Made by a program: the position numbers and the translations under genes. The notes under the pieces were generated by a model. That model was not told the DNA's origin. It worked only from the letters and a program-made list of their open reading frames with translations, and searched no databases. A stretch of DNA of 58,632 nt, taken from NCBI GenBank assembly GCA_019752125.1, contig JAIEMM010000005.1, positions 1 to 58,632 of the forward strand. The letters are read 5' to 3'. This document shows, piece after piece, positions 1-58,632 of this stretch (positions are counted from its first letter, which is position 1; the number at the start of each line of letters is the position of its first letter). The DNA is from Patescibacteria group bacterium. Lineage in GTDB: Bacteria; Patescibacteriota; Minisyncoccia; Phycocordibacterales; SBAW01.

Positions 1-907
1 GATTCACTTGCTCTTCGATGGCAAGTTTGAGCACTGTGAGCCTGATTGGTTCTGGCAACCAAACATACGAACTTGATGTGGTAGCAGATAGTATGTGTCT
101 CGCTCGCCCTAGCATCTTCCTTGCGGCCTCACGATGCGGGAACACTTTTACTTCCAGTATGTTCGCCGCCCCCACATAAGACTGATCTGTGAAGTCAGTT
201 AGCGTTGCTTGTCTGACTACCGCAAGAGCTGAAGCGGCGATCTGTGGAAACATCGCTTCGAGTTTAGCGAAACTTGGGTTGTGTATTTTCTTTCCCAGCT
301 TCACCTGCCTGATACGTAACGGCACTGTCGCAGCAACAAGCGAGAGAAATATATCGATCCCGTATCCATACACCGCCTCGACCGGTACTGTGCCCACCAA
401 CACATCTAAAAATAGACGGTTGAAAGCGAAATCGCCTGCAATTGGCTGACGAACTCGCTGTCCGGTAAATCCGTAGATAACCGGGTACGCGAAATGATTG
501 GTTGAACTCCCTTCAAATCGACTCCTCTCGTAAAGCGGGGTTACATAATCGGCTTCGCCACTCATTAACGGGTCGAGCAGTCGCCGCATCCAATCTTCAG
601 TAACTGACGTAATATCAGTATCGATCGTAACGCAGAAATCAGCATCTTCCTTACGGGCCACTTCAGTAAAAGACAGAAGATTCCTACCCTTTCCCGGCTC
701 TCCCTGAGGCACAATACTTGTCTTGGGATAGTAGGTGATTTCTTTATTGAACACCTCTCTAGTACCATCAACACTATTACTATCAACGTTTACAATGCGT
801 GCCGATGTAAGACCGGGCACAGATCGTAAACCCTTATCGACGATACGTGTAACCGTACCAATCGTCCCAGCCTCATTCAGGCTAGGTAAGCATACGAGCA
901 CTTTCAT
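1..907 (-). CDS. GT81-like (family 2 fold) glycosyltransferase, 3' end outside window
   Basis: Partial: about 302 residues are visible and no stop is reached before the left edge. The start (MKVLVCLPSLNEAGTIG) has a strong AGGAGGG Shine-Dalgarno. The N-terminal SLNEAGTIG nucleotide-binding strand, the VDSNSVDGT turn and an acidic TIDTDI (a DxD metal/nucleotide-sugar site, near residue 95) define a GT-A glycosyltransferase. The later PIAGDFAFNR and VYGYGIDIF segments recall the GEYAGRR and GYGVE motifs of glucosyl-3-phosphoglycerate and mannosylglycerate synthases, so a retaining GT81-like enzyme acting on a small acceptor is the best guess. No membrane segment is seen. It lies 17 nt downstream of the HD hydrolase and is probably co-transcribed with it. 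The acceptor and sugar cannot be read from sequence. Confidence 0.75.
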   Translation of the reverse strand, partial: MKVLVCLPSLNEAGTIGTVTRIVDKGLRSVPGLTSARIVNVDSNSVDGTREVFNKEITYYPKTSIVPQGEPGKGRNLLSFTEVARKEDADFCVTIDTDITSVTEDWMRRLLDPLMSGEADYVTPLYERSRFEGSSTNHFAYPVIYGFTGQRVRQPIAGDFAFNRLFLDVLVGTVPVEAVYGYGIDIFLSLVAATVPLRIRQVKLGKKIHNPSFAKLEAMFPQIAASALAVVRQATLTDFTDQSYVGAANILEVKVFPHREAARKMLGRARHILSATTSSSYVWLPEPIRLTVLKLAIEEQVN

Positions 908-924
908 TTAGCCCTCCTGTGCTG

Positions 925-1473
925 TTATTTTTCCGTCTCAAAGCGTGCCACCTCGGCCTCATATCGAACCCGCAAACTCTTCCATGCAGGTTCGTCGCTG
1001 TATTCTTTTGTAAGGTCCAGGAAGTATTTCTCCTTGTTTATCAAGAATTCTTGCTTTTTTTTGTCCGGCACAAGCTTGACATAAATGCTATTTATTTGCA
1101 AATCTGCAGCCTTAATGACCACCGCTTCCCGACCCGCTGCCAATGTTCGAGTGTACATATCTTGATATTTTTTCATCTCGTCTGAAATACTTTCGTCATA
1201 TGAAACTGCCTTAACGAGTTGCAGGACTCGAGAACCAAACGCAGCTTCAAGTTGCTCTTCAGTCACTCCCGTGTCTTCAAGCACGTCATGGAGAATAGCC
1301 GGGATTACTATATCTTTTGGATAACCAGCCTCCAAAAGAGAGAAGGCAACCCTGAGTGTATGTAGAATTACCGGTTTAGGGTTGTTGCCAGTCTTAGCGT
1401 ATTCGCTAACAAAAAAGCTAATGGCTTTCTCAATCTCAAACCCATCTTCTGGCGAGACGAATATATTAAACAT
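925..1473 (-). CDS. RelA/SpoT-type HD-domain phosphohydrolase (small, stand-alone)
   Basis: A 182-residue protein made almost entirely of an HD hydrolase domain. VILHTLRVA supplies the first His, AILHDVLEDTGVTEEQL the HD pair and following acidic residues, and VVIKAADLQINS the distal Asp. This matches the hydrolase half of RelA/SpoT and the MESH1-like small alarmone hydrolases. Family members remove pyrophosphate from ppGpp or phosphate from related nucleotides using Mn2+; no synthetase or TGS domain is present. The gene sits between a terminator on its upstream side and the glycosyltransferase downstream, so it probably heads its own two-gene transcript. A complete RelA/SpoT homologue is at 57 kb, so this second HD protein may act on another phosphorylated substrate tied to the neighbouring enzymes (inference). 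Confidence 0.8.
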   Translation of the reverse strand: MFNIFVSPEDGFEIEKAISFFVSEYAKTGNNPKPVILHTLRVAFSLLEAGYPKDIVIPAILHDVLEDTGVTEEQLEAAFGSRVLQLVKAVSYDESISDEMKKYQDMYTRTLAAGREAVVIKAADLQINSIYVKLVPDKKKQEFLINKEKYFLDLTKEYSDEPAWKSLRVRYEAEVARFETEK

Positions 1474-1490
1474 GGCTCCATGTTACCAAA

Positions 1491-1516
1491 GAAAAAGGCG
1501 GTCAGATAGACCGCCT
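1491..1516 (-). terminator. Rho-independent terminator after the HPr-kinase-like gene
   Basis: A perfect 8-bp stem (AGGCGGTC / GACCGCCT) with a 5-nt loop is followed on the minus strand by a T-rich run. It separates the cofE/MAT/kinase transcript from the HD/glycosyltransferase transcript. Confidence 0.85.
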
Positions 1517-1527
1517 AAATTACTCAG

Positions 1528-2466
1528 TTAATTTATGTGACCTTTTATGTAGTCAGTCACATCCTTTAGAGGTCCTGATACATACATCATGGAAGGAACC
1601 CGGATAAGGTGCTCGATTAGGATTTTCCTTTTGCCGAACAACTCTTCGGTATCCAACGATGGTACGTAGCCCAAAAACTCCAGTTCCGCACCAAACAACG
1701 CTATTGAGGTGGCACGGATGTAACGCGAGAAGTTTTCGTTGAGATACAATCTTGTGACCACGCCGTCTGCTGGCCTCACAAACAACCCCTGCAGTGTATC
1801 GTCGACATGAACCAAAAACGAACGCGCTATGTCAACAGGAGTTGTCTGAACTTCTATTCCTAACTCGTCAGGCATCCGAAAAACCTTATGAAGCCATGGA
1901 TCCGTTCGAATTGGAGGAAACAGACTTAGCGTGTCTGGGAGATTACGTCGCATGGATTCGTAGCGAAGATGGAAATACTTTGTCCCATTCCTCGCAACTA
2001 CTTTTTGTCGTACCGAATCAAAACCGAGCTGGACTAAATCATTCCCTATTAGCTTTCCTCCATGCCACCGACACAAACCTAACGCCGTGGAAGTTTTTCC
2101 AGCGCCCTCTTTTCCAAAAAGCATTACTGCTCCGGAACTGAAGCCTACCGCGGCTGCATGTGCGGTGACATAACCCGTCTGTTGATTTTGTAATTCAACA
2201 AACGGCAGGGCCGCATACACTAACAAGTCTCCGCTCTGAACCAGGGATACTGGTCCTTCCACTTCAACCTGCCGGTCTCCGTATCTAACCTTGGGCGTAG
2301 CTGAAACTCGGTATCTAACCGTGTACTGATAGCCCGTATTTCTCTGCTCTACAGTTAGCCCAGCAAAATTCGACTCACGAGCCGTTTTCTGCAAAGCTCC
2401 TACGAGGTCTGTAGCTGATTCGACCCCGATTAACTGCCCGTCAATGCTTAGCGTGTAGGTAAACAT
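1528..2466 (-). CDS. HPr kinase/PEPCK-superfamily P-loop kinase-like protein
   Basis: 312 residues. The N-terminal ~100 residues match nothing I recognise. At about residue 118 comes a Walker A, LFGKEGAGKTSTALGL, followed by GGKLIGNDLVQLG. This corresponds to the P-loop plus the LVaDD-type strand of the HprK C-terminal kinase / PEP-carboxykinase superfamily, with N-D in place of the usual D-D. The rest (RYESMRRNLPD, TTPVDIARSFLVHVDD) is beta-rich as in HprK-related proteins. No HPr or PTS gene is visible, so classical HPr phosphorylation is unlikely. HprK-related proteins are known in bacterial peptide-modification and exopolysaccharide clusters. The start has an AGGAGG Shine-Dalgarno 4 nt upstream, and the gene follows MAT by 8 nt. 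A small-molecule or peptide kinase role is inference. Confidence 0.7.
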   Translation of the reverse strand: MFTYTLSIDGQLIGVESATDLVGALQKTARESNFAGLTVEQRNTGYQYTVRYRVSATPKVRYGDRQVEVEGPVSLVQSGDLLVYAALPFVELQNQQTGYVTAHAAAVGFSSGAVMLFGKEGAGKTSTALGLCRWHGGKLIGNDLVQLGFDSVRQKVVARNGTKYFHLRYESMRRNLPDTLSLFPPIRTDPWLHKVFRMPDELGIEVQTTPVDIARSFLVHVDDTLQGLFVRPADGVVTRLYLNENFSRYIRATSIALFGAELEFLGYVPSLDTEELFGKRKILIEHLIRVPSMMYVSGPLKDVTDYIKGHIN

Positions 2467-2474
2467 TGAACCTC

Positions 2475-3665
2475 CTATAGTTCAAGCATCCATGGTCGGA
2501 AGTTAAGAATCTCCTGCACATAGTCCGCAGAGAGCATATCCTTCTCGACCAAACGCTCAACCTCCACCGGATCAACATCGTTGCTTGTTGCCACATGCAA
2601 CATTGCCGGCGGCAGCAGCGTGTCACCACAGCGAGTTAAGGCTGACACAGTGCAACGAACATTCAGTTCGATAGCGATGCTCTTGGAAAGCTTCGATACT
2701 AGATACCCCATCACCCTGCCTGTGTGATAAACAGGATTTTTACCGGCCCAAGACTCAAGCGTATGGACACGGTGAGACGAAATGACACCGTTGAGCGAGT
2801 TCCCTCGACCCACAATGCCCTCTTCGCCACATTCAATACAGCTCCCAAGTCCTAGCATGTACTGGTGCTGATATGGGTTCACCCGGACGACTATTTTTTG
2901 ATTATTGCCTGCGAACCGACCTACAAGAGCTGTGAGTTGCTCTTCATGGTATTTGATCAATTCAAGATATCGCTCTCGAGACGGTGTATGGATACTAATA
3001 GTAGGTACACACAACACCGCCTCCAGCTCGTTTCCTCGACGCAATACCATAACCTTAATGTCTTGACCGATTTCCGGAAACCTTGGGATGGCAAATCCAC
3101 CTACAGGCTCCCAAAAATATCGCTCCAGCCGATACGCGAGCATTTCAGCCAACGTCGGCGGCCAATGACCAACACAGAAGGAAGTGTCATTGGCTCTGGC
3201 ATGATCCGCATCAGGGATGTCTGCTCGGTCGCGAGGGGTGAACCAGTGTGCGACCTTCGTATGCTGAGTTGCATTGGGGTCGATAATAAGATCTTCGGGA
3301 GTAATGCGTGGCAAAACCTTGCTAAGATAGTTCCACACTGCATTATGCTGGATCTCTTCGATACCAATCGCCTCACCTCCGAACGTATTCGTCATTCGAC
3401 CATTCACCCGCACCACAACAGGCGCGAGGCGATTGCACTGACTATAGTCGTTTTTGTAGTAACCAGCGCCGATATAGAGTTTGTCCACGTTGTGGTGCGG
3501 GATAAGCCCATACCTCTGTAGACACTCTCTTGAAAAAGCGATGGACACTTCGTTCGCCAGAGCATCTGCAAGAGAGTCAGGATGTCCGACCCCTTTACGC
3601 TCTACTACTTCGACCGGTAGCACTGCGGGGTCAAAGTAGTCCTTCGTAATATTCAGATAGTTCAC
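2475..3665 (-). CDS. Archaeal-type S-adenosylmethionine synthetase
   Basis: 396 residues, the usual length of the archaeal MAT family (PF01941-like) rather than bacterial MetK. Near the N-terminus is VERKGVGHPDSLADALA, the ATP/methionine-binding signature, followed by HHNVDKLYIGAG. Mid-protein ANDTSFCVGHWPPTLAE aligns with the archaeal DTSIxVxxAP..TxxE block. GLGSCIECGEEGIVGRGN matches the conserved archaeal C-terminal region. The predicted reaction is ATP + Met to AdoMet. It starts at GTG with AAGGAGG 7 nt upstream. It lies 12 nt after cofE and 8 nt before the kinase-like gene, so the three form one operon. Archaeal-type MATs in bacteria are uncommon and often sit in specialised pathways, which suggests dedicated AdoMet supply or a repurposed adenosyl-transfer reaction. 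Confidence 0.88.
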   Translation of the reverse strand: MNYLNITKDYFDPAVLPVEVVERKGVGHPDSLADALANEVSIAFSRECLQRYGLIPHHNVDKLYIGAGYYKNDYSQCNRLAPVVVRVNGRMTNTFGGEAIGIEEIQHNAVWNYLSKVLPRITPEDLIIDPNATQHTKVAHWFTPRDRADIPDADHARANDTSFCVGHWPPTLAEMLAYRLERYFWEPVGGFAIPRFPEIGQDIKVMVLRRGNELEAVLCVPTISIHTPSRERYLELIKYHEEQLTALVGRFAGNNQKIVVRVNPYQHQYMLGLGSCIECGEEGIVGRGNSLNGVISSHRVHTLESWAGKNPVYHTGRVMGYLVSKLSKSIAIELNVRCTVSALTRCGDTLLPPAMLHVATSNDVDPVEVERLVEKDMLSADYVQEILNFRPWMLEL

Positions 3666-3677
3666 TTTGATTCCTCC

Positions 3678-4406
3678 TTACAAAAGGTCGGTGATTCGAG
3701 CTTTTTCCGAGACAGTGAATGTTAGGCCTCGGACCAACACAGCAGGCACCCCCTCTCCAGCTTGACCCATGAGAATTGAAGCAGCTGCAGCAATCTCATC
3801 AACCAAAGCAATACGAGGATGCGACACGTTGCCAAACAGATCAACTTTTTCAGCAGTTTCTATGGCACCGATACCAGCGATACCAATAGCCATTCCAACA
3901 GAACCGTCTCGATAATCTCTTCCGCACGAGTCGTTGATGATTACCGCTATGGTCTTGCCTGTGTGCTCGAGAACTCGAGCACGAACAACACGTGCGCTGT
4001 TGTCGGGATCTCGAGGCAGAAGCACAACCCGACCCGCCTCATGAGGCGCAATATTTGATCGGTCCACTCCCGAACTAGAGCCCACGAAACCTAGTTTGTG
4101 TCGCGTGATAATCATGCGACCTTTTACAGCTAGGACTTCTTTTGCTTCATCGAGATATACCTGCACCAACCGAGGATCTCGACCGGTCTGAGCGGCAAGC
4201 TGAAGAGCTTCCGCAGACGCAGTAATCGTTTGAAGGTCCACAACGGCCCCTTCGGCTTTAGAGACAATCTTTTGAGCCAAAACGAGTACGTCGCTGTCTT
4301 CGAAACTACCCGACGACTCAACGGCCCTTATTAAAAGAGCCGGCAAATCATCGCCTGGGTTAATAAGCGGCAAAGTGCCTATCGCACGCACGGTGTATGA
4401 TCCCAT
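3678..4406 (-). CDS. cofE: Coenzyme F420-0:L-glutamate ligase-like protein (CofE)
   Basis: 242 residues, matching archaeal single-domain CofE. Family blocks in order: NPGDDLPALL, SDVLVLAQKIVSKAEG (residues ~38-54), DPRLVQVYLDE, GVDRSNI, VLLPRDPDNSARVVR, VIINDSCGRDYRDGSVGMAI (~155-175) and DEIAAAASILMGQAGEGVP. CofE adds gamma-linked glutamates to F420-0 using GTP and a divalent metal. The GRxxRxG and SNI/D residues of the nucleotide/metal site are kept. The start has AAGGAG 6 nt upstream, and a consensus -35 box (TTGACA) lies at 4479-4484 on this strand with only a poor -10 at 17 bp. It is the first gene of the cofE-MAT-kinase operon. No cofC, cofD, cofG or cofH is in the window, so the real acceptor may be F420 or a different carboxylate. 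Confidence 0.88.
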   Translation of the reverse strand: MGSYTVRAIGTLPLINPGDDLPALLIRAVESSGSFEDSDVLVLAQKIVSKAEGAVVDLQTITASAEALQLAAQTGRDPRLVQVYLDEAKEVLAVKGRMIITRHKLGFVGSSSGVDRSNIAPHEAGRVVLLPRDPDNSARVVRARVLEHTGKTIAVIINDSCGRDYRDGSVGMAIGIAGIGAIETAEKVDLFGNVSHPRIALVDEIAAAASILMGQAGEGVPAVLVRGLTFTVSEKARITDLL

Positions 4407-4540
4407 GATTTTCTCCTTGTGAAGAACAGGTTGCAGAACTTAGCATCTGTCGGCTACTTTTCATTAATTTTTGAGTTTTGTCAACGTCATTTTATTTAAC
4501 ATTGCCAAGTGAGAAAACCGCTCCACTTTCCACAAAAGCA

Positions 4541-4562
4541 GAAAACCGCCAGCAGTGGCGGT
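4541..4562 (-). terminator. Terminator downstream of tRNA-Ala
   Basis: ACCGCCA/TGGCGGT perfect 7-bp stem with a 4-nt loop, followed by TTTT on the minus strand. It ends the tRNA-Ala transcript and separates it from the cofE operon promoter region. Confidence 0.75.
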
Positions 4563-4576
4563 GTTTCTGTCTTTTG

Positions 4577-4649
4577 TGGACCCTACCGGGATCGAACCGG
4601 TCGCCTCCTCATTGCAAATGAGGCGCTCTACCAAATGAGCTAAGGGCCC
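4577..4649 (-). tRNA. tRNA-Ala (UGC)
   Basis: Cloverleaf on the minus strand: acceptor GGGCCCT pairs with AGGGTCC (one G-U), the D-arm contains GCTCATTTGGTAGAGC, the anticodon loop TTTGCAA gives anticodon TGC, and the T-arm carries GGTTCGATCCC. Length is 73 nt and the 3' CCA is not encoded. It follows the pcd gene by about 50 nt. Confidence 0.95.
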
Positions 4650-4700
4650 GAACGTCAATAATATATACCAGAAACCCAAAAAAACATAGTCCAGGAGGGC

Positions 4701-5144
4701 CTATGATTTGGGGGTTTCTACACTAAGCTCGTCGATCTTGGCAGCCAAGATGAAGTCGTTCTCTGAAAGACCATCAATGGCGTGAGTGGAGAGTTCGACG
4801 CCCACATTATCGTACGAAACGGTCATGTCTGGGTGATGATTCTCCCCTTCAGCAATAGCAGCAACTTTGTTTACAAAGAGGATAGTTTTTTTGTAGTTAG
4901 GGAACGAGAAGCTGCGTGCAAGAAGGCCGGCACCTTCAACAAGAGTCCATTCTGGGTTGAGTTGCTTAAGAAGCTCCTCAGCCTGCTCTTTTGTAAGAGG
5001 GTCTACTCCCCCTTCGCATGGAATGCAGCGCTTGCGGGCAAGCGGAAGGCTTTCATTATCAACAGCGATATCGTCGCAATCCTCAGAAGAGCTTTGGTCC
5101 TGTGCAGGAATGTCTTTGTCGTCGAATAGTTCAGATGAAATCAT
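4701..5144 (-). CDS. phhB: Pterin-4a-carbinolamine dehydratase (4a-hydroxytetrahydrobiopterin dehydratase)
   Basis: 147 residues. The catalytic domain begins at about residue 39 (RCIPCEGGVDPLTKEQAEEL) and keeps the ENHHPDM histidine pair, the following aromatic/histidine (LSTHAIDGLSENDF) and the final Asp. The enzyme dehydrates 4a-hydroxy-tetrahydropterins. Family members are about 100 residues, so the acidic N-terminal ~38 residues are an extension, or translation begins at an internal codon. The annotated ATG overlaps the ddl stop as ATGA, which supports translational coupling and this start. No aromatic amino acid hydroxylase is in the window, so the pterin partner is unknown; folate or molybdopterin metabolism is possible. 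Confidence 0.88.
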   Translation of the reverse strand: MISSELFDDKDIPAQDQSSSEDCDDIAVDNESLPLARKRCIPCEGGVDPLTKEQAEELLKQLNPEWTLVEGAGLLARSFSFPNYKKTILFVNKVAAIAEGENHHPDMTVSYDNVGVELSTHAIDGLSENDFILAAKIDELSVETPKS

Positions 5145-6139
5145 AGAGATGCAGAATATCCCCTCTGGCCTCTGCGGGCAAGCTCAACAATATGAGTTAG
5201 GAAGTCAGTAAGGGTTGAACCAACCGCCGCCACAGCTTTTGGAAACAAAGATTCTTTCGTCATACCCACACCCGCAGCGTTATTTACTTCTAAAAAGTAC
5301 ACGCCGCGCTTACTTACGATAAAGTCAGAGCGTGAGTAGTGCGACAAGCCCATTGCCTCATGCACCTCGCGCGCATGTTGCATAAGCTGATCTTTTTCGT
5401 CCGCAGTAAAGTTACCCGGCACACGTTCTGTTGTCTCCCCGCTGTATTTTGCATCGTAGGAAAAGAATCCGTGTTTTGGCGGTGGGATAATTTCAACTGG
5501 CAGCAATGCGTACGTTTTCTCTCCACGGAAATTGTCGATAACCCCAACCGTAGCTTCTTTGCCGCGGATAAATTCTTCTATAAGGATTTTCGGAGAAATA
5601 TCGAATGCTTTATGGAGCGCTGGTTCAAGGTCATGAAATGTATGTACAACGGTCGCGCCAACGGATGAGCCGCCTATTGCAGGTTTTACTATCGCAGGAT
5701 GCGGAAAACTACGGAATAGTTCGAACGCTCTCCTTTCCACATCCTCAACTTCGTCTCTATCAATCAGTACTGCATGCGCAGTCTTGATACCAAGCTTCGA
5801 CACAAGTTCTTTTGTGCTGTGTTTGTTGAAGGCAAGAGATGATGCAAACGCATCAGAGCCTGTATACGGCACCGCCACAGCGTCTAGAATGCGCTGTAGC
5901 TGGCCGTCTTCGCCATACTCTCCATGGATCACATTAAACGCCACATCTATACCGCGCAGCGCCTTTTCAGGCAGCACTGGGGCGCCGTGCAAATGCCACT
6001 GGCCGTCACGACCAATAAAAATATCGCGCGCTTCGTATTTATTTTTATCAAGCGCTTCAAGAATAGCTGCGCCGCTCTTAAGCGACACATCATATTCGCT
6101 CGACGGTCCACCTCGAAGTACTCCGACTACCGTTCTCAT
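5141..6139 (-). CDS. ddl: D-alanine--D-alanine ligase
   Basis: 332 residues, normal family length. It makes the D-Ala-D-Ala dipeptide for peptidoglycan in the cytoplasm using two D-Ala and ATP. Visible motifs: GGPSSEYDVSLKSG at the N-terminal domain, VKPAIGGSSVG (ATP-grasp lysine and glycine loop, near residue 152), EEFIRGKEATVGVI, and the C-terminal metal-binding strand FLEVNNAAGVGMTKESLFPK. That last strand normally reads ExNTxPGMT; here the proline is absent and extra residues precede GMT, but the metal-binding E and N remain. A TAGAAT box ends 6 nt before the ATG, so the mRNA is probably leaderless. The next gene, phhB, overlaps its stop codon. Confidence 0.95.
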   Translation of the reverse strand: MRTVVGVLRGGPSSEYDVSLKSGAAILEALDKNKYEARDIFIGRDGQWHLHGAPVLPEKALRGIDVAFNVIHGEYGEDGQLQRILDAVAVPYTGSDAFASSLAFNKHSTKELVSKLGIKTAHAVLIDRDEVEDVERRAFELFRSFPHPAIVKPAIGGSSVGATVVHTFHDLEPALHKAFDISPKILIEEFIRGKEATVGVIDNFRGEKTYALLPVEIIPPPKHGFFSYDAKYSGETTERVPGNFTADEKDQLMQHAREVHEAMGLSHYSRSDFIVSKRGVYFLEVNNAAGVGMTKESLFPKAVAAVGSTLTDFLTHIVELARRGQRGYSASL

Positions 6140-6153
6140 ACCCCTATTCTAAC

Positions 6154-7413
6154 CTACAATCCGCGCAAAGGGTTTCGAAGTTTTTTGTGATATGTGATAG
6201 CAAAACGGTGCGCCTCTGCGTTAGCTAAAAGAATGTCTCGTTCGCGCCCAGCTATCACTTCTCGCTTGCCTTGGATAGAACGCGGGCGATGTTTTTCATC
6301 TTTAACGACACCAATGACAGGAATTTGTATGCCGTGTTCTTCTAGAACTTTTGTTGCTGCATTTATTTGCGCAGTGCTCCCGTCTACCGCAATCACGCGC
6401 GGCATCGGCCATTCATCATGGCCCAGGCGACGCGTAAGCACCTCTGTAAGCGAGCCTGCATCATCTCCACCCTTCGCTGTTTTGATTTTAAATTTACGGT
6501 ATTGATCTTTATTTGGATGGCCATCTTCAACAACGACCATCACTCCAACTACTGAAGTGCCTCCCATGTGGGCAATGTCGTATGCCTCGATGCGTGTATT
6601 GCCTACAGTGCTACCAGTTGAACGGTATTCGTCTTTGATAAGAGAAACATCTTGAATGTGTTGCAGTGCAAATATCTGCCCGCGCAAACGTGCAGCTTCT
6701 TCAAAGTCTTCTGTCTTTGCTGCAACTTTCATATCTTTCTCCAAGCTCTTAATAAGTTCTACTTTCTTACCCTGGAAAAGCAGCGCAATGCGGCGAATGA
6801 TTTTTCTATAATCAGTTTTTGAAATTTCTCCTGTGCAAACCCCCGGACACAAACCTATGTGGCGGTTAAAACAAGCCTTACCTGGTCCGCCAGCTGGCGG
6901 AGGAAAACACTTATCATCGCGGTACGGAAAAATCTTCCGAATTATTTTCATCGCGGCTTTTAATTGCAGACCGTGAGGAAAGGGTCCGAAGATGTGCATG
7001 TAGTCATCCGGATCCTGCATAGCTAGCTCGCGCCCACGAACATAGCGGATTATTGGGAATCCGCCAGCTGGCGGACTATCTTTCGTTATTACAACGTAAT
7101 TCCAACTTTTGTCATCTTTGAGGTCAGTGTTGTGTTTAGGCTTGTGCGTCTTAATTAAGTTCGCTTCAAGAAGTAGTGCTTCCAAGACAGAGTCTGTCTC
7201 GCGCCAATCTATCGCCTGCGCCTTCTCAAGCATCTTCACAAGCAACGGCCCGCGAGCCTTTGCCAAATCAGGAGAGAAATAGCTTCGCACACGGCTACGC
7301 AGAGATGTCGCCTTCCCTATATACAAAACCTCCTTGTTCTTACCAAGGAAAAAATACACCCCCGGCCCATCCGGGATCTTTTTCATGTTCTTTCTGAATT
7401 GCTCGAGGGTCAT
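6154..7413 (-). CDS. uvrC: UvrABC excinuclease subunit C (short form)
   Basis: 419 residues versus about 600 in most bacteria. The N-terminal GIY-YIG nuclease (GPGVYFFLGKNKEVLYIGKA, with the catalytic Arg and Glu around residues 40-80) makes the 3' incision. A UVR motif (EDFEEAARLRGQIFALQ, ~235-250) binds UvrB. The RNase H-like 5' nuclease keeps YDIAHMGG, GGDDAG, VDGSTAQ and AHRFAITYH, matching the four catalytic positions. The protein stops right after this domain, so the HhH pair is missing. Two short insertions, SPPAGG and PPPAGG, are each encoded by the same 16-bp palindrome (see repeats). A TATAAT box lies about 14 nt before the ATG. uvrA and uvrB are nearby but not in the same transcript. 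Confidence 0.95.
   Translation of the reverse strand: MTLEQFRKNMKKIPDGPGVYFFLGKNKEVLYIGKATSLRSRVRSYFSPDLAKARGPLLVKMLEKAQAIDWRETDSVLEALLLEANLIKTHKPKHNTDLKDDKSWNYVVITKDSPPAGGFPIIRYVRGRELAMQDPDDYMHIFGPFPHGLQLKAAMKIIRKIFPYRDDKCFPPPAGGPGKACFNRHIGLCPGVCTGEISKTDYRKIIRRIALLFQGKKVELIKSLEKDMKVAAKTEDFEEAARLRGQIFALQHIQDVSLIKDEYRSTGSTVGNTRIEAYDIAHMGGTSVVGVMVVVEDGHPNKDQYRKFKIKTAKGGDDAGSLTEVLTRRLGHDEWPMPRVIAVDGSTAQINAATKVLEEHGIQIPVIGVVKDEKHRPRSIQGKREVIAGRERDILLANAEAHRFAITYHKKLRNPLRGL
6886..6901. repeat. Palindrome TCCGCCAGCTGGCGGA, copy 1 (inside uvrC)
   Basis: Perfect 16-bp palindrome. It adds residues PPPAGG to UvrC between the DDKCF strand and GKACF, where the family has no proline-rich insert. The reading frame is preserved. 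Confidence 0.85.
7060..7075. repeat. Palindrome TCCGCCAGCTGGCGGA, copy 2 (inside uvrC)
   Basis: Identical to copy 1 over 16 bp and placed 174 bp away in the same gene. It adds residues SPPAGG after the VVITKD strand. Confidence 0.85.
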
Positions 7414-7485
7414 AATTTGACAACACCATTATACCATGATATTACTGCAAACAAAGTTCCTCTCGCTCAAATAAGGATTCGTTCG

Positions 7486-7830
7486 ATGACCCGTGACGAA
7501 GCTTTACATACGGTTGTGCTCTCTAGCCTTTGGCCGGAAGAAATTCGTGATCAAAAATCTGCCGAAGCTTATTTCAATAGGTTGCCAGATGAAGCGCTTA
7601 TTGCCTCCGCGCAGAAGATCTTGGCGGCGCACACGCGACATTTCAAAGCTTGGGAGAAGTTCGGGAACGAAAACCGCAACCTTCCACTAGAAGAAATGGT
7701 TCGGAAATTTCTGAGTGAAGTCGTAAGAAAGGATCCCGAACGTACTGCAGACCTTCAACTGATCCAGGGAATCTGGCGCAACCCCAAACCACCAAACCCC
7801 TTCCTGTCTCCCGCCTCGCAACAAGTTTAG
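7486..7830 (+). CDS. Small hypothetical protein
   Basis: 114 residues, soluble, no family recognised. The start at MTRDEALHTVVL is chosen because AAGGA lies 8 nt upstream; an upstream in-frame ATG at 7399 overlaps the uvrC start region and lacks a Shine-Dalgarno. The sequence is helical and charged (AYFNRLPDEALIASAQKIL), with a proline-rich tail (NPKPPNPF). It has its own terminator immediately at the stop codon and is flanked by genes on the opposite strand, so it is a monocistronic orphan. Confidence 0.6.
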   Translation: MTRDEALHTVVLSSLWPEEIRDQKSAEAYFNRLPDEALIASAQKILAAHTRHFKAWEKFGNENRNLPLEEMVRKFLSEVVRKDPERTADLQLIQGIWRNPKPPNPFLSPASQQV

Positions 7831-7849
7831 TTGCGAGGCTTTTATTTTC
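7813..7849 (+). terminator. Rho-independent terminator
   Basis: Perfect 10-bp stem GCCTCGCAAC/GTTGCGAGGC with a 7-nt loop, then a T-rich run. It begins before the stop codon of the 114-residue orphan gene. Confidence 0.9.
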
Positions 7850-7850
7850 T

Positions 7851-7881
7851 AAAAAAGAAAAACTCCGGTTTGAGACCGGAG
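7851..7881 (-). terminator. Rho-independent terminator
   Basis: CTCCGGT/ACCGGAG 7-bp stem followed on the minus strand by TTTTTCTTTTTT. It ends the 176-residue orphan gene and is back to back with the + strand terminator at 7813. Confidence 0.85.
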
Positions 7882-8412
7882 CTACTCTGCCGCAAGAAGC
7901 AAGTCCTTATCTTCCCCAAGTTCAAGCAGGGCTCGTTGGATTGCAGAACCAGTGGGCATGCGCTGTGCCAGCTTCCTCACCTGCTGAGGAGAGATTGTCC
8001 GCCGTTGCAATTCGCGCATAACCAGATCGTAGAATGGCCGATCGATTTCCTCGAGCCCGGCGATCTGCGTGACTTCGCGCCGGAAGACTCCGAGCCGCAT
8101 CAGATCTTCTACCTGGTTGAACTCGCGAACAATGTCGAGAGCTTCAAGATAGATTTTGATGCGACTTCTTTTACCTCGCCTGATGGACGGACGCACAGTC
8201 AACATTCTTGTTCCGTCCATTGTTTTGACGCGGCGGCCGAATAGCGGCTCGCACACCAAAGAGATATTCGGTTTGAACTCGAGCAATTGCTGCTCCGTCA
8301 CTCCCGGCTTGCCGCGCAAAAGCCAAAGCCATTTGCGCCAAACGTTTACTCTGGGCTGTGATGCCCAATAGGCAATCCAGCAGTAGATATGGGCAATCGG
8401 TTCTTCGTTCAC
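7882..8412 (-). CDS. Hypothetical protein, 176 aa
   Basis: No family recognised. It starts at GTG with a strong AGGAGGG 4 nt upstream. The N-terminus (IAHIYCWIAYWASQPRVNVWRKWLWLL) is rich in tryptophan and aromatic residues; the middle is basic (RPSIRRGKRSRIKIYLEALD) and the C-terminal half looks helical. No signal peptide or clear transmembrane pattern is seen. It forms a single-gene unit with its own terminator, like the other orphans in this window. Confidence 0.6.
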   Translation of the reverse strand: MNEEPIAHIYCWIAYWASQPRVNVWRKWLWLLRGKPGVTEQQLLEFKPNISLVCEPLFGRRVKTMDGTRMLTVRPSIRRGKRSRIKIYLEALDIVREFNQVEDLMRLGVFRREVTQIAGLEEIDRPFYDLVMRELQRRTISPQQVRKLAQRMPTGSAIQRALLELGEDKDLLLAAE

Positions 8413-8488
8413 TTCACCCTCCTGGGGTTTTAAATGGGGCTGAGCACTGTACTAGAGGCTCTAAAGCCTAAGTATATCATGTATTTCG

Positions 8489-8513
8489 CTGAGCAAGGTC
8501 GAACCTTGCTCAG
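8489..8513. repeat. AAGGTC-type palindrome, copy 1
   Basis: CTGAGCAAGGT/ACCTTGCTCAG inverted repeat around a 2-3 nt centre, followed by TTTTT on the + strand that overlaps the uvrA stop codon. It resembles a terminator but faces the + strand, where no gene is transcribed towards it. Related copies are at 13681 and 14102. Confidence 0.75.
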
Positions 8514-8516
8514 TTT

Positions 8517-11195
8517 TTATCTCCCCTTCAACACCCGCTTGAGATATTTACCGGTGTGAGAATTCTTATTGTTTGCCACATCTTCTGGGGTGCCTTTTGC
8601 AATAAGTTTGCCGCCACCAACTCCACCCTCAGGACCAAAGTCCAACAAGTAGTCAGAACTCTTGATGATATCCATATTGTGTTCAATAAGAACGACTGAG
8701 TTCCCCGCCTGCACCAAGCGGTTTAAGATATCGATCAATTTCTGAACATCTTCGTAGTGCAGACCGACTGTTGGCTCATCGAGCAAGTAAATTGTTTTCT
8801 GCAAGTGAGGACGGTAGAGTTCTGCAGAGATTTTTACGCGCTGCGCCTCGCCGCCAGAAAGTGTTGTTGCTGACTGACCAAGGCGCAAATATCCCAAACC
8901 TACTTCGCCAAGCGTTTTAAGGCGATCATGAATTGCAGGGATGTCGTTAAAGAAATCGAGCGCTTCCTCCACCGTCATTTCAAGCACATCGTAGATGCTC
9001 TTCTTTTTATATTTCACTTCGAGCGTCTCTTTCATAAAGCGCTTTCCATCGCAGACATCGCAGGTCACATACACGGTCGGCAAGAATGACATTTCAACGG
9101 CAATTGTGCCGTTACCTTCGCAGGCCTCGCAGCGCCCTCCACCCTTTGCGGTTTGTACGTTAAAGGAGAAGCGATTTGCTTTCCATCCGCGCGCACGCGC
9201 CTCGGTCGTTGAAGCAAACATATCGCGAATAAACGTAAACGCACCTGTGTACGTTGACGGGTTTGAGCGTGGAGTACGGCCAATAGGCGACTGGTCGATC
9301 AAGATTGCACGAGAAAGATTCTCTGCGCCTTCAAAGCTTGCGACATTGAAAAGTTTATTGGTGCGGTAGCGCTTGTCGAAACGCGCACGAAGGTTTTCGT
9401 ATAAGATTTCATAGAGGAAGGTTGATTTGCCTGAGCCAGAAACTCCGGTAACCGTGACGAGTTTGCCAAGCGGAAGTTCTGCTGAAAGATTGTGGATGTT
9501 AAATGCTTTGCCACCTTTGATCTTGATCCACCCTCTGTCTTTTTCGCGGCGTTCATCTGGGACTTCAATTGCCTTTTCACCACGGAGGTATGCGAGCGTT
9601 ACTGAACCGCTGTCGTTTTTCTTTGCAGTAAGAAGTTTTTCAAGTTCGCCCGCAACAACGACGTTGCCGCCGTGCACACCAGCACCTGGGCCGATGTCTA
9701 CCAAGTAGTCGCTGGCATAAATAGTGTCTTCATCGTGTTCAACAACAATGATTGTGTTACCAAGATCACGAAGATCAACAAGAGTTTTAATCAAACGTTC
9801 GTTGTCGCGCTGGTGGAGGCCGATAGTTGGCTCGTCGAGAACGTACAACGCACCTACAAGGCCAGAGCCAAGCTGTGAGGCCAAGCGAATACGCTGCGCT
9901 TCCCCGCCAGAGAGCGTGTTGGCACGACGGTCGAGCGTTAGGTAATCCAACCCAACGTTCAACATAAACTTTAGGCGTGCTGTGATTTCTTTAATAATTG
10001 TCTTAGAGATTTCTTGATCTTTTTTCGACAGTTCTAGTTCTTCAAAGAATGTATACGCATCCTGAATAGACATGTCTGTGAGCTGAACAATATTTTTTGC
10101 GTCTTTCGGAATGAAAACTTCTGTTTCTGAACCGTCCCCTCGCTGACCTGCAGGTGAAGAAGCAGAAGTTTTCGTGGAGTTTTTATACAAAAATACATTG
10201 AGTGCTTCTGGGCGCAGACGCATACCGTGACAGACAGGGCACTTCTCATCGCTAAAGAAATGCTTTGTTCCCAAACCATTACATGCTGGGCAGGCGCCGT
10301 AGGGAGAGTTGAACGAGAAGAGACGAGGTTCGATTTCAGGGAAAGAGAATCCATCGTATGGACACATAAACTTTGCAGAGATAAGGCGAGATTTCACTGC
10401 CTCTTCTCCTGTGCCTGGCTCTTCTACCTGGACCAAGCCATCAGTTTCCTCCAATGCGCGTTCTACAGCTTCAGAAAGGCGTTCAAGAGCCGCTGCTTTC
10501 GAGCGTGTAAACTCCGGTACGAGAATTTCATCAACAAGCACAGAGATATCGTGCTTCTTATGTTTTGCGAGAATAATTTGTTCGCGAAGGCTCTTAAGCT
10601 CTCCATCAACTTTTACGCGCTCATACCCTTTACCGAGTAGATCGTACAAAAGTTGGTAGTACTCGCCTTTCCTACCTACGACAACAGGCGCATAGATTCG
10701 TACGACATCTTCGTTGATATTCACGCCCATAACGGTGCGAGTTTTCTTCGGCGTAGATTTTGTAACACTGTCTACAATGCTGTGAATAATTTCTTCGTTA
10801 GAAAGTTTTTTGATTTCGCGGCCGCAGGTAAGGCAGTGTGGTTTGCCGACACGTGCAAAGAGAATACGCTGGTAGTCGTAAATTTCTGTAATAGTCGCAA
10901 CCGTTGAGCGCGGGTTGTTTGAACGGCTCTTCTGGTCGATAGAGATAGCTGGTGAAAGACCGGTGATCTCCTCAACATCGGGCTTCTGCATCTGGCGCAA
11001 GAATTGGCGTGCGTAGGCAGAAAGAGACTCGATGTAGCGGCGCTGGCCTTCAGCAAAGATGGTGTCGAACGCCAAAGATGACTTGCCGCTGCCCGACAAG
11101 CCCGTAAATACAACCATCTTATTCCGCGGAATACTCAGCGAAATATTCTTGAGGTTGTGCGTCTTTGCGCCTTTTATTGTTATTTTGTCTTCCAT
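8517..11195 (-). CDS. uvrA: UvrABC excinuclease subunit A
   Basis: 892 residues (about 940 is typical). It is the DNA-damage sensor ATPase that loads UvrB. Two ABC modules are seen: first Walker A GLSGSGKSS near residue 32, signature LSGGEAQRIRLA and DEPTIGLHQRD; second Walker A GVSGSGKST, LSGGEAQRVKIS and DEPTVGLHYED. Zinc-binding pairs CLTCG, CPACNG/CPVCHG and CEACEGNG/CDVCDG are present. An in-frame hairpin element (10111-10175) adds a stretch including SASSPAGQRGDGSE between the zinc module and the FxxDM region. The gene starts 2 nt after the uvrB stop, so uvrB-uvrA form one operon. Confidence 0.97.
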   Translation of the reverse strand: MEDKITIKGAKTHNLKNISLSIPRNKMVVFTGLSGSGKSSLAFDTIFAEGQRRYIESLSAYARQFLRQMQKPDVEEITGLSPAISIDQKSRSNNPRSTVATITEIYDYQRILFARVGKPHCLTCGREIKKLSNEEIIHSIVDSVTKSTPKKTRTVMGVNINEDVVRIYAPVVVGRKGEYYQLLYDLLGKGYERVKVDGELKSLREQIILAKHKKHDISVLVDEILVPEFTRSKAAALERLSEAVERALEETDGLVQVEEPGTGEEAVKSRLISAKFMCPYDGFSFPEIEPRLFSFNSPYGACPACNGLGTKHFFSDEKCPVCHGMRLRPEALNVFLYKNSTKTSASSPAGQRGDGSETEVFIPKDAKNIVQLTDMSIQDAYTFFEELELSKKDQEISKTIIKEITARLKFMLNVGLDYLTLDRRANTLSGGEAQRIRLASQLGSGLVGALYVLDEPTIGLHQRDNERLIKTLVDLRDLGNTIIVVEHDEDTIYASDYLVDIGPGAGVHGGNVVVAGELEKLLTAKKNDSGSVTLAYLRGEKAIEVPDERREKDRGWIKIKGGKAFNIHNLSAELPLGKLVTVTGVSGSGKSTFLYEILYENLRARFDKRYRTNKLFNVASFEGAENLSRAILIDQSPIGRTPRSNPSTYTGAFTFIRDMFASTTEARARGWKANRFSFNVQTAKGGGRCEACEGNGTIAVEMSFLPTVYVTCDVCDGKRFMKETLEVKYKKKSIYDVLEMTVEEALDFFNDIPAIHDRLKTLGEVGLGYLRLGQSATTLSGGEAQRVKISAELYRPHLQKTIYLLDEPTVGLHYEDVQKLIDILNRLVQAGNSVVLIEHNMDIIKSSDYLLDFGPEGGVGGGKLIAKGTPEDVANNKNSHTGKYLKRVLKGR
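10111..10175. repeat. In-frame hairpin element, type A (uvrA copy)
   Basis: An 18-bp stem (arms 10111-10128 and 10158-10175, with two G-T pairs) closes a 29-nt loop, 10129-10157, that contains CGTCCCCT and the palindrome ACCTGCAGGT. The loop matches the uvrB copy at 24 of 29 positions, while the stem sequences are unrelated but each self-complementary. Confidence 0.8.
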
Positions 11196-11197
11196 AG

Positions 11198-13354
11198 TTA
11201 CTTTTTATTCGATAGCTTTGCTTTCGGCTGCTTCCCCATCAATACCGTAATTTCGTCTCGAAGGATAGCAGCAGTTTCGAAGTCGAGTTCCTTAACAGCA
11301 TCTGCCATCTGCTTCTTCTTGTCGGCAATAAAGCGGCGAGGATTCTTTTTGTATAAGTCTCTGTCTATGTCGAGCAGCACACCAACCGCCTTGCCGTGTT
11401 CTGTACGTAGGTGGTCGGTAATATCGTTAATCGCTTTTTTGATAGTAATCGGTGTAATGCCGTGTTTTTTGTTGTATGCAAGCTGTATCTCACGGCGGCG
11501 CTTTGTTTCACTCATCGCTTTCTCAAGCGAGCCTGTCATCTGGTCGGCATACATAATGACGCGACCGTGTACGTTGCGGGCTGCACGACCGATAGTTTGA
11601 ATAAGCGATGTTTCAGAACGTAGGAAGCCTTCTTTGTCAGCATCCAAGATGGCAACAAGCTCAACTTCTGGGAGGTCGAGGCCTTCGCGGAGAAGGTTCA
11701 CGCCTACAAGCACATCGTACAAACCCTTTCTGAAATCGGTCAAAATAGTAATACGGTCCAGGGTCAGCACTTCACTGTGGATATAGGCTGCTTTAAATTT
11801 TCTGTCTTTCAAATATTCAGAAAGATCTTCGGCCATCTTTTTAGTAAGCGTTGTAACAAGTACACGACCTCCGTGTTTAATTACTTTCTCTGCTTCGTCT
11901 AAGAAATCTTGGACTTGGCCTTTCTGAGACGCTTCATCCGCACCACGCCCTCCTCGCTCGCTCGGGCCGCTATCGCTTCCACTCGCTCGGATTGCGGGTG
12001 CGGATTTCGCTCCCGTAACAGGTCTAACAATAATTTCTGGGTCTATAAGACCAGTTGGGCGAATGATTTGCTCAACAATATTCTTTCCTGATTTTTCTTT
12101 TTCGTATGCGCCAGGTGTTGCAGATGTATATATTCTCTGGCCAATGTCCCCTTCAAATTCTTCGAACTGAAGCGGACGGTTATCTATTGCAGATGGAAGG
12201 CGGAAGCCGAATTCAATCAAGTTTTCTTTGCGTGCGCGGTCGCCGGCATACATGCCGCCAATCTGCGACACCGTAACATGGCTTTCGTCGATGATAGTTA
12301 GGAAGTCTGGAGTTCCATCTGCCTTGTGTGGGAAGTAGTCAAGCAATGTATATGGCGGCTCACCTGGTTTGCGACCACCAAAATGACGAGAATAGTTTTC
12401 AATGCCTGGACACACGCCGATCTCGCGGATAAGTGCGATGTCGTGGTTCGTGCGGCGCTTCAAGCGTTCTGCCTCAAGTACTTTTCCAGAGCGCTCAAGT
12501 ATTGCGAGACGTTCTTTAAGTTCGTGTTTGATATCTGCGATAGCGCGATTGCGTTCATCTTTTGGAGTAACGTAGTGCTTTGCTGGAAAGAGGAAGAGCG
12601 AAGAAAAAGCATTTTTTGAAGCGTCCCCTTGATGTCCTGCAGCTGAAAAAGATGCTTTTTCGGAGCGACTTATTGCATCAATAATCCTAACTTTAGAAAT
12701 AATTTCTCCTTCAAATTCAACGCGGTACAAGATGCGTTCACCTGTCGGCATAATCTCAACACTGTTTCCAAGCGCGCGGAATTTGCCAGGCATCAAGTCT
12801 GCTGTCGTGCGTTCAAAATATATGGCGATAAGTTCGCGGATAAGATCTGCGCGATTCTTTTTCATCCCCGGCGCAAGTTCCAAGTGAACTTTGCGATATT
12901 CTTCTGGGCTCCCTAGAGAATAGATGCAGGAAACAGAGGCAACGATAATCACATCGTCGCGCGTAAGTAATGCCTGGGTAGACGCATGGCGGAGACGGTC
13001 AATTTCTTCATTGATCTGCGCTTCTTTTTCTATATATGTATCTGAATGCGGAACGTAGGCTTCTGGTTGATAGTAGTCGTAGTAAGACACAAAATAGTGG
13101 ACCGCATTGTCTGGGAAAAATTCTCTGTACTCTTGTGCGAGCTGTGCAGCGAGAGTTTTGTTATGAGCGATGACAAGAGTCGGTTTGCCGATTTGCTGAA
13201 TGACATTTGCAGCAGTATAGGTTTTACCCGAACCAGTCACGCCCAAAAGCGTCTGGTGTTTTTCACCTTTTTTAATGCCTTTCACCAACGCTTCAATAGC
13301 CTTAGGCTGATCGCCGGCTGGTTTGTATTCAGATTTGAGTTTGAATTTCCCCAT
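11198..13354 (-). CDS. uvrB: UvrABC excinuclease subunit B
   Basis: 718 residues from the start MGKFKLKSEYKPAGDQP; an upstream in-frame ATG adds 8 residues that overlap a probable promoter and are not family-like. UvrB is the helicase-fold damage verifier. Motifs: Walker A GVTGSGKT, VSYYDYYQPEAY (beta-hairpin), DESHVTVSQIGGMY, GLDLPEVELVAILDADKEGFLRS (split), QTIGRAARN, and a C-terminal UVR motif (KELDFETAAILRDEI) that docks UvrC. It is slightly long because two in-frame elements are inserted, SFSAAGHQGDAS (12603-12661) and IRASGSDSGPSERGGRG (11936-12005). It is co-transcribed with uvrA. Confidence 0.97.
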   Translation of the reverse strand: MGKFKLKSEYKPAGDQPKAIEALVKGIKKGEKHQTLLGVTGSGKTYTAANVIQQIGKPTLVIAHNKTLAAQLAQEYREFFPDNAVHYFVSYYDYYQPEAYVPHSDTYIEKEAQINEEIDRLRHASTQALLTRDDVIIVASVSCIYSLGSPEEYRKVHLELAPGMKKNRADLIRELIAIYFERTTADLMPGKFRALGNSVEIMPTGERILYRVEFEGEIISKVRIIDAISRSEKASFSAAGHQGDASKNAFSSLFLFPAKHYVTPKDERNRAIADIKHELKERLAILERSGKVLEAERLKRRTNHDIALIREIGVCPGIENYSRHFGGRKPGEPPYTLLDYFPHKADGTPDFLTIIDESHVTVSQIGGMYAGDRARKENLIEFGFRLPSAIDNRPLQFEEFEGDIGQRIYTSATPGAYEKEKSGKNIVEQIIRPTGLIDPEIIVRPVTGAKSAPAIRASGSDSGPSERGGRGADEASQKGQVQDFLDEAEKVIKHGGRVLVTTLTKKMAEDLSEYLKDRKFKAAYIHSEVLTLDRITILTDFRKGLYDVLVGVNLLREGLDLPEVELVAILDADKEGFLRSETSLIQTIGRAARNVHGRVIMYADQMTGSLEKAMSETKRRREIQLAYNKKHGITPITIKKAINDITDHLRTEHGKAVGVLLDIDRDLYKKNPRRFIADKKKQMADAVKELDFETAAILRDEITVLMGKQPKAKLSNKK
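11936..12005. repeat. In-frame hairpin element, type B (uvrB)
   Basis: Perfect 9-bp inverted repeat ATCCGCACC/GGTGCGGAT encloses a 52-nt GC-rich core containing CTCGCTCGG twice. It encodes a Gly/Ser/Arg-rich insert absent from typical UvrB, and the frame is kept. Confidence 0.7.
12603..12661. repeat. In-frame hairpin element, type A (uvrB copy)
   Basis: A 15-bp stem (GAAAAAGCAT plus TTTTT pairing with GAAAA.. and ATGCTTTTTC, one G-T) closes a 29-nt loop at 12618-12646 nearly identical to the uvrA copy. Same position of the stem-loop boundary, different stem sequence. Confidence 0.8.
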
Positions 13355-13361
13355 AAAGGAC

Positions 13362-13389
13362 TTGACAGTATAGCACAAAACGTTACATT
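13362..13389 (+). promoter_or_regulatory. Probable promoter of the 75-aa membrane protein gene
   Basis: Consensus -35 TTGACA at 13362-13367 and a weak -10 TACATT at 13384-13389 (16-bp spacing), within the uvrB upstream region and divergent from uvrB. Confidence 0.45.
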
Positions 13390-13419
13390 CAGCATAGATA
13401 CACGAAAGGGAGGCTCTGT

Positions 13420-13647
13420 ATGAAAAGATCTGGGCTCGGCGTCTTTCTGATCTGCTTAGCGATAAGTCTGGGCATTGGGTTCTTCGTCGCCAAGGATCTC
13501 GAGGGGTCCTTGCACGTGACCTCGACGCTCCAATACTGGGGTGCCATCACCTTCATCTGGCTCATCGGCTGCTGTGTAGCCTTCCTGGTCTTCGCGGCTC
13601 TACTCTTCGTGATCCCAGCCCCCAAGGTCCAGCAGACCATCAACTGA
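13420..13647 (+). CDS. Small two-helix membrane protein
   Basis: 75 residues with two hydrophobic helices (GVFLICLAISLGIGFFVA near residues 7-24 and TFIWLIGCCVAFLVFAALLF near 44-64) and a short polar tail. No family is recognised. The start has a good GGGAGG Shine-Dalgarno 7 nt upstream and the gene ends in its own terminator. It is a single-gene unit divergent from uvrB; function unknown. Confidence 0.65.
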   Translation: MKRSGLGVFLICLAISLGIGFFVAKDLEGSLHVTSTLQYWGAITFIWLIGCCVAFLVFAALLFVIPAPKVQQTIN

Positions 13648-13651
13648 ACGT

Positions 13652-13681
13652 ACCGCTCTCGAAAGAGGGCGGTTTATTTTT
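13652..13681 (+). terminator. Rho-independent terminator
   Basis: ACCGCTCTC-GAAA-GAGGGCGGT hairpin followed by TTTATTTTT, directly after the 75-residue membrane protein gene. Confidence 0.9.
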
Positions 13682-13705
13682 GAGCAAGGTCCGACCTTGT
13701 CCAGC
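13681..13705. repeat. AAGGTC-type palindrome, copy 2
   Basis: GAGCAAGGTCCGACCTTGTCC-like inverted repeat abutting the terminator tail at 13681. Shares the AAGGTC..GACCTTG core with 8489 and 14102. Confidence 0.75.
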
Positions 13706-13708
13706 TAA

Positions 13709-13744
13709 AGAAAAACTGCTCCACAAAATTATGTGAAAGCAGTT
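13709..13744 (-). terminator. Rho-independent terminator
   Basis: AACTGCT...AGCAGTT arms plus an inner CACA/TGTG pairing, followed by TTTTTCTTT on the minus strand; overlaps the stop codon of the 94-residue orphan. Confidence 0.8.
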
Positions 13745-14027
13745 ACGAAACACATTCCGGCGGCTTGTCCGTCCAGCCGAGTTTACTCCGAAGTTGGGTG
13801 AATTCCGGCTCCTCGAGCATAAACTCCACAAAAGTGATGGCATTGCCCTGCCGGTCCCGGCCTTGGTGAGTGACACCAAACACGTGCTGGACACCCAATT
13901 CCTTGTCGAGCGAATACCACTCATCTATCCGTGGAAGTACTGGCCAGCGATCTTTTTTGTAGATGACTGGGTTCATATGGTTTTCACCATCGGGAGAAGA
14001 CCAGACCTTCAACCAAAATTCAATCAT
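13743..14027 (-). CDS. Hypothetical protein, 94 aa
   Basis: Soluble and rich in Trp and acidic residues (MIEFWLKVWSSPDGENHMNP); no family recognised. The start at the ATG of MIEFW is set by GGAGG 5 nt upstream; an in-frame TTG four codons earlier overlaps that Shine-Dalgarno. Monocistronic with a private terminator. Confidence 0.6.
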   Translation of the reverse strand: MIEFWLKVWSSPDGENHMNPVIYKKDRWPVLPRIDEWYSLDKELGVQHVFGVTHQGRDRQGNAITFVEFMLEEPEFTQLRSKLGWTDKPPECVS

Positions 14028-14101
14028 CTCTGCCTCCAAGCAGGTTGGTGTTCTGGCAAACAGATTACATTAGACCCCTGAGCTGTCAACGATTTGAATT
14101 A

Positions 14102-14120
14102 GACAAGGTCCGACCTTGTC
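14102..14120. repeat. AAGGTC-type palindrome, copy 3
   Basis: Near-perfect 19-bp palindrome GACAAGGTC-C-GACCTTGTC, located just beyond the T-tract of the next terminator. Confidence 0.75.
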
Positions 14121-14124
14121 CAAC

Positions 14125-14180
14125 AAAAAAAAGAAAAGCCATCGACCAGGATGTGAGTGAACACATCTGATCGATGGCTT
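14125..14180 (-). terminator. Rho-independent terminator
   Basis: Long hairpin: AAGCCATCGA/TCGATGGCTT outer arms (10 bp) and an inner ATGTG/CACAT pairing, with a T-rich tail on the minus strand. Ends the 135-residue membrane protein gene. Confidence 0.85.
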
Positions 14181-14196
14181 TGGTTGCGCGCGTCGC

Positions 14197-14604
14197 CTAG
14201 CTCTGGCAGGAGCAGGTAGCGCAGATCGCCGTGCGTGGTCTCAGCTTGAAGAACGCGAGGTGAAGGGCGCCGACGATGCCGAACACTGCGGCGTGAAAGA
14301 AGAGCCTCTCTGGCGTCCAGGACGACATGCTCACGCCGATGACGGCAGTGTAGTAGATGCCGGTAATGAACACTGCCAGCATGGCGAGACCTCGAAGACG
14401 AGAATCCGCCGGATTGCGCGGGCAGGTCAGCCAGACGCCGGCCAGGCCGATGAGCGTCGATGCCACCCAGATGCCGAAGAAGCCGTAAAGCCAAGTATCG
14501 TTGATCCGGCTTGGATTGATGTCGGTGAAGCCGACAAGCATGGCCGCATAGACGAATGCAGTGGCCAGACACCAGAACATCCCAATCATTTTCTGTCTCT
14601 GCAC
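14197..14604 (-). CDS. Four-helix membrane protein, unknown
   Basis: 135 residues with four predicted transmembrane segments (FWCLATAFVYAAMLVGF, GFFGIWVASTLIGLAGVWL, GLAMLAVFITGIYYTAVIGV, LFFHAAVFGIVGALHLAFF) and a Cys-rich tail (CATCSCQS). The GTG start is chosen because AGGAGG lies 5 nt upstream. No family recognised. It is a single-gene unit between tgt and its own terminator. A different-frame reading of the same strand (14099-14572) was rejected as a shadow. Confidence 0.65.
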   Translation of the reverse strand: MQRQKMIGMFWCLATAFVYAAMLVGFTDINPSRINDTWLYGFFGIWVASTLIGLAGVWLTCPRNPADSRLRGLAMLAVFITGIYYTAVIGVSMSSWTPERLFFHAAVFGIVGALHLAFFKLRPRTAICATCSCQS

Positions 14605-14673
14605 AATTTCCTCCTATGCTTCGGCCGCAAGATAAAGCGGTCAGATATATTTTTACTACAGAAATTTAGTCTG

Positions 14674-15966
14674 TCAATTACCTTTATATGTTTCTAAAAA
14701 CGAATTTTTAAACTGCTCAAATTGCCCGTTCAAAATTGATTCGCGGATGTCACTGCAGAGCTTGGTGAGGAAATAGATATTGTGCATGCTGGCAAGAATA
14801 GGCCCCAATATTTCGCGTGTGCGGAAAAGGTGGTGCACATAGGCGCGGGTATGATTCTGGCACGTTGGGCACTGACACCCTTCATCTATTGGAGAGTAGT
14901 CATATTGATGCTCAGCATTTGGAATTTGAATCTTCCCGCGCTTTGTATACAAACCTCCATTTCTTCCATTGCGAGTTGGAGTAACGCAGTCGAACGTATC
15001 AACACCGTGCGCAGCGCCAAGAAGAATATCTTCAGGCTCTCCTACTCCCAAACCATGCACTGACATGCCTTCTGGAAGTTCTGTAAGCATTGCAAGAGCG
15101 GATTGCAGAGAATGGTCGCCGTATTTGCGACTGAATGAACCGCCGAGGCCAAACCCATCAAAACCCATGTTACCGATGGTTCGTGCGCTTTCGCGACGGA
15201 GGTCGTCAAACTGCCCTCCCTGCCCTATACCATAGATACCCTGCTTAGTATTTGCATCGAGGTTCTGTCGATGTGTGCTCAAAGAACGCTTTGCCCACGC
15301 GTGCGTTCTCTCCATCGCTTCTTTTTGTTCCTCATAACTATCGGTAGGTGCGGTGCACTGGTCAAAGGCAAAAAAGATATCTGCACCGAGACGGTGTTGA
15401 ATCTCTACCGAGCGCTCCGGAGTAAAACGATGAAGCGAGCCGTCGAGATGTGAGGTAAAAGAAACTCCCTCGTCATCTACTATCGCAAGTTTTCCATGGC
15501 TAGTTGCAAGATCTTCATCGTATACAGCCGGCGCCGACGAAGAAAGATCTCCATCAAAAGATCCTCGGGGATCCTCGCTCCCTTCGGGAGCTTTCGCCAG
15601 ACCATTTTGCTGTAAATCTTTCTTCTCTGGTGTAAATTTTGAAATCTTTTTCCCAAATCCAGTTCCAAGAGAGAATACTTGGAAGCCGCCGGAGTCTGTC
15701 ATCGTTGGACCGTTCCAGTTCATAAACTTCGCAACACCTCCCCCTTTTTCAACAGCATCGAGTCCTGAAAGATAGAGGTGATACGTGTTTGCGATGAGAG
15801 TTTGAACACCGAGGGATGGAAACTTTGCTGATTCTATACCCTTTATGTCTGCCTTAGTGGCCACAGGCACAAAGGCCGGCGTCAAAATATCGCCACGGGG
15901 TGTATGCAAAACACCCGCCCTTGCGGACGAGTGCTTTGCTTCAATTGTAAGTCGAACTGGAGGCAT
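14674..15966 (-). CDS. tgt: Queuine/preQ1 tRNA-ribosyltransferase
   Basis: 430 residues. Exchanges the wobble guanine of GUN tRNAs for a queuosine precursor. Motifs: N-terminal TPAFVPVATKADIKG, the base-recognition TDSGGFQVFSLG (~90-103), FDQCTAP, GLGGSFSRKYG, the nucleophile region TFDCVTPTRNGRNG and the zinc site CQCPTCQ plus a distal His in SMHNIYF. Around residues 115-150 it carries an extra segment (NGLAKAPEGSEDPRGSFDG) encoded by a hairpin element shared with apbE; the family has no insert here. The start codon overlaps the FKBP gene's stop as TAATG. Queuosine synthesis genes are not in the window, so salvage of preQ1 or queuine is likely. Confidence 0.95.
   Translation of the reverse strand: MPPVRLTIEAKHSSARAGVLHTPRGDILTPAFVPVATKADIKGIESAKFPSLGVQTLIANTYHLYLSGLDAVEKGGGVAKFMNWNGPTMTDSGGFQVFSLGTGFGKKISKFTPEKKDLQQNGLAKAPEGSEDPRGSFDGDLSSSAPAVYDEDLATSHGKLAIVDDEGVSFTSHLDGSLHRFTPERSVEIQHRLGADIFFAFDQCTAPTDSYEEQKEAMERTHAWAKRSLSTHRQNLDANTKQGIYGIGQGGQFDDLRRESARTIGNMGFDGFGLGGSFSRKYGDHSLQSALAMLTELPEGMSVHGLGVGEPEDILLGAAHGVDTFDCVTPTRNGRNGGLYTKRGKIQIPNAEHQYDYSPIDEGCQCPTCQNHTRAYVHHLFRTREILGPILASMHNIYFLTKLCSDIRESILNGQFEQFKNSFLETYKGN
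15539..15625. repeat. In-frame hairpin element, type C (tgt copy)
   Basis: Outer arms GAAGAAAGAT (15539-15548) and ATCTTTCTTC (15616-15625), an inner CAAAA/TTTTG pairing, and a 45-nt core (15560-15604) with TCCTCGGGG, a GCTCCC-TTC-GGGAGC hairpin and CGCCAGAC. The core matches the apbE element on the same DNA strand although tgt is read from the opposite strand. Confidence 0.8.
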
Positions 15967-16454
15967 TACTGCGCGCTTGTTCCTTCTGTTGGTGCTGTTT
16001 TTTGTGCACCGACGAGGGTTACTTCGAAGATAAGAGTTGAACCGCCTGGAATTGGTCCGTAGTCTTGCATACCATATGCAAGCATTGGTGGAATGATAAG
16101 TAAACGTTTACCGCCAACCTTCATGCCCTGCAGACCTTGGTCCCATCCTGCGATAACACGTCCTGTACCAAGAGTGAACCTAATAGGGTCTCTTCCTACA
16201 GAAGAATCGAAGACGGTTCCGTCTTGTAATTTGCCTGTGTAATGAACGCTAACGAGATCACCCGCTTCTGCGGTATCGCCAGTGCCGACGATTTCATCTT
16301 GAACTACGAGTTGTTGGTCAGACATAGATGCTGCTGAAGTTTGGCTCGCCTGCTGTCGCGCGAGCATTAAAGGATTAAGTAATGCGAAGAAAAATGCGAC
16401 TACGACAAGCGAGGTGGTAACCGCGATGCCAGTTGTTAATTGTTTACGAGTCAT
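15966..16454 (-). CDS. Membrane-anchored FKBP-type peptidyl-prolyl isomerase
   Basis: 162 residues. An N-terminal transmembrane anchor (residues ~8-30, TTGIAVTTSLVVVAFFFALL) is followed by a linker and an FKBP domain from about residue 48: GDLVSVHYTGKLQDGTVFDSS (split), FTLGTGRVIAGWDQGLQGM, GGKRLLIIPPMLAYG and GSTLIFEVTLV, with the usual Y, F, D, W and aromatic pocket residues. It should catalyse proline isomerisation during folding of exported proteins at the outer face of the membrane. A TATACT box lies 8 nt before the ATG, indicating a leaderless or nearly leaderless mRNA. It overlaps tgt by one base. Confidence 0.93.
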   Translation of the reverse strand: MTRKQLTTGIAVTTSLVVVAFFFALLNPLMLARQQASQTSAASMSDQQLVVQDEIVGTGDTAEAGDLVSVHYTGKLQDGTVFDSSVGRDPIRFTLGTGRVIAGWDQGLQGMKVGGKRLLIIPPMLAYGMQDYGPIPGGSTLIFEVTLVGAQKTAPTEGTSAQ

Positions 16455-16458
16455 ATAC

Positions 16459-16905
16459 CTACAGTATACCCAAAATATGAACGTTAGTAATCATCAGAGA
16501 AAAGGCGAATAAGGCAACAAGTGCCCCACTAAACAACATCTCAGACTGCTGAATTTGTATATGAACGAAAAAGGCAACTAGCACCGCAATAGTCATCATA
16601 GTTCCAATAATCCCAAGTGCCCATGGAATATATGGCTCAGACTCTACCGCAATACGAGCCAAGTTCTTACCAAAATTGTTTAAGAACGATGAAGCGGCAC
16701 TTCCAACTGCAGCTGTTTGAGAACTCTCAGCTACTGCGACTGAAGGGGCTACTTGCTGGACATATAACCCAGACACGAACATCCCCTCGCCTGCCATAAT
16801 TATTGCAACAAAAAATAGTAGCCAATTTTTGCGCAATATATGCGGCCTATAGGAGTTGTGGTGCGAAGGCACAAAATGCCGATGGAGATGCGTGTGAACA
16901 GACAT
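16459..16905 (-). CDS. Hypothetical membrane protein, 148 aa
   Basis: A His-rich N-terminus (MSVHTHLHRHFVPSHHNSYR), then a first helix (WLLFFVAIIMAGEGMFVSGL), an extracytoplasmic loop, and two further helices (WALGIIGTMMTIAVLVAFFV; SGALVALFAFSLMITNVHIL). No family recognised. It precedes the FKBP gene by only 4 nt on the same strand, but the FKBP promoter lies inside its 3' end, so the two may be separately initiated. Confidence 0.65.
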   Translation of the reverse strand: MSVHTHLHRHFVPSHHNSYRPHILRKNWLLFFVAIIMAGEGMFVSGLYVQQVAPSVAVAESSQTAAVGSAASSFLNNFGKNLARIAVESEPYIPWALGIIGTMMTIAVLVAFFVHIQIQQSEMLFSGALVALFAFSLMITNVHILGIL

Positions 16906-16961
16906 ACAAATATGTTACCACAAGTGGTATAGTGCCTCCGGACATTACATGGAGGTGTTCC

Positions 16962-17480
16962 ATGAACAAGCGTGCCAATATCGTTCAAATTGAGTTCTTC
17001 CTGGTGAACACGCGGGCGAATTCGCTGGAATCACTGATGGCAGACACTCATTCACGTAACGCAGATGGCGCTGCCCTGAAATTTACTCTGCGCTTCTTTG
17101 ATTCAATGGGTGAAGTTACCGCCATGTCACTGAGACTTCATCGGTTGGAGCGATGGAAAAAGCGTCTGGAAATCTGCGTAGCAGCCAAAACAGGCTGGCG
17201 ACAAGGGGTTGCTGATTCTCTCCATCAAACGGTTTCCAGGTGGATAGAGCAGGTAAAGGAATCCTGCGTTACGTGCGCTATTGACCAACTCCATCTTGCG
17301 ATTGATAGGCATGATGAGATTGCGGTCGAGCAGCCCGACCGCTCCTTCCGACCTCTTCGTGGAGACGAGACCTACGAGACGTTAACTTCGGTGGAAAAAT
17401 CGAAAGGCGCATGGATATTTATATTCAGTCCAAACAACTTGACTGGCAACCTTAATGAATCTGTAAGTTACGTAATGTGA
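16962..17480 (+). CDS. Hypothetical protein, 172 aa
   Basis: No family recognised. The start MNKRANIVQIEFF is set by GGAGGTG 4 nt upstream; a TATAGT -10 box lies at 16928-16933. The protein is soluble with a helical middle (LRLHRLERWKKRLEICVAA) and begins with a beta-rich segment. An upstream extension in the same frame is not supported. It is monocistronic, divergent from the 148-residue membrane protein and closed by its own terminator. Confidence 0.6.
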   Translation: MNKRANIVQIEFFLVNTRANSLESLMADTHSRNADGAALKFTLRFFDSMGEVTAMSLRLHRLERWKKRLEICVAAKTGWRQGVADSLHQTVSRWIEQVKESCVTCAIDQLHLAIDRHDEIAVEQPDRSFRPLRGDETYETLTSVEKSKGAWIFIFSPNNLTGNLNESVSYVM

Positions 17481-17482
17481 TA

Positions 17483-17513
17483 AACAGCCCAACTCTCCCG
17501 GGCTGTTTTTTCT
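17483..17513 (+). terminator. Rho-independent terminator
   Basis: AACAGCCC/GGGCTGTT 8-bp stem followed by TTTTTTCTTT. Confidence 0.9.
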
Positions 17514-17531
17514 TTGCTATACTTTTTATTG

Positions 17532-18293
17532 ATGAAACGGTTTCTCTTTGGAACATTTTTATTCCTAACTCCTACACTTGTATTCGCTGCAGGGTTTGCG
17601 AAGCAAAGTATTTTCCTTTCCTCCACCGCACCAGTGGAAGGCCAGACGGTTTTGATTTATGCATCTGTGTCAAACCCAGCAACTACCGTCTTTAATGGGA
17701 CTCTTCTTATCAAAGATGAGGCGTCAGAAATTGGTAGCGTTCCTGTATCATTAAAAGCTGGAGGGGCAGACAATGTATCTGTTTCTTGGAAACCAAATGC
17801 TGGCACACACACCATTGTTGCAGTCTTGAAAGACGCAGGAGGCTCTACGCTCGAAGAAAATAAAGAAACTTTTACTATTGCAGCAACTTCAGTTACTTTT
17901 TCCACAACTCAAAGTGATGACGTACAGCCTTCAACTGCCATCCAAGAATCTATTACCAATGTTTCCCCAGTGGTCGCAGAATACACGTCTCCAGTATTGA
18001 AGACGATCGATTCTGGTCGCACATTTGCGGCAAAGAAACTAAACTCTGCGCTCGACTGGTCAAAGTCACAGATAGCGACATCATCCAAGGCAGCTGCAAA
18101 CATGAGCGATACGGAGGAGAAGAAAAGTTCTCTTATGCAAACAGCATGGAGAATACTCGCAACCGTTGCGCTTTACGTAGTAACAATACTTCTCTATATA
18201 GTCACAAACGTTGGAGTCTTCTACCCTATTCTTGCGATAGGGTTTCTCTACACTCTGTGGAGACTATGGCGTAAATATCGCCGAGGCTACTAA
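17532..18293 (+). CDS. Secreted, membrane-anchored protein with Ig/CARDB-like domain
   Basis: 253 residues. A signal peptide (MKRFLFGTFLFLTPTLVFA, cleavage after FAA) is followed by a beta-sandwich (residues ~20-120: QSIFLSSTAPVEGQTVLIYA, KAGGADNVSVSWKPNAGTHT) resembling CARDB/adhesion-type Ig folds. A helical linker rich in Ser/Lys follows, then a C-terminal transmembrane helix (ILATVALYVVTILLYIVTNV) and a basic tail. An extended -10 (TGCTATACT) ends 8 nt before the ATG, so the mRNA is leaderless. The likely place is the outer face of the cell, possibly in adhesion or envelope assembly (inference). Confidence 0.7.
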   Translation: MKRFLFGTFLFLTPTLVFAAGFAKQSIFLSSTAPVEGQTVLIYASVSNPATTVFNGTLLIKDEASEIGSVPVSLKAGGADNVSVSWKPNAGTHTIVAVLKDAGGSTLEENKETFTIAATSVTFSTTQSDDVQPSTAIQESITNVSPVVAEYTSPVLKTIDSGRTFAAKKLNSALDWSKSQIATSSKAAANMSDTEEKKSSLMQTAWRILATVALYVVTILLYIVTNVGVFYPILAIGFLYTLWRLWRKYRRGY

Positions 18294-18325
18294 CTATTTA
18301 GTTATCTTCCCCTCCTTCGCTAAAG

Positions 18326-18739
18326 CTACGGACGGGCACGGCAATGCCATACCGCAAGGACAAACAACAGGAGGCTTGTTGCAGCTGAGATGCCGCAGTA
18401 CAGGCAAAGTGCGCCGATCACAAAGAACTGGAAGAGTTCAAAGCCAATTGAGAATAGAAGGCCTATAGCTGTGTAGGTGAGCATTCCAAAACGAAGACCT
18501 TTTGATTCTGGATCTATAGCGAGCAATACTGCGAGAGCGAGCATATAGACGTAGTAGACAAGACCAATGTATGAAAGTGGTACGCCAAGTAACGACGAAT
18601 ATTGACTGTTGAGAACTATTTCACAACCGCCCACTGCACAGGTCGGGATAAGGCCAAGGAAGTGATAGTACGCAAGATATAGCGTGTCACCAATGCCGAT
18701 AAACGACGCAGCTATGAGCCAATATGGTGTGAGTTTCAT
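18326..18739 (-). CDS. Vitamin K epoxide reductase (VKOR) family protein
   Basis: 137 residues, four or five transmembrane helices. It has the VKOR loop cysteines (CAVGGCEIVLNSQYSSLLGVP, split across the first periplasmic loop) and the redox-active CLYC in the fourth helix (near residue 113). VKOR re-oxidises a thiol oxidoreductase during disulfide formation, passing electrons to a quinone. No fused thioredoxin domain is present and no DsbA partner is in this window. It is the last gene of the msrA operon, overlapping the preceding gene by one base (TAATG), which ties disulfide formation to protein oxidation repair. Confidence 0.88.
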   Translation of the reverse strand: MKLTPYWLIAASFIGIGDTLYLAYYHFLGLIPTCAVGGCEIVLNSQYSSLLGVPLSYIGLVYYVYMLALAVLLAIDPESKGLRFGMLTYTAIGLLFSIGFELFQFFVIGALCLYCGISAATSLLLFVLAVWHCRARP

Positions 18740-19311
18740 TATTTAAATTCTACACTGTCCAGAAGCTCCTGGAAATCATGGCGCATTGGGTCATTTTGAT
18801 CCATCCACGACACGGCAAATAAGAATATTTTTCCATCATGTTCTACAGCAACAGCATCTGACTCATATAATCCACTGAAACGGTACGCCACTCCATCTTC
18901 CCCATCTATATTTTTTGGAGTAAATGTTTTGTCAGGAGAGAGGTTGAAATTAGAGATTGTTGCGTTGCGTACCCACTGCTCAAGATCAGGGCTGCCTGAA
19001 ACTGGAATCTCTATAACAGAAATTGCAGTTGGGCCCTCGCTCATATCAGGCACAGTTGTAGATGCGTTAATGAGTGTCAGTACATGGATTTCTGCACTCG
19101 CATATGAGTCGTGACGTACGGTAAGGGTGTAGGTTTTTGGATACAGGAACTCCAGTCCGACTTCTTGTGACGTATACGTCAGAGAATCTTTTTTATCTGG
19201 TGTTTGTAAAAAAGCAAACATCAATCCAAAAATAAGAAACCCTACCCAGATGAAGACGATGCCCGAGGCAATGCCGAGATAGATCCGTGATTTTAGTTTG
19301 GTTGGTTTCAT
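18739..19311 (-). CDS. Membrane-anchored PsbP-like protein
   Basis: 190 residues: an N-terminal transmembrane anchor (YLGIASGIVFIWVGFLIFGL) followed by an extracytoplasmic domain with the pattern YTSQEVGLEFLYPKTYTLTV ... GEDGVAYRFSGLY ... DSVEF, typical of PsbP/MOG1-type beta-sandwich proteins common in Patescibacteria. No enzyme residues can be assigned. It overlaps msrA by 4 nt (ATGA) and the VKOR gene by one base, so all three are translationally coupled. Confidence 0.65.
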   Translation of the reverse strand: MKPTKLKSRIYLGIASGIVFIWVGFLIFGLMFAFLQTPDKKDSLTYTSQEVGLEFLYPKTYTLTVRHDSYASAEIHVLTLINASTTVPDMSEGPTAISVIEIPVSGSPDLEQWVRNATISNFNLSPDKTFTPKNIDGEDGVAYRFSGLYESDAVAVEHDGKIFLFAVSWMDQNDPMRHDFQELLDSVEFK

Positions 19312-19847
19312 TTCAGTAAGTCTTTAAATTTCTGTTGCACTTTTTCAACCTTAGGGTCGATAACAAGCTGGCAATACCCTGCTGATTTATTGCGCTCGTA
19401 ATAATTTTTGTGATAATCCTCGGCTATATAAAAAGTGTCGAGTGGGCGGACCTGGGTAACTATAGGTTGAACGTGTCCCGCTTTGTTGATGACATCTATA
19501 TAGTGCTGAGCTTTTTCCTGTTGCCGAGGGGTTGTATAAAAAATTGCAGAATTGTATTGCGTACCAATGTCATTATCCTGTCGGTCTATTGTCGTTGCGT
19601 CATGCGTTGCAAAAAACACGCGCAGCAATTCTTCAAACGCAATCTCGTCTGGATTGTATACAATTTTAATAACTTCTATGTGTCCGGTTTTTCCACCGGA
19701 CACCTGTTCGTATGTTGGGTTGGCAACAGTACCACCGGCATACCCTGGCTCGACCGACTTCACTCCTTTGAGCATTTGAAAGACGGCCTCAGTGCACCAA
19801 AAACATCCGCCTCCAAACACTATTGTTTCAGTATCCACATCTTGCAT
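19308..19847 (-). CDS. msrA: Peptide methionine-S-sulfoxide reductase
   Basis: 179 residues. FGGGCFWCTEAVFQMLKGV holds the catalytic Cys in the GCFWC motif; YAGGTVANPTYEQV, GHIEVIKIVYNP, FFATHDAT and YHKNYYERN are all present. It reduces Met-S-sulfoxide in proteins. No signal peptide is visible, so it acts in the cytoplasm unless the start is wrong. It is first in the msrA-PsbP-VKOR operon. Its start codon overlaps the -35 box of the divergent RNA promoter at 19842. Confidence 0.97.
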   Translation of the reverse strand: MQDVDTETIVFGGGCFWCTEAVFQMLKGVKSVEPGYAGGTVANPTYEQVSGGKTGHIEVIKIVYNPDEIAFEELLRVFFATHDATTIDRQDNDIGTQYNSAIFYTTPRQQEKAQHYIDVINKAGHVQPIVTQVRPLDTFYIAEDYHKNYYERNKSAGYCQLVIDPKVEKVQQKFKDLLK

Positions 19848-19869
19848 TTTACACCAAATATCTTATTAT
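19842..19869 (+). promoter_or_regulatory. Promoter for the candidate RNA at 19.88 kb
   Basis: -35 TTGCAT (19842-19847), 16-bp spacer, -10 TATTAT (19864-19869). Start of transcription is predicted at about 19876, exactly where the long closing stem begins. Confidence 0.6.
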
Positions 19870-19875
19870 CGTTTT

Positions 19876-20044
19876 TCTGGAAGCCGTTTCGTCGTACTTT
19901 CACGTACTATGACGGACGGATGGACATGCGGACCTTGTAAGGCACCTCCCAGACCTACTACGTTGTTTGCGAACTGCACGTTCGAAACGGCTTCCAGAAC
20001 TTATCGCGGCCGCGACTCTTTGAGTCCGGCCGTTTTTCTTTTTA
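19876..20044 (+). ncRNA. Candidate structured small RNA (family not recognised)
   Basis: About 165 nt between msrA and rarA. A perfect 17-bp stem (19875-19891 with 19983-19999; core CTGGAAGCCGTTTCG) closes a 91-nt interior. The interior has a GTAC/GTAC hairpin, four GGA triplets in 24 nt (GACGGACGGATGGACATGCGGA region), and a CGAAC-TGCAC-GTTCG hairpin that competes with the closing stem. A promoter lies just upstream and a strong terminator follows. It lacks the SRP tetraloop motif and tRNA-like features. Candidates to test are 6S-like, GGA-rich protein-sequestering, or lineage-specific RNA. Confidence 0.65.
20007..20044 (+). terminator. Terminator of the candidate RNA
   Basis: CGGCCG-c-GACTC / GAGTCCGGCCG, 11 bp with one bulge and a TTT loop, followed by TTTTTCTTTTT. 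Confidence 0.9.
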
Positions 20045-21184
20045 TTTTAAATATTTCTTCCCTTTAAGTTTCTCAGGCAAATAGCTTTCTTTATCGTAAA
20101 GTTTATAGCCTTTGTGGTAATCCATATCTTTCATAAGCTTAGTCGGAGCGTTTCTGATTTTGAGCGGCACAGGCAGGTTGCCATGCTTTTTTACATCAGC
20201 AAGAGCTTCAAAGTACGCATCGTAGCTTTTACGGCTCTTTTTAGATTCAGCCAGATACGCAACGCCGTGCGCCAAATTTATCTGAGCTTCGGGGTACCCT
20301 ATTTTTTGGCAGGCTTCAAAAACAGCATTCGCAACAACAAGCGCCGTTGGTTGCGCCAGCCCAATATCTTCACTGGCAAAGATAACCATGCGTCGTGCAA
20401 TAAAGAGCGGATCTTCTCCCGCATCAACCATACGCGCCAAGTAGTAGAGTGCAGCATCGCCTTGGCTTGCCCGCATAGATTTTATAAACGCCGAGATGGT
20501 GTTGTAGTGCTCTTCGCCCCTCTTGTCGTAGCGTAGATGTTTTGACTGAACAGTTTCTTTTAGTGTCTCAAGCGTAATTTTCCCATACAACTTCTGCGTG
20601 TTCTCCAATACCCCTATCGCCTGTCGTGCATCACCGGCAGCAAGCTGCACAAGCCAATCTTTCGCATCTTTAGGAACCTTGAGCTTCGTACTTTTGATGA
20701 TTTTTTCCATATCATCCTCTCCGTGTTCGTTCAGTACAAACACGCGGCAGCGGGACAAGAGCGCAGGAATAACTTCAAACGAGGGATTCTCTGTTGTCGC
20801 ACCGATGAATGTAATGTCGCCACGCTCTACAAAGGGCAAAAGAAAATCCTGTTGCGCTTTATTGAAGCGATGGATTTCATCAATAAACAGAATCTTTGGC
20901 TTTCCAGAAAAATTTATCTTGCCAGATTCAAGCACGCGCTTAATATCTTCCTTGCCGGAATCAACTGCAGAGAGTTCGAAAAACTCTGCATCAAGTGCGT
21001 TCGCGTAGATGCGCGCAAGTGTTGTTTTGCCGCTGCCTGGCGGCCCCCACAAAATAAAAGAGAAAAGATGCTTGCCTTCAATCGCTTCACGAAGTGGTTT
21101 TCCTTTACCAACCAAGTGTTCTTGGCCAAAGAAATCATCCAGGTTCTGGGGTCGTATTCTTGACGCCAAGGGCTCTTGCTGCAT
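20042..21184 (-). CDS. rarA: Replication-associated recombination protein A (RarA/MgsA), AAA+ ATPase
   Basis: 380 residues from MQQEPLASRIRPQNLDDFFG; the upstream in-frame ATG would place the -10 box TATACT inside the coding region, and TATACT ends 6 nt before this ATG (leaderless). Motifs: Walker A GPPGSGKTTLA (~50), Walker B LFIDEIHRFNKAQQD, sensor 1 GATTENPSF, Arg finger LLSRCRVF and the C-terminal RarA domain (HYNTISAFIKSMRASQGDAA, split; GLAQPTALVVANA). It acts at stalled forks as a tetrameric clamp-loader-like ATPase. Confidence 0.95.
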   Translation of the reverse strand: MQQEPLASRIRPQNLDDFFGQEHLVGKGKPLREAIEGKHLFSFILWGPPGSGKTTLARIYANALDAEFFELSAVDSGKEDIKRVLESGKINFSGKPKILFIDEIHRFNKAQQDFLLPFVERGDITFIGATTENPSFEVIPALLSRCRVFVLNEHGEDDMEKIIKSTKLKVPKDAKDWLVQLAAGDARQAIGVLENTQKLYGKITLETLKETVQSKHLRYDKRGEEHYNTISAFIKSMRASQGDAALYYLARMVDAGEDPLFIARRMVIFASEDIGLAQPTALVVANAVFEACQKIGYPEAQINLAHGVAYLAESKKSRKSYDAYFEALADVKKHGNLPVPLKIRNAPTKLMKDMDYHKGYKLYDKESYLPEKLKGKKYLK

Positions 21185-21237
21185 GTAGCTAGTATACATT
21201 TTGGGCTATAAAAACCCATTGTGATATAATTTCAAAC

Positions 21238-21714
21238 ATGAAAAAATTCCTTATCGGCGGCATCATAGTGGTTCTCTTGGGAGGGTATGCACTGTGGGCA
21301 GCATCACGTACATCACAGCCAACAACTGTTACGGGTAACCAGACCGGGTCAGTCTCAGCAACAACTACTCCTGGTACAGGTGTAGGCATCGGCGACACGT
21401 CAAAACCTGGCGATGTTACTCCTGCCCAGTACAAAGATGGCGCATATACTGGCAAGGTTGGCTCTGCGGCACCGTATGGCAACGTACAGGTACAAGTAAC
21501 CGTCGCAAGCGGCAAAATTACAAAGATCGATTTATTGCAAAAACCTCAAGGCCCAGGCGAAACAAATGAGATTGCAGCCCGCTCATTCCCTATCCTTGTG
21601 CAAGAAGCTATCACAACACAAAACTCGCACGTAAACATCGTTTCAGGTGCGACTCAAAATGTAGAAGGCTTCAACACCTCACTCTCTTCAGCGCTCCAGC
21701 AAGCACAGATCTAG
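21238..21714 (+). CDS. FMN-binding domain protein, covalent flavin carrier
   Basis: 158 residues. An N-terminal signal/anchor (FLIGGIIVVLLGGYALWAA) and a Thr/Ser/Gly-rich linker lead to an FMN-binding domain (residues ~63-158): YKDGAYTGKVGSAAPYGNVQ, QVTVASGKITKIDLLQ and, near the end, IVSGATQNVEGF. The SGAT motif is the known acceptor sequence for covalent FMN on Thr added by ApbE. It should carry an extracytoplasmic flavin and pass electrons. TATAAT ends 7 nt before the ATG. It is followed by apbE (4 nt gap) and the membrane flavoreductase, forming one operon. Confidence 0.92.
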   Translation: MKKFLIGGIIVVLLGGYALWAASRTSQPTTVTGNQTGSVSATTTPGTGVGIGDTSKPGDVTPAQYKDGAYTGKVGSAAPYGNVQVQVTVASGKITKIDLLQKPQGPGETNEIAARSFPILVQEAITTQNSHVNIVSGATQNVEGFNTSLSSALQQAQI

Positions 21715-21718
21715 CCCA

Positions 21719-22573
21719 ATGAAAGAAACTCGATTGATCATGGGAATGCCCATCACAGTCGAGGTAGCGGAGCAAAAAAGCCCCGAAGCTTTTTGCGCAG
21801 ATGCGATGGAAGAGGTGTTTTCGTATTTTGTTTCAGTAGATGAGCGATTTAGTACTTATAAGGAAACTAGTGAGATTTCAAAAATTAATCAAAGCCTCCA
21901 CGAACAAGCTTCTTTCACAAAAGTCCTCGGGGGTCCTCGGTTTCCTTCGGAAACCTTGCGCCAGACTTTTGCTCAAGAACTTGTTCGCTTTGGTCTTAGC
22001 GAAGATATGCTAGAAGTTCTGGCTTTGGCAGAAAAAACTAAGAAAGAGACAGCTGGCTACTTTGATATTCACCTGCCTGCCCAGGCAGGAAAACCCGATG
22101 GCGGCATTGACCCATCAGGCATTGTAAAAGGCTGGGCAATTAAAAATGCTGCAGAACTTTTGAAAGAAAGAGGTGTAGAAAATTTTTACATAGAAGCGGG
22201 CGGTGATATCCAAACCAGCGGCATGAATGCAGAAGGAAATGAATGGAACGTGGGCATCCGCAACCCCTTCAACAAAAACGAAATAGTCAAAGTCATATAC
22301 CCACGCGGGCGCGGGGTTGCTACATCTGGCAGCTACGAACGCGGGAATCATATCTACAACCCTCTCGCCCCAGAAGAATCTTTACGCGAAGTTGTGAGCA
22401 TCACTGTCATAGGCCCAGACGTACTTGAAGCAGACAGGTTCGCAACCGCTGCATTTGCTATGGGGCAGAAAGGCGTTGAGTTCATTGAAACTTTGGGTGG
22501 TTTCGAGGCATACTCAATAGACAAGAACGGTATAGCGACTATGACTAGTAAGTTCCTGGAATTAACACAATGA
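21719..22573 (+). CDS. apbE: FAD:protein FMN transferase
   Basis: 284 residues. It transfers FMN from FAD to the Thr of the partner SGAT motif. Motifs: MGMPITVEVAE, DERFSTYKETSEISKIN (residues ~35-55), GGIDPSGIVKGWAIKNAAEL, IEAGGDIQTSG and VATSGSYERG, all as in ApbE. The lipoprotein signal often seen in ApbE is absent. Two repeats are inserted in frame: a hairpin element at 21901-21987 (KVLGGPRFPSETLRQTF) and a palindrome at 22072-22089 (HLPAQAGKPDGG). The stop overlaps the next start by 4 nt (ATGA). Confidence 0.94.
   Translation: MKETRLIMGMPITVEVAEQKSPEAFCADAMEEVFSYFVSVDERFSTYKETSEISKINQSLHEQASFTKVLGGPRFPSETLRQTFAQELVRFGLSEDMLEVLALAEKTKKETAGYFDIHLPAQAGKPDGGIDPSGIVKGWAIKNAAELLKERGVENFYIEAGGDIQTSGMNAEGNEWNVGIRNPFNKNEIVKVIYPRGRGVATSGSYERGNHIYNPLAPEESLREVVSITVIGPDVLEADRFATAAFAMGQKGVEFIETLGGFEAYSIDKNGIATMTSKFLELTQ
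21901..21987. repeat. In-frame hairpin element, type C (apbE copy)
   Basis: Outer arms CGAACAAG/CTTGTTCG, middle TTCTT/AAGAA, inner AAAAGTC/GACTTTT, and a core with TCCTCGGGGG, the hairpin GGTTTCC-TTC-GGAAACC and GCGCCAGAC. The core corresponds to the tgt copy; arms are unrelated in sequence but paired in both. Confidence 0.8.
22072..22089. repeat. Palindrome CCTGCCTGCCCAGGCAGG in apbE
   Basis: 18-bp imperfect palindrome encoding LPAQAG in ApbE. A related copy (GCCTGCCTGCCGACAGGCAAGC-like) lies upstream of serS at 53286. Confidence 0.75.
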
Positions 22574-24057
22574 ACATAAACATTCCCTTTGTGGATGCAT
22601 TTTTGAACCGCATTACGATGTACCGCCTTGTGCTGTGGCATCTTTTGTTTTTGATTGTCGTTGCTTTTGTATTGAGCTTCTTCAGTCTTTTCTCATTTAC
22701 TCCATGGGCACTGCTCTTCTCATTCTTTCTTATCATCGCTGCGTGCTGGGTAACCAATGAAGCGATCGCCTGGGTCTTTAAGGTTACACCAAACACTGAG
22801 TCGGTATATATTACGGCGTTTATTTTGACACTTATTTTAAACCCTGTTGCGTTTAGTAACTTCACCGGTGCACTGATGCTCGTTATTGCTAGCGTCGTAG
22901 CTATAGCTTCAAAATATGTACTCACGATTGATAAGAAGCATGTGTTCAACCCTGCAGCTATCGGAGTTGCAGTAACTGGCGTGGTATTTGGAACCTACGC
23001 AAGCTGGTGGGTAGGCGGCACGCTTTCCCTTCTTCCTTTTGTGTTTATCGGAGGCTTGCTTGTAGTACGAAAGGTGCAGCGCTTTGACCAGCTCTGGGTT
23101 TTCTCTGCAGTCGCGCTTGCTGGCGTGGCTATACATTTCTTGCCCCACAACCCCTTCAACTCTATCTGGCAAACAATTCTCCATTCTTCTCTTCTGTTCT
23201 TCGTAAGTATTATGCTGACGGAGCCCCTCACCTCTCCGATAACACGCATGCACCGCTTTATCTATGCTGGCATAGTCGCACTATTCTTTATACCGGAGGT
23301 TCATATAATGTCGTTCTATTTCTCTCCCGAAACTGCACTTCTCGTTGGCAACGTCTACGCCTATGTAGTTAGTCCAAAGGTTCGTCGAGTACTTACACTT
23401 AAAGAACGCAGCCAGATTGCTGAAGGCGTATATAATTTTGCGTTTACCGCAAACAAACCATTTTCATTTAAGCCGGGGCAGTACTTGGAATGGACATTGG
23501 GCCATACAAAACCGGACCAGCGCGGTAATAGACGCTACTTCACTATCGCCTCTTCTCCTACAGAAAAAGAAATCCATCTTGGTATAAAAACCTACGAACC
23601 TTCGAGTACGTTTAAGAAGGCTCTCCTTGCGCTTGAACCAGGCGACACTCTTTCAGTTGGACAGCTATCAGGCGAATTTATCTTGCCAAGAGATCCGGGC
23701 AGAAAAATTGCATTTATTGCCGGCGGTATCGGCATTACCCCATTCCGTTCGATGATTCAATATTTGGTAGATACTAACCAGAAACGCGACACTGTGTTGC
23801 TATATTCAACCAAAAAAGAAAATGAGTTGGCGTATAAAGAAGTCTTTACTGAAGCAGAAGAAAAAATTGGCCTCAAAACATACTACGACAATAGAATAAC
23901 GACAGAGGAACTCATTCGCGAAGTCCCTGACTACAAAGACCGCGTCTTCTATATCTCAGGACCCCGATCAATGGTCGTAGCATTCGAAAAGACACTCAAA
24001 GAACTCGGTGTTCATCGCCGCAATATCAAAATCGACTTCTTCCCTGGCTTTGCCTAA
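22570..24057 (+). CDS. NqrB/RnfD-like membrane domain fused to ferredoxin-NAD(P)H reductase domain
   Basis: 495 residues. The N-terminal ~260 residues form about nine membrane helices with the RnfD/NqrB/RnfD-like block KYVLTIDKKHVFNPAAIGVA near residue 115. The C-terminal ~230 residues are a flavodoxin-reductase fold: FKPGQYLEWTLG, RRYFTIASSPTEKEIHLGIK (FAD site RxYTxS-type), IAFIAGGIGITPFRSMI (NAD(P) loop) and FYISGPRSMV. It would take electrons from NAD(P)H and move them across the membrane to the FMN carrier encoded two genes upstream. No heme or iron-sulfur motifs are seen. It overlaps apbE by 4 nt. Confidence 0.9.
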   Translation: MNINIPFVDAFLNRITMYRLVLWHLLFLIVVAFVLSFFSLFSFTPWALLFSFFLIIAACWVTNEAIAWVFKVTPNTESVYITAFILTLILNPVAFSNFTGALMLVIASVVAIASKYVLTIDKKHVFNPAAIGVAVTGVVFGTYASWWVGGTLSLLPFVFIGGLLVVRKVQRFDQLWVFSAVALAGVAIHFLPHNPFNSIWQTILHSSLLFFVSIMLTEPLTSPITRMHRFIYAGIVALFFIPEVHIMSFYFSPETALLVGNVYAYVVSPKVRRVLTLKERSQIAEGVYNFAFTANKPFSFKPGQYLEWTLGHTKPDQRGNRRYFTIASSPTEKEIHLGIKTYEPSSTFKKALLALEPGDTLSVGQLSGEFILPRDPGRKIAFIAGGIGITPFRSMIQYLVDTNQKRDTVLLYSTKKENELAYKEVFTEAEEKIGLKTYYDNRITTEELIREVPDYKDRVFYISGPRSMVVAFEKTLKELGVHRRNIKIDFFPGFA

Positions 24058-24125
24058 ACATTTTTTGACTTTTTGAGTTTCGTATTGTATTTTTCTTCCT
24101 AGATCGCAACTCGAAAGGATCGCCG

Positions 24126-24473
24126 GTGAGAACCATTTTATCTCTGTGCGCTGTCCTATGGAGCCTGTCGCCCGCAGTAGCGCAAGCTCAAAGATTTCCT
24201 CAGCCTGAAACCACCATGGAACTGTCTAGGGATTGGATCTTCCGCTCAAGTTCAAGCAAGACCATCCTTAACTGCACGGTCTTGGCAGGAGGTACTCTAA
24301 AGGTGCTGGGGCGCGACAACGAGTACGTATACGTTCTCTATACTCCCCCACAAGGGCCACCTAGTCCGAACTGCAGCGAACTTCGGATCCTTTGGGATGA
24401 TATCGACTATCTCAAAGAGGCCGAACTTGAAAACCGGAAGTTGCGAAAACTTCTGGAAGGAACCTCCAAATAG
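24126..24473 (+). CDS. Small secreted protein, unknown
   Basis: 115 residues. It starts at GTG with AAGGA 6 nt upstream. A signal peptide (ILSLCAVLWSLSPAVAQAQ, cleavage after AQA) is followed by a small domain with two cysteines (ILNCTVLAGGTLKVLGR, PNCSELRILW) that could form a disulfide, and a charged C-terminal helix. The VLAGGTLKVLGRDNEYVYVLY pattern (split) resembles an SH3-like fold, but no family can be named. Monocistronic, with its own terminator. Confidence 0.65.
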   Translation: MRTILSLCAVLWSLSPAVAQAQRFPQPETTMELSRDWIFRSSSSKTILNCTVLAGGTLKVLGRDNEYVYVLYTPPQGPPSPNCSELRILWDDIDYLKEAELENRKLRKLLEGTSK

Positions 24474-24497
24474 CCGCCGACAAGGTGGCCTTTTTTA
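24473..24497 (+). terminator. Rho-independent terminator
   Basis: GCCGCC/GGTGGC 6-bp stem (one G-T) and TTTTTT. Confidence 0.75.
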
Positions 24498-24603
24498 TTA
24501 TCATTCCGTCGTGAACTCCAAATGCCAACGGGGCTTTAATTATTTTTGCAAAATTTATAGCGTCTGACATTTTCATCCGTGGCCTAATTTAGTGATCTTC
24601 ATA

Positions 24604-24632
24604 TTGCCAGTATAACAAAAAGGTTTTATAGT
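24604..24632 (+). promoter_or_regulatory. Promoter of the 86-aa membrane protein gene
   Basis: TTGCCA, 17-bp spacer, TATAGT. The rest of the 24498-24665 gap shows no other clear feature. Confidence 0.65.
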
Positions 24633-24665
24633 GCCCGTGTCCTTTGTACCAACCCGGAGAGTTCG

Positions 24666-24926
24666 ATGAACTACCGAAAAGAGCTTGTGAGGCGAGGAAT
24701 ACCCGACCCTGAAGCTGGAGGTCGGCGAGTGCTGGGCTGGGTACTGATTGGCGCGATTGTGATGGCCGCAGTCCTGATCATCTACCCGCCGCGGTCAACC
24801 CGATGCTTCAACAGCATCGATGCGTTTTTGAAGGAATATCCGAACAGCAAACAGTGGTTCCAGAACGGGTTACGGACCGGCTGTCCGGACGAGGAGGTCT
24901 CCATAACCTTCCGTCGCTGGGGTTAA
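24666..24926 (+). CDS. Small single-helix membrane protein
   Basis: 86 residues: cytoplasmic N-terminus (MNYRKELVRRGIPDPEAGGR), one helix (VLGWVLIGAIVMAAVLIIY) and an outer segment with two Cys (CFNSIDAFLKEYPNSKQW, RTGCPDEEV). GGAGAG lies 5 nt upstream of the ATG. No family recognised. Single-gene unit with promoter and terminator in place. Confidence 0.65.
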   Translation: MNYRKELVRRGIPDPEAGGRRVLGWVLIGAIVMAAVLIIYPPRSTRCFNSIDAFLKEYPNSKQWFQNGLRTGCPDEEVSITFRRWG

Positions 24927-24944
24927 TCTCAGCACCGAAACGTT

Positions 24945-24976
24945 GCCTACATCGAAAGATGTAGGTTTTCTTTTTA
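24945..24976 (+). terminator. Rho-independent terminator
   Basis: GCCTACATC-GAAA-GATGTAGG hairpin followed by TTTTCTTTTT, ending right at the stop of the convergent FAD dehydrogenase gene. Confidence 0.9.
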
Positions 24977-26650
24977 TTTTCCCTTCGGAAGATCCAAGTG
25001 CGCCAAAGCGTCGCTGAAGGTAGAGCCGACTTTTTTGCCAGGGTTAAAGATGTTGTGTGGGTCAAAAATTTTCTTTACTTCCAAAAATAGGGCGTACATG
25101 TCGGCGCCGAACATCTTTTTAACGTACGGGGTACGGATAAAACCATCGTTGTGTTCCCCACTAATGGAGCCGTGATATTCGAGTACCAAGTCATACACTT
25201 TATGTGACAGTTCATCGATTATGCGCGCCGTGTCAGTGCGGGTTGGGTCAACAAGCGGAATGATATGAAAATTGCCATCGCCTACGTGGCCCGCAACAGT
25301 GTACATCATATTTTTTTCGTATGGCTTCAAAATAGCCTCGAGCTTTGGCAAAAACTCTGGAAGCGTACTGGGAGGAACTACGAAGTCATCGATAAATGGC
25401 GCCGTGCGCTTCCCACGAACTTTCTGGCGCAGCAGGTTAAAGCTCTCGCGGCGGATGGTCCAATATTTTCGCGCAGCCTTTTCGTTTTTCGCGACACGGG
25501 TACTTACTTTGGGATTGTTTTGCTTAATCTCCAATGCCAACTCCTCTGCTTTTTTAAGAGCTTCCTCTTGAGTATCCGCACGGAACTCGATCATAAGCAC
25601 CAGCTTCGGAACGCCTCCTGTTAAAATCATCCCGATCTCAGGCAAGAAAGAAATACCGAGCGAAATAATTCCCGCCTTCATCTGCGTCGCAAATTCTGGG
25701 AAATATTTTACTGCCAGTTTAAACGTATTGTCATCGTAGGACTCAAAGCTATCAGGTTTTTTCTCAAGCACTTCTGGAACAATTTTTCCAAGCTCAGAAA
25801 GAGAGTCTAGGAATGCGATGGTCATTGCAGCATACGGCTTTGGGTGTACGAGTTTAAATTTTATTTTTGTCACAATACCAAGTGTTCCCTGAGAGCCAAC
25901 CATAAGGCGCGCAAGGTTAAGAGAATTCTTACCATCGCCTATATCCCAGAGGGCATAGCCTGATGAATTTTTCTCAACAGTTGGCTTATTTTTGTCTATA
26001 ACATCCCAGTGGTCTCGCACTATGCGGGCAACACCGCGATATACGTCTCCTTCAAGCCCTGGTTCGCGTAATTTGAGCTGTAGAGGGTCGCCGCTGAGGT
26101 TTTTGAGCGTATGTACTTGTCCGTCTGCAAGCACCACATCAAGCTCTTCTACATACCGAGCAGTCTTTCCATACTTAAGATTCTTCTCCCCGCCTGAGTT
26201 ATTCGCGACCATTCCACCAACCGTGTTGATCTGTCGTGACGCAGTATAGCTTGGAAGTTCTAGATTCTTTTCTTGTGTCTTTTTATCAAAATCGCGGAAA
26301 TACATTCCCGGTTCAACGACAGCATATCCACCATCTGGTGAGTCATGGAGTTCAAGCAGCTTGTCGAAGTGTGTCGTCATATCGACAATGATCGATGTAT
26401 TGAGCGGCCCGCCCGACATATCAGTTCCTGCTGAGCGCGCAGTAATAGAAACCGTGCTGTCTGGGCTTATTTCTTTTTGGTGCACCGCATAGCGAACCGC
26501 AATGCCCAGATCTGTCGCATCTTTTGCTTTAAATACAGCACCAGGTTTTACAACAAAAAGGCTCGCGTCGCGAGAATACTTTTCAAGCGTCTGCGGAGAG
26601 TCTTCAACCTCACCACGCACAAGTTTCCGCAGGTCATCTCCAAGGGACAT
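24974..26650 (-). CDS. FAD-binding dehydrogenase, GlcD/D-lactate dehydrogenase type
   Basis: 558 residues. A PCMH-type FAD domain (TARSAGTDMSGGPLNTSIIVD near residue 68, split; VVEPGMYFRDF; ASRQINTVGGMVANNSGGEK, split) is followed by a vanillyl-oxidase-type cap domain ending in AGHVGDGNFHIIPLVD, GSISGEHNDG and DPHNIFNPGKKV. Family enzymes oxidise D-lactate, glycolate or other 2-hydroxy acids. The C-terminal iron-sulfur domain of larger relatives is absent. TATAAT ends 7 nt before the ATG (leaderless). The substrate cannot be read from sequence. Confidence 0.92.
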   Translation of the reverse strand: MSLGDDLRKLVRGEVEDSPQTLEKYSRDASLFVVKPGAVFKAKDATDLGIAVRYAVHQKEISPDSTVSITARSAGTDMSGGPLNTSIIVDMTTHFDKLLELHDSPDGGYAVVEPGMYFRDFDKKTQEKNLELPSYTASRQINTVGGMVANNSGGEKNLKYGKTARYVEELDVVLADGQVHTLKNLSGDPLQLKLREPGLEGDVYRGVARIVRDHWDVIDKNKPTVEKNSSGYALWDIGDGKNSLNLARLMVGSQGTLGIVTKIKFKLVHPKPYAAMTIAFLDSLSELGKIVPEVLEKKPDSFESYDDNTFKLAVKYFPEFATQMKAGIISLGISFLPEIGMILTGGVPKLVLMIEFRADTQEEALKKAEELALEIKQNNPKVSTRVAKNEKAARKYWTIRRESFNLLRQKVRGKRTAPFIDDFVVPPSTLPEFLPKLEAILKPYEKNMMYTVAGHVGDGNFHIIPLVDPTRTDTARIIDELSHKVYDLVLEYHGSISGEHNDGFIRTPYVKKMFGADMYALFLEVKKIFDPHNIFNPGKKVGSTFSDALAHLDLPKGK

Positions 26651-26669
26651 AAACCCTATTATACAGCTG

Positions 26670-28121
26670 TTATTTCAACACGTTCCAAATATTTGGATCT
26701 TCTGAGCCGTCGAACTTGAAGACGGAGACGCCGCGGACGCCGAGTTTCTTTGCGAGGGCAACTTTGTCAGCAATAGCTTTTGAGTCGCTCCACCACACGA
26801 TGTTAAACGGAGGTTGGAGAGAGGTTGCAAGCGCGCTTTGGGTATATACGTCTGTTGGAGGCAACACTGTATTGCCCCCCGCAGCTACACTGCCAGGAAC
26901 ACTCGCCTGGTCTGAAAGCGACTGAGTCTGTGCTGTCGATTTATACATAAACGAGAGCTCGTTTGCGCTGTTGCGCGATGGTGTTACACCAAGGAGCGAC
27001 GCAAGTTGCGTTGCATAGTTTTGGTTAAAGGCCCATTGAAGTTTGTATTGGTATCCGGAGCCAGATGATGTGACCTTATATTCGTAGCCATAGGTTGGCA
27101 CACCAATAAGAATTTTCTTTCTATCTATAGATTGTGCTGCAAGGCTGACGATAGTCTCTACCCATGTTGGGTCAGCAACTGGAACGTATGGTTGGGCGCG
27201 TGATCCGTTCAAAAGTGTATCAATTGACCCTTGGTCATACGCCATGATCTGTACGCGGTCACAATATTTGTTTATAGCAGCATAGTCGTTAGCATACTCA
27301 GTTGAACCAGCGGGTGGCGTAGCGCCAATACCATAGCGATGCTCAAGCGGCATACGCGCCTCGATAGAGCAATATACCCATTTGTTACCCATGCGCTGAT
27401 ACAGACCTTTCAAGAACGTTGAGAAGTAATCCTTTGTTTCCGCTTTTTTTGCCTCAAAGTCGATATCTATACCGTCAAAGCCCTGCGCTTTTACAAGCGC
27501 GGCAATCTGGTCCTCCATGGCAACACGCTTCTTTGCGTCGCTAAGAACTGCGTGTTCAGCATCGCCATCTCCCCACATAACTGTTGGGATAACACGTACA
27601 CCCTTTGCTTTTGCAGCTTTGATAAATGAAGTCCACGGCTCAGCATTAATATCTCCTGCGTCGGTCACAAGGCCACTACTGGTGACCGTGTATTGAAACG
27701 GGCTTATGTGCGCAAGTTGAGAAAGATGCGGCAAAACATCTGCAGTGCCCTTCGTTGCGTGCCAGTATGGAATCCACCCGCCAAATTCAAGCGGCTTAGT
27801 ATTAGCCGCGGAAGCAGCTGTACTGAGATCTGTATTTAAAATACGCAGCGCTGCTTGAGTCTTAGGGCCCACAACACCATAGCTAGATCCTGAACAGGTA
27901 ATCTTGTTCTGACACTGGAATTTCTTAACTGCAGTAAGAGTTGCTGGACCGAATGTGCCAACATTGTTGCCCGCAGCAAGGAAGTTTTGTGAGATAAGAA
28001 TATTCTGGAGATTCGTAATATCATCTCCCGACATTCCTATAGACATCGTACGCGCCAATGCACTACTTGGAACAAGAACCAGCATAAAAGCTGCGATTAG
28101 TATCGCGCGTTTGAACATCAT
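26670..28121 (-). CDS. Secreted GH18-family glycosidase with N-terminal peptidoglycan-binding domain
   Basis: 483 residues. Signal peptide (ILIAAFMLVLVPSSALA), then a PG_binding_1 domain (MSGDDITNLQNILISQNFL, FGPATLTAVKKFQC), then a GH18 barrel from about residue 115. The barrel starts FGGWIPYWHATKGTADVL and holds the catalytic DxxDxDxE as GFDGIDIDFEAKKAETKDYF. It ends with VWWSDSKAIADKVALAKKLG. This is the YaaH/SleL type of peptidoglycan N-acetylglucosaminidase, so wall remodelling or attack on a host wall is likely. A TGC-TATAAT box ends 6 nt before the first of two ATGs. Confidence 0.9.
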   Translation of the reverse strand: MMFKRAILIAAFMLVLVPSSALARTMSIGMSGDDITNLQNILISQNFLAAGNNVGTFGPATLTAVKKFQCQNKITCSGSSYGVVGPKTQAALRILNTDLSTAASAANTKPLEFGGWIPYWHATKGTADVLPHLSQLAHISPFQYTVTSSGLVTDAGDINAEPWTSFIKAAKAKGVRVIPTVMWGDGDAEHAVLSDAKKRVAMEDQIAALVKAQGFDGIDIDFEAKKAETKDYFSTFLKGLYQRMGNKWVYCSIEARMPLEHRYGIGATPPAGSTEYANDYAAINKYCDRVQIMAYDQGSIDTLLNGSRAQPYVPVADPTWVETIVSLAAQSIDRKKILIGVPTYGYEYKVTSSGSGYQYKLQWAFNQNYATQLASLLGVTPSRNSANELSFMYKSTAQTQSLSDQASVPGSVAAGGNTVLPPTDVYTQSALATSLQPPFNIVWWSDSKAIADKVALAKKLGVRGVSVFKFDGSEDPNIWNVLK

Positions 28122-28136
28122 AATTTTATTATAGCA

Positions 28137-28153
28137 TCCGCCAGTTGGCGGGA
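28137..28153. repeat. Palindrome TCCGCCAGTTGGCGGGA, copy 3
   Basis: Same palindrome as the two uvrC copies with two changes, here between the typA stop codon and the -10 box of the GH18 gene. Confidence 0.75.
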
Positions 28154-29962
28154 TTATCTACGAGCCTTCGTACGATCCATTTCCGTCAGCCCTTGTTTAC
28201 GTAGACGTACAGAGAGCGGAGTTATTTCAAGATATTCATCTTCAACCATAACTTCCAATCCGCGTTCAATAGTTATCTCGTACGGTGGAACCAAGTTCAT
28301 CGCCTCGTCAGTACCTGAAGCTCTCATGTTTGTGAGTTGCTTGCCCTTGGTTGGGTTTACTGTCATTTCTTCGCCCTTTGATGTGTTGCCGATAACCATG
28401 CCCTCATATACTTCAGTAGCTGGTTTGATATAGAGTGTTCCGCGATCCTGCAAGTTCCAGAGCGAGAAGCCGAGCGTCTTGCCTGATGCCATAGAGATCA
28501 TAGAACCTACCGCGCGTTTTACGATTTCGCCGGCGTATGGGCGGAATTCTACGAAACGTGATGAAAGAATGCCTTCGCCTTTGGTATCCAAGACGAATTG
28601 GCTGCGGTAGCCAAGGAGGCCGCGTGTAGGGCCTTCAAATGTAAGGCGGACTCCATCGCCCTCGCCCATCTTGATATCTTTGAGAATAAATTTGCGTGTG
28701 CCCAAGCGCTCGATAATTGCGCCCTGGTATGTGCTTGGAGTGTCGATAACGACTTCTTCAAACGGCTCGTGCTTTTCCCCGTTCACTTCATGGAAGATAA
28801 CTTGTGGTTGAGAGACCTGCATTTCGTACCCTTCACGGCGCATGTTTTCCAAAAGAATCGCAATGTGCAATTCGCCGCGACCAGACACTTTAAATACATC
28901 GCCGCCGCCTTGTGCGCCGCCCGCTTCATTGCCGAAATCAACTTTAAGGCCCACGTTTACTTCAAGTTCGCGTTCAAGGCGTTCACGGATCTGGCGAGTT
29001 GTAACGAACTTGCCTTCGCGACCTGCGAACGGCGAGTTGTTAACCAAGAAGTTAAGGGTGATCGTAGGCTCATCGACTGCGATTGCTGGCAACGGTTCAG
29101 CATCTACTGAGTCGCAGATAGTTTCTCCGATGAAAATGTCTGTAAGGCCTGCAATAAGGACGATGTCCCCTGCCTGCGCTTCTGTTGCTTCGACTTTCTG
29201 CAAGCCTTTGAAGCTAAACATCCTGATAACCTTGCCGGTACGAACTTCGCCGGTTGGCTTTTTGATAGTTACAGACTGACCTGTTTTAATTTTGCCTTCG
29301 TAGATGCGGGCAACTGCCAAGCGGCCAAGGAAGTTGTCGTAGCCGAGGTTGAAAGGCTGCGCGCGGAGAGGCTTGTCTTCCAAACCCTTACCTGCTGCAG
29401 GAACTTTCTCCAAGATCATATCCAAAAGCGGAGTAAGGTCTGTTGATTCGTCAGTGAGTTTGCGCTTTGCGATGCCCTGGCGGCCAATGGCATACATAAC
29501 TGGGAAGTCAGATTGTTCATCTGTAGCACCGAGTTCCAAGAAAAGTTCAAGCACTTGTTCTTCTGCACGTGCAGGGTCTGCAGCTGGCTTGTCGATCTTG
29601 TTAATAACAACGATAGGCTTGAGGCCAAGCTCAAGAGACTTCTTCAATACAAAGCGGGTCTGGGGCATTGGGCCTTCCTGTGCGTCAACAACAAGAAGCA
29701 CAGAGTCGATAGAGCGGAGCACGCGCTCAACTTCAGAACCGAAGTCTGCGTGGCCCGGAGTGTCTACGATATTGATCTTTACGTCTTTATAGAAAATTGC
29801 CGCAGGCTTCGAGTAGATGGTGATACCGCGTTCGCGCTCGAGGTCGTTTGAGTCCATTGAAACGCCTTCTTCTGCAGCGCCAGTCTGGCGCATCAAAGCG
29901 TCGGTCAAGGTAGTCTTGCCGTGGTCCACGTGAGCGATAATTGCAATATTTCTTATTTCCAT
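28154..29962 (-). CDS. typA: Ribosome-associated GTPase TypA/BipA
   Basis: 602 residues from [19 protein letters not shown]; an in-frame TTG four codons earlier lies in the T-tract of a hairpin and is less likely. G motifs: AHVDHGKTT (G1), RGITI (G2), DTPGHADFG (G3), NKIDKP (G4). EF-Tu domain 2, EF-G-like domain ([18 protein letters not shown]) and the TypA C-terminal domain ([20 protein letters not shown]) follow. It binds 70S ribosomes and helps assembly and stress translation. Confidence 0.96.
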
Positions 29963-29971
29963 AGTTTTAAA

Positions 29972-29994
29972 CAAAAATGCGGGCGATTCCCGCG
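29972..29994 (-). terminator. Hairpin with T-tract between the 98-aa gene and typA
   Basis: GCGGG-aatcg-CCCGC followed by ATTTTTG on the minus strand. It probably ends the upstream transcript; it could also act as an attenuator in front of typA. Confidence 0.55.
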
Positions 29995-30027
29995 ATTACC
30001 CTCATACAATACCAGAAAAATTGATTT

Positions 30028-30324
30028 TTACAACATCTGTTTGACCTGCTCGCCTATCATCTTTTCAATGCGGCCTTCGAACATGCGAAGCATGAGGGGA
30101 AGCTTTGCATCGACTATAAATTCTTTCTCATCCACCACGAGAGTGCCTGAAATATGCTGGCCTTGGCCAGTAAATGCGAAAGTGAGTTTGTTGCCCTCCC
30201 ACTCCTCTTTTTCAATAGTGAGTTGGTCTTTAACCTGAGGGTTTACCTTAACCTGTTCGAGTGCAGATTTTACACGGTCTATTCCTTGCTGTGTTCCGAA
30301 TTTATTTGGTACTTGGATATGCAT
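30028..30324 (-). CDS. Polyhydroxyalkanoic-acid-system (PHA_gran_rgn) family protein
   Basis: 98 residues from MHIQVPNKFGTQQGIDRVK. TATACT ends 6 nt before this ATG, ruling out the 13-residue upstream extension. The pattern GIDRVKSALEQVK ... WEGNKLTFAFTGQGQHISGTL ... LPLMLRMFEGRIEKMIGEQV is that of the small PHA-granule-region family, widespread in bacteria that make no PHA. No PHA genes are present, so the biological role is unknown. Divergent from the HI0933-type flavoprotein. Confidence 0.75.
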   Translation of the reverse strand: MHIQVPNKFGTQQGIDRVKSALEQVKVNPQVKDQLTIEKEEWEGNKLTFAFTGQGQHISGTLVVDEKEFIVDAKLPLMLRMFEGRIEKMIGEQVKQML

Positions 30325-30369
30325 TACTAGAGTATATAAAGTCAGGGGCGAACGTGCTAGCATGCGTTC

Positions 30370-31656
30370 ATGAAAAACCCTGGGGAGCAGATATGGGACG
30401 TGTGCGTTATAGGAGGCGGCCCTGCCGGCATGATGGCGGCTATTAGCGCGGCCGAACTTGGCGCCGAAGTCATCCTTATTGAAAAGAACGCTACGCTTGG
30501 CAAAAAACTCCTTATAACCGGTGGCGGACGCTGCAATGTCTGCAACGCACAGGAAGATGTACGAAAACTGCTTTCAAAATTTAAAGGCAGCGATAAATTT
30601 CTTTTTTCAGCATTTTCTCAGTGGGCTACGAAAGAAACGTTGGACTTTTTCCATTCGCACGGCATGGAAACAAAAGAAGAAGCACTGATGCGTGTATTTC
30701 CAGCAAGTAATACAGCGCAGTCAGTATGGGATGTATTGGTATCAGACCTTAAAAAATATTCTGTAACAGTACTTTCAAACTCCCCCGTCGTACATATGGA
30801 GAAAGAAGGAGAAGAGATTATCTCTGTAACACTGAAAACCCCCACAAAAGGAGCTCGCGGGGCAGGTAAAGAAATTCGGGCAAAAAAATTTATTTTGGCA
30901 ACAGGCGGCAAATCACGCCCAGAAACAGGTTCAACTGGTGATGGGTATGAGTGGTTAAAAGAAATTGGCCACAACGTTACTGGAACAAACGCTGCACTAG
31001 TGCCCGTAGAAGTTAAAGATTCGTGGGTAAGGAAACTTGCAGGTGTGAGTGTGCCGGAAGTAAAAATCAGCATCTTTCAAAACGATGTAAAGCAAGATTC
31101 TAAAATTGGGAAACTACTCTTTACTCATGTCGGCGTAAGCGGCCCCACTATTTTAAATATGAGCCGTGATATTGGAGAGCTTTTGAAATATGGAGAAGTG
31201 GTGCTTGAAATAGATTTCTGCCCAACCCTCGCCTACGATGCGCTCAATACGAAGCTCCAAAAAATATTTGCTGCGAACGACAAGAAGAAACTTAAAAATA
31301 GTTTGGCTGATGTACTTCCTTCAGCGGCTGTTCCAATACTTTTAGCTGAAGTAGATATTGATGGCGAGACGCCATGCAACAGCGTTACACGCGAGGTACG
31401 CCTTTTGCTTATGAAAGTACTTAAACACGCTTCTATGGAAGTAACCAAACTACAGGGTATGGAAAAAGCGGTCATTACCTCCGGCGGTGTCGTTCTTGAA
31501 GAAGTAGATTTTAAAACAATGCAGTCGCGCCTTTTCCCTAACCTCTATCTCATTGGAGATATATTAAATGTAGACAGGCCGTCCGGCGGCTACAGCTTGC
31601 AGCTGTGCTGGACGACAGGACACGTCGCCGGCACACACGCAGCAAAATACTTATGA
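30370..31656 (+). CDS. HI0933/YhiN-family NAD(P)/FAD-dependent oxidoreductase
   Basis: 428 residues. VCVIGGGPAGMMAAISAAE (Rossmann FAD loop), ITGGGRCNVCN (family signature, residues ~55-66), LATGGKSRPETGSTGDGY, THVGVSGPTILNMSR, VITSGGVVLEEVD and a final DRPSGGYSLQLCWTTGHVAG. This is the YhiN/BaiN flavoprotein family, of uncertain substrate (double-bond reduction is known for BaiN). TAGCAT lies 6 nt before the ATG. It converges on the RNA gene at 31.66 kb. Confidence 0.93.
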   Translation: MKNPGEQIWDVCVIGGGPAGMMAAISAAELGAEVILIEKNATLGKKLLITGGGRCNVCNAQEDVRKLLSKFKGSDKFLFSAFSQWATKETLDFFHSHGMETKEEALMRVFPASNTAQSVWDVLVSDLKKYSVTVLSNSPVVHMEKEGEEIISVTLKTPTKGARGAGKEIRAKKFILATGGKSRPETGSTGDGYEWLKEIGHNVTGTNAALVPVEVKDSWVRKLAGVSVPEVKISIFQNDVKQDSKIGKLLFTHVGVSGPTILNMSRDIGELLKYGEVVLEIDFCPTLAYDALNTKLQKIFAANDKKKLKNSLADVLPSAAVPILLAEVDIDGETPCNSVTREVRLLLMKVLKHASMEVTKLQGMEKAVITSGGVVLEEVDFKTMQSRLFPNLYLIGDILNVDRPSGGYSLQLCWTTGHVAGTHAAKYL

Positions 31657-31657
31657 A

Positions 31658-31688
31658 AAGAAAAACCGCCAATCTCGAAAGATGGCGG
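31658..31688 (-). terminator. Terminator of the 23S-like RNA
   Basis: CCGCC/GGCGG plus ATCT/AGAT stem (one bulged A), CGAA loop, then TTTTTCTTTTC on the minus strand. No T-run follows on the + strand, so it serves the minus-strand RNA. Confidence 0.85.
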
Positions 31689-31991
31689 CGAAGAATGAGG
31701 TGAGGAACTTGGTTTAGGCTTAGAAGATTTAACGCTCCCGAGACGCTGACCGAGAGGTCAGTTCTCTGGCGGAACTTGGCTGCACCTAACGGCTTAACCT
31801 ATGTCTCCCATATTCTCCATGAGCTGTTACCACTCATAGATACTCGAATCCAACCGCGACCCTTTTCATACGGGGCTGTAACCCTCTGTGGCGCTACTTC
31901 TCAGAAGCTTTTTATAAGGTCTTTGGTGGCCTTGGCCCACTCCAGCCGATTTCTCAACCGGAATCTCGTTTGATTTCTTCCTCGTTCCTCT
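31658..31991 (-). ncRNA. RNA resembling 23S rRNA domain I fragment, with own promoter and terminator
   Basis: About 334 nt, the longest gap without a gene. Read on the minus strand it has, in order, blocks matching 23S rRNA domain I. GAAGAAATCAAACGAGATTC corresponds to E. coli AAAGAAATCAACCGAGATTC (about position 225). A closing CCACTC/GAGTGG stem sits where 23S has CCCCG/CGGGG. CAGAGGGTTACAGCCCCGTA corresponds to ACAGGGTGACAGCCCCGTA. GGATTCGAGTA, GAATATGGG and GGTTAAG correspond to the blocks up to about position 430. The 3' third has no rRNA likeness and holds a CTGACC-TCTC-GGTCAG hairpin. No ORF is credible here. Confidence 0.65.
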
Positions 31992-31997
31992 GAGTGG

Positions 31998-32026
31998 AGT
32001 CTACACCTAGAAAATACTGGTTGCAA
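31998..32026 (-). promoter_or_regulatory. Promoter of the 23S-like RNA
   Basis: Minus strand -35 TTGCAA (32021-32026), 17-bp spacer, -10 TAGACT (31998-32003). Predicted start about 31991, a few bases before the conserved helix. Confidence 0.55.
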
Positions 32027-32046
32027 GACGTTCATGCAGCCCACTC

Positions 32047-33180
32047 TTAATCGACCTTAAATAGTCGTTGATATTTTTTATCTTTTCCTTTGCGCCATGC
32101 GGCAAGCAGATACCCTGACATAAAACTCATAACAAAGCCTGCTCCGCCAAAACCAGCCGAAAGAAAAATTGGTTTGCCGGGCACTTTCCCAATGTACGGC
32201 ACGCTACGTTTTGTAGGAAAAAAGATTCCACTCCAACCACCTTCGTGTTTGTGCGATGCGTCGATCCCAAGCACAGTGCGAGAAAATGTATGCAAACTGG
32301 TGTGATATTTTTCTTCTGTGTTTTTATTTTTTTGATACTGTGCCTCCTGTATATCTTCGCCTCCTACCCACAAGCGGTTCCCGCCGAAGCTCCGTATGTA
32401 GTGGTACGGGCGCTCAATGTCCGAAGACACCGACGAGCGAAACAGCTTCTTCATGTTGTTCTTTTTATAGGAAAGTACAAACGTACGGATACGGCCAACA
32501 TGTTTTGCATACTGAGGCAACAAGTCGAGACCACCTGTGGCAACAATAACTTCTTTGCACGATATAACGTTTCCATTTTCCAAATGCACCTGCGCAACTG
32601 TTTTTTGGGTAGCGATTTTTGAAACAGGCGCATTGTATGTGATGCTGCCACCATGTTTTTGTATTCCACGTTTTAATGCCTTCAACAGTGCCTGGTTGTT
32701 TGACTGGCCTTCATCTACAATGGTCAGGGCAGAATAAAAGTTTGGGTGGAGTGCGCGTGCATCTTCAGTAAACGTAACGTTAGCGCCAATTTTTTTATAC
32801 AATTCATATTTCTTCCTGAGTATCTCTCTCCCGCGCTCGTGTGTGCTCACAATATGTCCAGGCAGACGACGCGTCTCAAAATGAACCTCCCCTTTTCTAT
32901 GTGCAAACGCCTCAAGATGCTTGAACCCCTCTTCTGAAAGATTCCATATATCGCGTGCACCTGCGAGGCCAAACTTTTTCAGCACATACTCCCAATCTAT
33001 ATCTGCATCGTGATTCATCTCTGCTGTGGAAGCGAAGCTCGCGCTTTCTGTACCGGCACCCTTTTCAAACACTGCGACAGAGTATCCGTCTAACAATAGA
33101 TGGTACGCCGCAGACAACCCGGCAATACCGGCCCCTATCACAACCATGTCGTATATCTTTGTATCCTGATCCATTTTCAT
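32047..33180 (-). CDS. FAD-dependent oxidoreductase (DAO/glycine oxidase-like)
   Basis: 377 residues. MVVIGAGIAGLSAAYHLLLD is the FAD loop and FEKGAGTESASFASTAEMN the second strand. HLENGNVISCKEVIVATGGL and GVGGAGFVMSFMSGYLLA-type C-terminal glycine motif (FGGAGFVMSFMSGYL) complete the DAO fold. Members oxidise amines, amino acids or other C-N bonds. The start is 7 nt after the ABC-F stop, suggesting co-transcription. Substrate unknown. Confidence 0.87.
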   Translation of the reverse strand: MKMDQDTKIYDMVVIGAGIAGLSAAYHLLLDGYSVAVFEKGAGTESASFASTAEMNHDADIDWEYVLKKFGLAGARDIWNLSEEGFKHLEAFAHRKGEVHFETRRLPGHIVSTHERGREILRKKYELYKKIGANVTFTEDARALHPNFYSALTIVDEGQSNNQALLKALKRGIQKHGGSITYNAPVSKIATQKTVAQVHLENGNVISCKEVIVATGGLDLLPQYAKHVGRIRTFVLSYKKNNMKKLFRSSVSSDIERPYHYIRSFGGNRLWVGGEDIQEAQYQKNKNTEEKYHTSLHTFSRTVLGIDASHKHEGGWSGIFFPTKRSVPYIGKVPGKPIFLSAGFGGAGFVMSFMSGYLLAAWRKGKDKKYQRLFKVD

Positions 33181-33187
33181 GGAGCTT

Positions 33188-34657
33188 TTATTTATCCAAA
33201 TCTAGAACTTCGTCCATACGAATTTTCTCTACGAATTCTGGGACGTGTGAGACAAGAACCATCGCACCTTCATATTTATTGAGAGCTTCAGCAATAACAG
33301 GAATATGGCGGAAGTTTATATGGTTGGTTGGTTCGTCGAGAATAAGAAGGCCTGGGCGGAGCAACATCAAGCGCGCAAAGGCAACGAGACCCTTCTGCCC
33401 CTCTGAGAGATTTCCAATCTTTGCATAGACAAGGTCGCCAGTGATCAAGAAGCGTGCAGCCATGCGGCGCAGATCTTCCTCAATAAGTTTTTCCATTACC
33501 GCACCAAGCTCTTGGTAGACGGTTTTATCAAAATCCAAGTTCGAGAAGTCTTGGCGGTAATACCCCACACGAGTGCCTTCCAAAATAGTTGTTCCCTCTG
33601 CTGTACCGTTAACAATACTTTCAAGGAGAGTCGTTTTACCGATGCCGTTAGGGCCTCTCAAAAGGAGGTGCTGATTTCTCTTAAGTTTTATTTCTGCCTT
33701 ACGCTTTGTCTCCTTACCATTCTTTATTGTTTTAAAGCTGGTGATAGTAAGAATGTCGCCGATCAAATCTGGCTGTGATGGAATGACAAAGGGAGCAATG
33801 GTGCGGTCTTCTTTGCGCACATCAACAATCTCCTCTTCAAGCTCTTCTGCTTTTTCGCGCATGCGCTTTGCCACCATACGCATCTGGCCTCCCTTGTTCG
33901 CAAAGAAGTTAGCTTTGTCTTTATTTTCTTGAATCTGCTTTGCGAGGAGTGCATTTGCGCGGTTTTCTTTTTCAATACGTATTGTGATTTCCTTCACCAC
34001 GTCAAAATAGTTACCGACATACTGCTCTACCTTGTGTGTATGTACGTCCAAGTACAGAACTCCTTGTGTAAACGAGTTTAGGAATTCTGCATCGTGAGAA
34101 ATGACGATAACTGTCTTCTTATATTCCTGGAGGAATTTCTTGAGGTGGTCGATACCCGCCTTGTCGAGATTGTTTGTAGGCTCGTCCAAAAGCAAAAGGT
34201 CCGGGTCTTGTATAAGCGCAGAGGCAAGGAGAAGACGCGCCTGCTGTCCACCAGAAAATGACTTAATGATACGGTCATGGTCTGGGATGCTCAGATTTAC
34301 TGCATCAAGCACCTTGTCGATGCGTGGGTCGATATCGTACTTCTTTTCTGTAAACATCTTCTGGAAAAAATCACGGATGGTGAGTTCTAGGTCAGGACGA
34401 GGAATAACTTGGCGAGCTGTTGCTACGCTCATTCCCTCTTCGACAATAATCTCTCCTTCGGCTGTATCTGATGAATCCAAATCAAGTTCGCCTGTAAGCA
34501 ACTTAAACAAGGTGCTCTTACCTGCACCGTTCTGCCCCATGAGGGTAATCTTCCCACCACGGCGCACATTGAAGCTCACCTCATCAAGGATTTTCTTTTT
34601 TGGTCCGAAGTCGAAAGACACCTCTTCGAACCGAACTATAGTATCGCCCTTAGCCAT
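33188..34657 (-). CDS. ABC-F family ATPase
   Basis: 489 residues with two nucleotide-binding domains and no membrane segment. NBD1: GQNGAGKSTLF, FSGGQQARLLLA, LLLLDEPTNNLD. NBD2: GPNGIGKTTLLES, LSEGQKGLVAFARLM (a variant signature with E in place of the second G), LLILDEPTNHIN. A charged coiled linker (residues ~230-280) sits between them, as in translation factors of the EttA/Uup group that bind the ribosomal E site. Resistance or translation-assist roles cannot be separated from sequence. Confidence 0.92.
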   Translation of the reverse strand: MAKGDTIVRFEEVSFDFGPKKKILDEVSFNVRRGGKITLMGQNGAGKSTLFKLLTGELDLDSSDTAEGEIIVEEGMSVATARQVIPRPDLELTIRDFFQKMFTEKKYDIDPRIDKVLDAVNLSIPDHDRIIKSFSGGQQARLLLASALIQDPDLLLLDEPTNNLDKAGIDHLKKFLQEYKKTVIVISHDAEFLNSFTQGVLYLDVHTHKVEQYVGNYFDVVKEITIRIEKENRANALLAKQIQENKDKANFFANKGGQMRMVAKRMREKAEELEEEIVDVRKEDRTIAPFVIPSQPDLIGDILTITSFKTIKNGKETKRKAEIKLKRNQHLLLRGPNGIGKTTLLESIVNGTAEGTTILEGTRVGYYRQDFSNLDFDKTVYQELGAVMEKLIEEDLRRMAARFLITGDLVYAKIGNLSEGQKGLVAFARLMLLRPGLLILDEPTNHINFRHIPVIAEALNKYEGAMVLVSHVPEFVEKIRMDEVLDLDK

Positions 34658-34681
34658 CGCTCTAAGGTAGCGTATTTTTAC

Positions 34682-35323
34682 TTATTTTGAAAGCTTTTTC
34701 TTCACTACCTTCTTTATCGGTTTTGCCTCATCAGCCAAACGCCACATATACCACGAAGCAATTGATGCATGTTCGCGCCAGTCTTTTGCCAGCTTTTCCA
34801 TCTGTGCAGGGCTTGGGAGTTTTTTGAGACCGTAAAAGATCTGAAATCCTTTTTGAACACCTAAGTCCCCTGTTGGAAGCACGTCCAAGCGCTCAAGTGT
34901 GAACATTAAAAACATATGCGCAGTCCAAACACCAATTCCCTTTACTGCTGTTACGTGCGCAATAACCTCCTCGTTGGTCATCTTCTTAAACTTCTTATGC
35001 TGCACAGTGCCATCTACAAACTTTTCAGCCAAGTCTTTTATATATGAAGATTTTTGAGACGAGAGTCCTGCCTCACGCAATTTCTGCAAAGGCATTGCAA
35101 GCACATCTTCAGGCGTAGGAAATCTCTTATTAGGAAAGAGTTCAGTGAAACGTTTAAAAATAGTTGCAGCAGCTTTTCCAGAAACCTGCTGGTACACGAT
35201 AGAGCGGACAAGTGCTTCAAAGGGCTTGGCTTCACGGCCAAGTTTTGCTTCGCCGTGTTTTTTGATCAGCGCAGCAAAGCGCTTATCTTTTTTGAGAACC
35301 TTTAGGGACGCTTCGTATGCCAT
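34682..35323 (-). CDS. DNA-3-methyladenine glycosylase, AlkA type
   Basis: 213 residues. An HhH-GPD fold: VYQQVSGKAAATIFKRF, helix-hairpin-helix VKGIGVWTAHMFLMFTL (residues ~130-146) and the catalytic Asp in DVLPTGDLGVQKG. It removes alkylated bases to start base excision repair. It overlaps the start of the preceding rlmB reading frame end by 22 nt, so the two are in one operon. Confidence 0.9.
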   Translation of the reverse strand: MAYEASLKVLKKDKRFAALIKKHGEAKLGREAKPFEALVRSIVYQQVSGKAAATIFKRFTELFPNKRFPTPEDVLAMPLQKLREAGLSSQKSSYIKDLAEKFVDGTVQHKKFKKMTNEEVIAHVTAVKGIGVWTAHMFLMFTLERLDVLPTGDLGVQKGFQIFYGLKKLPSPAQMEKLAKDWREHASIASWYMWRLADEAKPIKKVVKKKLSK

Positions 35324-36027
35324 TGGTAGAGCGTAATAGCTGCCGCTGCTGCAACGTTGAGAGATTCTGCGTGCGGTTCGATCGGAATAGAAATAACTTT
35401 ATCGCAAAGCTGAGTAACTTTACCTAAGCCTTGAGCTTCGTTACCCATAATAAAGACTGCTGGTGTATCAAACACTTCTGTGTGTAGTGAGTTTTTACCC
35501 TCGCCTGCCAAACCATAGACACGATAGCCTTTCTTCTTTAGATCAGAAATAGTTTGCTGAAGGTTTGAGATAGAAACAAGTGGTACGGTAAATGCTAGCC
35601 CAGCTGATGCCTTGATAACTGCGCCGCTAATAGGTGCCTGCTTTACGCTTGGCATAAGCACTGCACCTGCACCAAAAGCTGCAGCTGAACGAATCACCGC
35701 GCCGACGTTGTGGGGATCTTGAACTTCATTGAGCAGCACGATGGGTTTTGAAGTATCCGTAGGCTGCCACTTTTCGTACGGAATCAAAATGCTTGAAAGC
35801 GAGATAAGTGCCACCGCGCCTTGATGTGGAGCGTTTCTCTCAACCCAAGACGTTGCCTTGCGTGGGTCGAGTACTTCAATAGGCACACCGCTTTGCTGCG
35901 CGAGTTTTTTCAACCCGCCGTCCTTCATGTCCTTTGCAAAATAGACGTGGCGCACTGCAAGCGGAACGTTCTTAAGCGCTTCTGTGAGCGCATGCCTACC
36001 GTATATGTAAATTTTATTTTGTTTCAT
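35302..36027 (-). CDS. rlmB: TrmH/SpoU-family 23S rRNA 2'-O-methyltransferase (RlmB-like)
   Basis: 241 residues. Substrate-binding N-domain (IYIYGRHALTEALKN) and SPOUT knot with the three family motifs: NEVQDPHNVGAVIRSAAAFG (motif 1), FIMGNEAQGLGK (motif 2) and ISIPIEPHAESLNVAAAAAI (motif 3), carrying the AdoMet-binding and catalytic Asn/Arg/Glu. It most likely methylates a ribose in 23S rRNA. One-base overlap with the SGNH hydrolase stop. Confidence 0.92.
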   Translation of the reverse strand: MKQNKIYIYGRHALTEALKNVPLAVRHVYFAKDMKDGGLKKLAQQSGVPIEVLDPRKATSWVERNAPHQGAVALISLSSILIPYEKWQPTDTSKPIVLLNEVQDPHNVGAVIRSAAAFGAGAVLMPSVKQAPISGAVIKASAGLAFTVPLVSISNLQQTISDLKKKGYRVYGLAGEGKNSLHTEVFDTPAVFIMGNEAQGLGKVTQLCDKVISIPIEPHAESLNVAAAAAITLYQWHTKRP

Positions 36028-36746
36028 TATATTGAGATTACGCTTTCGAGCTTTTCAAACCACAGTTCGTACCCGTCTGATGATGGATGAAATCCATCTA
36101 TCGCTAGATATTTTTCAGGATCAGCCCGAAATGGGTCGATTGCTGGCGGTTCATACAAATTGATGTATGTAGCACCCTCCTTCGCGGCCATAGTGCCAAA
36201 TGCCTCATGAAAGCGCAAGGTGAGCTTTGTATACGATGGTCGTATAGGTTCTGGGAAAATTGTTGTAGCGCCGACATCTCCCGCAGACATTAGTATTGTT
36301 TTACTGCTGTGCTCAACTGCTGTGCGTACGCTTTCTGACAACACATCAGCTGTTTTATTAGGATCGTGAAAACGTACGATGTCATTGCCTCCAACCTGAA
36401 TCAAGATGACGTCGTAGTTTGCAAGTTTTGCATTTTCAAACTGTTTTTCTATGTCTGCAGCAACAGCACCCGACACTGCCCTATTTTCTACATAGCTTGC
36501 TCCCATAGAGACAGCTACCCGCCCCGCAACAGAATCTTCAGGGCGTGTAGCGCCCACACCTACACCAGTACTGTCACCCAACACAAGCAATGTTTTTGAG
36601 TAGTTATTGCTCAGCTGCGTATAGCACGTTGTCTCCCCTATGAGAGCCTGCGTAATTTGGTATTTTTGAAGAAAGACAACGCCCCAATACGTGAGCGGAG
36701 CCGCTGCGAGCATGAGGAGAAATACAATGAAAAACAGAGTTTTCAC
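36027..36746 (-). CDS. Anchored SGNH/GDSL hydrolase (esterase)
   Basis: 239 residues. N-terminal helix (LFFIVFLLMLAAAPLTYWGV) anchors the protein with its domain outside. Blocks: LLVLGDSTGVGVGA (catalytic Ser in GDS), IQVGGNDIVRF (oxyanion Gly/Asn) and IDGFHPSSDGYELW (Asp and His). Members deacylate lipids, thioesters or cell-wall acetyl groups. Starts at GTG, 2 nt after the cyclophilin stop. Confidence 0.9.
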   Translation of the reverse strand: MKTLFFIVFLLMLAAAPLTYWGVVFLQKYQITQALIGETTCYTQLSNNYSKTLLVLGDSTGVGVGATRPEDSVAGRVAVSMGASYVENRAVSGAVAADIEKQFENAKLANYDVILIQVGGNDIVRFHDPNKTADVLSESVRTAVEHSSKTILMSAGDVGATTIFPEPIRPSYTKLTLRFHEAFGTMAAKEGATYINLYEPPAIDPFRADPEKYLAIDGFHPSSDGYELWFEKLESVISI

Positions 36747-36748
36747 AA

Positions 36749-37396
36749 CTATTGAGTCACCGTGACGCTTTTGATCACTACTGGTTCAAGAGGTCGGTCG
36801 CTTGAGTCTGTCTTCACTTTATTGATTACTTCTACAACGTCCATACCCTCTGTGACTTTTCCAAAGACCGTATACTTTCCATCGAGGAAATGGTTATCTA
36901 TTGCATTGATAAAGAATTGGCTGCCTGCAGAATTTGGCTGGCCAGTATTTGCCATCGCTATCGTACCTGCAAGGTTACCCATATTTGCTGAGATTTCGTC
37001 AGGAATGGTGTAGCCTGGGCCGCCTGTACCCCATCGTGCCTTTTGCGAATCATCTTTTGTAAGAGGGTCACCGGCTTGGTCCATAAAACCTTCTATGACT
37101 CGGTGGAATTTTACTCCATCATAAAAACCTTCCTGGGCAAGCTTTGTGAAATTCGCTACAGTTTGAGGTGCGATTGTCGCGAAGAGCATGAGTGAAATGT
37201 CGCCCTTGTTTGTGTGTAGTGTGACAGTCATAGGTTGATCTCGTATAACGTTAGGTTCAGTAGTTGATGCAATTTTTACCGTGCTCGTTGCCTGCGCTGC
37301 AGCAGGATCCTGAACAGGAGGCGTTCCTGATAAATACCAGTACCCTCCACTAAGCGCAAGCACCGCTGCCATAAGTCCAAATCCAATTCTCCACAT
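36749..37396 (-). CDS. Membrane-anchored cyclophilin-type peptidyl-prolyl isomerase
   Basis: 215 residues from MWRIGFGLMAAVLALSGGYW (signal anchor); GGAG lies 4 nt upstream and TATAAT 9 nt upstream, whereas a start 7 codons earlier would include the promoter. The cyclophilin domain starts near residue 60: TNKGDISLMLFATIAPQTV, YDGVKFHRVIEGFMDQAGDP (catalytic Arg/Phe), GTIAMANTGQPNSAGSQFFI and VFGKVTEGMDVVEVI. It is a second extracytoplasmic proline isomerase beside the FKBP at 16 kb, and leads a cyclophilin-SGNH-rlmB-alkA gene run. Confidence 0.94.
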   Translation of the reverse strand: MWRIGFGLMAAVLALSGGYWYLSGTPPVQDPAAAQATSTVKIASTTEPNVIRDQPMTVTLHTNKGDISLMLFATIAPQTVANFTKLAQEGFYDGVKFHRVIEGFMDQAGDPLTKDDSQKARWGTGGPGYTIPDEISANMGNLAGTIAMANTGQPNSAGSQFFINAIDNHFLDGKYTVFGKVTEGMDVVEVINKVKTDSSDRPLEPVVIKSVTVTQ

Positions 37397-37505
37397 ATGC
37401 TCCAAATTATATCGCACATATATAGTGTAGACGAGACTCCTAGACTAAATTAATAAATATGGTATTTTGTCGAAGTAACGTAGTTCCTCTAGAGGGAGAG
37501 AGCCA

Positions 37506-37892
37506 GTGCTGAGAATATTGTTTGTGGAAGACGATACAGGTGTCCGTGAAGCTGCGTTGCGGATGCTTACCCGGCTTGGCCACACAGTGGTGGCTGTCGA
37601 TAAGGCAGAATTAGCCTTAATCGAATTGGGTCGCGGCACCTTCGACCTCATCCTCACCGACGACGACACTGGGTCGGACATGCGCGGCCGAGACGTGGTC
37701 AAGAAAATTCGTAGCGATCCGTTCTTTCGAGAAATTATGCATATCCCCATCATCATTCAGTCTGGCAACATCACTGAACAGGAGGTGTGCGCCCTGAAGG
37801 CTGTGTTCCTTCCCAAACCCTGGGGAGTGCAGCAGCTGAGAGACGCTCTCGACGCTGCTGTGCTAGAGCAGACAGGGTCGCTCTTTCGGTAG
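37506..37892 (+). CDS. Single-domain response regulator receiver protein
   Basis: 128 residues; GTG start with GGGAGAG upstream. Receiver fold: ILFVEDDTGVREAALRML (acidic pair), LILTDDDTG (phospho-acceptor Asp near residue 56), IIIQSGNIT (Ser switch) and FLPKPWGVQQLRDAL (conserved Lys-Pro). No output domain, and no histidine kinase in the window, so it may be driven by a distant kinase or act as a CheY-like adaptor. Single-gene unit with terminator. Confidence 0.88.
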   Translation: MLRILFVEDDTGVREAALRMLTRLGHTVVAVDKAELALIELGRGTFDLILTDDDTGSDMRGRDVVKKIRSDPFFREIMHIPIIIQSGNITEQEVCALKAVFLPKPWGVQQLRDALDAAVLEQTGSLFR

Positions 37893-37903
37893 CGACAAAA
37901 CAA

Positions 37904-37932
37904 AGGCGATCTTCGGATCGCCTTTTATTTTT
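37904..37932 (+). terminator. Rho-independent terminator
   Basis: GGCGATC-TTCG-GATCGCC hairpin followed by TTTTATTTTT; overlaps the stop of the convergent TPM gene. Confidence 0.9.
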
Positions 37933-38818
37933 ACCAACTGCCTGATGAACCGCCACCACCTGATGAGCCTCCCCCGAACCCACCAAACCCTCCGCCCGAG
38001 CGGCCACCCCCACCAAATCCACCTCCTCCTATCCACCATGGAATATGAGCCCCTGTAGCTTTTGCTGCGGTGTAATATTTTGAAACAATATAATCGAGCA
38101 ACAAACCGAACCCTATTAAGACCACCGTCATCAACCCTCCCCACACAAGTGCGAAACTGAATACGGCCCACACCCCCACGCCCAATACCCCACCCACAAC
38201 TCCTCCCGCCCACCACGACTTACTTCGTGCCAACACGGCAGCAACCCACTGCAGTATAAAGAACACTGCGAAGAAGATAACTTCGACGGTGTTTCCAGAA
38301 AATGGGAATGAGGATTTTTGTTCAGTAGCTGTATATTCGTTTTGTGTCGCTGCTTCGATGTTATGAACTGCTTGTATCACACCTTCATCAAAAGCCCCTG
38401 CTTTGAGATTTGGAGTGAGGTCGTTATTGATGATGCTCTGTGCGACGCTGTCTGGCAGTGCGCCTTCAAGACCGTACCCAACTTCAATTCGAATTTTATG
38501 TTCTTCTACTGCAAGCAATAGGAGCACGCCATTGTCTTTATCTTTTTTTCCGATTTTCCACTCTTGAAACAGTTTCTCTGCATAATTCTCAACATAATCC
38601 CCACCCATATTTGGAACGGTGACAACGGCAATTTGGTTTGACGTAGACGCTTCAAACTGCTGAAGCTCGGTATTAAGATTCTGCACGGTCTCTGTAGAGA
38701 GGACATGTGCAAAGTCGTTTACATAACCAGTTGGATTCCCTGGTGACGAATACGCAAAAGCCGGCGTCGCATAGAACGCCGCAACAAATGCTAGCGCTAT
38801 GACGAGCCGGCTTTTCAT
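37931..38818 (-). CDS. TPM-domain membrane protein (YgcG family)
   Basis: 295 residues. Signal peptide (VIALAFVAAFYATPAFA), TPM domain (GYVNDFAHVLSTETVQNLN, SNQIAVVTVPNMGGD, DKDNGVLLLLAVEEHKIRIE, GYGLEGALPD), two or three membrane helices and a Gly/Ser-rich tail of about 35 residues ending in W. TPM proteins are membrane proteins with weak phosphatase activity reported in plants, and in bacteria they pair with LemA, as here (1-nt gap). Probable role in envelope maintenance. Confidence 0.9.
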   Translation of the reverse strand: MKSRLVIALAFVAAFYATPAFAYSSPGNPTGYVNDFAHVLSTETVQNLNTELQQFEASTSNQIAVVTVPNMGGDYVENYAEKLFQEWKIGKKDKDNGVLLLLAVEEHKIRIEVGYGLEGALPDSVAQSIINNDLTPNLKAGAFDEGVIQAVHNIEAATQNEYTATEQKSSFPFSGNTVEVIFFAVFFILQWVAAVLARSKSWWAGGVVGGVLGVGVWAVFSFALVWGGLMTVVLIGFGLLLDYIVSKYYTAAKATGAHIPWWIGGGGFGGGGRSGGGFGGFGGGSSGGGGSSGSW

Positions 38819-38819
38819 A

Positions 38820-39395
38820 TTAGAGGTTTACCGTAGGAGGAGTTTCTGTGCCTTCCTGAGCTTTGAAGAGTTCGCGTGTATGGAAGCCAAACATTTTTGC
38901 TACGAGCGAACCTGGGACCATCTGTACACTCGCGTTGTAGCTTGCAACCATATCGTTGTAACGCATGCGCTCAACCGCAACACGATTTTCCGTACCAGCA
39001 AGCTCTGCCATCAAACCCTGCACCGTATCAATAGATTTGAGCTGAGGATAGTTTTCCATCACCACAAGCAAGCGAGCAAGCGAGCCTTCAACTTGAGACG
39101 CTGCTGCAGCCTGCGCATCTGGAGTTTTTGCACCTGCGTACTGTGTACGTGCCTGTGCGATTGCATCAAACACGGTCTTCTCTTGTGTCATTGCACCCTT
39201 AACTGAATTTACGAGGTTGGGAATAAGATCAAAGCGGCGCTGGTATTGAGACTCTACCTGTGCCCACTGCTGGTCTACAGCAATATTTGCCTTAACCAAA
39301 CCATTATATTTCGCGAGTCCGTAGAGCAGAACAAGTGCGAGAACAACAATACTAATTATTGGCCACGTAAGCCATTTCTTAAATGAGTTTTCCAT
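38820..39395 (-). CDS. lemA: LemA family protein
   Basis: 191 residues. N-terminal membrane helix (WPIISIVVLALVLLYGLA), then the LemA helical core: YNGLVKANIAVDQQWAQVES, YQRRFDLIPNLVNSVKGAM, ENYPQLKSIDTVQGLMAEL, ENRVAVERMRYNDMVASYN and VPGSLVAKMFGF. Function is unresolved in bacteria; the coupling to a TPM protein is a common arrangement. Confidence 0.94.
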   Translation of the reverse strand: MENSFKKWLTWPIISIVVLALVLLYGLAKYNGLVKANIAVDQQWAQVESQYQRRFDLIPNLVNSVKGAMTQEKTVFDAIAQARTQYAGAKTPDAQAAAASQVEGSLARLLVVMENYPQLKSIDTVQGLMAELAGTENRVAVERMRYNDMVASYNASVQMVPGSLVAKMFGFHTRELFKAQEGTETPPTVNL

Positions 39396-39419
39396 ACTGC
39401 AATTATAGAGTCCTTTGGC

Positions 39420-40124
39420 CTATATTCCAAGCCCACCCAAAAACTTGCCCGCAGCAAAGGTAATCACCATCGCCACCGTACCACCCGCCAAGACACGCGC
39501 TATTGCTTTAAATTTATTTGCCCCACCTGCATAGGCGCTCAAGAAGCCAGTGACGATAAGAACAAAGAACACTGCGGCCAACATAACAGGGATACGGTAG
39601 CCAGCAGGGGCAAGCATGACAATGGCGAGGGGGATGATTGCACCCACAAAGAAGGCGCCCGCGGAAGCGACTCCTGCATGTAGAGGGTTAGCAAGTTCAT
39701 GTTGATCTATTTTTAATTCTGCTTCAACATGCGCTGCAAATGCATCGTGCGCGGTTAATTCTTCTGCAACCTTAAGTGCAGTTTCCCTACTTAAACCTTT
39801 TGATTCGTAAATGTGTGCAAGTTCTTCCAGCTCTTCTTCCGGTTGGGTTTCAAGTTCCCTACGCTCCTTTTCCAAAAGCGCTCTCTCTGTATCACGCTGG
39901 GTACTGACAGATACATATTCTCCCGCCGCCATCGACAGCGCACCTGCAACAAGACCAGCTACACCTGCAGTTAAAATAAATGCTCTAGAGTCGGAAGCGC
40001 CGGCAACACCAACAATGATAGAAGAAACGGATACAACGCCGTCTTGAGCGCCAAGTACTGCCGCGCGTAGCCAATTGAGCTTACTACTCACCCCAACATT
40101 TGATTCAAAATGCAAATTGTCCAT
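39420..40124 (-). CDS. VIT1/CCC1-family iron/manganese transporter-like protein
   Basis: 234 residues from MDNLHFESN. About five membrane helices; the family block LRAAVLGAQDGVVSVSSIIV opens helix 1 and AGALSMAAGEYVSVSTQRDT ends helix 2. An acidic cytoplasmic metal-binding segment (LEKERRELETQPEEELEEL) follows. Likely exports Fe2+/Mn2+ in exchange for protons. A TATTGT box lies directly before this ATG; an in-frame TTG two codons earlier is not needed. Confidence 0.92.
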   Translation of the reverse strand: MDNLHFESNVGVSSKLNWLRAAVLGAQDGVVSVSSIIVGVAGASDSRAFILTAGVAGLVAGALSMAAGEYVSVSTQRDTERALLEKERRELETQPEEELEELAHIYESKGLSRETALKVAEELTAHDAFAAHVEAELKIDQHELANPLHAGVASAGAFFVGAIIPLAIVMLAPAGYRIPVMLAAVFFVLIVTGFLSAYAGGANKFKAIARVLAGGTVAMVITFAAGKFLGGLGI

Positions 40125-40138
40125 ATACAATAAGTTTA

Positions 40139-40645
40139 CTACATCTCTTCAGATTTAATTTTCTCGATAAGAGGACCTTGCGTGCAAGAGAACGTGAAGC
40201 CGTTGATGTCCACGTTGTGAGTAGTGTGATGTGGGCGCTCAATTTTTACCACAGTAGCTCCCCCACGCTCTAGATGAGCCACCATTTCGTCATACGTTAT
40301 CTGCGTTCCATACACCTCAATATGGTCGTATGAGTCGATTTGGGAATTATCAGGTTTTTGATCTGAAAGTTCTATGAACCACGTCGGTCCGAGCGCTGTT
40401 TCAATTGGTTGTTTCAACTTTATATACGCAATGCGACGCCCGGAAATAATCGTTTGATGGATATATTCACCTGCCCATTCAAACATTGCCCGCATCGCTT
40501 CAAAAGACTCGTGAGACCCGCACTTATAACAGAGATGGTCTGGTGCTGTTTTTCCTACCAAACCATGGCTTTCGGCAAATGTATTGAATAGGGCAATGGA
40601 AAATTCTGCGCCTTTAAAAAACTCATCGATTGTTTTAGGATACAT
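40139..40645 (-). CDS. YecM-like VOC-superfamily protein
   Basis: 168 residues. APDHLCYKCGSHESF near residue 34, RRIAYIKLKQPI and YDHIEVYGT mark a YecM-type fold, a presumed metal-binding dioxygenase-like barrel with unknown reaction. His/Glu residues at these strands would bind the metal. Divergent from the beta-lactamase-like gene with only 5 nt between starts, so their promoters overlap. Confidence 0.75.
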   Translation of the reverse strand: MYPKTIDEFFKGAEFSIALFNTFAESHGLVGKTAPDHLCYKCGSHESFEAMRAMFEWAGEYIHQTIISGRRIAYIKLKQPIETALGPTWFIELSDQKPDNSQIDSYDHIEVYGTQITYDEMVAHLERGGATVVKIERPHHTTHNVDINGFTFSCTQGPLIEKIKSEEM

Positions 40646-40650
40646 ATATT

Positions 40651-41652
40651 GTGAATTATAAACTGCTTCTCATAGGTGGCATGTTAGTTGGGTTTATCGC
40701 AGGAGGAGCCAGTGTATGGGTATATACGGGTGGAACGAGCGCCGAAACATATATTCCACCCCTTCGTCTCAAGGGACAGTATGCGCTTGTGTCTCCCATC
40801 CTTGCCTGCCAAGCACCCAACTATAATTCCACCCCCGAAAACAGATCTCTTGAACAAAAACTCCAGGCTGTTATTGATTCAGACAAGAGTGCGGGTAAGG
40901 CTTCTGAGGCTTCTGTATACGCTATACAGTTCAATACAGGTATCTGGGCTGGCGTACATGAAAACGAACTGTACGCTCCTGCAAGCATGAACAAGGTTCC
41001 CTTACTCATTGCCTACTTGGAACTTGCGCACGAACAGCCATCAATTTTGCGAAAAGAAGTTTTGTATAGTGGACCACGAGCGGGTACTACTAACGATGAA
41101 GAAACAGTTGCCCTTATGGTCCCCGGAAAAACATACACGATCCAAGATCTTCTCTATCGACTTATTGTCTATTCTGACAACGACGCAAAAGATTACCTAC
41201 ACGACTTTATAAACCAGCAACTTGTAGATTACGTGTACAGCGATTTCGGTCTGCCTGTACCTGACGTACATGACACGGGCGATTCTCTATCTCCAAAACA
41301 ATATTCGTTCTTTTTCCGCACACTATATAACTCAACATATCTAGACCCAGAGATGTCAGAGTTGGCTCTAGAATTATTGAGTAAGACAACGTTCACGCAA
41401 GGGTTGGTTGCGGGTGTCGCCACAAGCGATATGGCAACGACGACAGTAGCGCACAAATTTGGCCTTCGCGTTTTCCCTTCGCCTCAAACGGACCAGAACA
41501 ATATCACGCAAGAACTAAGCGACTGCGGCATTGTATACACAAGCCCCAACCCATACTTTATCTGTGTCATGACAAAGGGTTGGAATACAGTTGACCTAGA
41601 ATCAACCATTGCGGATGTGTCTCGTGCGGCATATCAATACTTCGCACAATAA
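40651..41652 (+). CDS. Membrane-anchored serine hydrolase, class A beta-lactamase-like fold
   Basis: 333 residues; GTG start with TATATT close upstream. N-terminal anchor (LLLIGGMLVGFIAGGASVWV), then a penicilloyl-serine-transferase-like domain: SMNK (SxxK, near residue 112), SDND (SDN motif, near 175), and FGLRV preceded by AHK (KFG where active beta-lactamases have KTG). With the KTG altered, beta-lactam hydrolysis is uncertain; a D,D-peptidase-like or wall-sensing role is possible. Exposed outside the membrane. Confidence 0.82.
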   Translation: MNYKLLLIGGMLVGFIAGGASVWVYTGGTSAETYIPPLRLKGQYALVSPILACQAPNYNSTPENRSLEQKLQAVIDSDKSAGKASEASVYAIQFNTGIWAGVHENELYAPASMNKVPLLIAYLELAHEQPSILRKEVLYSGPRAGTTNDEETVALMVPGKTYTIQDLLYRLIVYSDNDAKDYLHDFINQQLVDYVYSDFGLPVPDVHDTGDSLSPKQYSFFFRTLYNSTYLDPEMSELALELLSKTTFTQGLVAGVATSDMATTTVAHKFGLRVFPSPQTDQNNITQELSDCGIVYTSPNPYFICVMTKGWNTVDLESTIADVSRAAYQYFAQ

Positions 41653-41682
41653 AAGAAAAGCCGCCCAGGAATGCTGAGCGGC
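41651..41682 (-). terminator. Rho-independent terminator
   Basis: GCCGC/GCGGC with inner CAG/CTG, followed by TTTTCTTTTATT on the minus strand. Confidence 0.8.
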
Positions 41683-41690
41683 GCCGACTA

Positions 41691-42485
41691 TTACGAACGT
41701 ATTGCGTCGATGAGACCGAATGTAAGGGCTTCCTGGGCCGTCATGTCGGCCTCCTTGTCACAGGCCAACTCAATCTCATGAGCACTACGCTTTGTGCGCT
41801 TCATCATGATTTTTTCGATCTGCCTCTCGTTTGGCTCAGCAAAAAAAAGCATCTTTTCGATTTGACTTCGGTCCTTCAAGGTCTTGAGCGTGACATCCTT
41901 GTACCTTGTATGATGGATGAGAATTTTTGCATGAGGAGAGGCCTCCCGATGATCGCACGCTTGGAGTATCACCGCTGCCATAGAGCGTGCGTAATTGAGA
42001 ACCACTCCGACACGTCTACGAACGCGGGCGCCGCGAATATAATCGTAGATCTCAAGTCCTACTCGCGTCTGTCCACCATCACTCTCGATCCTAAATTCAA
42101 GCGTGTCGGTATTTCCAGTTTCTTCGGCAATAGTGAGCAGCTTGCGTATGCGCACGCCCATTTCTTCGTCCACAGAACCGGAGATGATGATGATTCCTTG
42201 GCGCGCAAAGCCTTCAGGATTTTCAGGCTGCCGATTGAATCGAGTCATCTCTGCATCTTCAGGAAGAGTGCATGTAACACAGCCCTCCTTAAATGGGCAG
42301 GCCCCACCACACCATTTACGTGGGTTACCATCAAACGGACGACGGAAACCCTCGGGCTCGCCATCGTTCAATGACTTACACCTAAGCGCGTGCTCAAGCG
42401 CCCACCGCTCTCCTCTCATCAGAGCCACTGCATATTCTGGATTGAGTGCGAGAAGCGCATCGGTATCGACTACCTTTTTGGTCAT
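41691..42485 (-). CDS. Divergent ClpP/SppA-like serine protease with Cys-rich N-terminus
   Basis: 264 residues from MTKKVVDTDALLALNPEY, chosen because GAGGTG lies 4 nt upstream. The N-terminal ~85 residues hold CGGACPFKEGCVTC, a plausible zinc or Fe-S site. The C-terminal ~180 residues follow ClpP: IIIISGSVDEEMG, FRIESDGGQTRVGLEIYDYI, VVLNYARSMAAVILQACDHR (Ser nucleophile in RSMA) and AKILIHH (catalytic His), with a later Asp in acidic helices. Single-gene unit with terminator. It may be a stand-alone protease or a dead homologue; substrate unknown. Confidence 0.8.
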   Translation of the reverse strand: MTKKVVDTDALLALNPEYAVALMRGERWALEHALRCKSLNDGEPEGFRRPFDGNPRKWCGGACPFKEGCVTCTLPEDAEMTRFNRQPENPEGFARQGIIIISGSVDEEMGVRIRKLLTIAEETGNTDTLEFRIESDGGQTRVGLEIYDYIRGARVRRRVGVVLNYARSMAAVILQACDHREASPHAKILIHHTRYKDVTLKTLKDRSQIEKMLFFAEPNERQIEKIMMKRTKRSAHEIELACDKEADMTAQEALTFGLIDAIRS

Positions 42486-42544
42486 AGACCACCTCACGTA
42501 TGTGCTGAAATTCTAAAAGAGATACTACAATAAAAATTATAGAA

Positions 42545-42588
42545 GTCTAATGGCAAGACAGCGGCCCTTGAAGCCGTTAATTGGGGTT
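42545..42588 (+). pseudogene. Truncated tRNA-Gln copy
   Basis: 44 bp matching the D-arm, anticodon arm (TTG anticodon) and variable loop of the real tRNA-Gln at 42871 with three differences. The acceptor stem and T-arm are missing, so it cannot fold as a tRNA. Confidence 0.85.
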
Positions 42589-42589
42589 A

Positions 42590-42618
42590 GAAAAAGAAAA
42601 AGCGGCACTAAGGCCGCT
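42590..42618 (-). terminator. Rho-independent terminator
   Basis: AGCGGC-actaag-GCCGCT hairpin with TTTTTCTTTTT on the minus strand; directly abuts the truncated tRNA copy. Confidence 0.85.
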
Positions 42619-42787
42619 AGAATTGTTTCGGAATTATGCCACAGCAAGTGCAGCGCACCGACAAAGGCCACACTTCGAGCGAAAATTCCTCCTCTTCAGG
42701 AGTTAGCTTCTCGCCACGGTGTATTTTGTCATGGACACGCTTAGTCTCATTAAGCTGCTCAGAAAGCTCCTGAAAGGTCATTGCCAT
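42617..42787 (-). CDS. Small acidic protein, 56 aa
   Basis: Start MAMTFQELSEQLNETKRVHD chosen from GGAGGGGAG 4-9 nt upstream. A charged helix is followed by a short tail with CTCCG. No family recognised. It fills the space between the truncated and complete tRNA-Gln genes and has its own terminator. Confidence 0.6.
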   Translation of the reverse strand: MAMTFQELSEQLNETKRVHDKIHRGEKLTPEEEEFSLEVWPLSVRCTCCGIIPKQF

Positions 42788-42870
42788 CGCTCTCCCCTCC
42801 AATCTAATTTCTTCCTATATCTAATCACCAATTCGCAATATCTTCAATTTTTGATATTCTCTGTATGTAT

Positions 42871-42941
42871 TGCCCGATCGTCTAATGGTAGGACAGCGGC
42901 CTTTGAAGCCGTTAATTGGGGTTCGAATCCCTGTCGGGCAG
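42871..42941 (+). tRNA. tRNA-Gln (UUG)
   Basis: Acceptor TGCCCGA/TCGGGCA, anticodon loop CTTTGAA with anticodon TTG, T-arm GGGGTTCGAATCCC. 71 nt, CCA not encoded. The SET gene begins 6 nt later. Confidence 0.95.
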
Positions 42942-42947
42942 CAGAAT

Positions 42948-43280
42948 ATGAATGAGTTTGAAAATGAGAATATTTTTGTCGGACCTTCGCAAATTGAGGG
43001 TCTGGGCGTTTTTGCAAAACGAAATTTTGTGAAAGGAGAAACAGTGTTGAGATGGAACCCAAAAGCTTTGACGGAGCAGGAATTCAAAAATATTCCCCCT
43101 GAACAAAAGCGATACCTTTTTAAACTTGAAAATGGAATAAACGTTCTTATGCAAAGCCCAGAGAAATTTGTTAATAGCTCCGATAGCCCAAACACCCACA
43201 CTGTTGGCCAATCAGATGTTGCGATACGAGACATAAAAGTTGGGGAAGAAATCACAAGCAACTATCCGCTTGGGGATTGA
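42948..43280 (+). CDS. SET-domain protein
   Basis: 110 residues. VGPSQIEGLGVFAKRNFVKGE opens the SET fold (split), NSSDSPNTHTVGQ is the NHxxxPN-type pseudoknot motif and VGEEITSNYPLGD closes it (SNYP in place of xxYG). It would be a lysine methyltransferase using AdoMet; bacterial targets are poorly known. The start lies 6 nt after tRNA-Gln, so the mRNA is probably released by tRNA 3' processing. Confidence 0.8.
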   Translation: MNEFENENIFVGPSQIEGLGVFAKRNFVKGETVLRWNPKALTEQEFKNIPPEQKRYLFKLENGINVLMQSPEKFVNSSDSPNTHTVGQSDVAIRDIKVGEEITSNYPLGD

Positions 43281-43308
43281 AATTCGCTCGTTTGTTATAG
43301 TTATTTTA

Positions 43309-43635
43309 ATGCTTGAAGGAACTATAGTTGAAAACAGTCTGGATGACAGAGCTGTATTAGATAGTCTAGAAATTCTACGAAGTTGGACGGATGAAGACTG
43401 GAAACTACACCAAGTCCGCACGACAAGAGAGACTGCCCTTGGGCTTGCAGACCATCTTGTGGAAGGGCCTTGGTACGTACATTTTTGGGAACGCGGGAAA
43501 GACGATGTCCTTGTTGTCTTCAAACACAAAATCTTTGATATACAGCATTCAGATAAATCAACATGGAAAGATGCTGTTGCCTACGGCAAATCTATAGGCA
43601 TCCCTGAGGAACAATTAGATTTTTTGATTGATTAA
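43309..43635 (+). CDS. Hypothetical protein, 108 aa
   Basis: Start MLEGTIVENSLDDRAVLDSL: TATAGT (43296-43301) ends 7 nt before this ATG, giving a leaderless mRNA. Soluble, with VEGPWYVHFWERGKDDVLVV and DSTWKDAV-like helices; small beta-alpha domain. No family recognised. Confidence 0.65.
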   Translation: MLEGTIVENSLDDRAVLDSLEILRSWTDEDWKLHQVRTTRETALGLADHLVEGPWYVHFWERGKDDVLVVFKHKIFDIQHSDKSTWKDAVAYGKSIGIPEEQLDFLID

Positions 43636-43679
43636 AGTTCCAACTTCGTACCACACACCCAGCAGCGTATAATTAAAGT

Positions 43680-44042
43680 ATGAAAAAAGAGCTGAATCTT
43701 GTAAAAGAATTTCATGAGAAATTCCACCAACCTGTATTGAACAAGGCTTCTCTTATTCCCTCCGACCGATCAGATAATCGGTACCGCCTTATGAAGGATG
43801 AAGTTGAGGAATATCTTATAGGTGTTCATAATGGAGATATAGAGAATGTTGCAAAAGAACTTTCAGATATCTTATACGCAGTATACGGAACAATCCTCGA
43901 GCATGGCCTTCAGGACAAAATGGAAGATGTATTTACGGAAGTACATCGCTCAAACATGAGTAAGGATTACGATGAGTACAAGATGGTTAAAGGTTCAAAT
44001 TATTTCAAAGCTGATATCAAGAAGGTTCTAGGGTCTCAATAA
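43680..44042 (+). CDS. MazG-like/all-alpha NTP pyrophosphohydrolase
   Basis: 120 residues. LMKDEVEEYLIGVHNGDIEN gives the ExxE pair, KELSDILYAVYGTILEHGL the second metal-binding ExxD, and VFTEVHRSNMSK the nucleotide-contact helix. It should hydrolyse a non-canonical or pyrimidine NTP. TATAAT ends 6 nt before the ATG (leaderless). Its last 7 nt overlap the convergent 115-residue gene. Confidence 0.85.
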   Translation: MKKELNLVKEFHEKFHQPVLNKASLIPSDRSDNRYRLMKDEVEEYLIGVHNGDIENVAKELSDILYAVYGTILEHGLQDKMEDVFTEVHRSNMSKDYDEYKMVKGSNYFKADIKKVLGSQ

Positions 44043-44383
44043 AAGTTCCAGTGAGGTCTAGCAAACATTAGAACACATTTTTGCAATTTAATTGGTGTCA
44101 GACACCAATTCTGAGGATGCATCAGCTTGTATGCCTCATACAAAGGCTTCTGAAACTCATCGTGCCCGAAGTAATCTTTTCCTTTACTGGCGTACAGCTC
44201 CTGCAACTGTGAAGCCATCTGAGCGAATTCGGGAGACGAGATGCAGTGTTTGTACGCATCACAGGCATCGCGAAACAAATCTCCTATTTCATGCTCACCG
44301 GGTTTGCCAACGAAACGCATATAGAAGTTATTTTGACGTCGCTTGAACTCGTCAAAATCCAGAAGCGGATCTTGATTTTTCAT
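44036..44383 (-). CDS. Hypothetical protein, 115 aa
   Basis: Soluble; GAGGAG Shine-Dalgarno 7 nt before the ATG. Aromatic- and Glu-rich helices (EFKRRQNNFYMRFVGKPGEH, ACDAYKHCISSPEFAQMASQ). No family recognised. A 21-bp palindrome at 44090 is read as NWCLTPIKLQ near the C-terminus, so the end of the protein may be altered by insertion. Confidence 0.6.
   Translation of the reverse strand: MKNQDPLLDFDEFKRRQNNFYMRFVGKPGEHEIGDLFRDACDAYKHCISSPEFAQMASQLQELYASKGKDYFGHDEFQKPLYEAYKLMHPQNWCLTPIKLQKCVLMFARPHWNFY
44090..44110. repeat. Palindrome AATTGGTGTC-A-GACACCAATT
   Basis: Perfect 10-bp arms around one base, inside the 3' end of the 115-residue gene. Confidence 0.8.
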
Positions 44384-44489
44384 AGCACGACTCCTCTGTG
44401 TCGTTTTGCTCTGGACAACATCCTACCACAGTTGATGACTTTTTAATGTAAACAGTGTAAATTCTTTTTGGAACAGAGGGGATATCCGC

Positions 44490-45014
44490 ATGGATCAAGA
44501 TATGGAAAGTGCTATTCGTTTTTACGAAGAAACGCGGGCCGGAAGCTTTGGGCGCCAGGCCCATCACCACTTTATGGAAGCGATGAAGCAGGGCTATGCC
44601 GCTACACCCACTAAGGGCACGTTGGCCGAACTCCCTGGTTCAAAGACCATCGAGTATGTCCACGGGAAGTGGCGCACCATCGACACTTATATCGTCACGC
44701 CGAACAGCTCATACAGTGGCGGCATGACGATGTTGTACTACGGACCTCTCCCAGTGTTCGTGATGCAGTACGCTGGCTACTACGAGGGACGAGCGATCCA
44801 TTGTCTGAAAGCCGCGCTGAAGCATACCTACGATGCCGGCAAGTTCAACGGCGGCCGAGGTCCAGGTCTTTTTTCGTTAGCGGGATTCACCTACGTCAAT
44901 CACGTGGAACATAGCGACTTCTTCGGTCTATCCCGGGGTAAAGAGTGGATCTGCGATATGTCGGGCAACACCATCGGTTGGCACGTGTATCAGTCAACCT
45001 ACATGCTCGAGTAA
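44490..45014 (+). CDS. DUF5680-like hypothetical protein
   Basis: 174 residues. PGSKTIEYVHGKWRTIDTY ... GGMTMLYYGPLPVFVMQYAG ... AGKFNGGRGPGLF follows the pattern of the DUF5680 family (L.Y..G.w.Y.D.Y ... G.e.v.y.g.PvW.MNYyG), function unknown. The start has GGGGAT upstream; single gene with a strong terminator. Assignment is by motif memory only. Confidence 0.6.
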   Translation: MDQDMESAIRFYEETRAGSFGRQAHHHFMEAMKQGYAATPTKGTLAELPGSKTIEYVHGKWRTIDTYIVTPNSSYSGGMTMLYYGPLPVFVMQYAGYYEGRAIHCLKAALKHTYDAGKFNGGRGPGLFSLAGFTYVNHVEHSDFFGLSRGKEWICDMSGNTIGWHVYQSTYMLE

Positions 45015-45022
45015 GCAATCGT

Positions 45023-45053
45023 ATAGGCCGCCAATCGGCGGCCTATTTCTTTT
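45023..45053 (+). terminator. Rho-independent terminator
   Basis: Perfect 10-bp ATAGGCCGCC/GGCGGCCTAT stem with AATC loop, then TTTCTTTT. Confidence 0.85.
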
Positions 45054-45054
45054 C

Positions 45055-45540
45055 CTAAATCTCTCCCCCTTTGCGTGCCGCATCGATAGCAGCAACGTCG
45101 ATCTTTTTCATTGTCATCATTGCATCGAATGCGCGCTTTGCTTCTTCCCCACCCACGGCAAGCGCCTCTGTAAGGGTGCGCGGCGTGATCTGCCAAGAGA
45201 GTCCCCATTTATCCTTACACCAACCACACTCGCTCTCTTGCCCGCCATTTCCCACAATTGCGTTCCAATAACGATCTGTCTCTTCTTGATTGTCTGTTGC
45301 GATCTGGAAAGAAAATGCCTCGCTTTGTTTAAACACTGGGCCACCATTAAGACCCATACAAGGAATCCCGCAGACGGTGAATTCAACCGTCAGCACATCA
45401 CCTGCCTTGCCGCCTGGAAAATCACTCGGCGCCTTAAATACATTGGTTACTTTGCTGTCTGGGAAGGTTGCTGCGTAAAAATTTGCCGCTTCTTCTGCGC
45501 CCTTATCAAACCAAAGACAAATTGTGTTTTTAGATATCAT
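45055..45540 (-). CDS. VOC-family protein (PhnB/3-demethylubiquinone methyltransferase-like)
   Basis: 161 residues from MISKNTICLWFDKGAEEAAN; TATAAA lies 9 nt upstream, and the 15-residue extension upstream is not family-like. Motifs: ANFYAATFPDSKV, FTVCGIPCMGLNGGPVF, EAFSFQIATDNQEETDRYWN, CGWCKDKWGLSWQITPR. Glyoxalase-fold proteins of this type are common; true activity unknown. Confidence 0.88.
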   Translation of the reverse strand: MISKNTICLWFDKGAEEAANFYAATFPDSKVTNVFKAPSDFPGGKAGDVLTVEFTVCGIPCMGLNGGPVFKQSEAFSFQIATDNQEETDRYWNAIVGNGGQESECGWCKDKWGLSWQITPRTLTEALAVGGEEAKRAFDAMMTMKKIDVAAIDAARKGGEI

Positions 45541-45601
45541 GGTTGTTATTTTATAGCGACTTGCGGCAATGTACAAAACGATCACTGGTATACTTTAAGA
45601 G

Positions 45602-46165
45602 ATGAAAGAAAGTTTCGCGATCGTAGCCGCTCTCCTCGCCATTGCGGGCAACCTTCCGTATCTCATCGATATTGTTCGAGGACGCGTCAAACCCCACCCC
45701 TACACATGGTTTGTATGGAGCATTGTCTCCTGCATTATCTTTTTTGGGCAAATTGCAAAAGGTGCAGGTATAGGAGCACTGCCAACGGGCGCGTCAGAGA
45801 TCTTTACCATTATTATCTTCCTCTTCTCACTCAAGTACGGGTTCAAAGGAATTACGCGAACGGACACAGTGTTTCTTATTGCTGCTCTCGCGGGGTTGAT
45901 ACCGTGGATAATTACAAAGGATCCGACGCTGTCGGTAGTGATCGCGGTTGGGATCGACCTTATAGCGTTTGCGCCAACACTCCGAAAAACTTGGAGGCGT
46001 CCTGACACAGAAACCCCCATTCTGTACGGCTCCAATGTCCTGAGACACGCACTAGCCCTCTTTTCACTTCAAACATATAACCTCGCAACCACACTCCATT
46101 CAATAGTCATGATAACGACCAATGCATGGATGACCGGTACTATTCTCTTGCGGAAAAAGAAGTAG
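45602..46165 (+). CDS. PQ-loop-like multi-helix membrane protein
   Basis: 187 residues with about six or seven helices. NLPYLIDIVRGRVKPHPYTW and its repeat FAPTLRKTWRRPDTE resemble the PQ-loop/SemiSWEET pattern (P-Y..D..rGr..P..TW), which would suggest a small-solute transporter. TATACT ends 7 nt before the ATG (leaderless). Confidence 0.65.
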   Translation: MKESFAIVAALLAIAGNLPYLIDIVRGRVKPHPYTWFVWSIVSCIIFFGQIAKGAGIGALPTGASEIFTIIIFLFSLKYGFKGITRTDTVFLIAALAGLIPWIITKDPTLSVVIAVGIDLIAFAPTLRKTWRRPDTETPILYGSNVLRHALALFSLQTYNLATTLHSIVMITTNAWMTGTILLRKKK

Positions 46166-46183
46166 GAGTATACTTAAAGACAT

Positions 46184-46657
46184 ATGGATACTGATTTAGA
46201 TAACGCTCGAAAAGACGCCCTCGCATTTCTTACACGTAACAAAATCGGGGTGCTTGGAACAAGCTCATCCGAAGGCAACGTTCATGCAAGTATGGTGTAT
46301 TACACCGCAGACGCTGATTTTAATATCTACATCATTACGCTTATGAATAGCCGCAAGTTCAAAGCGATACAAGAACATCCTCAAGTCGCGTTTACTGTAT
46401 CGGTACCCGATGTACCTCAAACATTACAAATCGAAGGTGTGGCGATGGACATATCGCTTGACGAAGGCGCTGCAAAAAAGAAAGACGAACTCTTTGCAGT
46501 TCTTGATTCAAATAACTGGTTTTACGCACCAATTACAAAACTCGATCCCACAGAGTCAGTGGTTGTCTGGATCAAACCTACATGGATACGTTGGGCAGAC
46601 TATGCTTTTGAAGAAAGTGGGAATAAGCATATCTTTAAAGAAATTCCTTTACCATAA
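46184..46657 (+). CDS. Pyridoxamine 5'-phosphate oxidase-fold flavoprotein
   Basis: 157 residues. IGVLGTSSSEGNVHASMVYY, FNIYIITLMNSRKFKAIQEH and VAFTVSVPD form the FMN-binding split barrel; ends with VVVWIKPTWIRWADY. Probably a flavin- or F420-binding reductase of the PPOX superfamily, not a vitamin B6 enzyme. TATACT lies 9 nt before the ATG. Confidence 0.85.
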   Translation: MDTDLDNARKDALAFLTRNKIGVLGTSSSEGNVHASMVYYTADADFNIYIITLMNSRKFKAIQEHPQVAFTVSVPDVPQTLQIEGVAMDISLDEGAAKKKDELFAVLDSNNWFYAPITKLDPTESVVVWIKPTWIRWADYAFEESGNKHIFKEIPLP

Positions 46658-46664
46658 TAAAAAT

Positions 46665-47135
46665 ATGAGACGAACACTATCTCTTGTTGTGTCCCTGCTG
46701 TTAGCCTACAGTGCCGCATTTATTGGCTCGATCTTTACGGTAGGAACCATCACAACCTGGTACGCAACACTCGCAAGACCAACACTAAGCCCTCCTAACT
46801 GGTTGTTTGGGCCTGTATGGACAATTCTGTATGCACTTATGGCTATAGCTGCCTGGAGAATCTACGAGAAAAAGAAGGGTAATAAAAAGACAATGCGTCT
46901 TCTGTGGATATACGTCGCACACTTGGCAGTGAATGCCTTTTGGTCAATTTCATTCTTCGGTCTTCATAGCCCCGCACTTGCGCTTGCTATCATAGCTGTT
47001 CTCTGGCTCTTGATTGTGTATTTGATGGTGAGTTTTTACCGCGTGGACCGTACGGCCGGTCTTCTACTAGTGCCATATTTGGCATGGGTGTCCTTTGCTT
47101 CATACCTCAACCTTTCGATCGTCCTGCTAAATTAA
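46665..47135 (+). CDS. tspO: TspO/MBR family protein
   Basis: 156 residues, five helices. WYATLARPTLSPPNWLFGPV and WTILYALMAIAAWRIYEK are the signature loop and second helix; AVNAFWSISFFGLHSPALAL and LVPYLAWVSFASYLNLSI complete the family. It binds porphyrins or sterols and is linked to oxidative stress. The true start is MRRTLSLVVSLLL, 8 nt after the previous stop; a longer frame upstream is a shadow. Confidence 0.92.
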   Translation: MRRTLSLVVSLLLAYSAAFIGSIFTVGTITTWYATLARPTLSPPNWLFGPVWTILYALMAIAAWRIYEKKKGNKKTMRLLWIYVAHLAVNAFWSISFFGLHSPALALAIIAVLWLLIVYLMVSFYRVDRTAGLLLVPYLAWVSFASYLNLSIVLLN

Positions 47136-47171
47136 CCTAAAAGTCCTCCATTCCGTGCCATACTTAAAGGC

Positions 47172-47267
47172 ATGGAAAACAAACACAAGGCAGCTGGTAA
47201 AGAATCTATGGTGATTAGGGCTCAAAAGCAGAAAGCCGTAGATATAAAAAAGAAGAAAAACAAATAA
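47172..47267 (+). CDS. Very small basic protein, 31 aa
   Basis: MENKHKAAGKESMVIRAQKQ, ending KKKKNK. A CATACT box lies 7 nt before the ATG, like neighbouring leaderless genes. Lys-rich (11 of 31). Too short to assign; coding status rests on context. Confidence 0.4.
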   Translation: MENKHKAAGKESMVIRAQKQKAVDIKKKKNK

Positions 47268-47296
47268 AAAGGATCGGGTTATACTTAGTAGGTCTT

Positions 47297-47650
47297 ATGA
47301 ACGAGAAGCAGTTGTGGAGCTACTTTTTAGAGAGGCAAGTCTCTCTTTCTACCCCTCTTAACCGTAAACAGGTGTGGGTTAAACGTGAGGATTTTGAAGT
47401 AGTAAAAACCTACTTTATGAAAGATTTCAACATCCTCCATCCAAATCGTAGCTTCCGTTCTCACGGCTATTTTTTGCATATCCAGTGTGTTGACCAAGGC
47501 GAGTATGTCCTCGTCCACCGCGACATGGCCAACCATGCGCGCTTCTTCCCTCTCATTGTGCTTCACTTCTTTCTAGATGTTCTTCCGTACATGGTCCTCG
47601 CGTGGCGGAAGCGTGTTTCTTTTTATTCTATCTTCACAAAACCGCAGTAA
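47297..47650 (+). CDS. Hypothetical protein with C-terminal hydrophobic segment, 117 aa
   Basis: NEKQLWSYFLERQVSLST at the N-terminus, a soluble middle, and a hydrophobic stretch FFPLIVLHFFLDVLPYMVLAW near residues 82-102. TATACT lies 11 nt before the ATG. No family recognised. Confidence 0.6.
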   Translation: MNEKQLWSYFLERQVSLSTPLNRKQVWVKREDFEVVKTYFMKDFNILHPNRSFRSHGYFLHIQCVDQGEYVLVHRDMANHARFFPLIVLHFFLDVLPYMVLAWRKRVSFYSIFTKPQ

Positions 47651-48382
47651 TTAGCGGACGTAGAAGCTTGCGCGAACAGTAACCATTATTTGTTTCTGGA
47701 TAGTTGAGGTGTCGTACTGACCGTAGTCTTCAACATTGGTTGAGTTAGGTGCAAGCACCTGCACTACACCAGATGACGCTGTTTTGAGTGGACCAACCTT
47801 TCCTCCGCCATTTTGTGCAATCTGCAGTGCACGAGCTTTTGCATCCTTCACAGCTGCACCAAGAAGGGAGATGCGCATGCTTGAAAGGTCGGAAACAAAA
47901 TATTGAGGTTGCGATGGAGACACTACCGTGCCAGACGAGACGGCTGCACTGAGCGCAGCTATGGAACGCGACATCGTGTCGATAGTGCGGACATCGCTTG
48001 AAGTTACCGTAACTGAGTCGTTGATTGCATACGTAAGAGGTGCGTTCTGGTCAGACGAATAGTTCTGATATACAGAAACTGCGGCAATCGTGACAGTCGA
48101 TGATGCAAGATTTTGTTTTCTGAAATACTCAGCTATGGCAGCGGCATCGTTTGAAACATGCGTGGAGTCCGCAGCAACGGAAGAACCGTAGGAGGTTCTT
48201 TGCAAATTTATAACCCACGTTGCCTCATCAGCGACCGCCTCCTGCGAGGCAGAACCTGTGGTTGTGATCATGTCATCCTGTCCGCGTGCGGAGATTCCCC
48301 AGCCGACAATCCAAAGTCCAATAATAAGTGCAGCGCCTCCGATAATGGTTGGTATAACGAGCGGACGATCAAAGAATTTCAT
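47651..48382 (-). CDS. SIMPL-domain (DUF541) anchored protein
   Basis: 243 residues from MKFFDRPLVIPTIIGGAALI (signal anchor). The SIMPL domain follows: TTGSASQEAVADEATWVINL, AAIAEYFRKQNLASSTVTIA, YAINDSVTVTSSDV, AAVKDAKARALQIAQNGGGK and IMVTVRASFYV. Function unresolved; extracytoplasmic. The start is 4 nt after the dnaX stop, so it is co-transcribed with it. Confidence 0.88.
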   Translation of the reverse strand: MKFFDRPLVIPTIIGGAALIIGLWIVGWGISARGQDDMITTTGSASQEAVADEATWVINLQRTSYGSSVAADSTHVSNDAAAIAEYFRKQNLASSTVTIAAVSVYQNYSSDQNAPLTYAINDSVTVTSSDVRTIDTMSRSIAALSAAVSSGTVVSPSQPQYFVSDLSSMRISLLGAAVKDAKARALQIAQNGGGKVGPLKTASSGVVQVLAPNSTNVEDYGQYDTSTIQKQIMVTVRASFYVR

Positions 48383-48386
48383 ACTC

Positions 48387-49439
48387 CTATTCAAACACAC
48401 GATACAGGGCAAGTTCAAGCGGTATGGCAGGTATAGGCGCTCGGTTCATATCTAAAAGAGCTGTTATAAGCTCTGCGAGCAAGGCTGCATTGAGAGCAGC
48501 TCCCTTTGGGCCAGCGAATTCTGAGAGGGTTTGTATATCATCTTCACTAAACTGTTCGCTGAGTTCTTTTGTAAGATCAGGCGCAAAACGGATCAACAAT
48601 ACCGCACGGATTTTTGCGAGTGCAAGCAACGTAAACACTTTTGGCTCAGTGCCCCCTGCAATCGCCGCATGGAACACGGTGAGGGCCTTTGCCATATCCT
48701 TCACAGAGAGCGCTTCCAAAAATTCATTAACTGTTTTAGATGATGGCGCACCAACAACACGCGCAACTTCTTCTTCAGAAAGTTTCTTATCTTCTGAAAT
48801 AGTCAGTACCTTCTGCAAAATACCGAGCGTATCGCGGAAGGAACCATCTCCCATAAGCGCAACAAGCTCAGCTCCTGCAGGAGTGATTGAGCCGCCCTCT
48901 TTCTTTGCGACATCGAGCACAAGCTTTTTAAGTGTTTCGTGCGAAGGATTTTTAAACTGGAATACTTGGCAGCGCGAGCGGATAGTTTCTGGAACCTTAT
49001 CAAGCTCTGTTGTCGCTAATACAAACACGACATGTTCAGGCGGCTCCTCAAGAGTTTTAAGCAGTGCCCCCCACGCAGCACCTGTAAGCGCGTGCGCTTC
49101 GTCTATTATGTAGAACTTATACGTCGACTCAAACGGTAGCGTTGCAACGCCCTCGCGCAGTTCACGAATTTCATCGATGCCGCGATTGCTGGCCGCATCC
49201 ATTTCATAGATGTCATTGTCGCTTGTACCAACAGCATGTGCGAGCGCGCGCGCCATAGATGTTTTTCCTGTTCCTCTGCCGCCAGCAAACAAATAGGCGT
49301 GTGCAATTTTCTTCTGTCCAACAGCAGCGGTAAGGACCGCAACAATAGTGTCCTGGTCGCGGAATTCAGAAAACCCCGCAGGCCTGTACTTACGGTACAG
49401 AGCAAGCGGGGCTCGCTGTAATGTAGGTGGTTTGGCCAT
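48387..49439 (-). CDS. dnaX: DNA polymerase III gamma/tau-type clamp loader subunit
   Basis: 350 residues. Walker A FAGGRGTGKTSMARALAHAV, Walker B FYIIDEAHALTGAAWGALLK (split), sensor 1 LATTELDKVPETIRSRCQVF with the SRC arginine finger, and the collar domain (LLALAKIRAVLLIRFAPDL). Between Walker A and the DAASNRGIDEIRELRE segment the usual Cys4 zinc module is missing; only about 11 residues join them. No tau tail is present. Loads the sliding clamp. Confidence 0.95.
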   Translation of the reverse strand: MAKPPTLQRAPLALYRKYRPAGFSEFRDQDTIVAVLTAAVGQKKIAHAYLFAGGRGTGKTSMARALAHAVGTSDNDIYEMDAASNRGIDEIRELREGVATLPFESTYKFYIIDEAHALTGAAWGALLKTLEEPPEHVVFVLATTELDKVPETIRSRCQVFQFKNPSHETLKKLVLDVAKKEGGSITPAGAELVALMGDGSFRDTLGILQKVLTISEDKKLSEEEVARVVGAPSSKTVNEFLEALSVKDMAKALTVFHAAIAGGTEPKVFTLLALAKIRAVLLIRFAPDLTKELSEQFSEDDIQTLSEFAGPKGAALNAALLAELITALLDMNRAPIPAIPLELALYRVFE

Positions 49440-49454
49440 CTACACCAGTATATA

Positions 49455-49829
49455 TTATTTCTTCTTAGAAACCTTTTTTACTGCTTTTGTAACCGATTTC
49501 TTTGCTCCAGCATCAATGTGCGCCCAAGTACCCATAAGGTCTTTTTTCATGTGCGCCAGTTCACCCACAGTAGCTCCAGCTGTTTTAGAATAGCGAGCCA
49601 CTACTTGCTGAACGATGGCAATATATTTTTTCTTATCTATATCGCTTACCTTCTCGACGGCTTCCATAACTTCTGCACGTGCTTTAAGCATCCAGCTCTT
49701 TACCTGTTTGCGATGCTGCGATGCGTGGTCTGAACCATAAAACCAATAGGCCCCTGCCGCTGCAACTGCGGCCGCCGCTGCAACTCCGACACCAAGCGCC
49801 ACTCCTGAATTATTTTGTTTTTTAGCCAT
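49455..49829 (-). CDS. Small lysine/alanine-rich protein with N-terminal hydrophobic segment
   Basis: 124 residues from MAKKQNNSGVALGVGVAAAA; TATACT ends 6 nt before this ATG (leaderless). One hydrophobic segment (VALGVGVAAAAAVAAAGAYW), then a helical domain and a very basic tail (KSVTKAVKKVSKKK) like histone H1 tails. It may be anchored with a DNA- or wall-binding tail; no family recognised. Confidence 0.65.
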   Translation of the reverse strand: MAKKQNNSGVALGVGVAAAAAVAAAGAYWFYGSDHASQHRKQVKSWMLKARAEVMEAVEKVSDIDKKKYIAIVQQVVARYSKTAGATVGELAHMKKDLMGTWAHIDAGAKKSVTKAVKKVSKKK

Positions 49830-49861
49830 GGAGCAAGTATACACCCACGGATGATGAAATT

Positions 49862-50185
49862 TTACTGAACGTCTTCAATGTGCTCAGGTGGCGTAGCTGG
49901 TTTTGGTTTTCGAGTAGCGCGTTTCTGTACCCGTGAGAGGAAAAAACCGAGAGCGACATCGATAATACTACGCACCTTTACACCTTCGTTCTTAATTTCA
50001 TGGCGGAGATCCTGGAAATCACGCTCGAGATCATCACTTACATTATTTATTTTGCGAACGATATCGCTTATATCTCGCATTATGCGTGCAATATAGAAAA
50101 GGATAACTCCAACCAAGATAGCAATCAGAATGGTTGAGACTGAGGAAATAAAGAAGAAAATATTCGCGTGCAAAATATCGTTCAT
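49862..50185 (-). CDS. Single-helix membrane protein with coiled coil (DUF948-like)
   Basis: 107 residues: helix ISSVSTILIAILVGVILFYIARI, a coiled coil (ISDIVRKINNVSDDLERDFQ) and a basic/proline-rich end. Resembles small septation/stress-associated proteins of the DUF948 type. Stop lies 33 nt before the next gene, start 4 nt after dus. Confidence 0.6.
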   Translation of the reverse strand: MNDILHANIFFFISSVSTILIAILVGVILFYIARIMRDISDIVRKINNVSDDLERDFQDLRHEIKNEGVKVRSIIDVALGFFLSRVQKRATRKPKPATPPEHIEDVQ

Positions 50186-50189
50186 ACAC

Positions 50190-51155
50190 CTATTCTACTC
50201 TGTCTTCCAAAAAAGCTCCGATTATATTTTCGATCTCCTGTGCATTAGTCGTTTCCATAAGCTTCATTCTCAGTTCCTTCGCTCCAGTAAAGCCTTCAAC
50301 ATACGCTTTAAAGTGCTTCTTCATCAGTGCGAAGTTTTTTATGTCTCCAAGCATCTCTTCAAACATCTTTGAATGCTCTACCGCGACTCGGAGGCGAGTT
50401 CCTAGATCAGGTTTTACCTCAGAAAACAACCATGGGTTACCGAAGATGGCGCGGCCGAGCATTGCACCATCCGCGCCACTCTCTGCAACTTTCTGTTTTG
50501 CATCTTCTAAATCTTTCAAATCGCCATTTCCAAGAATAAGAGTTTTGCTTCCAAGTTCATTACGAATCTCAACTGCACATTTGACCCTCTCCCATCTGGC
50601 AGGCACAGCGGACATTTCTTTGCGTGTACGAGCGTGGATAGTAACCGCTGCTGGCTCTGCAGAGAGAATTTTTGGCAACCATTCTTCGAGAACATCTTTG
50701 TTATATCCCAGTCGCGTCTTCACTGACACAGGGAGGTTTGGAGCCCCTCGCTTTGCGGCTTCTATAATTTCCACAGCAAGTTCGGGTGTCGTGATAAGCT
50801 TCGCGCCCGCGCCCTGTTTTTCAATAGATTTGTCTGGGCAGCCCATGTTTATATCGATTCCGTCAAAACCCAACTCCTGCGCAAGCGCAGCCGCCTTCTC
50901 CATCATTTCTGGTTTTGAAGTAAAAAGCTGTGCAACAATTGGGCGTTCTGCTTCACTAAATTTCAAATCGCGAAGGAGTTTCTCTTTTCCTTCTGGGGTA
51001 GCCAGTATCAAACCATCTGCAGACACAAATTCAGTCCACAGCACGTCCGGTTTGCCGTACTTCGCTATAAGCGCGCGAAATGCCATGTCTGTGACATTCG
51101 CAAGCGGCGCAAGCACGAAAAATGGCTTTGGCAGGTCTTCCCAGAATCCTTTCAT
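50190..51155 (-). CDS. dus: tRNA-dihydrouridine synthase
   Basis: 321 residues. FVLAPLANVTDMAFRALIAK, FDGIDINMGCPDKSIEKQGA (catalytic Cys in NMGCPDK, ~residue 108), GAGAKLITTPELA, VSVKTRLGYNK and AVTIHARTRKEMSA plus LILGNGDLKDL and GADGAMLGRAIFGNPW are FMN-barrel motifs. It reduces uridine in tRNA D-loops using NADPH. Continues the run with ftsQ and serS, 12 nt upstream. Confidence 0.95.
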   Translation of the reverse strand: MKGFWEDLPKPFFVLAPLANVTDMAFRALIAKYGKPDVLWTEFVSADGLILATPEGKEKLLRDLKFSEAERPIVAQLFTSKPEMMEKAAALAQELGFDGIDINMGCPDKSIEKQGAGAKLITTPELAVEIIEAAKRGAPNLPVSVKTRLGYNKDVLEEWLPKILSAEPAAVTIHARTRKEMSAVPARWERVKCAVEIRNELGSKTLILGNGDLKDLEDAKQKVAESGADGAMLGRAIFGNPWLFSEVKPDLGTRLRVAVEHSKMFEEMLGDIKNFALMKKHFKAYVEGFTGAKELRMKLMETTNAQEIENIIGAFLEDRVE

Positions 51156-51167
51156 AGAGACACCGTA

Positions 51168-51977
51168 CTAATTTTTGAGCTTGTAGTAAACCTTGTCACC
51201 AAAACGCAGGTCAATGTAGTCAAACTCAGAAAGTGCATGGGTTGTAAAGGGGGCGGCTGTCAGCGTTAGAGTAAAGCGCTGGAAAATATCTCCCCCACTC
51301 TCTCCGAGTGCGAATACTATTTCATACCCGCCAGAGCTACTGAGACGAACGTCATTATGCTCATCCACTGTAACTGTTGTGATGGTGGCCGGAGCAATTT
51401 TTTTTGCAAACGTTTCAACTAAGGCAGACAGTGAGTGAAATGTTGCAGGTGTGAGAAATTGTTTAGGTAATGGACCATCTGAAAGTGCGCCGAGGTATAC
51501 CCTGTACACATTGCCTGAATATTCTGGCGCATGTGCATACGCAAGTCCACTTTCATCAAGCAACACACACTGGGTTGAATCTGCAGAAGGACACCATAGC
51601 GCAGAGGGTGTGCGCTCAGCTACTGTGATAGCGACGGTATGGAAATCGAGCGCGCGCACATCAACACTCCCAAGCGTTGGGTACAGTCTGTGAAGATCCT
51701 CTTCTATATTCTTTTTAGGGTAGAGAAAAATGTTTGCTTTTGAAAATAGCCCGGCGTAGCTGCCAACGATATCATCACGAACAACTTCTTCTATTGAAGT
51801 TTGCGGAATCACATTTTCCCCCGACACAGACACGTGCGTAATGCGCAGCAGCGAAGTGTTCGCAACCCATAGGCACAGCAAAAACAAGAGCACGAGAATC
51901 GCAAAAATAATTCCTGCTACTATCAGCAGTCTCTTACGACGTTTCTGTTTAATACTTGAAGATGCAATACGAACCAC
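51168..51977 (-). CDS. ftsQ: Cell division protein FtsQ/DivIB-like (POTRA)
   Basis: 269 residues. Basic N-terminus, one helix (LLIVAGIIFAILVLLFLLCL), POTRA domain (ITHVSVSGENVIPQTSIEEV, IFLYPKKNIEEDLHRLYPTL, VAITVAERTPSALW) and the FtsQ beta-domain (FDYIDLRFGDKVYYK at the end). It recruits and regulates divisome proteins. GTG start; TAAAAT ends 6 nt upstream. Located between serS and dus. Confidence 0.88.
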   Translation of the reverse strand: MVRIASSSIKQKRRKRLLIVAGIIFAILVLLFLLCLWVANTSLLRITHVSVSGENVIPQTSIEEVVRDDIVGSYAGLFSKANIFLYPKKNIEEDLHRLYPTLGSVDVRALDFHTVAITVAERTPSALWCPSADSTQCVLLDESGLAYAHAPEYSGNVYRVYLGALSDGPLPKQFLTPATFHSLSALVETFAKKIAPATITTVTVDEHNDVRLSSSGGYEIVFALGESGGDIFQRFTLTLTAAPFTTHALSEFDYIDLRFGDKVYYKLKN

Positions 51978-51991
51978 CTTCTGATTTTAAC

Positions 51992-53278
51992 CTATTTCTG
52001 AGGCTCTATTTTTTCGCGGCCGCCCATGTATGGACGAAGGACTTCTGGGATGGTGACCGTACCATCTTCGTGTTGATTGTTTTCAAGAATGGCAGCCAGT
52101 GGGCGCTGTGAGAAGGCAGTTGCGTCGTTCATGTGGACTGGCTCAAGCGTTCCGTCCGTACGGCGCACGCGTGTGTTCAAACGGCGCGCCTGGAACCCGC
52201 CAATATAGTCAGATGTGTTTGTTTCGCGGTATGTATCTTGGCCTGGCATCCAGGTTTCAATGTCTATTTGTCGCTGGTCTGGGAAACCCATGTCTCCTGT
52301 GCAGATTGAAACTACCTGGTACGGAAGTTTAAGCTGCTGCAACAAATATTCCTGGATTGCCACCATCAAATTCTGTTCCGCCAAGCCGTCTTCGGGCTTA
52401 GAGAACGTTTCCATCTCGAGTTTGTCGAATTGGTGCAAACGCAAAATACCGCGAGTGTCTTTTCCTGCAGCACCTGCTTCACGACGGAAGGCTGGAGTCA
52501 TAGCTGCGTATCGCAAAGGCAATTGTTCTTCCTTCAAGATTTCATCCATGTGTATAGGCCCAAGCGTATGTTCAGCGCTGCCCACGAACACCATGTCGTC
52601 TTTCTCAAAGTAGTAGCGTTCATCTATAGGGTCGAGACGTGCCATGCGGTTCATCACCTGCGAACGCATAAGGATTGGTGGAATCACTGGAGTGAATGGT
52701 TTGCTACTTACCGTAAGACCAGCTCCTTCAATAATTTTTTTAAGAGTTTCCTCTGAAATAAGAGTGTCAAACCCAAAACGCATCATCGCCATTTCAAGCA
52801 ACGCCATGTCGCCTTTCAAATATACAAAACGAGCACCGCTCACTTCTGCAGCTTTTTCGCCATCAATTATTCCTAAATTTTTTCCCAAATCCCAATGAGC
52901 TTTGGGGGCAAATGGGAACTGTGGTTTTTCTCCCCATTGGCGAATTACTACGTTGCCAGATTCATCGGGGCCGATTGGAGTATCGGCAGAAGGGATGTTT
53001 GGAATCTTTATTAAAAGAGATACAAGTTCTTTTTCTGTTGCCTGGTGTTTCTCTTCAGCGACCCTAAGCTCTTCTTTTAAGCGCTTTCCTGCTTCAAAGT
53101 CGCGAGCTTCCTGCGCCTGGTTGCGCTTCTGGTTGATATCGCCTATCTCGGTAGAGTTTTTCTTACGTTCTTCGGCAAGCACTAAAATGCGGTCGAGGTC
53201 TATACCCTCCCGGTTCTTGTTTTTGATTGCTGCGCGGACGATGTCCGGGTTTTCGCGAATGAAAGCGATGTCTAACAT
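51992..53278 (-). CDS. serS: Seryl-tRNA synthetase
   Basis: 428 residues from MLDIAFIRENPDIVRAAIKN; an in-frame extension of 9 residues (MPVGRQATY) is repeat-derived and not family-like. N-terminal coiled coil (RKKNSTEIGDINQKRNQAQE), then the class II core with motif 2 (FRREAGAAGKDTRGILRLHQ) and motif 3 (GTLEPVHMNDATAFSQRPLAA). Charges tRNA-Ser. Divergent from dprA. Confidence 0.97.
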   Translation of the reverse strand: MLDIAFIRENPDIVRAAIKNKNREGIDLDRILVLAEERKKNSTEIGDINQKRNQAQEARDFEAGKRLKEELRVAEEKHQATEKELVSLLIKIPNIPSADTPIGPDESGNVVIRQWGEKPQFPFAPKAHWDLGKNLGIIDGEKAAEVSGARFVYLKGDMALLEMAMMRFGFDTLISEETLKKIIEGAGLTVSSKPFTPVIPPILMRSQVMNRMARLDPIDERYYFEKDDMVFVGSAEHTLGPIHMDEILKEEQLPLRYAAMTPAFRREAGAAGKDTRGILRLHQFDKLEMETFSKPEDGLAEQNLMVAIQEYLLQQLKLPYQVVSICTGDMGFPDQRQIDIETWMPGQDTYRETNTSDYIGGFQARRLNTRVRRTDGTLEPVHMNDATAFSQRPLAAILENNQHEDGTVTIPEVLRPYMGGREKIEPQK

Positions 53279-53285
53279 ATAGGTG

Positions 53286-53307
53286 GCCTGCCTGCCGACA
53301 GGCAAGC
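53286..53307. repeat. Palindrome GCCTGCCTGCC-GACAGGCAAGC-type
   Basis: 22-bp repeat between the divergent serS and dprA starts; related to the apbE repeat at 22072. Confidence 0.7.
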
Positions 53308-53321
53308 TCTACAATACTATA

Positions 53322-54191
53322 ATGCGTTTCCCTATAGGACAACTAGAGTTTGAGGACTTCCCAGAGCGGCTTAGAGAAATACCGGACGCACCAGAAAGAC
53401 TCTTTATACGAGGGCGGATGCCGGAAAAAGAACGTGTGCTCCTGTGTGTCGTTGGCTCCCGAAGCGCAACATCGTATGGACGGCGAATCACACACAAACT
53501 TATTGCGGGTTTGGCTCAGTATCCTATTGCCATAGTTTCGGGCCTGGCGCACGGTATAGACACCGAAGCTCACAAAGCCGCACTCGACGTTGGCCTTCCA
53601 ACTATTGCCGTACTTCCCTCCTCACTCGACGAAGCATCTATCTATCCTGCGGGCAATAGTATTCTCGCTCAAAACATACTATTAAAAGGAGGGTGTTTGT
53701 TGAGCGAGAATGAAGCTCCATTTAAAGCCATGTTGCATTCGTTTGCAGAGCGCAACCGCGTAATGGCTGGGATGTCTAAAGCAACTCTTATTATAGAAGC
53801 GGGAGAACGGTCGGGAACGCTTATTACGGCAAAACTTGCCCTCTCATATAACAGCGAAGTACTCGCCATACCCCACGAGCTTGGGCGGCCAACAGGTGCA
53901 GGTGTAAACCGCCTTATCCACGAAGGCGCAACGCTAGTGCGCGACAGTATTGATATCGCCCAATCTCTTGGATTTAAAACAGACCCTTCGACAAGCTCAG
54001 GGCAAGCGACCTTGCCAACCGACCTCACAGACACAGAAGCTGCCGTGCTTGAAATTTTAATTGAGCCTCTTATGCACGATGAAATAATAGAGAGTTTGAG
54101 CGTAGCTACGAAGGATATTCATATAGCATTATCGTCGTTATTGCTTCGCGGTTTGATTATCGAGCGATTAGGAAAAATTGAACGTGTATGA
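53322..54191 (+). CDS. dprA: DNA processing protein DprA
   Basis: 289 residues from MRFPIGQLEFEDFPERLREI; TACAAT ends 6 nt before this ATG. The Rossmann-like DprA core: VVGSRSATSYGRRITHKLIA, IVSGLAHGIDTEAHKAALD, TIAVLPSSLD, ILLKGGCLLSENEA, RNRVMAGMSKATLIIEAGE and GTLITAKLAL. It loads RecA on incoming single strands during transformation. A PSTSSGQA insert near residue 228 comes from the repeat at 53984. C-terminal winged-helix domain present. Confidence 0.95.
   Translation: MRFPIGQLEFEDFPERLREIPDAPERLFIRGRMPEKERVLLCVVGSRSATSYGRRITHKLIAGLAQYPIAIVSGLAHGIDTEAHKAALDVGLPTIAVLPSSLDEASIYPAGNSILAQNILLKGGCLLSENEAPFKAMLHSFAERNRVMAGMSKATLIIEAGERSGTLITAKLALSYNSEVLAIPHELGRPTGAGVNRLIHEGATLVRDSIDIAQSLGFKTDPSTSSGQATLPTDLTDTEAAVLEILIEPLMHDEIIESLSVATKDIHIALSSLLLRGLIIERLGKIERV
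53984..54006. repeat. CCCTTCGACAAGCTCAGGG-type repeat in dprA
   Basis: In-frame element encoding PSTSSGQA. The downstream GGCAAGCGACCTTGCC also forms a short hairpin. This repeat type and its SSGQA peptide are familiar from many Parcubacteria genomes. Confidence 0.75.
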
Positions 54192-54204
54192 TAGAAGATA
54201 CTGC

Positions 54205-56553
54205 ATGAAGCTTGTAATTGTTGAGTCCCCAGCAAAAGCAAAGACGATCGAAAAGTATCTGAAGGAGGTAGATGCCGCCGGTGACTTTATCGTACGCGCA
54301 TCAGTGGGCCATGTACGCGACCTCCCCAAGAGCAACAAGAAAGCTATCGACATCGAGGCTGGCTTCGTGCCGCACTACGAGGTGGTGCCTGGCAAACAAG
54401 AAGTAATCAGCGACCTCAAAGCACTCGCAAAAAAAGCTGATGAAGTTATCCTCGCAACCGACCCCGACCGTGAGGGTGAAGCTATCGCCTGGCACATCCA
54501 GGAGGAGCTAGGCCTTAAGAAACCAGAACGCATCGTCTTCCACGAAATCACCAAGGAGGCTATCCAAGAGGCACTCGAGCATCCGCGCAAAATTGATGAA
54601 AACCTCCGCCAAGCGCAGGAAGCACGCCGCGTGTTGGACCGCCTTGTAGGCTACGACCTCTCCGGCCTTATTTGGAAAAAGGTACGATACGGCCTGTCCG
54701 CTGGCCGCGTACAGTCTCCTGCACTCCGCATATTGATGGAGCGCGAGCGCGAAATTAGAAAATTCGTACCGCAAACATTCTATGTAGTTTCTGCTAACAC
54801 TGAAACAAAAAAGAAAGAGGGTCTCTCACTTACCGCAAACCGCGACTTGGGAGATAAAAATGATGCCGACAAAGTTATAGACCTTGTTAAAAAAGAAGGG
54901 CTCACAGTTGCAGGCGTCACAGAAACTGAAGCGAAGCGCTCAACTCGCGCACCTTTCACAACCTCGACTCTTCAGCAGGCGGCGAGCTCCCGCCTTGGCT
55001 TCTCCCCTGCCAACACTATGCGCATTGCGCAGAAACTCTACGAAGCCGGCCATATCACCTATATGCGTACGGACTCGACCAACCTCGGCAAGCCAGCTCA
55101 GGCGGCGATTCTCAAACAAATAGAAAAGAAATACGGCAAGGAGTACGCCGTGCCACATGTATTTACTGCAAAATCTAAAAACGCTCAGGAGGCACACGAA
55201 GCTGTTCGCCCTACACACGTAGAAAAAGAATCGCTTGGCACAACTCCTGAACAAAAGCGTTTGTATGAACTTATTTGGGCGCGCACAGTTGCGTCACAAA
55301 TGGCAGATGCAAAAATACTCCGCACGCGCATTACTGCAAAAACAGACACAAATATTGTTGCGTATGAAAAGGCTCACGTAGAGTCGCACACAGGCGACGA
55401 TGAGGTGCAGGAAACTGAAGGTCAGTCGGATTTCGTTACCTACTCTCTTGAGTTTGGAAAAGATAAGAAAAAAGATGGAGATGATTTTGTATTCGTCGCA
55501 AACGGTTCCCGTGTTCTTTTTGACGGATGGCTTAAGGCCGACCCAGCTGCACGCGGAGAAGATGTTGAGCTTCCTGAAGTAAAAGAAGGCGAAACGCTTA
55601 AAGTGAATGATGTCCACGCTGATGCAAAGCAGACAACTCCTCCTCAACGCTACACAGAAGCAGGTCTTATTAAAGAACTTGAAAAACGCGGCATTGGCCG
55701 CCCTTCAACATACGCATCTATTATGCGAACGCTTGAAGTGCGCGGCTACGTTACAAAAGAAGGCCGTGCGCTTACGCCAACAGACACAGGCGATGTCGTT
55801 TCAACATTCTTGGAAGATAACTTCCCTACGTATATCAGCGATACTTTTACCGCAGAGATGGAAGACGAGCTCGACGACATCGCTCAAGGTAAGCGTGAAT
55901 ATGTAAAAACCCTTAAAGATTTCTACACTCCGTTTCTTAAAGAAATAAAAATAAAAGACAAAGAGGCTGGAAAGATTACAGACTTGGGGCCTGCTCCGGA
56001 AGAATTTACCTGCCCTATCTGCAACTCGCCGATGGTGTTCAAACTTTCTCGCCAAGGAAAGTTTATGAGCTGTTCTCGTTTCCCAGACTGTATGGGCGCA
56101 CGCACAGAGTTGGGTGAAGTTATTTCAAACGATCCCGCAAAACCAATAGGCACTCACCCAGAGACGGGGCTACCTATCTATATCCTTTCCGGCCGCTTTG
56201 GCCCGTATGTGCAGATGGGAGAAATGCCAACAGGCAAAGGTTCTACTAAAAAAGCAAAACCAAAACGCGCGTCAATTCCAAAAGAAAAAGATCCAGCAAC
56301 TCTTACAGTTGATGAAGCTGTTCACTATTTGGCACTTCCTCGTCTGCTCGGGACACACCCAGACACTGGCATAGATATCGTCGCCAACACTGGCCGCTTT
56401 GGCCCCTACATCGCCCACCTCACAAAACCTAAAGCTGACTTCCGTTCTATAAAACAAGAAAGCCCATACGATATCACCTTCGAACGCGCACTAGAAATTC
56501 TCAAAGAAGAAAAGAAACGCCGCGGCTTCCGCGCAAAGAAAGTAGCTGAATAA
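54205..56553 (+). CDS. topA: DNA topoisomerase I (type IA)
   Basis: 782 residues from MKLVIVESPAKAKTIEKYLK; a 9-residue upstream extension overlaps the dprA stop and is not family-like. TOPRIM: TDPDREGEAIAWHIQEEL; active-site Tyr in ITYMRTDSTNL; decatenation-domain motif RPSTYASIMRTLEVRG; one Cys4 zinc finger (CPICNSPMVF ... CSRFPDCMG) and C-terminal beta domains (HPETGLPIYILSGRFGPYVQ). It relaxes negative supercoils. Confidence 0.97.
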   Translation: MKLVIVESPAKAKTIEKYLKEVDAAGDFIVRASVGHVRDLPKSNKKAIDIEAGFVPHYEVVPGKQEVISDLKALAKKADEVILATDPDREGEAIAWHIQEELGLKKPERIVFHEITKEAIQEALEHPRKIDENLRQAQEARRVLDRLVGYDLSGLIWKKVRYGLSAGRVQSPALRILMEREREIRKFVPQTFYVVSANTETKKKEGLSLTANRDLGDKNDADKVIDLVKKEGLTVAGVTETEAKRSTRAPFTTSTLQQAASSRLGFSPANTMRIAQKLYEAGHITYMRTDSTNLGKPAQAAILKQIEKKYGKEYAVPHVFTAKSKNAQEAHEAVRPTHVEKESLGTTPEQKRLYELIWARTVASQMADAKILRTRITAKTDTNIVAYEKAHVESHTGDDEVQETEGQSDFVTYSLEFGKDKKKDGDDFVFVANGSRVLFDGWLKADPAARGEDVELPEVKEGETLKVNDVHADAKQTTPPQRYTEAGLIKELEKRGIGRPSTYASIMRTLEVRGYVTKEGRALTPTDTGDVVSTFLEDNFPTYISDTFTAEMEDELDDIAQGKREYVKTLKDFYTPFLKEIKIKDKEAGKITDLGPAPEEFTCPICNSPMVFKLSRQGKFMSCSRFPDCMGARTELGEVISNDPAKPIGTHPETGLPIYILSGRFGPYVQMGEMPTGKGSTKKAKPKRASIPKEKDPATLTVDEAVHYLALPRLLGTHPDTGIDIVANTGRFGPYIAHLTKPKADFRSIKQESPYDITFERALEILKEEKKRRGFRAKKVAE

Positions 56554-56578
56554 AAAAATCCGGACATTCGTCCGGATT
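56552..56578 (-). terminator. Rho-independent terminator (convergent)
   Basis: ATCCGGAC-attc-GTCCGGAT stem with a T-run on the minus strand; serves the 112-residue orphan. Confidence 0.85.
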
Positions 56579-56916
56579 CATTCTGTAAAGATGTACTTGT
56601 CCATAAGCTCTTCTGCGGTCTCCTCGGTGAGCCCAAGAAGGGTAAGGCTGAGGGTCGTGAAATCTCGAAGCTCTTTCATGTTCGTGAGCTGTGGCCCTCG
56701 ATACATCGACAGAACCTTGTGGTCAGGAGGTGAGGCATAGACCCTGAGTTTGATCAGGGCAGACTGTACCGACATGTCCAGGGCGCCGTCGGCCATCTCT
56801 TCGGCCACAAAGCCTGCTTCCATGGAACCCTCCAGACCATTCTGCCTGAGGATGTTCTGTTTGATTTCCGCAATTGCCTTCTTGCGCAAATGCTGATCGA
56901 TTACAATCTCAACCAT
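56578..56916 (-). CDS. Hypothetical protein, 112 aa
   Basis: Soluble helical/beta protein (MVEIVIDQHLRKKAIAEIKQ, VQSALIKLRVYASPPDHKVL, LRDFTTLSLTLLGLTEETAE). AGGGAG Shine-Dalgarno 5 nt upstream. No family recognised; a single-gene unit with a private terminator between topA and relA. Confidence 0.65.
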   Translation of the reverse strand: MVEIVIDQHLRKKAIAEIKQNILRQNGLEGSMEAGFVAEEMADGALDMSVQSALIKLRVYASPPDHKVLSMYRGPQLTNMKELRDFTTLSLTLLGLTEETAEELMDKYIFTE

Positions 56917-57003
56917 TTTTTCTCCCTTGGAACTTAATTCATTTCTAGTTCTACTAAAAGCCCTGCTTTTGTCAATTAAACAACAAGGAGTAGACTAGGA
57001 GTA

Positions 57004-58581
57004 ATGCCAGACGTACAAGAAATACTCAGTCTTATGCATGGCCCGTCCAAACAGGACGCAGCCTTAATTGAGAAAGCGTATGCCTTCGCAGCAGAGGCCC
57101 ATAAAGATCATAAAAGGCTTTCTGGCGAACCGTACGTCACCCATCTAGTAGAGACCGCAAAAAGTCTCGCCAAGATAGGTATGAGCGCTAAGACAGTAGC
57201 CGCTGGGCTACTCCACGACTCCGTCGAGGATGTCGGAGTTAAACCAGAAACAATAGAGAGAGAATTTGATAAAGAGGTTCGCTTTTTGGTAGAAGGCGTC
57301 ACTAAGCTGGGTCAATTTAAATATCGCGGCACAGAACGCCATCGCGAAAGTCTTCGTAAACTTCTTGTGGCAACAGGTAAAGATGCGCGCGTACTCATCA
57401 TTAAGTTGATGGATCGCCTACACAACATGCGCACACTCGCGCACGTGCCAGAAGAAAAACGCAAACGTATCGCGCTTGAAACACTCGAAATCTACGCCGC
57501 TATCGCACACCGTCTTGGTATGGGTCTTGTTCGTCGTGAATTGGAGGATCTTGCCTTCCAACATGCGTACCCTGAACAATATACAGAGGCAAGAAAACTT
57601 TTAAGTGAGCGTTCTAAAGAAACGTCCGATCGGTTGGAAAAAATGTCACGTGCGCTCAAGACAGAGCTCGGTAAAAACGGTATCAAAGGCTTCCATGTTG
57701 AACAGCGCGTAAAAGGCCTGTGGAGCTTGTGGCAAAAACTCCAGCGCAAAGGTGGTGATATTGAAAACGTGTTCGATATAGCAGCGTTGCGCGTTATTGT
57801 TCCAGATATTACAGACTGTTATCGCGTGCTCGGCCTTGTACACAATCTCTGGCAGCCGCTACCAAATAAAATCAAAGACTATATCGCCTTTCCTAAACCA
57901 AACGGCTACCAAGGACTGCACACAACCATCTTTTCAGGCGACGGCGGCATAGTTGAAATACAAATCCGCACCGAAGACATGCATACAGAGGCACAGTTTG
58001 GTATTGCGGCGCACGTGAAATACAAAGAACCTCCTTTGCAAAGCACCAAAGAGGCGCCCTTGAAAGGCCAAGGGCGCGGAGGAACAAGCTTCGACTGGAT
58101 ACGCAGCCTTATTCCAGGGTTCCGAAAATCACATAACCCTTCGGGAGAAATAAAAGAAAAAGAAGATGTACGTTCTCGCTCCCGCTATGGCGCACCTGAA
58201 ACACCTACGTGGCTTTCAGAACTTGAAGACGAGACGAGTGACCCTGATTTTGAAATGACACTCAAGACCGATATCTTTACCCACCGCGTATTTGCCTTCA
58301 CTCCAAAAGGAGATGTGGTAGACCTACCTGCCAACTCAAGCCCAATAGACTTTGCGTATGCAATCCATTCAGACATTGGCGACCATGTCTTTGGTGCGAA
58401 AGTAAATGGCAAACTTGTTTCGCTCGACACAGTGCTCCACAATGGCGACATTGTTGAAATTCAAACAAAGAAAAATGCAAAACCTAAACCAAAATGGTTA
58501 GATTTTGCAAAAACCACACTTGCCAGACGCCATATCCGTAACGCTCTTGAAAGAGACGGGGCTTCTATCGCGCGGAAATAG
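57004..58581 (+). CDS. Bifunctional (p)ppGpp synthetase/hydrolase, RelA/SpoT family (short)
   Basis: 525 residues. HD hydrolase (YVTHLVETAKSLAKIGM, AAGLLHDSVEDVGV, IKLMDRLHNMRTL), synthetase (FDIAALRVIVPDITDCYRVL, KDYIAFPKPNGYQGLHTTIF, VEIQIRTEDMHTEAQFGIAA) and TGS (VFAFTPKGDVVDLPANSSPI, GAKVNGKLVSLDTVLHNGDI). It ends soon after TGS, lacking the ACT region of ~700-residue relatives. A linker insert near 58054 is hairpin-encoded (APLKGQGRGG). AGGAG and a TAGACT box precede the ATG. Confidence 0.95.
   Translation: MPDVQEILSLMHGPSKQDAALIEKAYAFAAEAHKDHKRLSGEPYVTHLVETAKSLAKIGMSAKTVAAGLLHDSVEDVGVKPETIEREFDKEVRFLVEGVTKLGQFKYRGTERHRESLRKLLVATGKDARVLIIKLMDRLHNMRTLAHVPEEKRKRIALETLEIYAAIAHRLGMGLVRRELEDLAFQHAYPEQYTEARKLLSERSKETSDRLEKMSRALKTELGKNGIKGFHVEQRVKGLWSLWQKLQRKGGDIENVFDIAALRVIVPDITDCYRVLGLVHNLWQPLPNKIKDYIAFPKPNGYQGLHTTIFSGDGGIVEIQIRTEDMHTEAQFGIAAHVKYKEPPLQSTKEAPLKGQGRGGTSFDWIRSLIPGFRKSHNPSGEIKEKEDVRSRSRYGAPETPTWLSELEDETSDPDFEMTLKTDIFTHRVFAFTPKGDVVDLPANSSPIDFAYAIHSDIGDHVFGAKVNGKLVSLDTVLHNGDIVEIQTKKNAKPKPKWLDFAKTTLARRHIRNALERDGASIARK
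58054..58077. repeat. Hairpin GCGCCCTTG-aaaggc-CAAGGGCGC in relA/spoT
   Basis: Perfect 9-bp arms; encodes the linker APLKGQGRG between the synthetase and TGS domains. Confidence 0.65.
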
Positions 58582-58632
58582 ACTAGAGAGAAAAACTACT
58601 TGGATCGAAGGTATTTTCGTCTGCGATTTTTT

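Follow-up and report, generated by a model that had tools for sequence, protein, structure and literature searches.

A CofE-family glutamate ligase in a gene cassette of a Patescibacteria genome without other F420 genes

Introduction

CofE normally completes cofactor F420. A homologue of this ligase is encoded near one end of a 58,632-nucleotide stretch of DNA (referred to here as the window), which is contig C6 of a 702,215-base, 14-contig Patescibacteria genome with an estimated completeness of 98.9%. This raises the question of which acceptor the enzyme glutamylates in such an organism. A preliminary description, made from the window alone, had proposed either a different acceptor or an acquired F420-0.

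Results

Rather than standing alone, the CofE gene opens a five-gene cassette, which the preliminary description had missed, and the order is CofE, archaeal-type methionine adenosyltransferase (MAT), HprK-like kinase, HD phosphohydrolase and glycosyltransferase (GT), with continuation on another contig. The features of the cassette are as follows.

3678..4406, minus strand: CofE-family glutamate ligase, first cassette gene (PF01996, 4.4e-64; TIGR01916; fold; tree)
2475..3665, minus strand: archaeal-type MAT, 12 bp downstream of CofE (PF01941, 6.7e-66)
1528..2466, minus strand: HprK-like P-loop kinase of 312 amino acids, 8 bp downstream of MAT (Walker A motif GKEGAGKT)
1496..1516, minus strand: terminator-like hairpin and T run between the HprK-like and HD genes (consensus match only)
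925..1473, minus strand: HD_4 domain phosphohydrolase (PF13328, 2.7e-10; same position in loci L032 and L194)
1..904, minus strand: GpgS/MGS-like GT, N-terminal 301 amino acids, running off contig C6 (PF00535, 1.4e-8)

The CofE open reading frame encodes 242 amino acids, with an ATG start and an AAGGAG ribosome-binding site upstream. Its identification as a genuine CofE homologue was confirmed by the PF01996 match, by a score of 230.3 bits against the TIGR01916 equivalog model (cut-off of 180.65) and by an AlphaFold model (pLDDT of 82.5) that matched Archaeoglobus fulgidus CofE (AF2256; structures 2PHN and 7ULD) with a TM-score of about 0.8 (0.82-0.84 for 2PHN) and an identity of about 40% in the fold alignment. 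The preliminary description stated that all of the CofE blocks are present. This holds for SKAEG, NDS, D..SN and DE, which we take to be the GTP- and metal-binding motifs, but the block preceding the metal aspartate is non-canonical (SSSGVDRSN versus the usual ANAGIDxSN). The NA of the NA[GA][IV]D.SN motif is retained in all nine F420-operon CofEs and in 0/14 of the cassette and Streptomyces CofEs described below, where it is replaced by SS, TS, GS or TA; the copies at loci L193 and L194 are likewise changed. The CofE reaction begins with phosphorylation of the F420-0 phospholactyl carboxylate by GTP; the resulting acyl phosphate is then attacked by L-glutamate (PMC10861534). As the GTP and metal motifs are kept in the window protein, this ligase chemistry is likely to be conserved, and in combination with a score above the F420 equivalog cut-off, activity on F420-0 is possible.

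No cofC, cofD, cofG or cofH was identified among the window ORFs, in agreement with the preliminary description. Profile searches of the whole 98.9%-complete genome counted one CofE and returned no CofD or CofC, with positive controls. Similarly, tblastn analysis using proteins from annotated F420 operons gave no match to CofG, CofH, CofC, CofD, NpdG, LLM or F420-type PPOX proteins at E < 1e-3 anywhere in the genome. The possibility that the genome encodes a complete F420 pathway outside the window, for which the preliminary description had proposed a whole-genome search, was therefore rejected. The same description considered the PPOX-fold protein at 46.2 kb (46184-46657) a conceivable F420 user. 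This protein reached 48.6 bits with TIGR03618, for which the cut-off is 79.05 bits, was below all of the F420-family cut-offs and is a generic PNPOx-like (PF01243) protein; it thus provides no evidence of an F420 user and was rejected as one.

Elsewhere in the window, the ORFs at 21238-24057 read as an FMN-binding protein, an ApbE-like protein and an RnfD-like membrane oxidoreductase in series. From their sequences, this looks like a flavin-based electron-transfer unit.

The MAT scored 223 bits against PF01941 (cut-off of 27), contains the GHPD, DIK, VGRGN and GKNP motifs, and matches the archaeal SAM synthetase structures 7p82 and 4hpv over nearly its full length. It scored below the NCBIfam equivalog cut-offs and, while it keeps the motifs of the archaeal-type enzymes, belongs to a divergent branch that includes the Streptomyces cluster MATs. 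It is the only SAM synthetase recognised in the window genome (G000), where no bacterial MetK was found, and may be the general SAM synthetase of this organism. The kinase had no match to any Pfam family, including HPr kinase (PF07475), and its homologues gave weak scores of 18-26 bits to HPr kinase models (PF07475/TIGR00679; cut-off of 33.3). PEP carboxykinase and HPr kinase have a common fold, and these were the nearest folds to the kinase model (pLDDT of 75.8). The protein thus resembles the HPr kinase, HprK-related and PEP carboxykinase families in its Walker A motif and modelled fold, but constitutes a family of its own, in which no family model reaches its cut-off. The hairpin at 1496..1516 separates the kinase gene from the HD and GT genes, which may therefore form a second transcription unit.

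The closest sequences to the GT are glucosyl-3-phosphoglycerate synthase (GpgS, GT81) and mannosylglycerate synthase (MGS, GT78) (7pdo, 6.7e-15; 2y4k, 3.6e-10), which act on (phospho)glycerate. The QP.aG, GYGID and H motifs of these enzymes are kept, yet the scores are below the curated cut-offs: the N-terminal 301 amino acids gave 70 bits (1.8e-19) against glucosyl-3-phosphoglycerate synthase NF010496 (cut-off of 262), and the complete homologue at L034 was likewise below, with 54.6 bits.

To place the cassette among its relatives, a phylum sample of 380 genomes and a class sample of 384 genomes, which added three loci, were used. PF01996 was present in 105 of the 380 phylum genomes, nearly all on a branch other than that of the window CofE, and the PF01941 MAT in 11. 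The HprK-type kinase was present in six, with an E-value gap from 1e-130 to 1e-13. These six represent six different families, and the kinase-bearing members include a WWE3 bacterium and Andersenbacterium. All six carry the PF01941 MAT at the same locus (hypergeometric p of 1e-10, relatedness ignored), and all five genomes with a CofE of the window clade are among them (p of 9e-11, relatedness ignored). A scan of the genome contigs with a kinase profile, limited by the scarcity of conserved stretches in this profile, returned two loci, both already known.

The kinase-MAT core was identified at nine Patescibacteria loci, eight of which belong to taxonomic orders other than that of the window; linkage is maintained although the genes are shuffled between genomes. 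The order CofE-MAT-HprK-HD-GT recurs at L194 (G403). Locus L193 (G677) encodes CofE, a His_Phos-GT fusion, an isomerase-Gfo/Idh fusion, a shikimate-DH-family protein, MAT and the kinase; G677 is the one Patescibacteria genome with the full set of the Streptomyces type described below, and this is the only CPR locus with the isomerase-Gfo/Idh protein. Locus L195 encodes GT, MAT, a HAD protein, a LarA-like racemase and the kinase, and the locus in G095 adds a SAM decarboxylase and a C-methyltransferase. CofE was absent near MAT-HprK in G029 (88% complete) and in the stretch of G580 that was seen, and in G077 it lies at a locus separate from the core. The GT varies among the cassettes, with a GT4 protein in G077 and G029, and the products may therefore differ. 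A phosphatase is present at seven of the nine loci, and the hydrolase slot is filled by three unrelated families (HD, HAD and His_Phos), which suggests a dephosphorylation step. The five further cassette genomes of the phylum sample contained no true CofD; the three matches (G029, G077 and G082) were discarded as YvcK-like, two scoring above the YvcK cut-off and one having YvcK as its best match.

Several further observations were made at these and related loci. The L194 cassette (1561-4672) is the nearest relative of that in the window; the N-terminal half of its MAT is deleted and its GT is cut short, so that it appears to be decaying or to contain an assembly error. The gene between MAT and kinase at L195 (6967-8199) belongs to the malate/lactate racemase (LarA-like) family, a hint of a 2-hydroxy acid. 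At L035 (8332-14342), a SPASM radical-SAM protein and two metallopeptidase-like proteins lie between two near-identical cassette-type CofEs, and transposase-like genes are nearby; the MAT-kinase core of this genome is on a different contig. The f43 family genomes (L051-L053) encode a further type of CofE homologue, a CofE-domain protein of ~400 amino acids with a diverged motif set.

A tblastn search of plasmids with the window MAT and CofE identified three Streptomyces plasmids (NBC_00708, NBC_01601 and NBC_01304), each with a single operon for an isomerase, Gfo/Idh, MAT, HprK-like kinase, GT and CofE. The reading frames of MAT, kinase, GT and CofE overlap, and a shikimate-DH-family gene follows CofE in two of the three. 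One Streptomyces hypothetical protein corresponds to the kinase (E of 7e-18 to the Andersenbacterial copy) and a second to the GT (E of 8e-22). The kinase was not found in viral contigs or plasmids by single-protein search, the Streptomyces copies being recovered through MAT and CofE. The Streptomyces clusters share the MAT, kinase, GT and CofE with the window cassette, but add the isomerase and Gfo/Idh genes (and shikimate DH in 2/3) and are without the HD gene. On a Halorussus plasmid, a segment of about 10 kb holds MAT, GT, isomerase, Gfo/Idh and aroE, and the GT gene overlaps one for a methyltransferase. Broad searches of open-access papers yielded no account of the cassette gene set.

Archaeal-type MATs also occur in other clusters. 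A second MAT branch includes clusters without CofE in Streptomyces NBC_01334 (L170), NBC_00015 (L178) and a Megaera plasmid (L172). The Streptomyces clusters of this branch comprise GT, MAT, isomerase, Gfo/Idh, a P-loop kinase, a carbamoyltransferase and a NUDIX protein, and the endosymbiont plasmid is similar. Patescibacteria MATs on the second branch are present at L104, L106 and L107 (G216, G090 and G096). An orphan MAT cluster on a Parageobacillus plasmid (L180, 5587-9191) encodes a PqqD-like protein, a HAD protein, myo-inositol-1-phosphate synthase and a divergent MAT consecutively.

The CofE tree comprised 53 rows, including six CPR cassette, six Streptomyces plasmid and 32 other Patescibacteria CofEs. 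The cassette and Streptomyces CofEs formed one clade with good if not full support (94/86), nested among F420-operon CofEs, with a weak CPR-only subset (86/61); the nearest non-cassette relatives were F420-operon CofEs of Sinorhizobium, Paraburkholderia and Aromatoleum. The nesting indicates that the cassette CofE probably began as an F420 ligase, with recruitment at a later stage, as read from the tree. The 32 other Patescibacteria CofEs were excluded from the clade (100/98). In the MAT tree, a 100/99 branch grouped the MATs of six CPR cassettes, of the Streptomyces clusters and of Halorussus, to the exclusion of those of G077 and WWE3.

These results bear on two alternative functions. A folate gamma-glutamate ligase has been proposed for other CofE homologues in F420-less genomes; TIGR04132 (putative folate gamma-glutamate ligase) describes such a role, and the phylum has folate-type homologues (L054, 280 bits to TIGR04132). 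The window CofE belongs to the same superfamily, but reached 52.9 bits where the cut-off is 350 and falls outside the folate-type branch (100/98). This identity was rejected by score and tree, and we consider it highly improbable. Alternatively, the ligase could serve in salvage, extending the tail of F420-0 or short-tailed F420 from neighbours for a user such as the PPOX protein. The TIGR01916 score, the intact GTP and metal motifs and the F420-operon relatives speak for such a role; opposed to these are the substituted NA of the NAGID block, the lack of any NpdG, LLM or F420-specific PPOX homologue by tblastn at E < 1e-3 in the genome, the sub-threshold PPOX protein, and the linkage of CofE to the MAT, kinase and GT genes in distant genomes, likewise without CofD. 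The acquired F420-0 option of the preliminary description found no supporting evidence in this analysis; F420-0 is an unlikely acceptor, and salvage has perhaps one chance in ten.

The left border of the cassette is marked by the following features.

4576..4649, minus strand: tRNA-Ala (TGC), marking the left edge of the cassette insert (shared, together with the terminator, by G777, which lacks the cassette)
4545..4562, minus strand: terminator hairpin of the tRNA-Ala (homology with G777 ends shortly beyond)

The cassette starts right after this tRNA gene and its terminator. The same-genus genome G777 (locus L225), of a sister species, has the order uvrB-uvrA-uvrC-ddl-PCD-tRNA-Ala-terminator, as in the window; the ATP synthase operon follows within about 1.5 kb, and the cassette is absent. 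The window genome encodes the GT C-terminus at the start of contig C14 (L083, 2-235, plus strand), where the only match in the genome to a C-terminal GT-family profile was found (E of 5.8e-10), and the ATP synthase operon follows the end of the GT. Contigs C6 and C14 thus appear to be adjacent on the ATP synthase operon side, with the GT split across both. A cassette-type CofE was present in 1/41 family genomes and 1/34 genus genomes, in each case the window's own. The cassette, present in one species and opposite a syntenic empty site in a relative (G777), is probably a horizontally acquired island beside tRNA-Ala. The G095 cassette likewise begins 0.2 kb after a tRNA-Ser. No integrase was seen among the cassette genes and no convincing att or tRNA-derived repeats in L031, the right border lying on contig C14. 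A phage origin of CofE was rejected, as no match was found in the phage collection.

An island of this kind could also be a loose accessory set, in which the MAT substitutes for a missing MetK and the other genes are independent hitch-hikers. This would fit the absence of bacterial MetK from G000, the position beside a tRNA gene, the differing gene orders and the damaged MAT and GT of G403. It is at odds with G308, which has both a bacterial MetK and the cassette MAT; with several Patescibacteria that have neither a recognised MetK nor the cassette MAT; and with the Streptomyces operons, in which the same four genes occur together and their reading frames overlap. We consider such a set unlikely, at around one chance in seven.

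Discussion

We consider, with a probability of roughly 70%, that the window CofE is a GTP-dependent L-glutamate ligase recruited from F420 metabolism into a cassette that was acquired horizontally and directs small-molecule biosynthesis, where it acts on a non-F420 acceptor. Of the options in the preliminary description, glutamylation of a different acceptor is favoured by the lack of F420 genes, the linkage to four non-F420 genes and the clade-specific motif change. The protein differs from CofE/FbiB in several respects: its genome is without an F420 pathway, its NAGID block is changed, it is linked to MAT, kinase and GT, and it belongs to a clade of its own.

In the proposed pathway, CofE would activate a carboxylate as an acyl phosphate with GTP and join it to L-glutamate, as expected from its enzyme family. 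The acceptor would most likely be a hydroxy acid glycosylated by the GT, an analogue of the phospholactyl carboxylate of F420-0, as suggested by family homology below the curated cut-offs. The kinase may add a phosphate and the phosphohydrolase may remove one, the removal resembling that in glucosylglycerate synthesis, and the MAT would supply SAM or another adenosylated intermediate. More tentatively, the product could belong to an undescribed class of gamma-glutamylated, glycosylated hydroxy-acid metabolites or cofactors, made by a cassette passed among ultra-small Patescibacteria, Streptomyces plasmids and perhaps haloarchaea, in which CofE, once the enzyme that finishes F420, evolved into a ligase for natural products; we regard this fuller reading as possible but doubtful.

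CofE homologues are automatically annotated as F420 biosynthesis proteins in databases. The genomic context here says otherwise, and such annotation can therefore mislead in reduced genomes. That gene-poor Patescibacteria should share the core of a biosynthetic cluster with Streptomyces was unexpected, and Streptomyces offers a route to isolating the cassette product.
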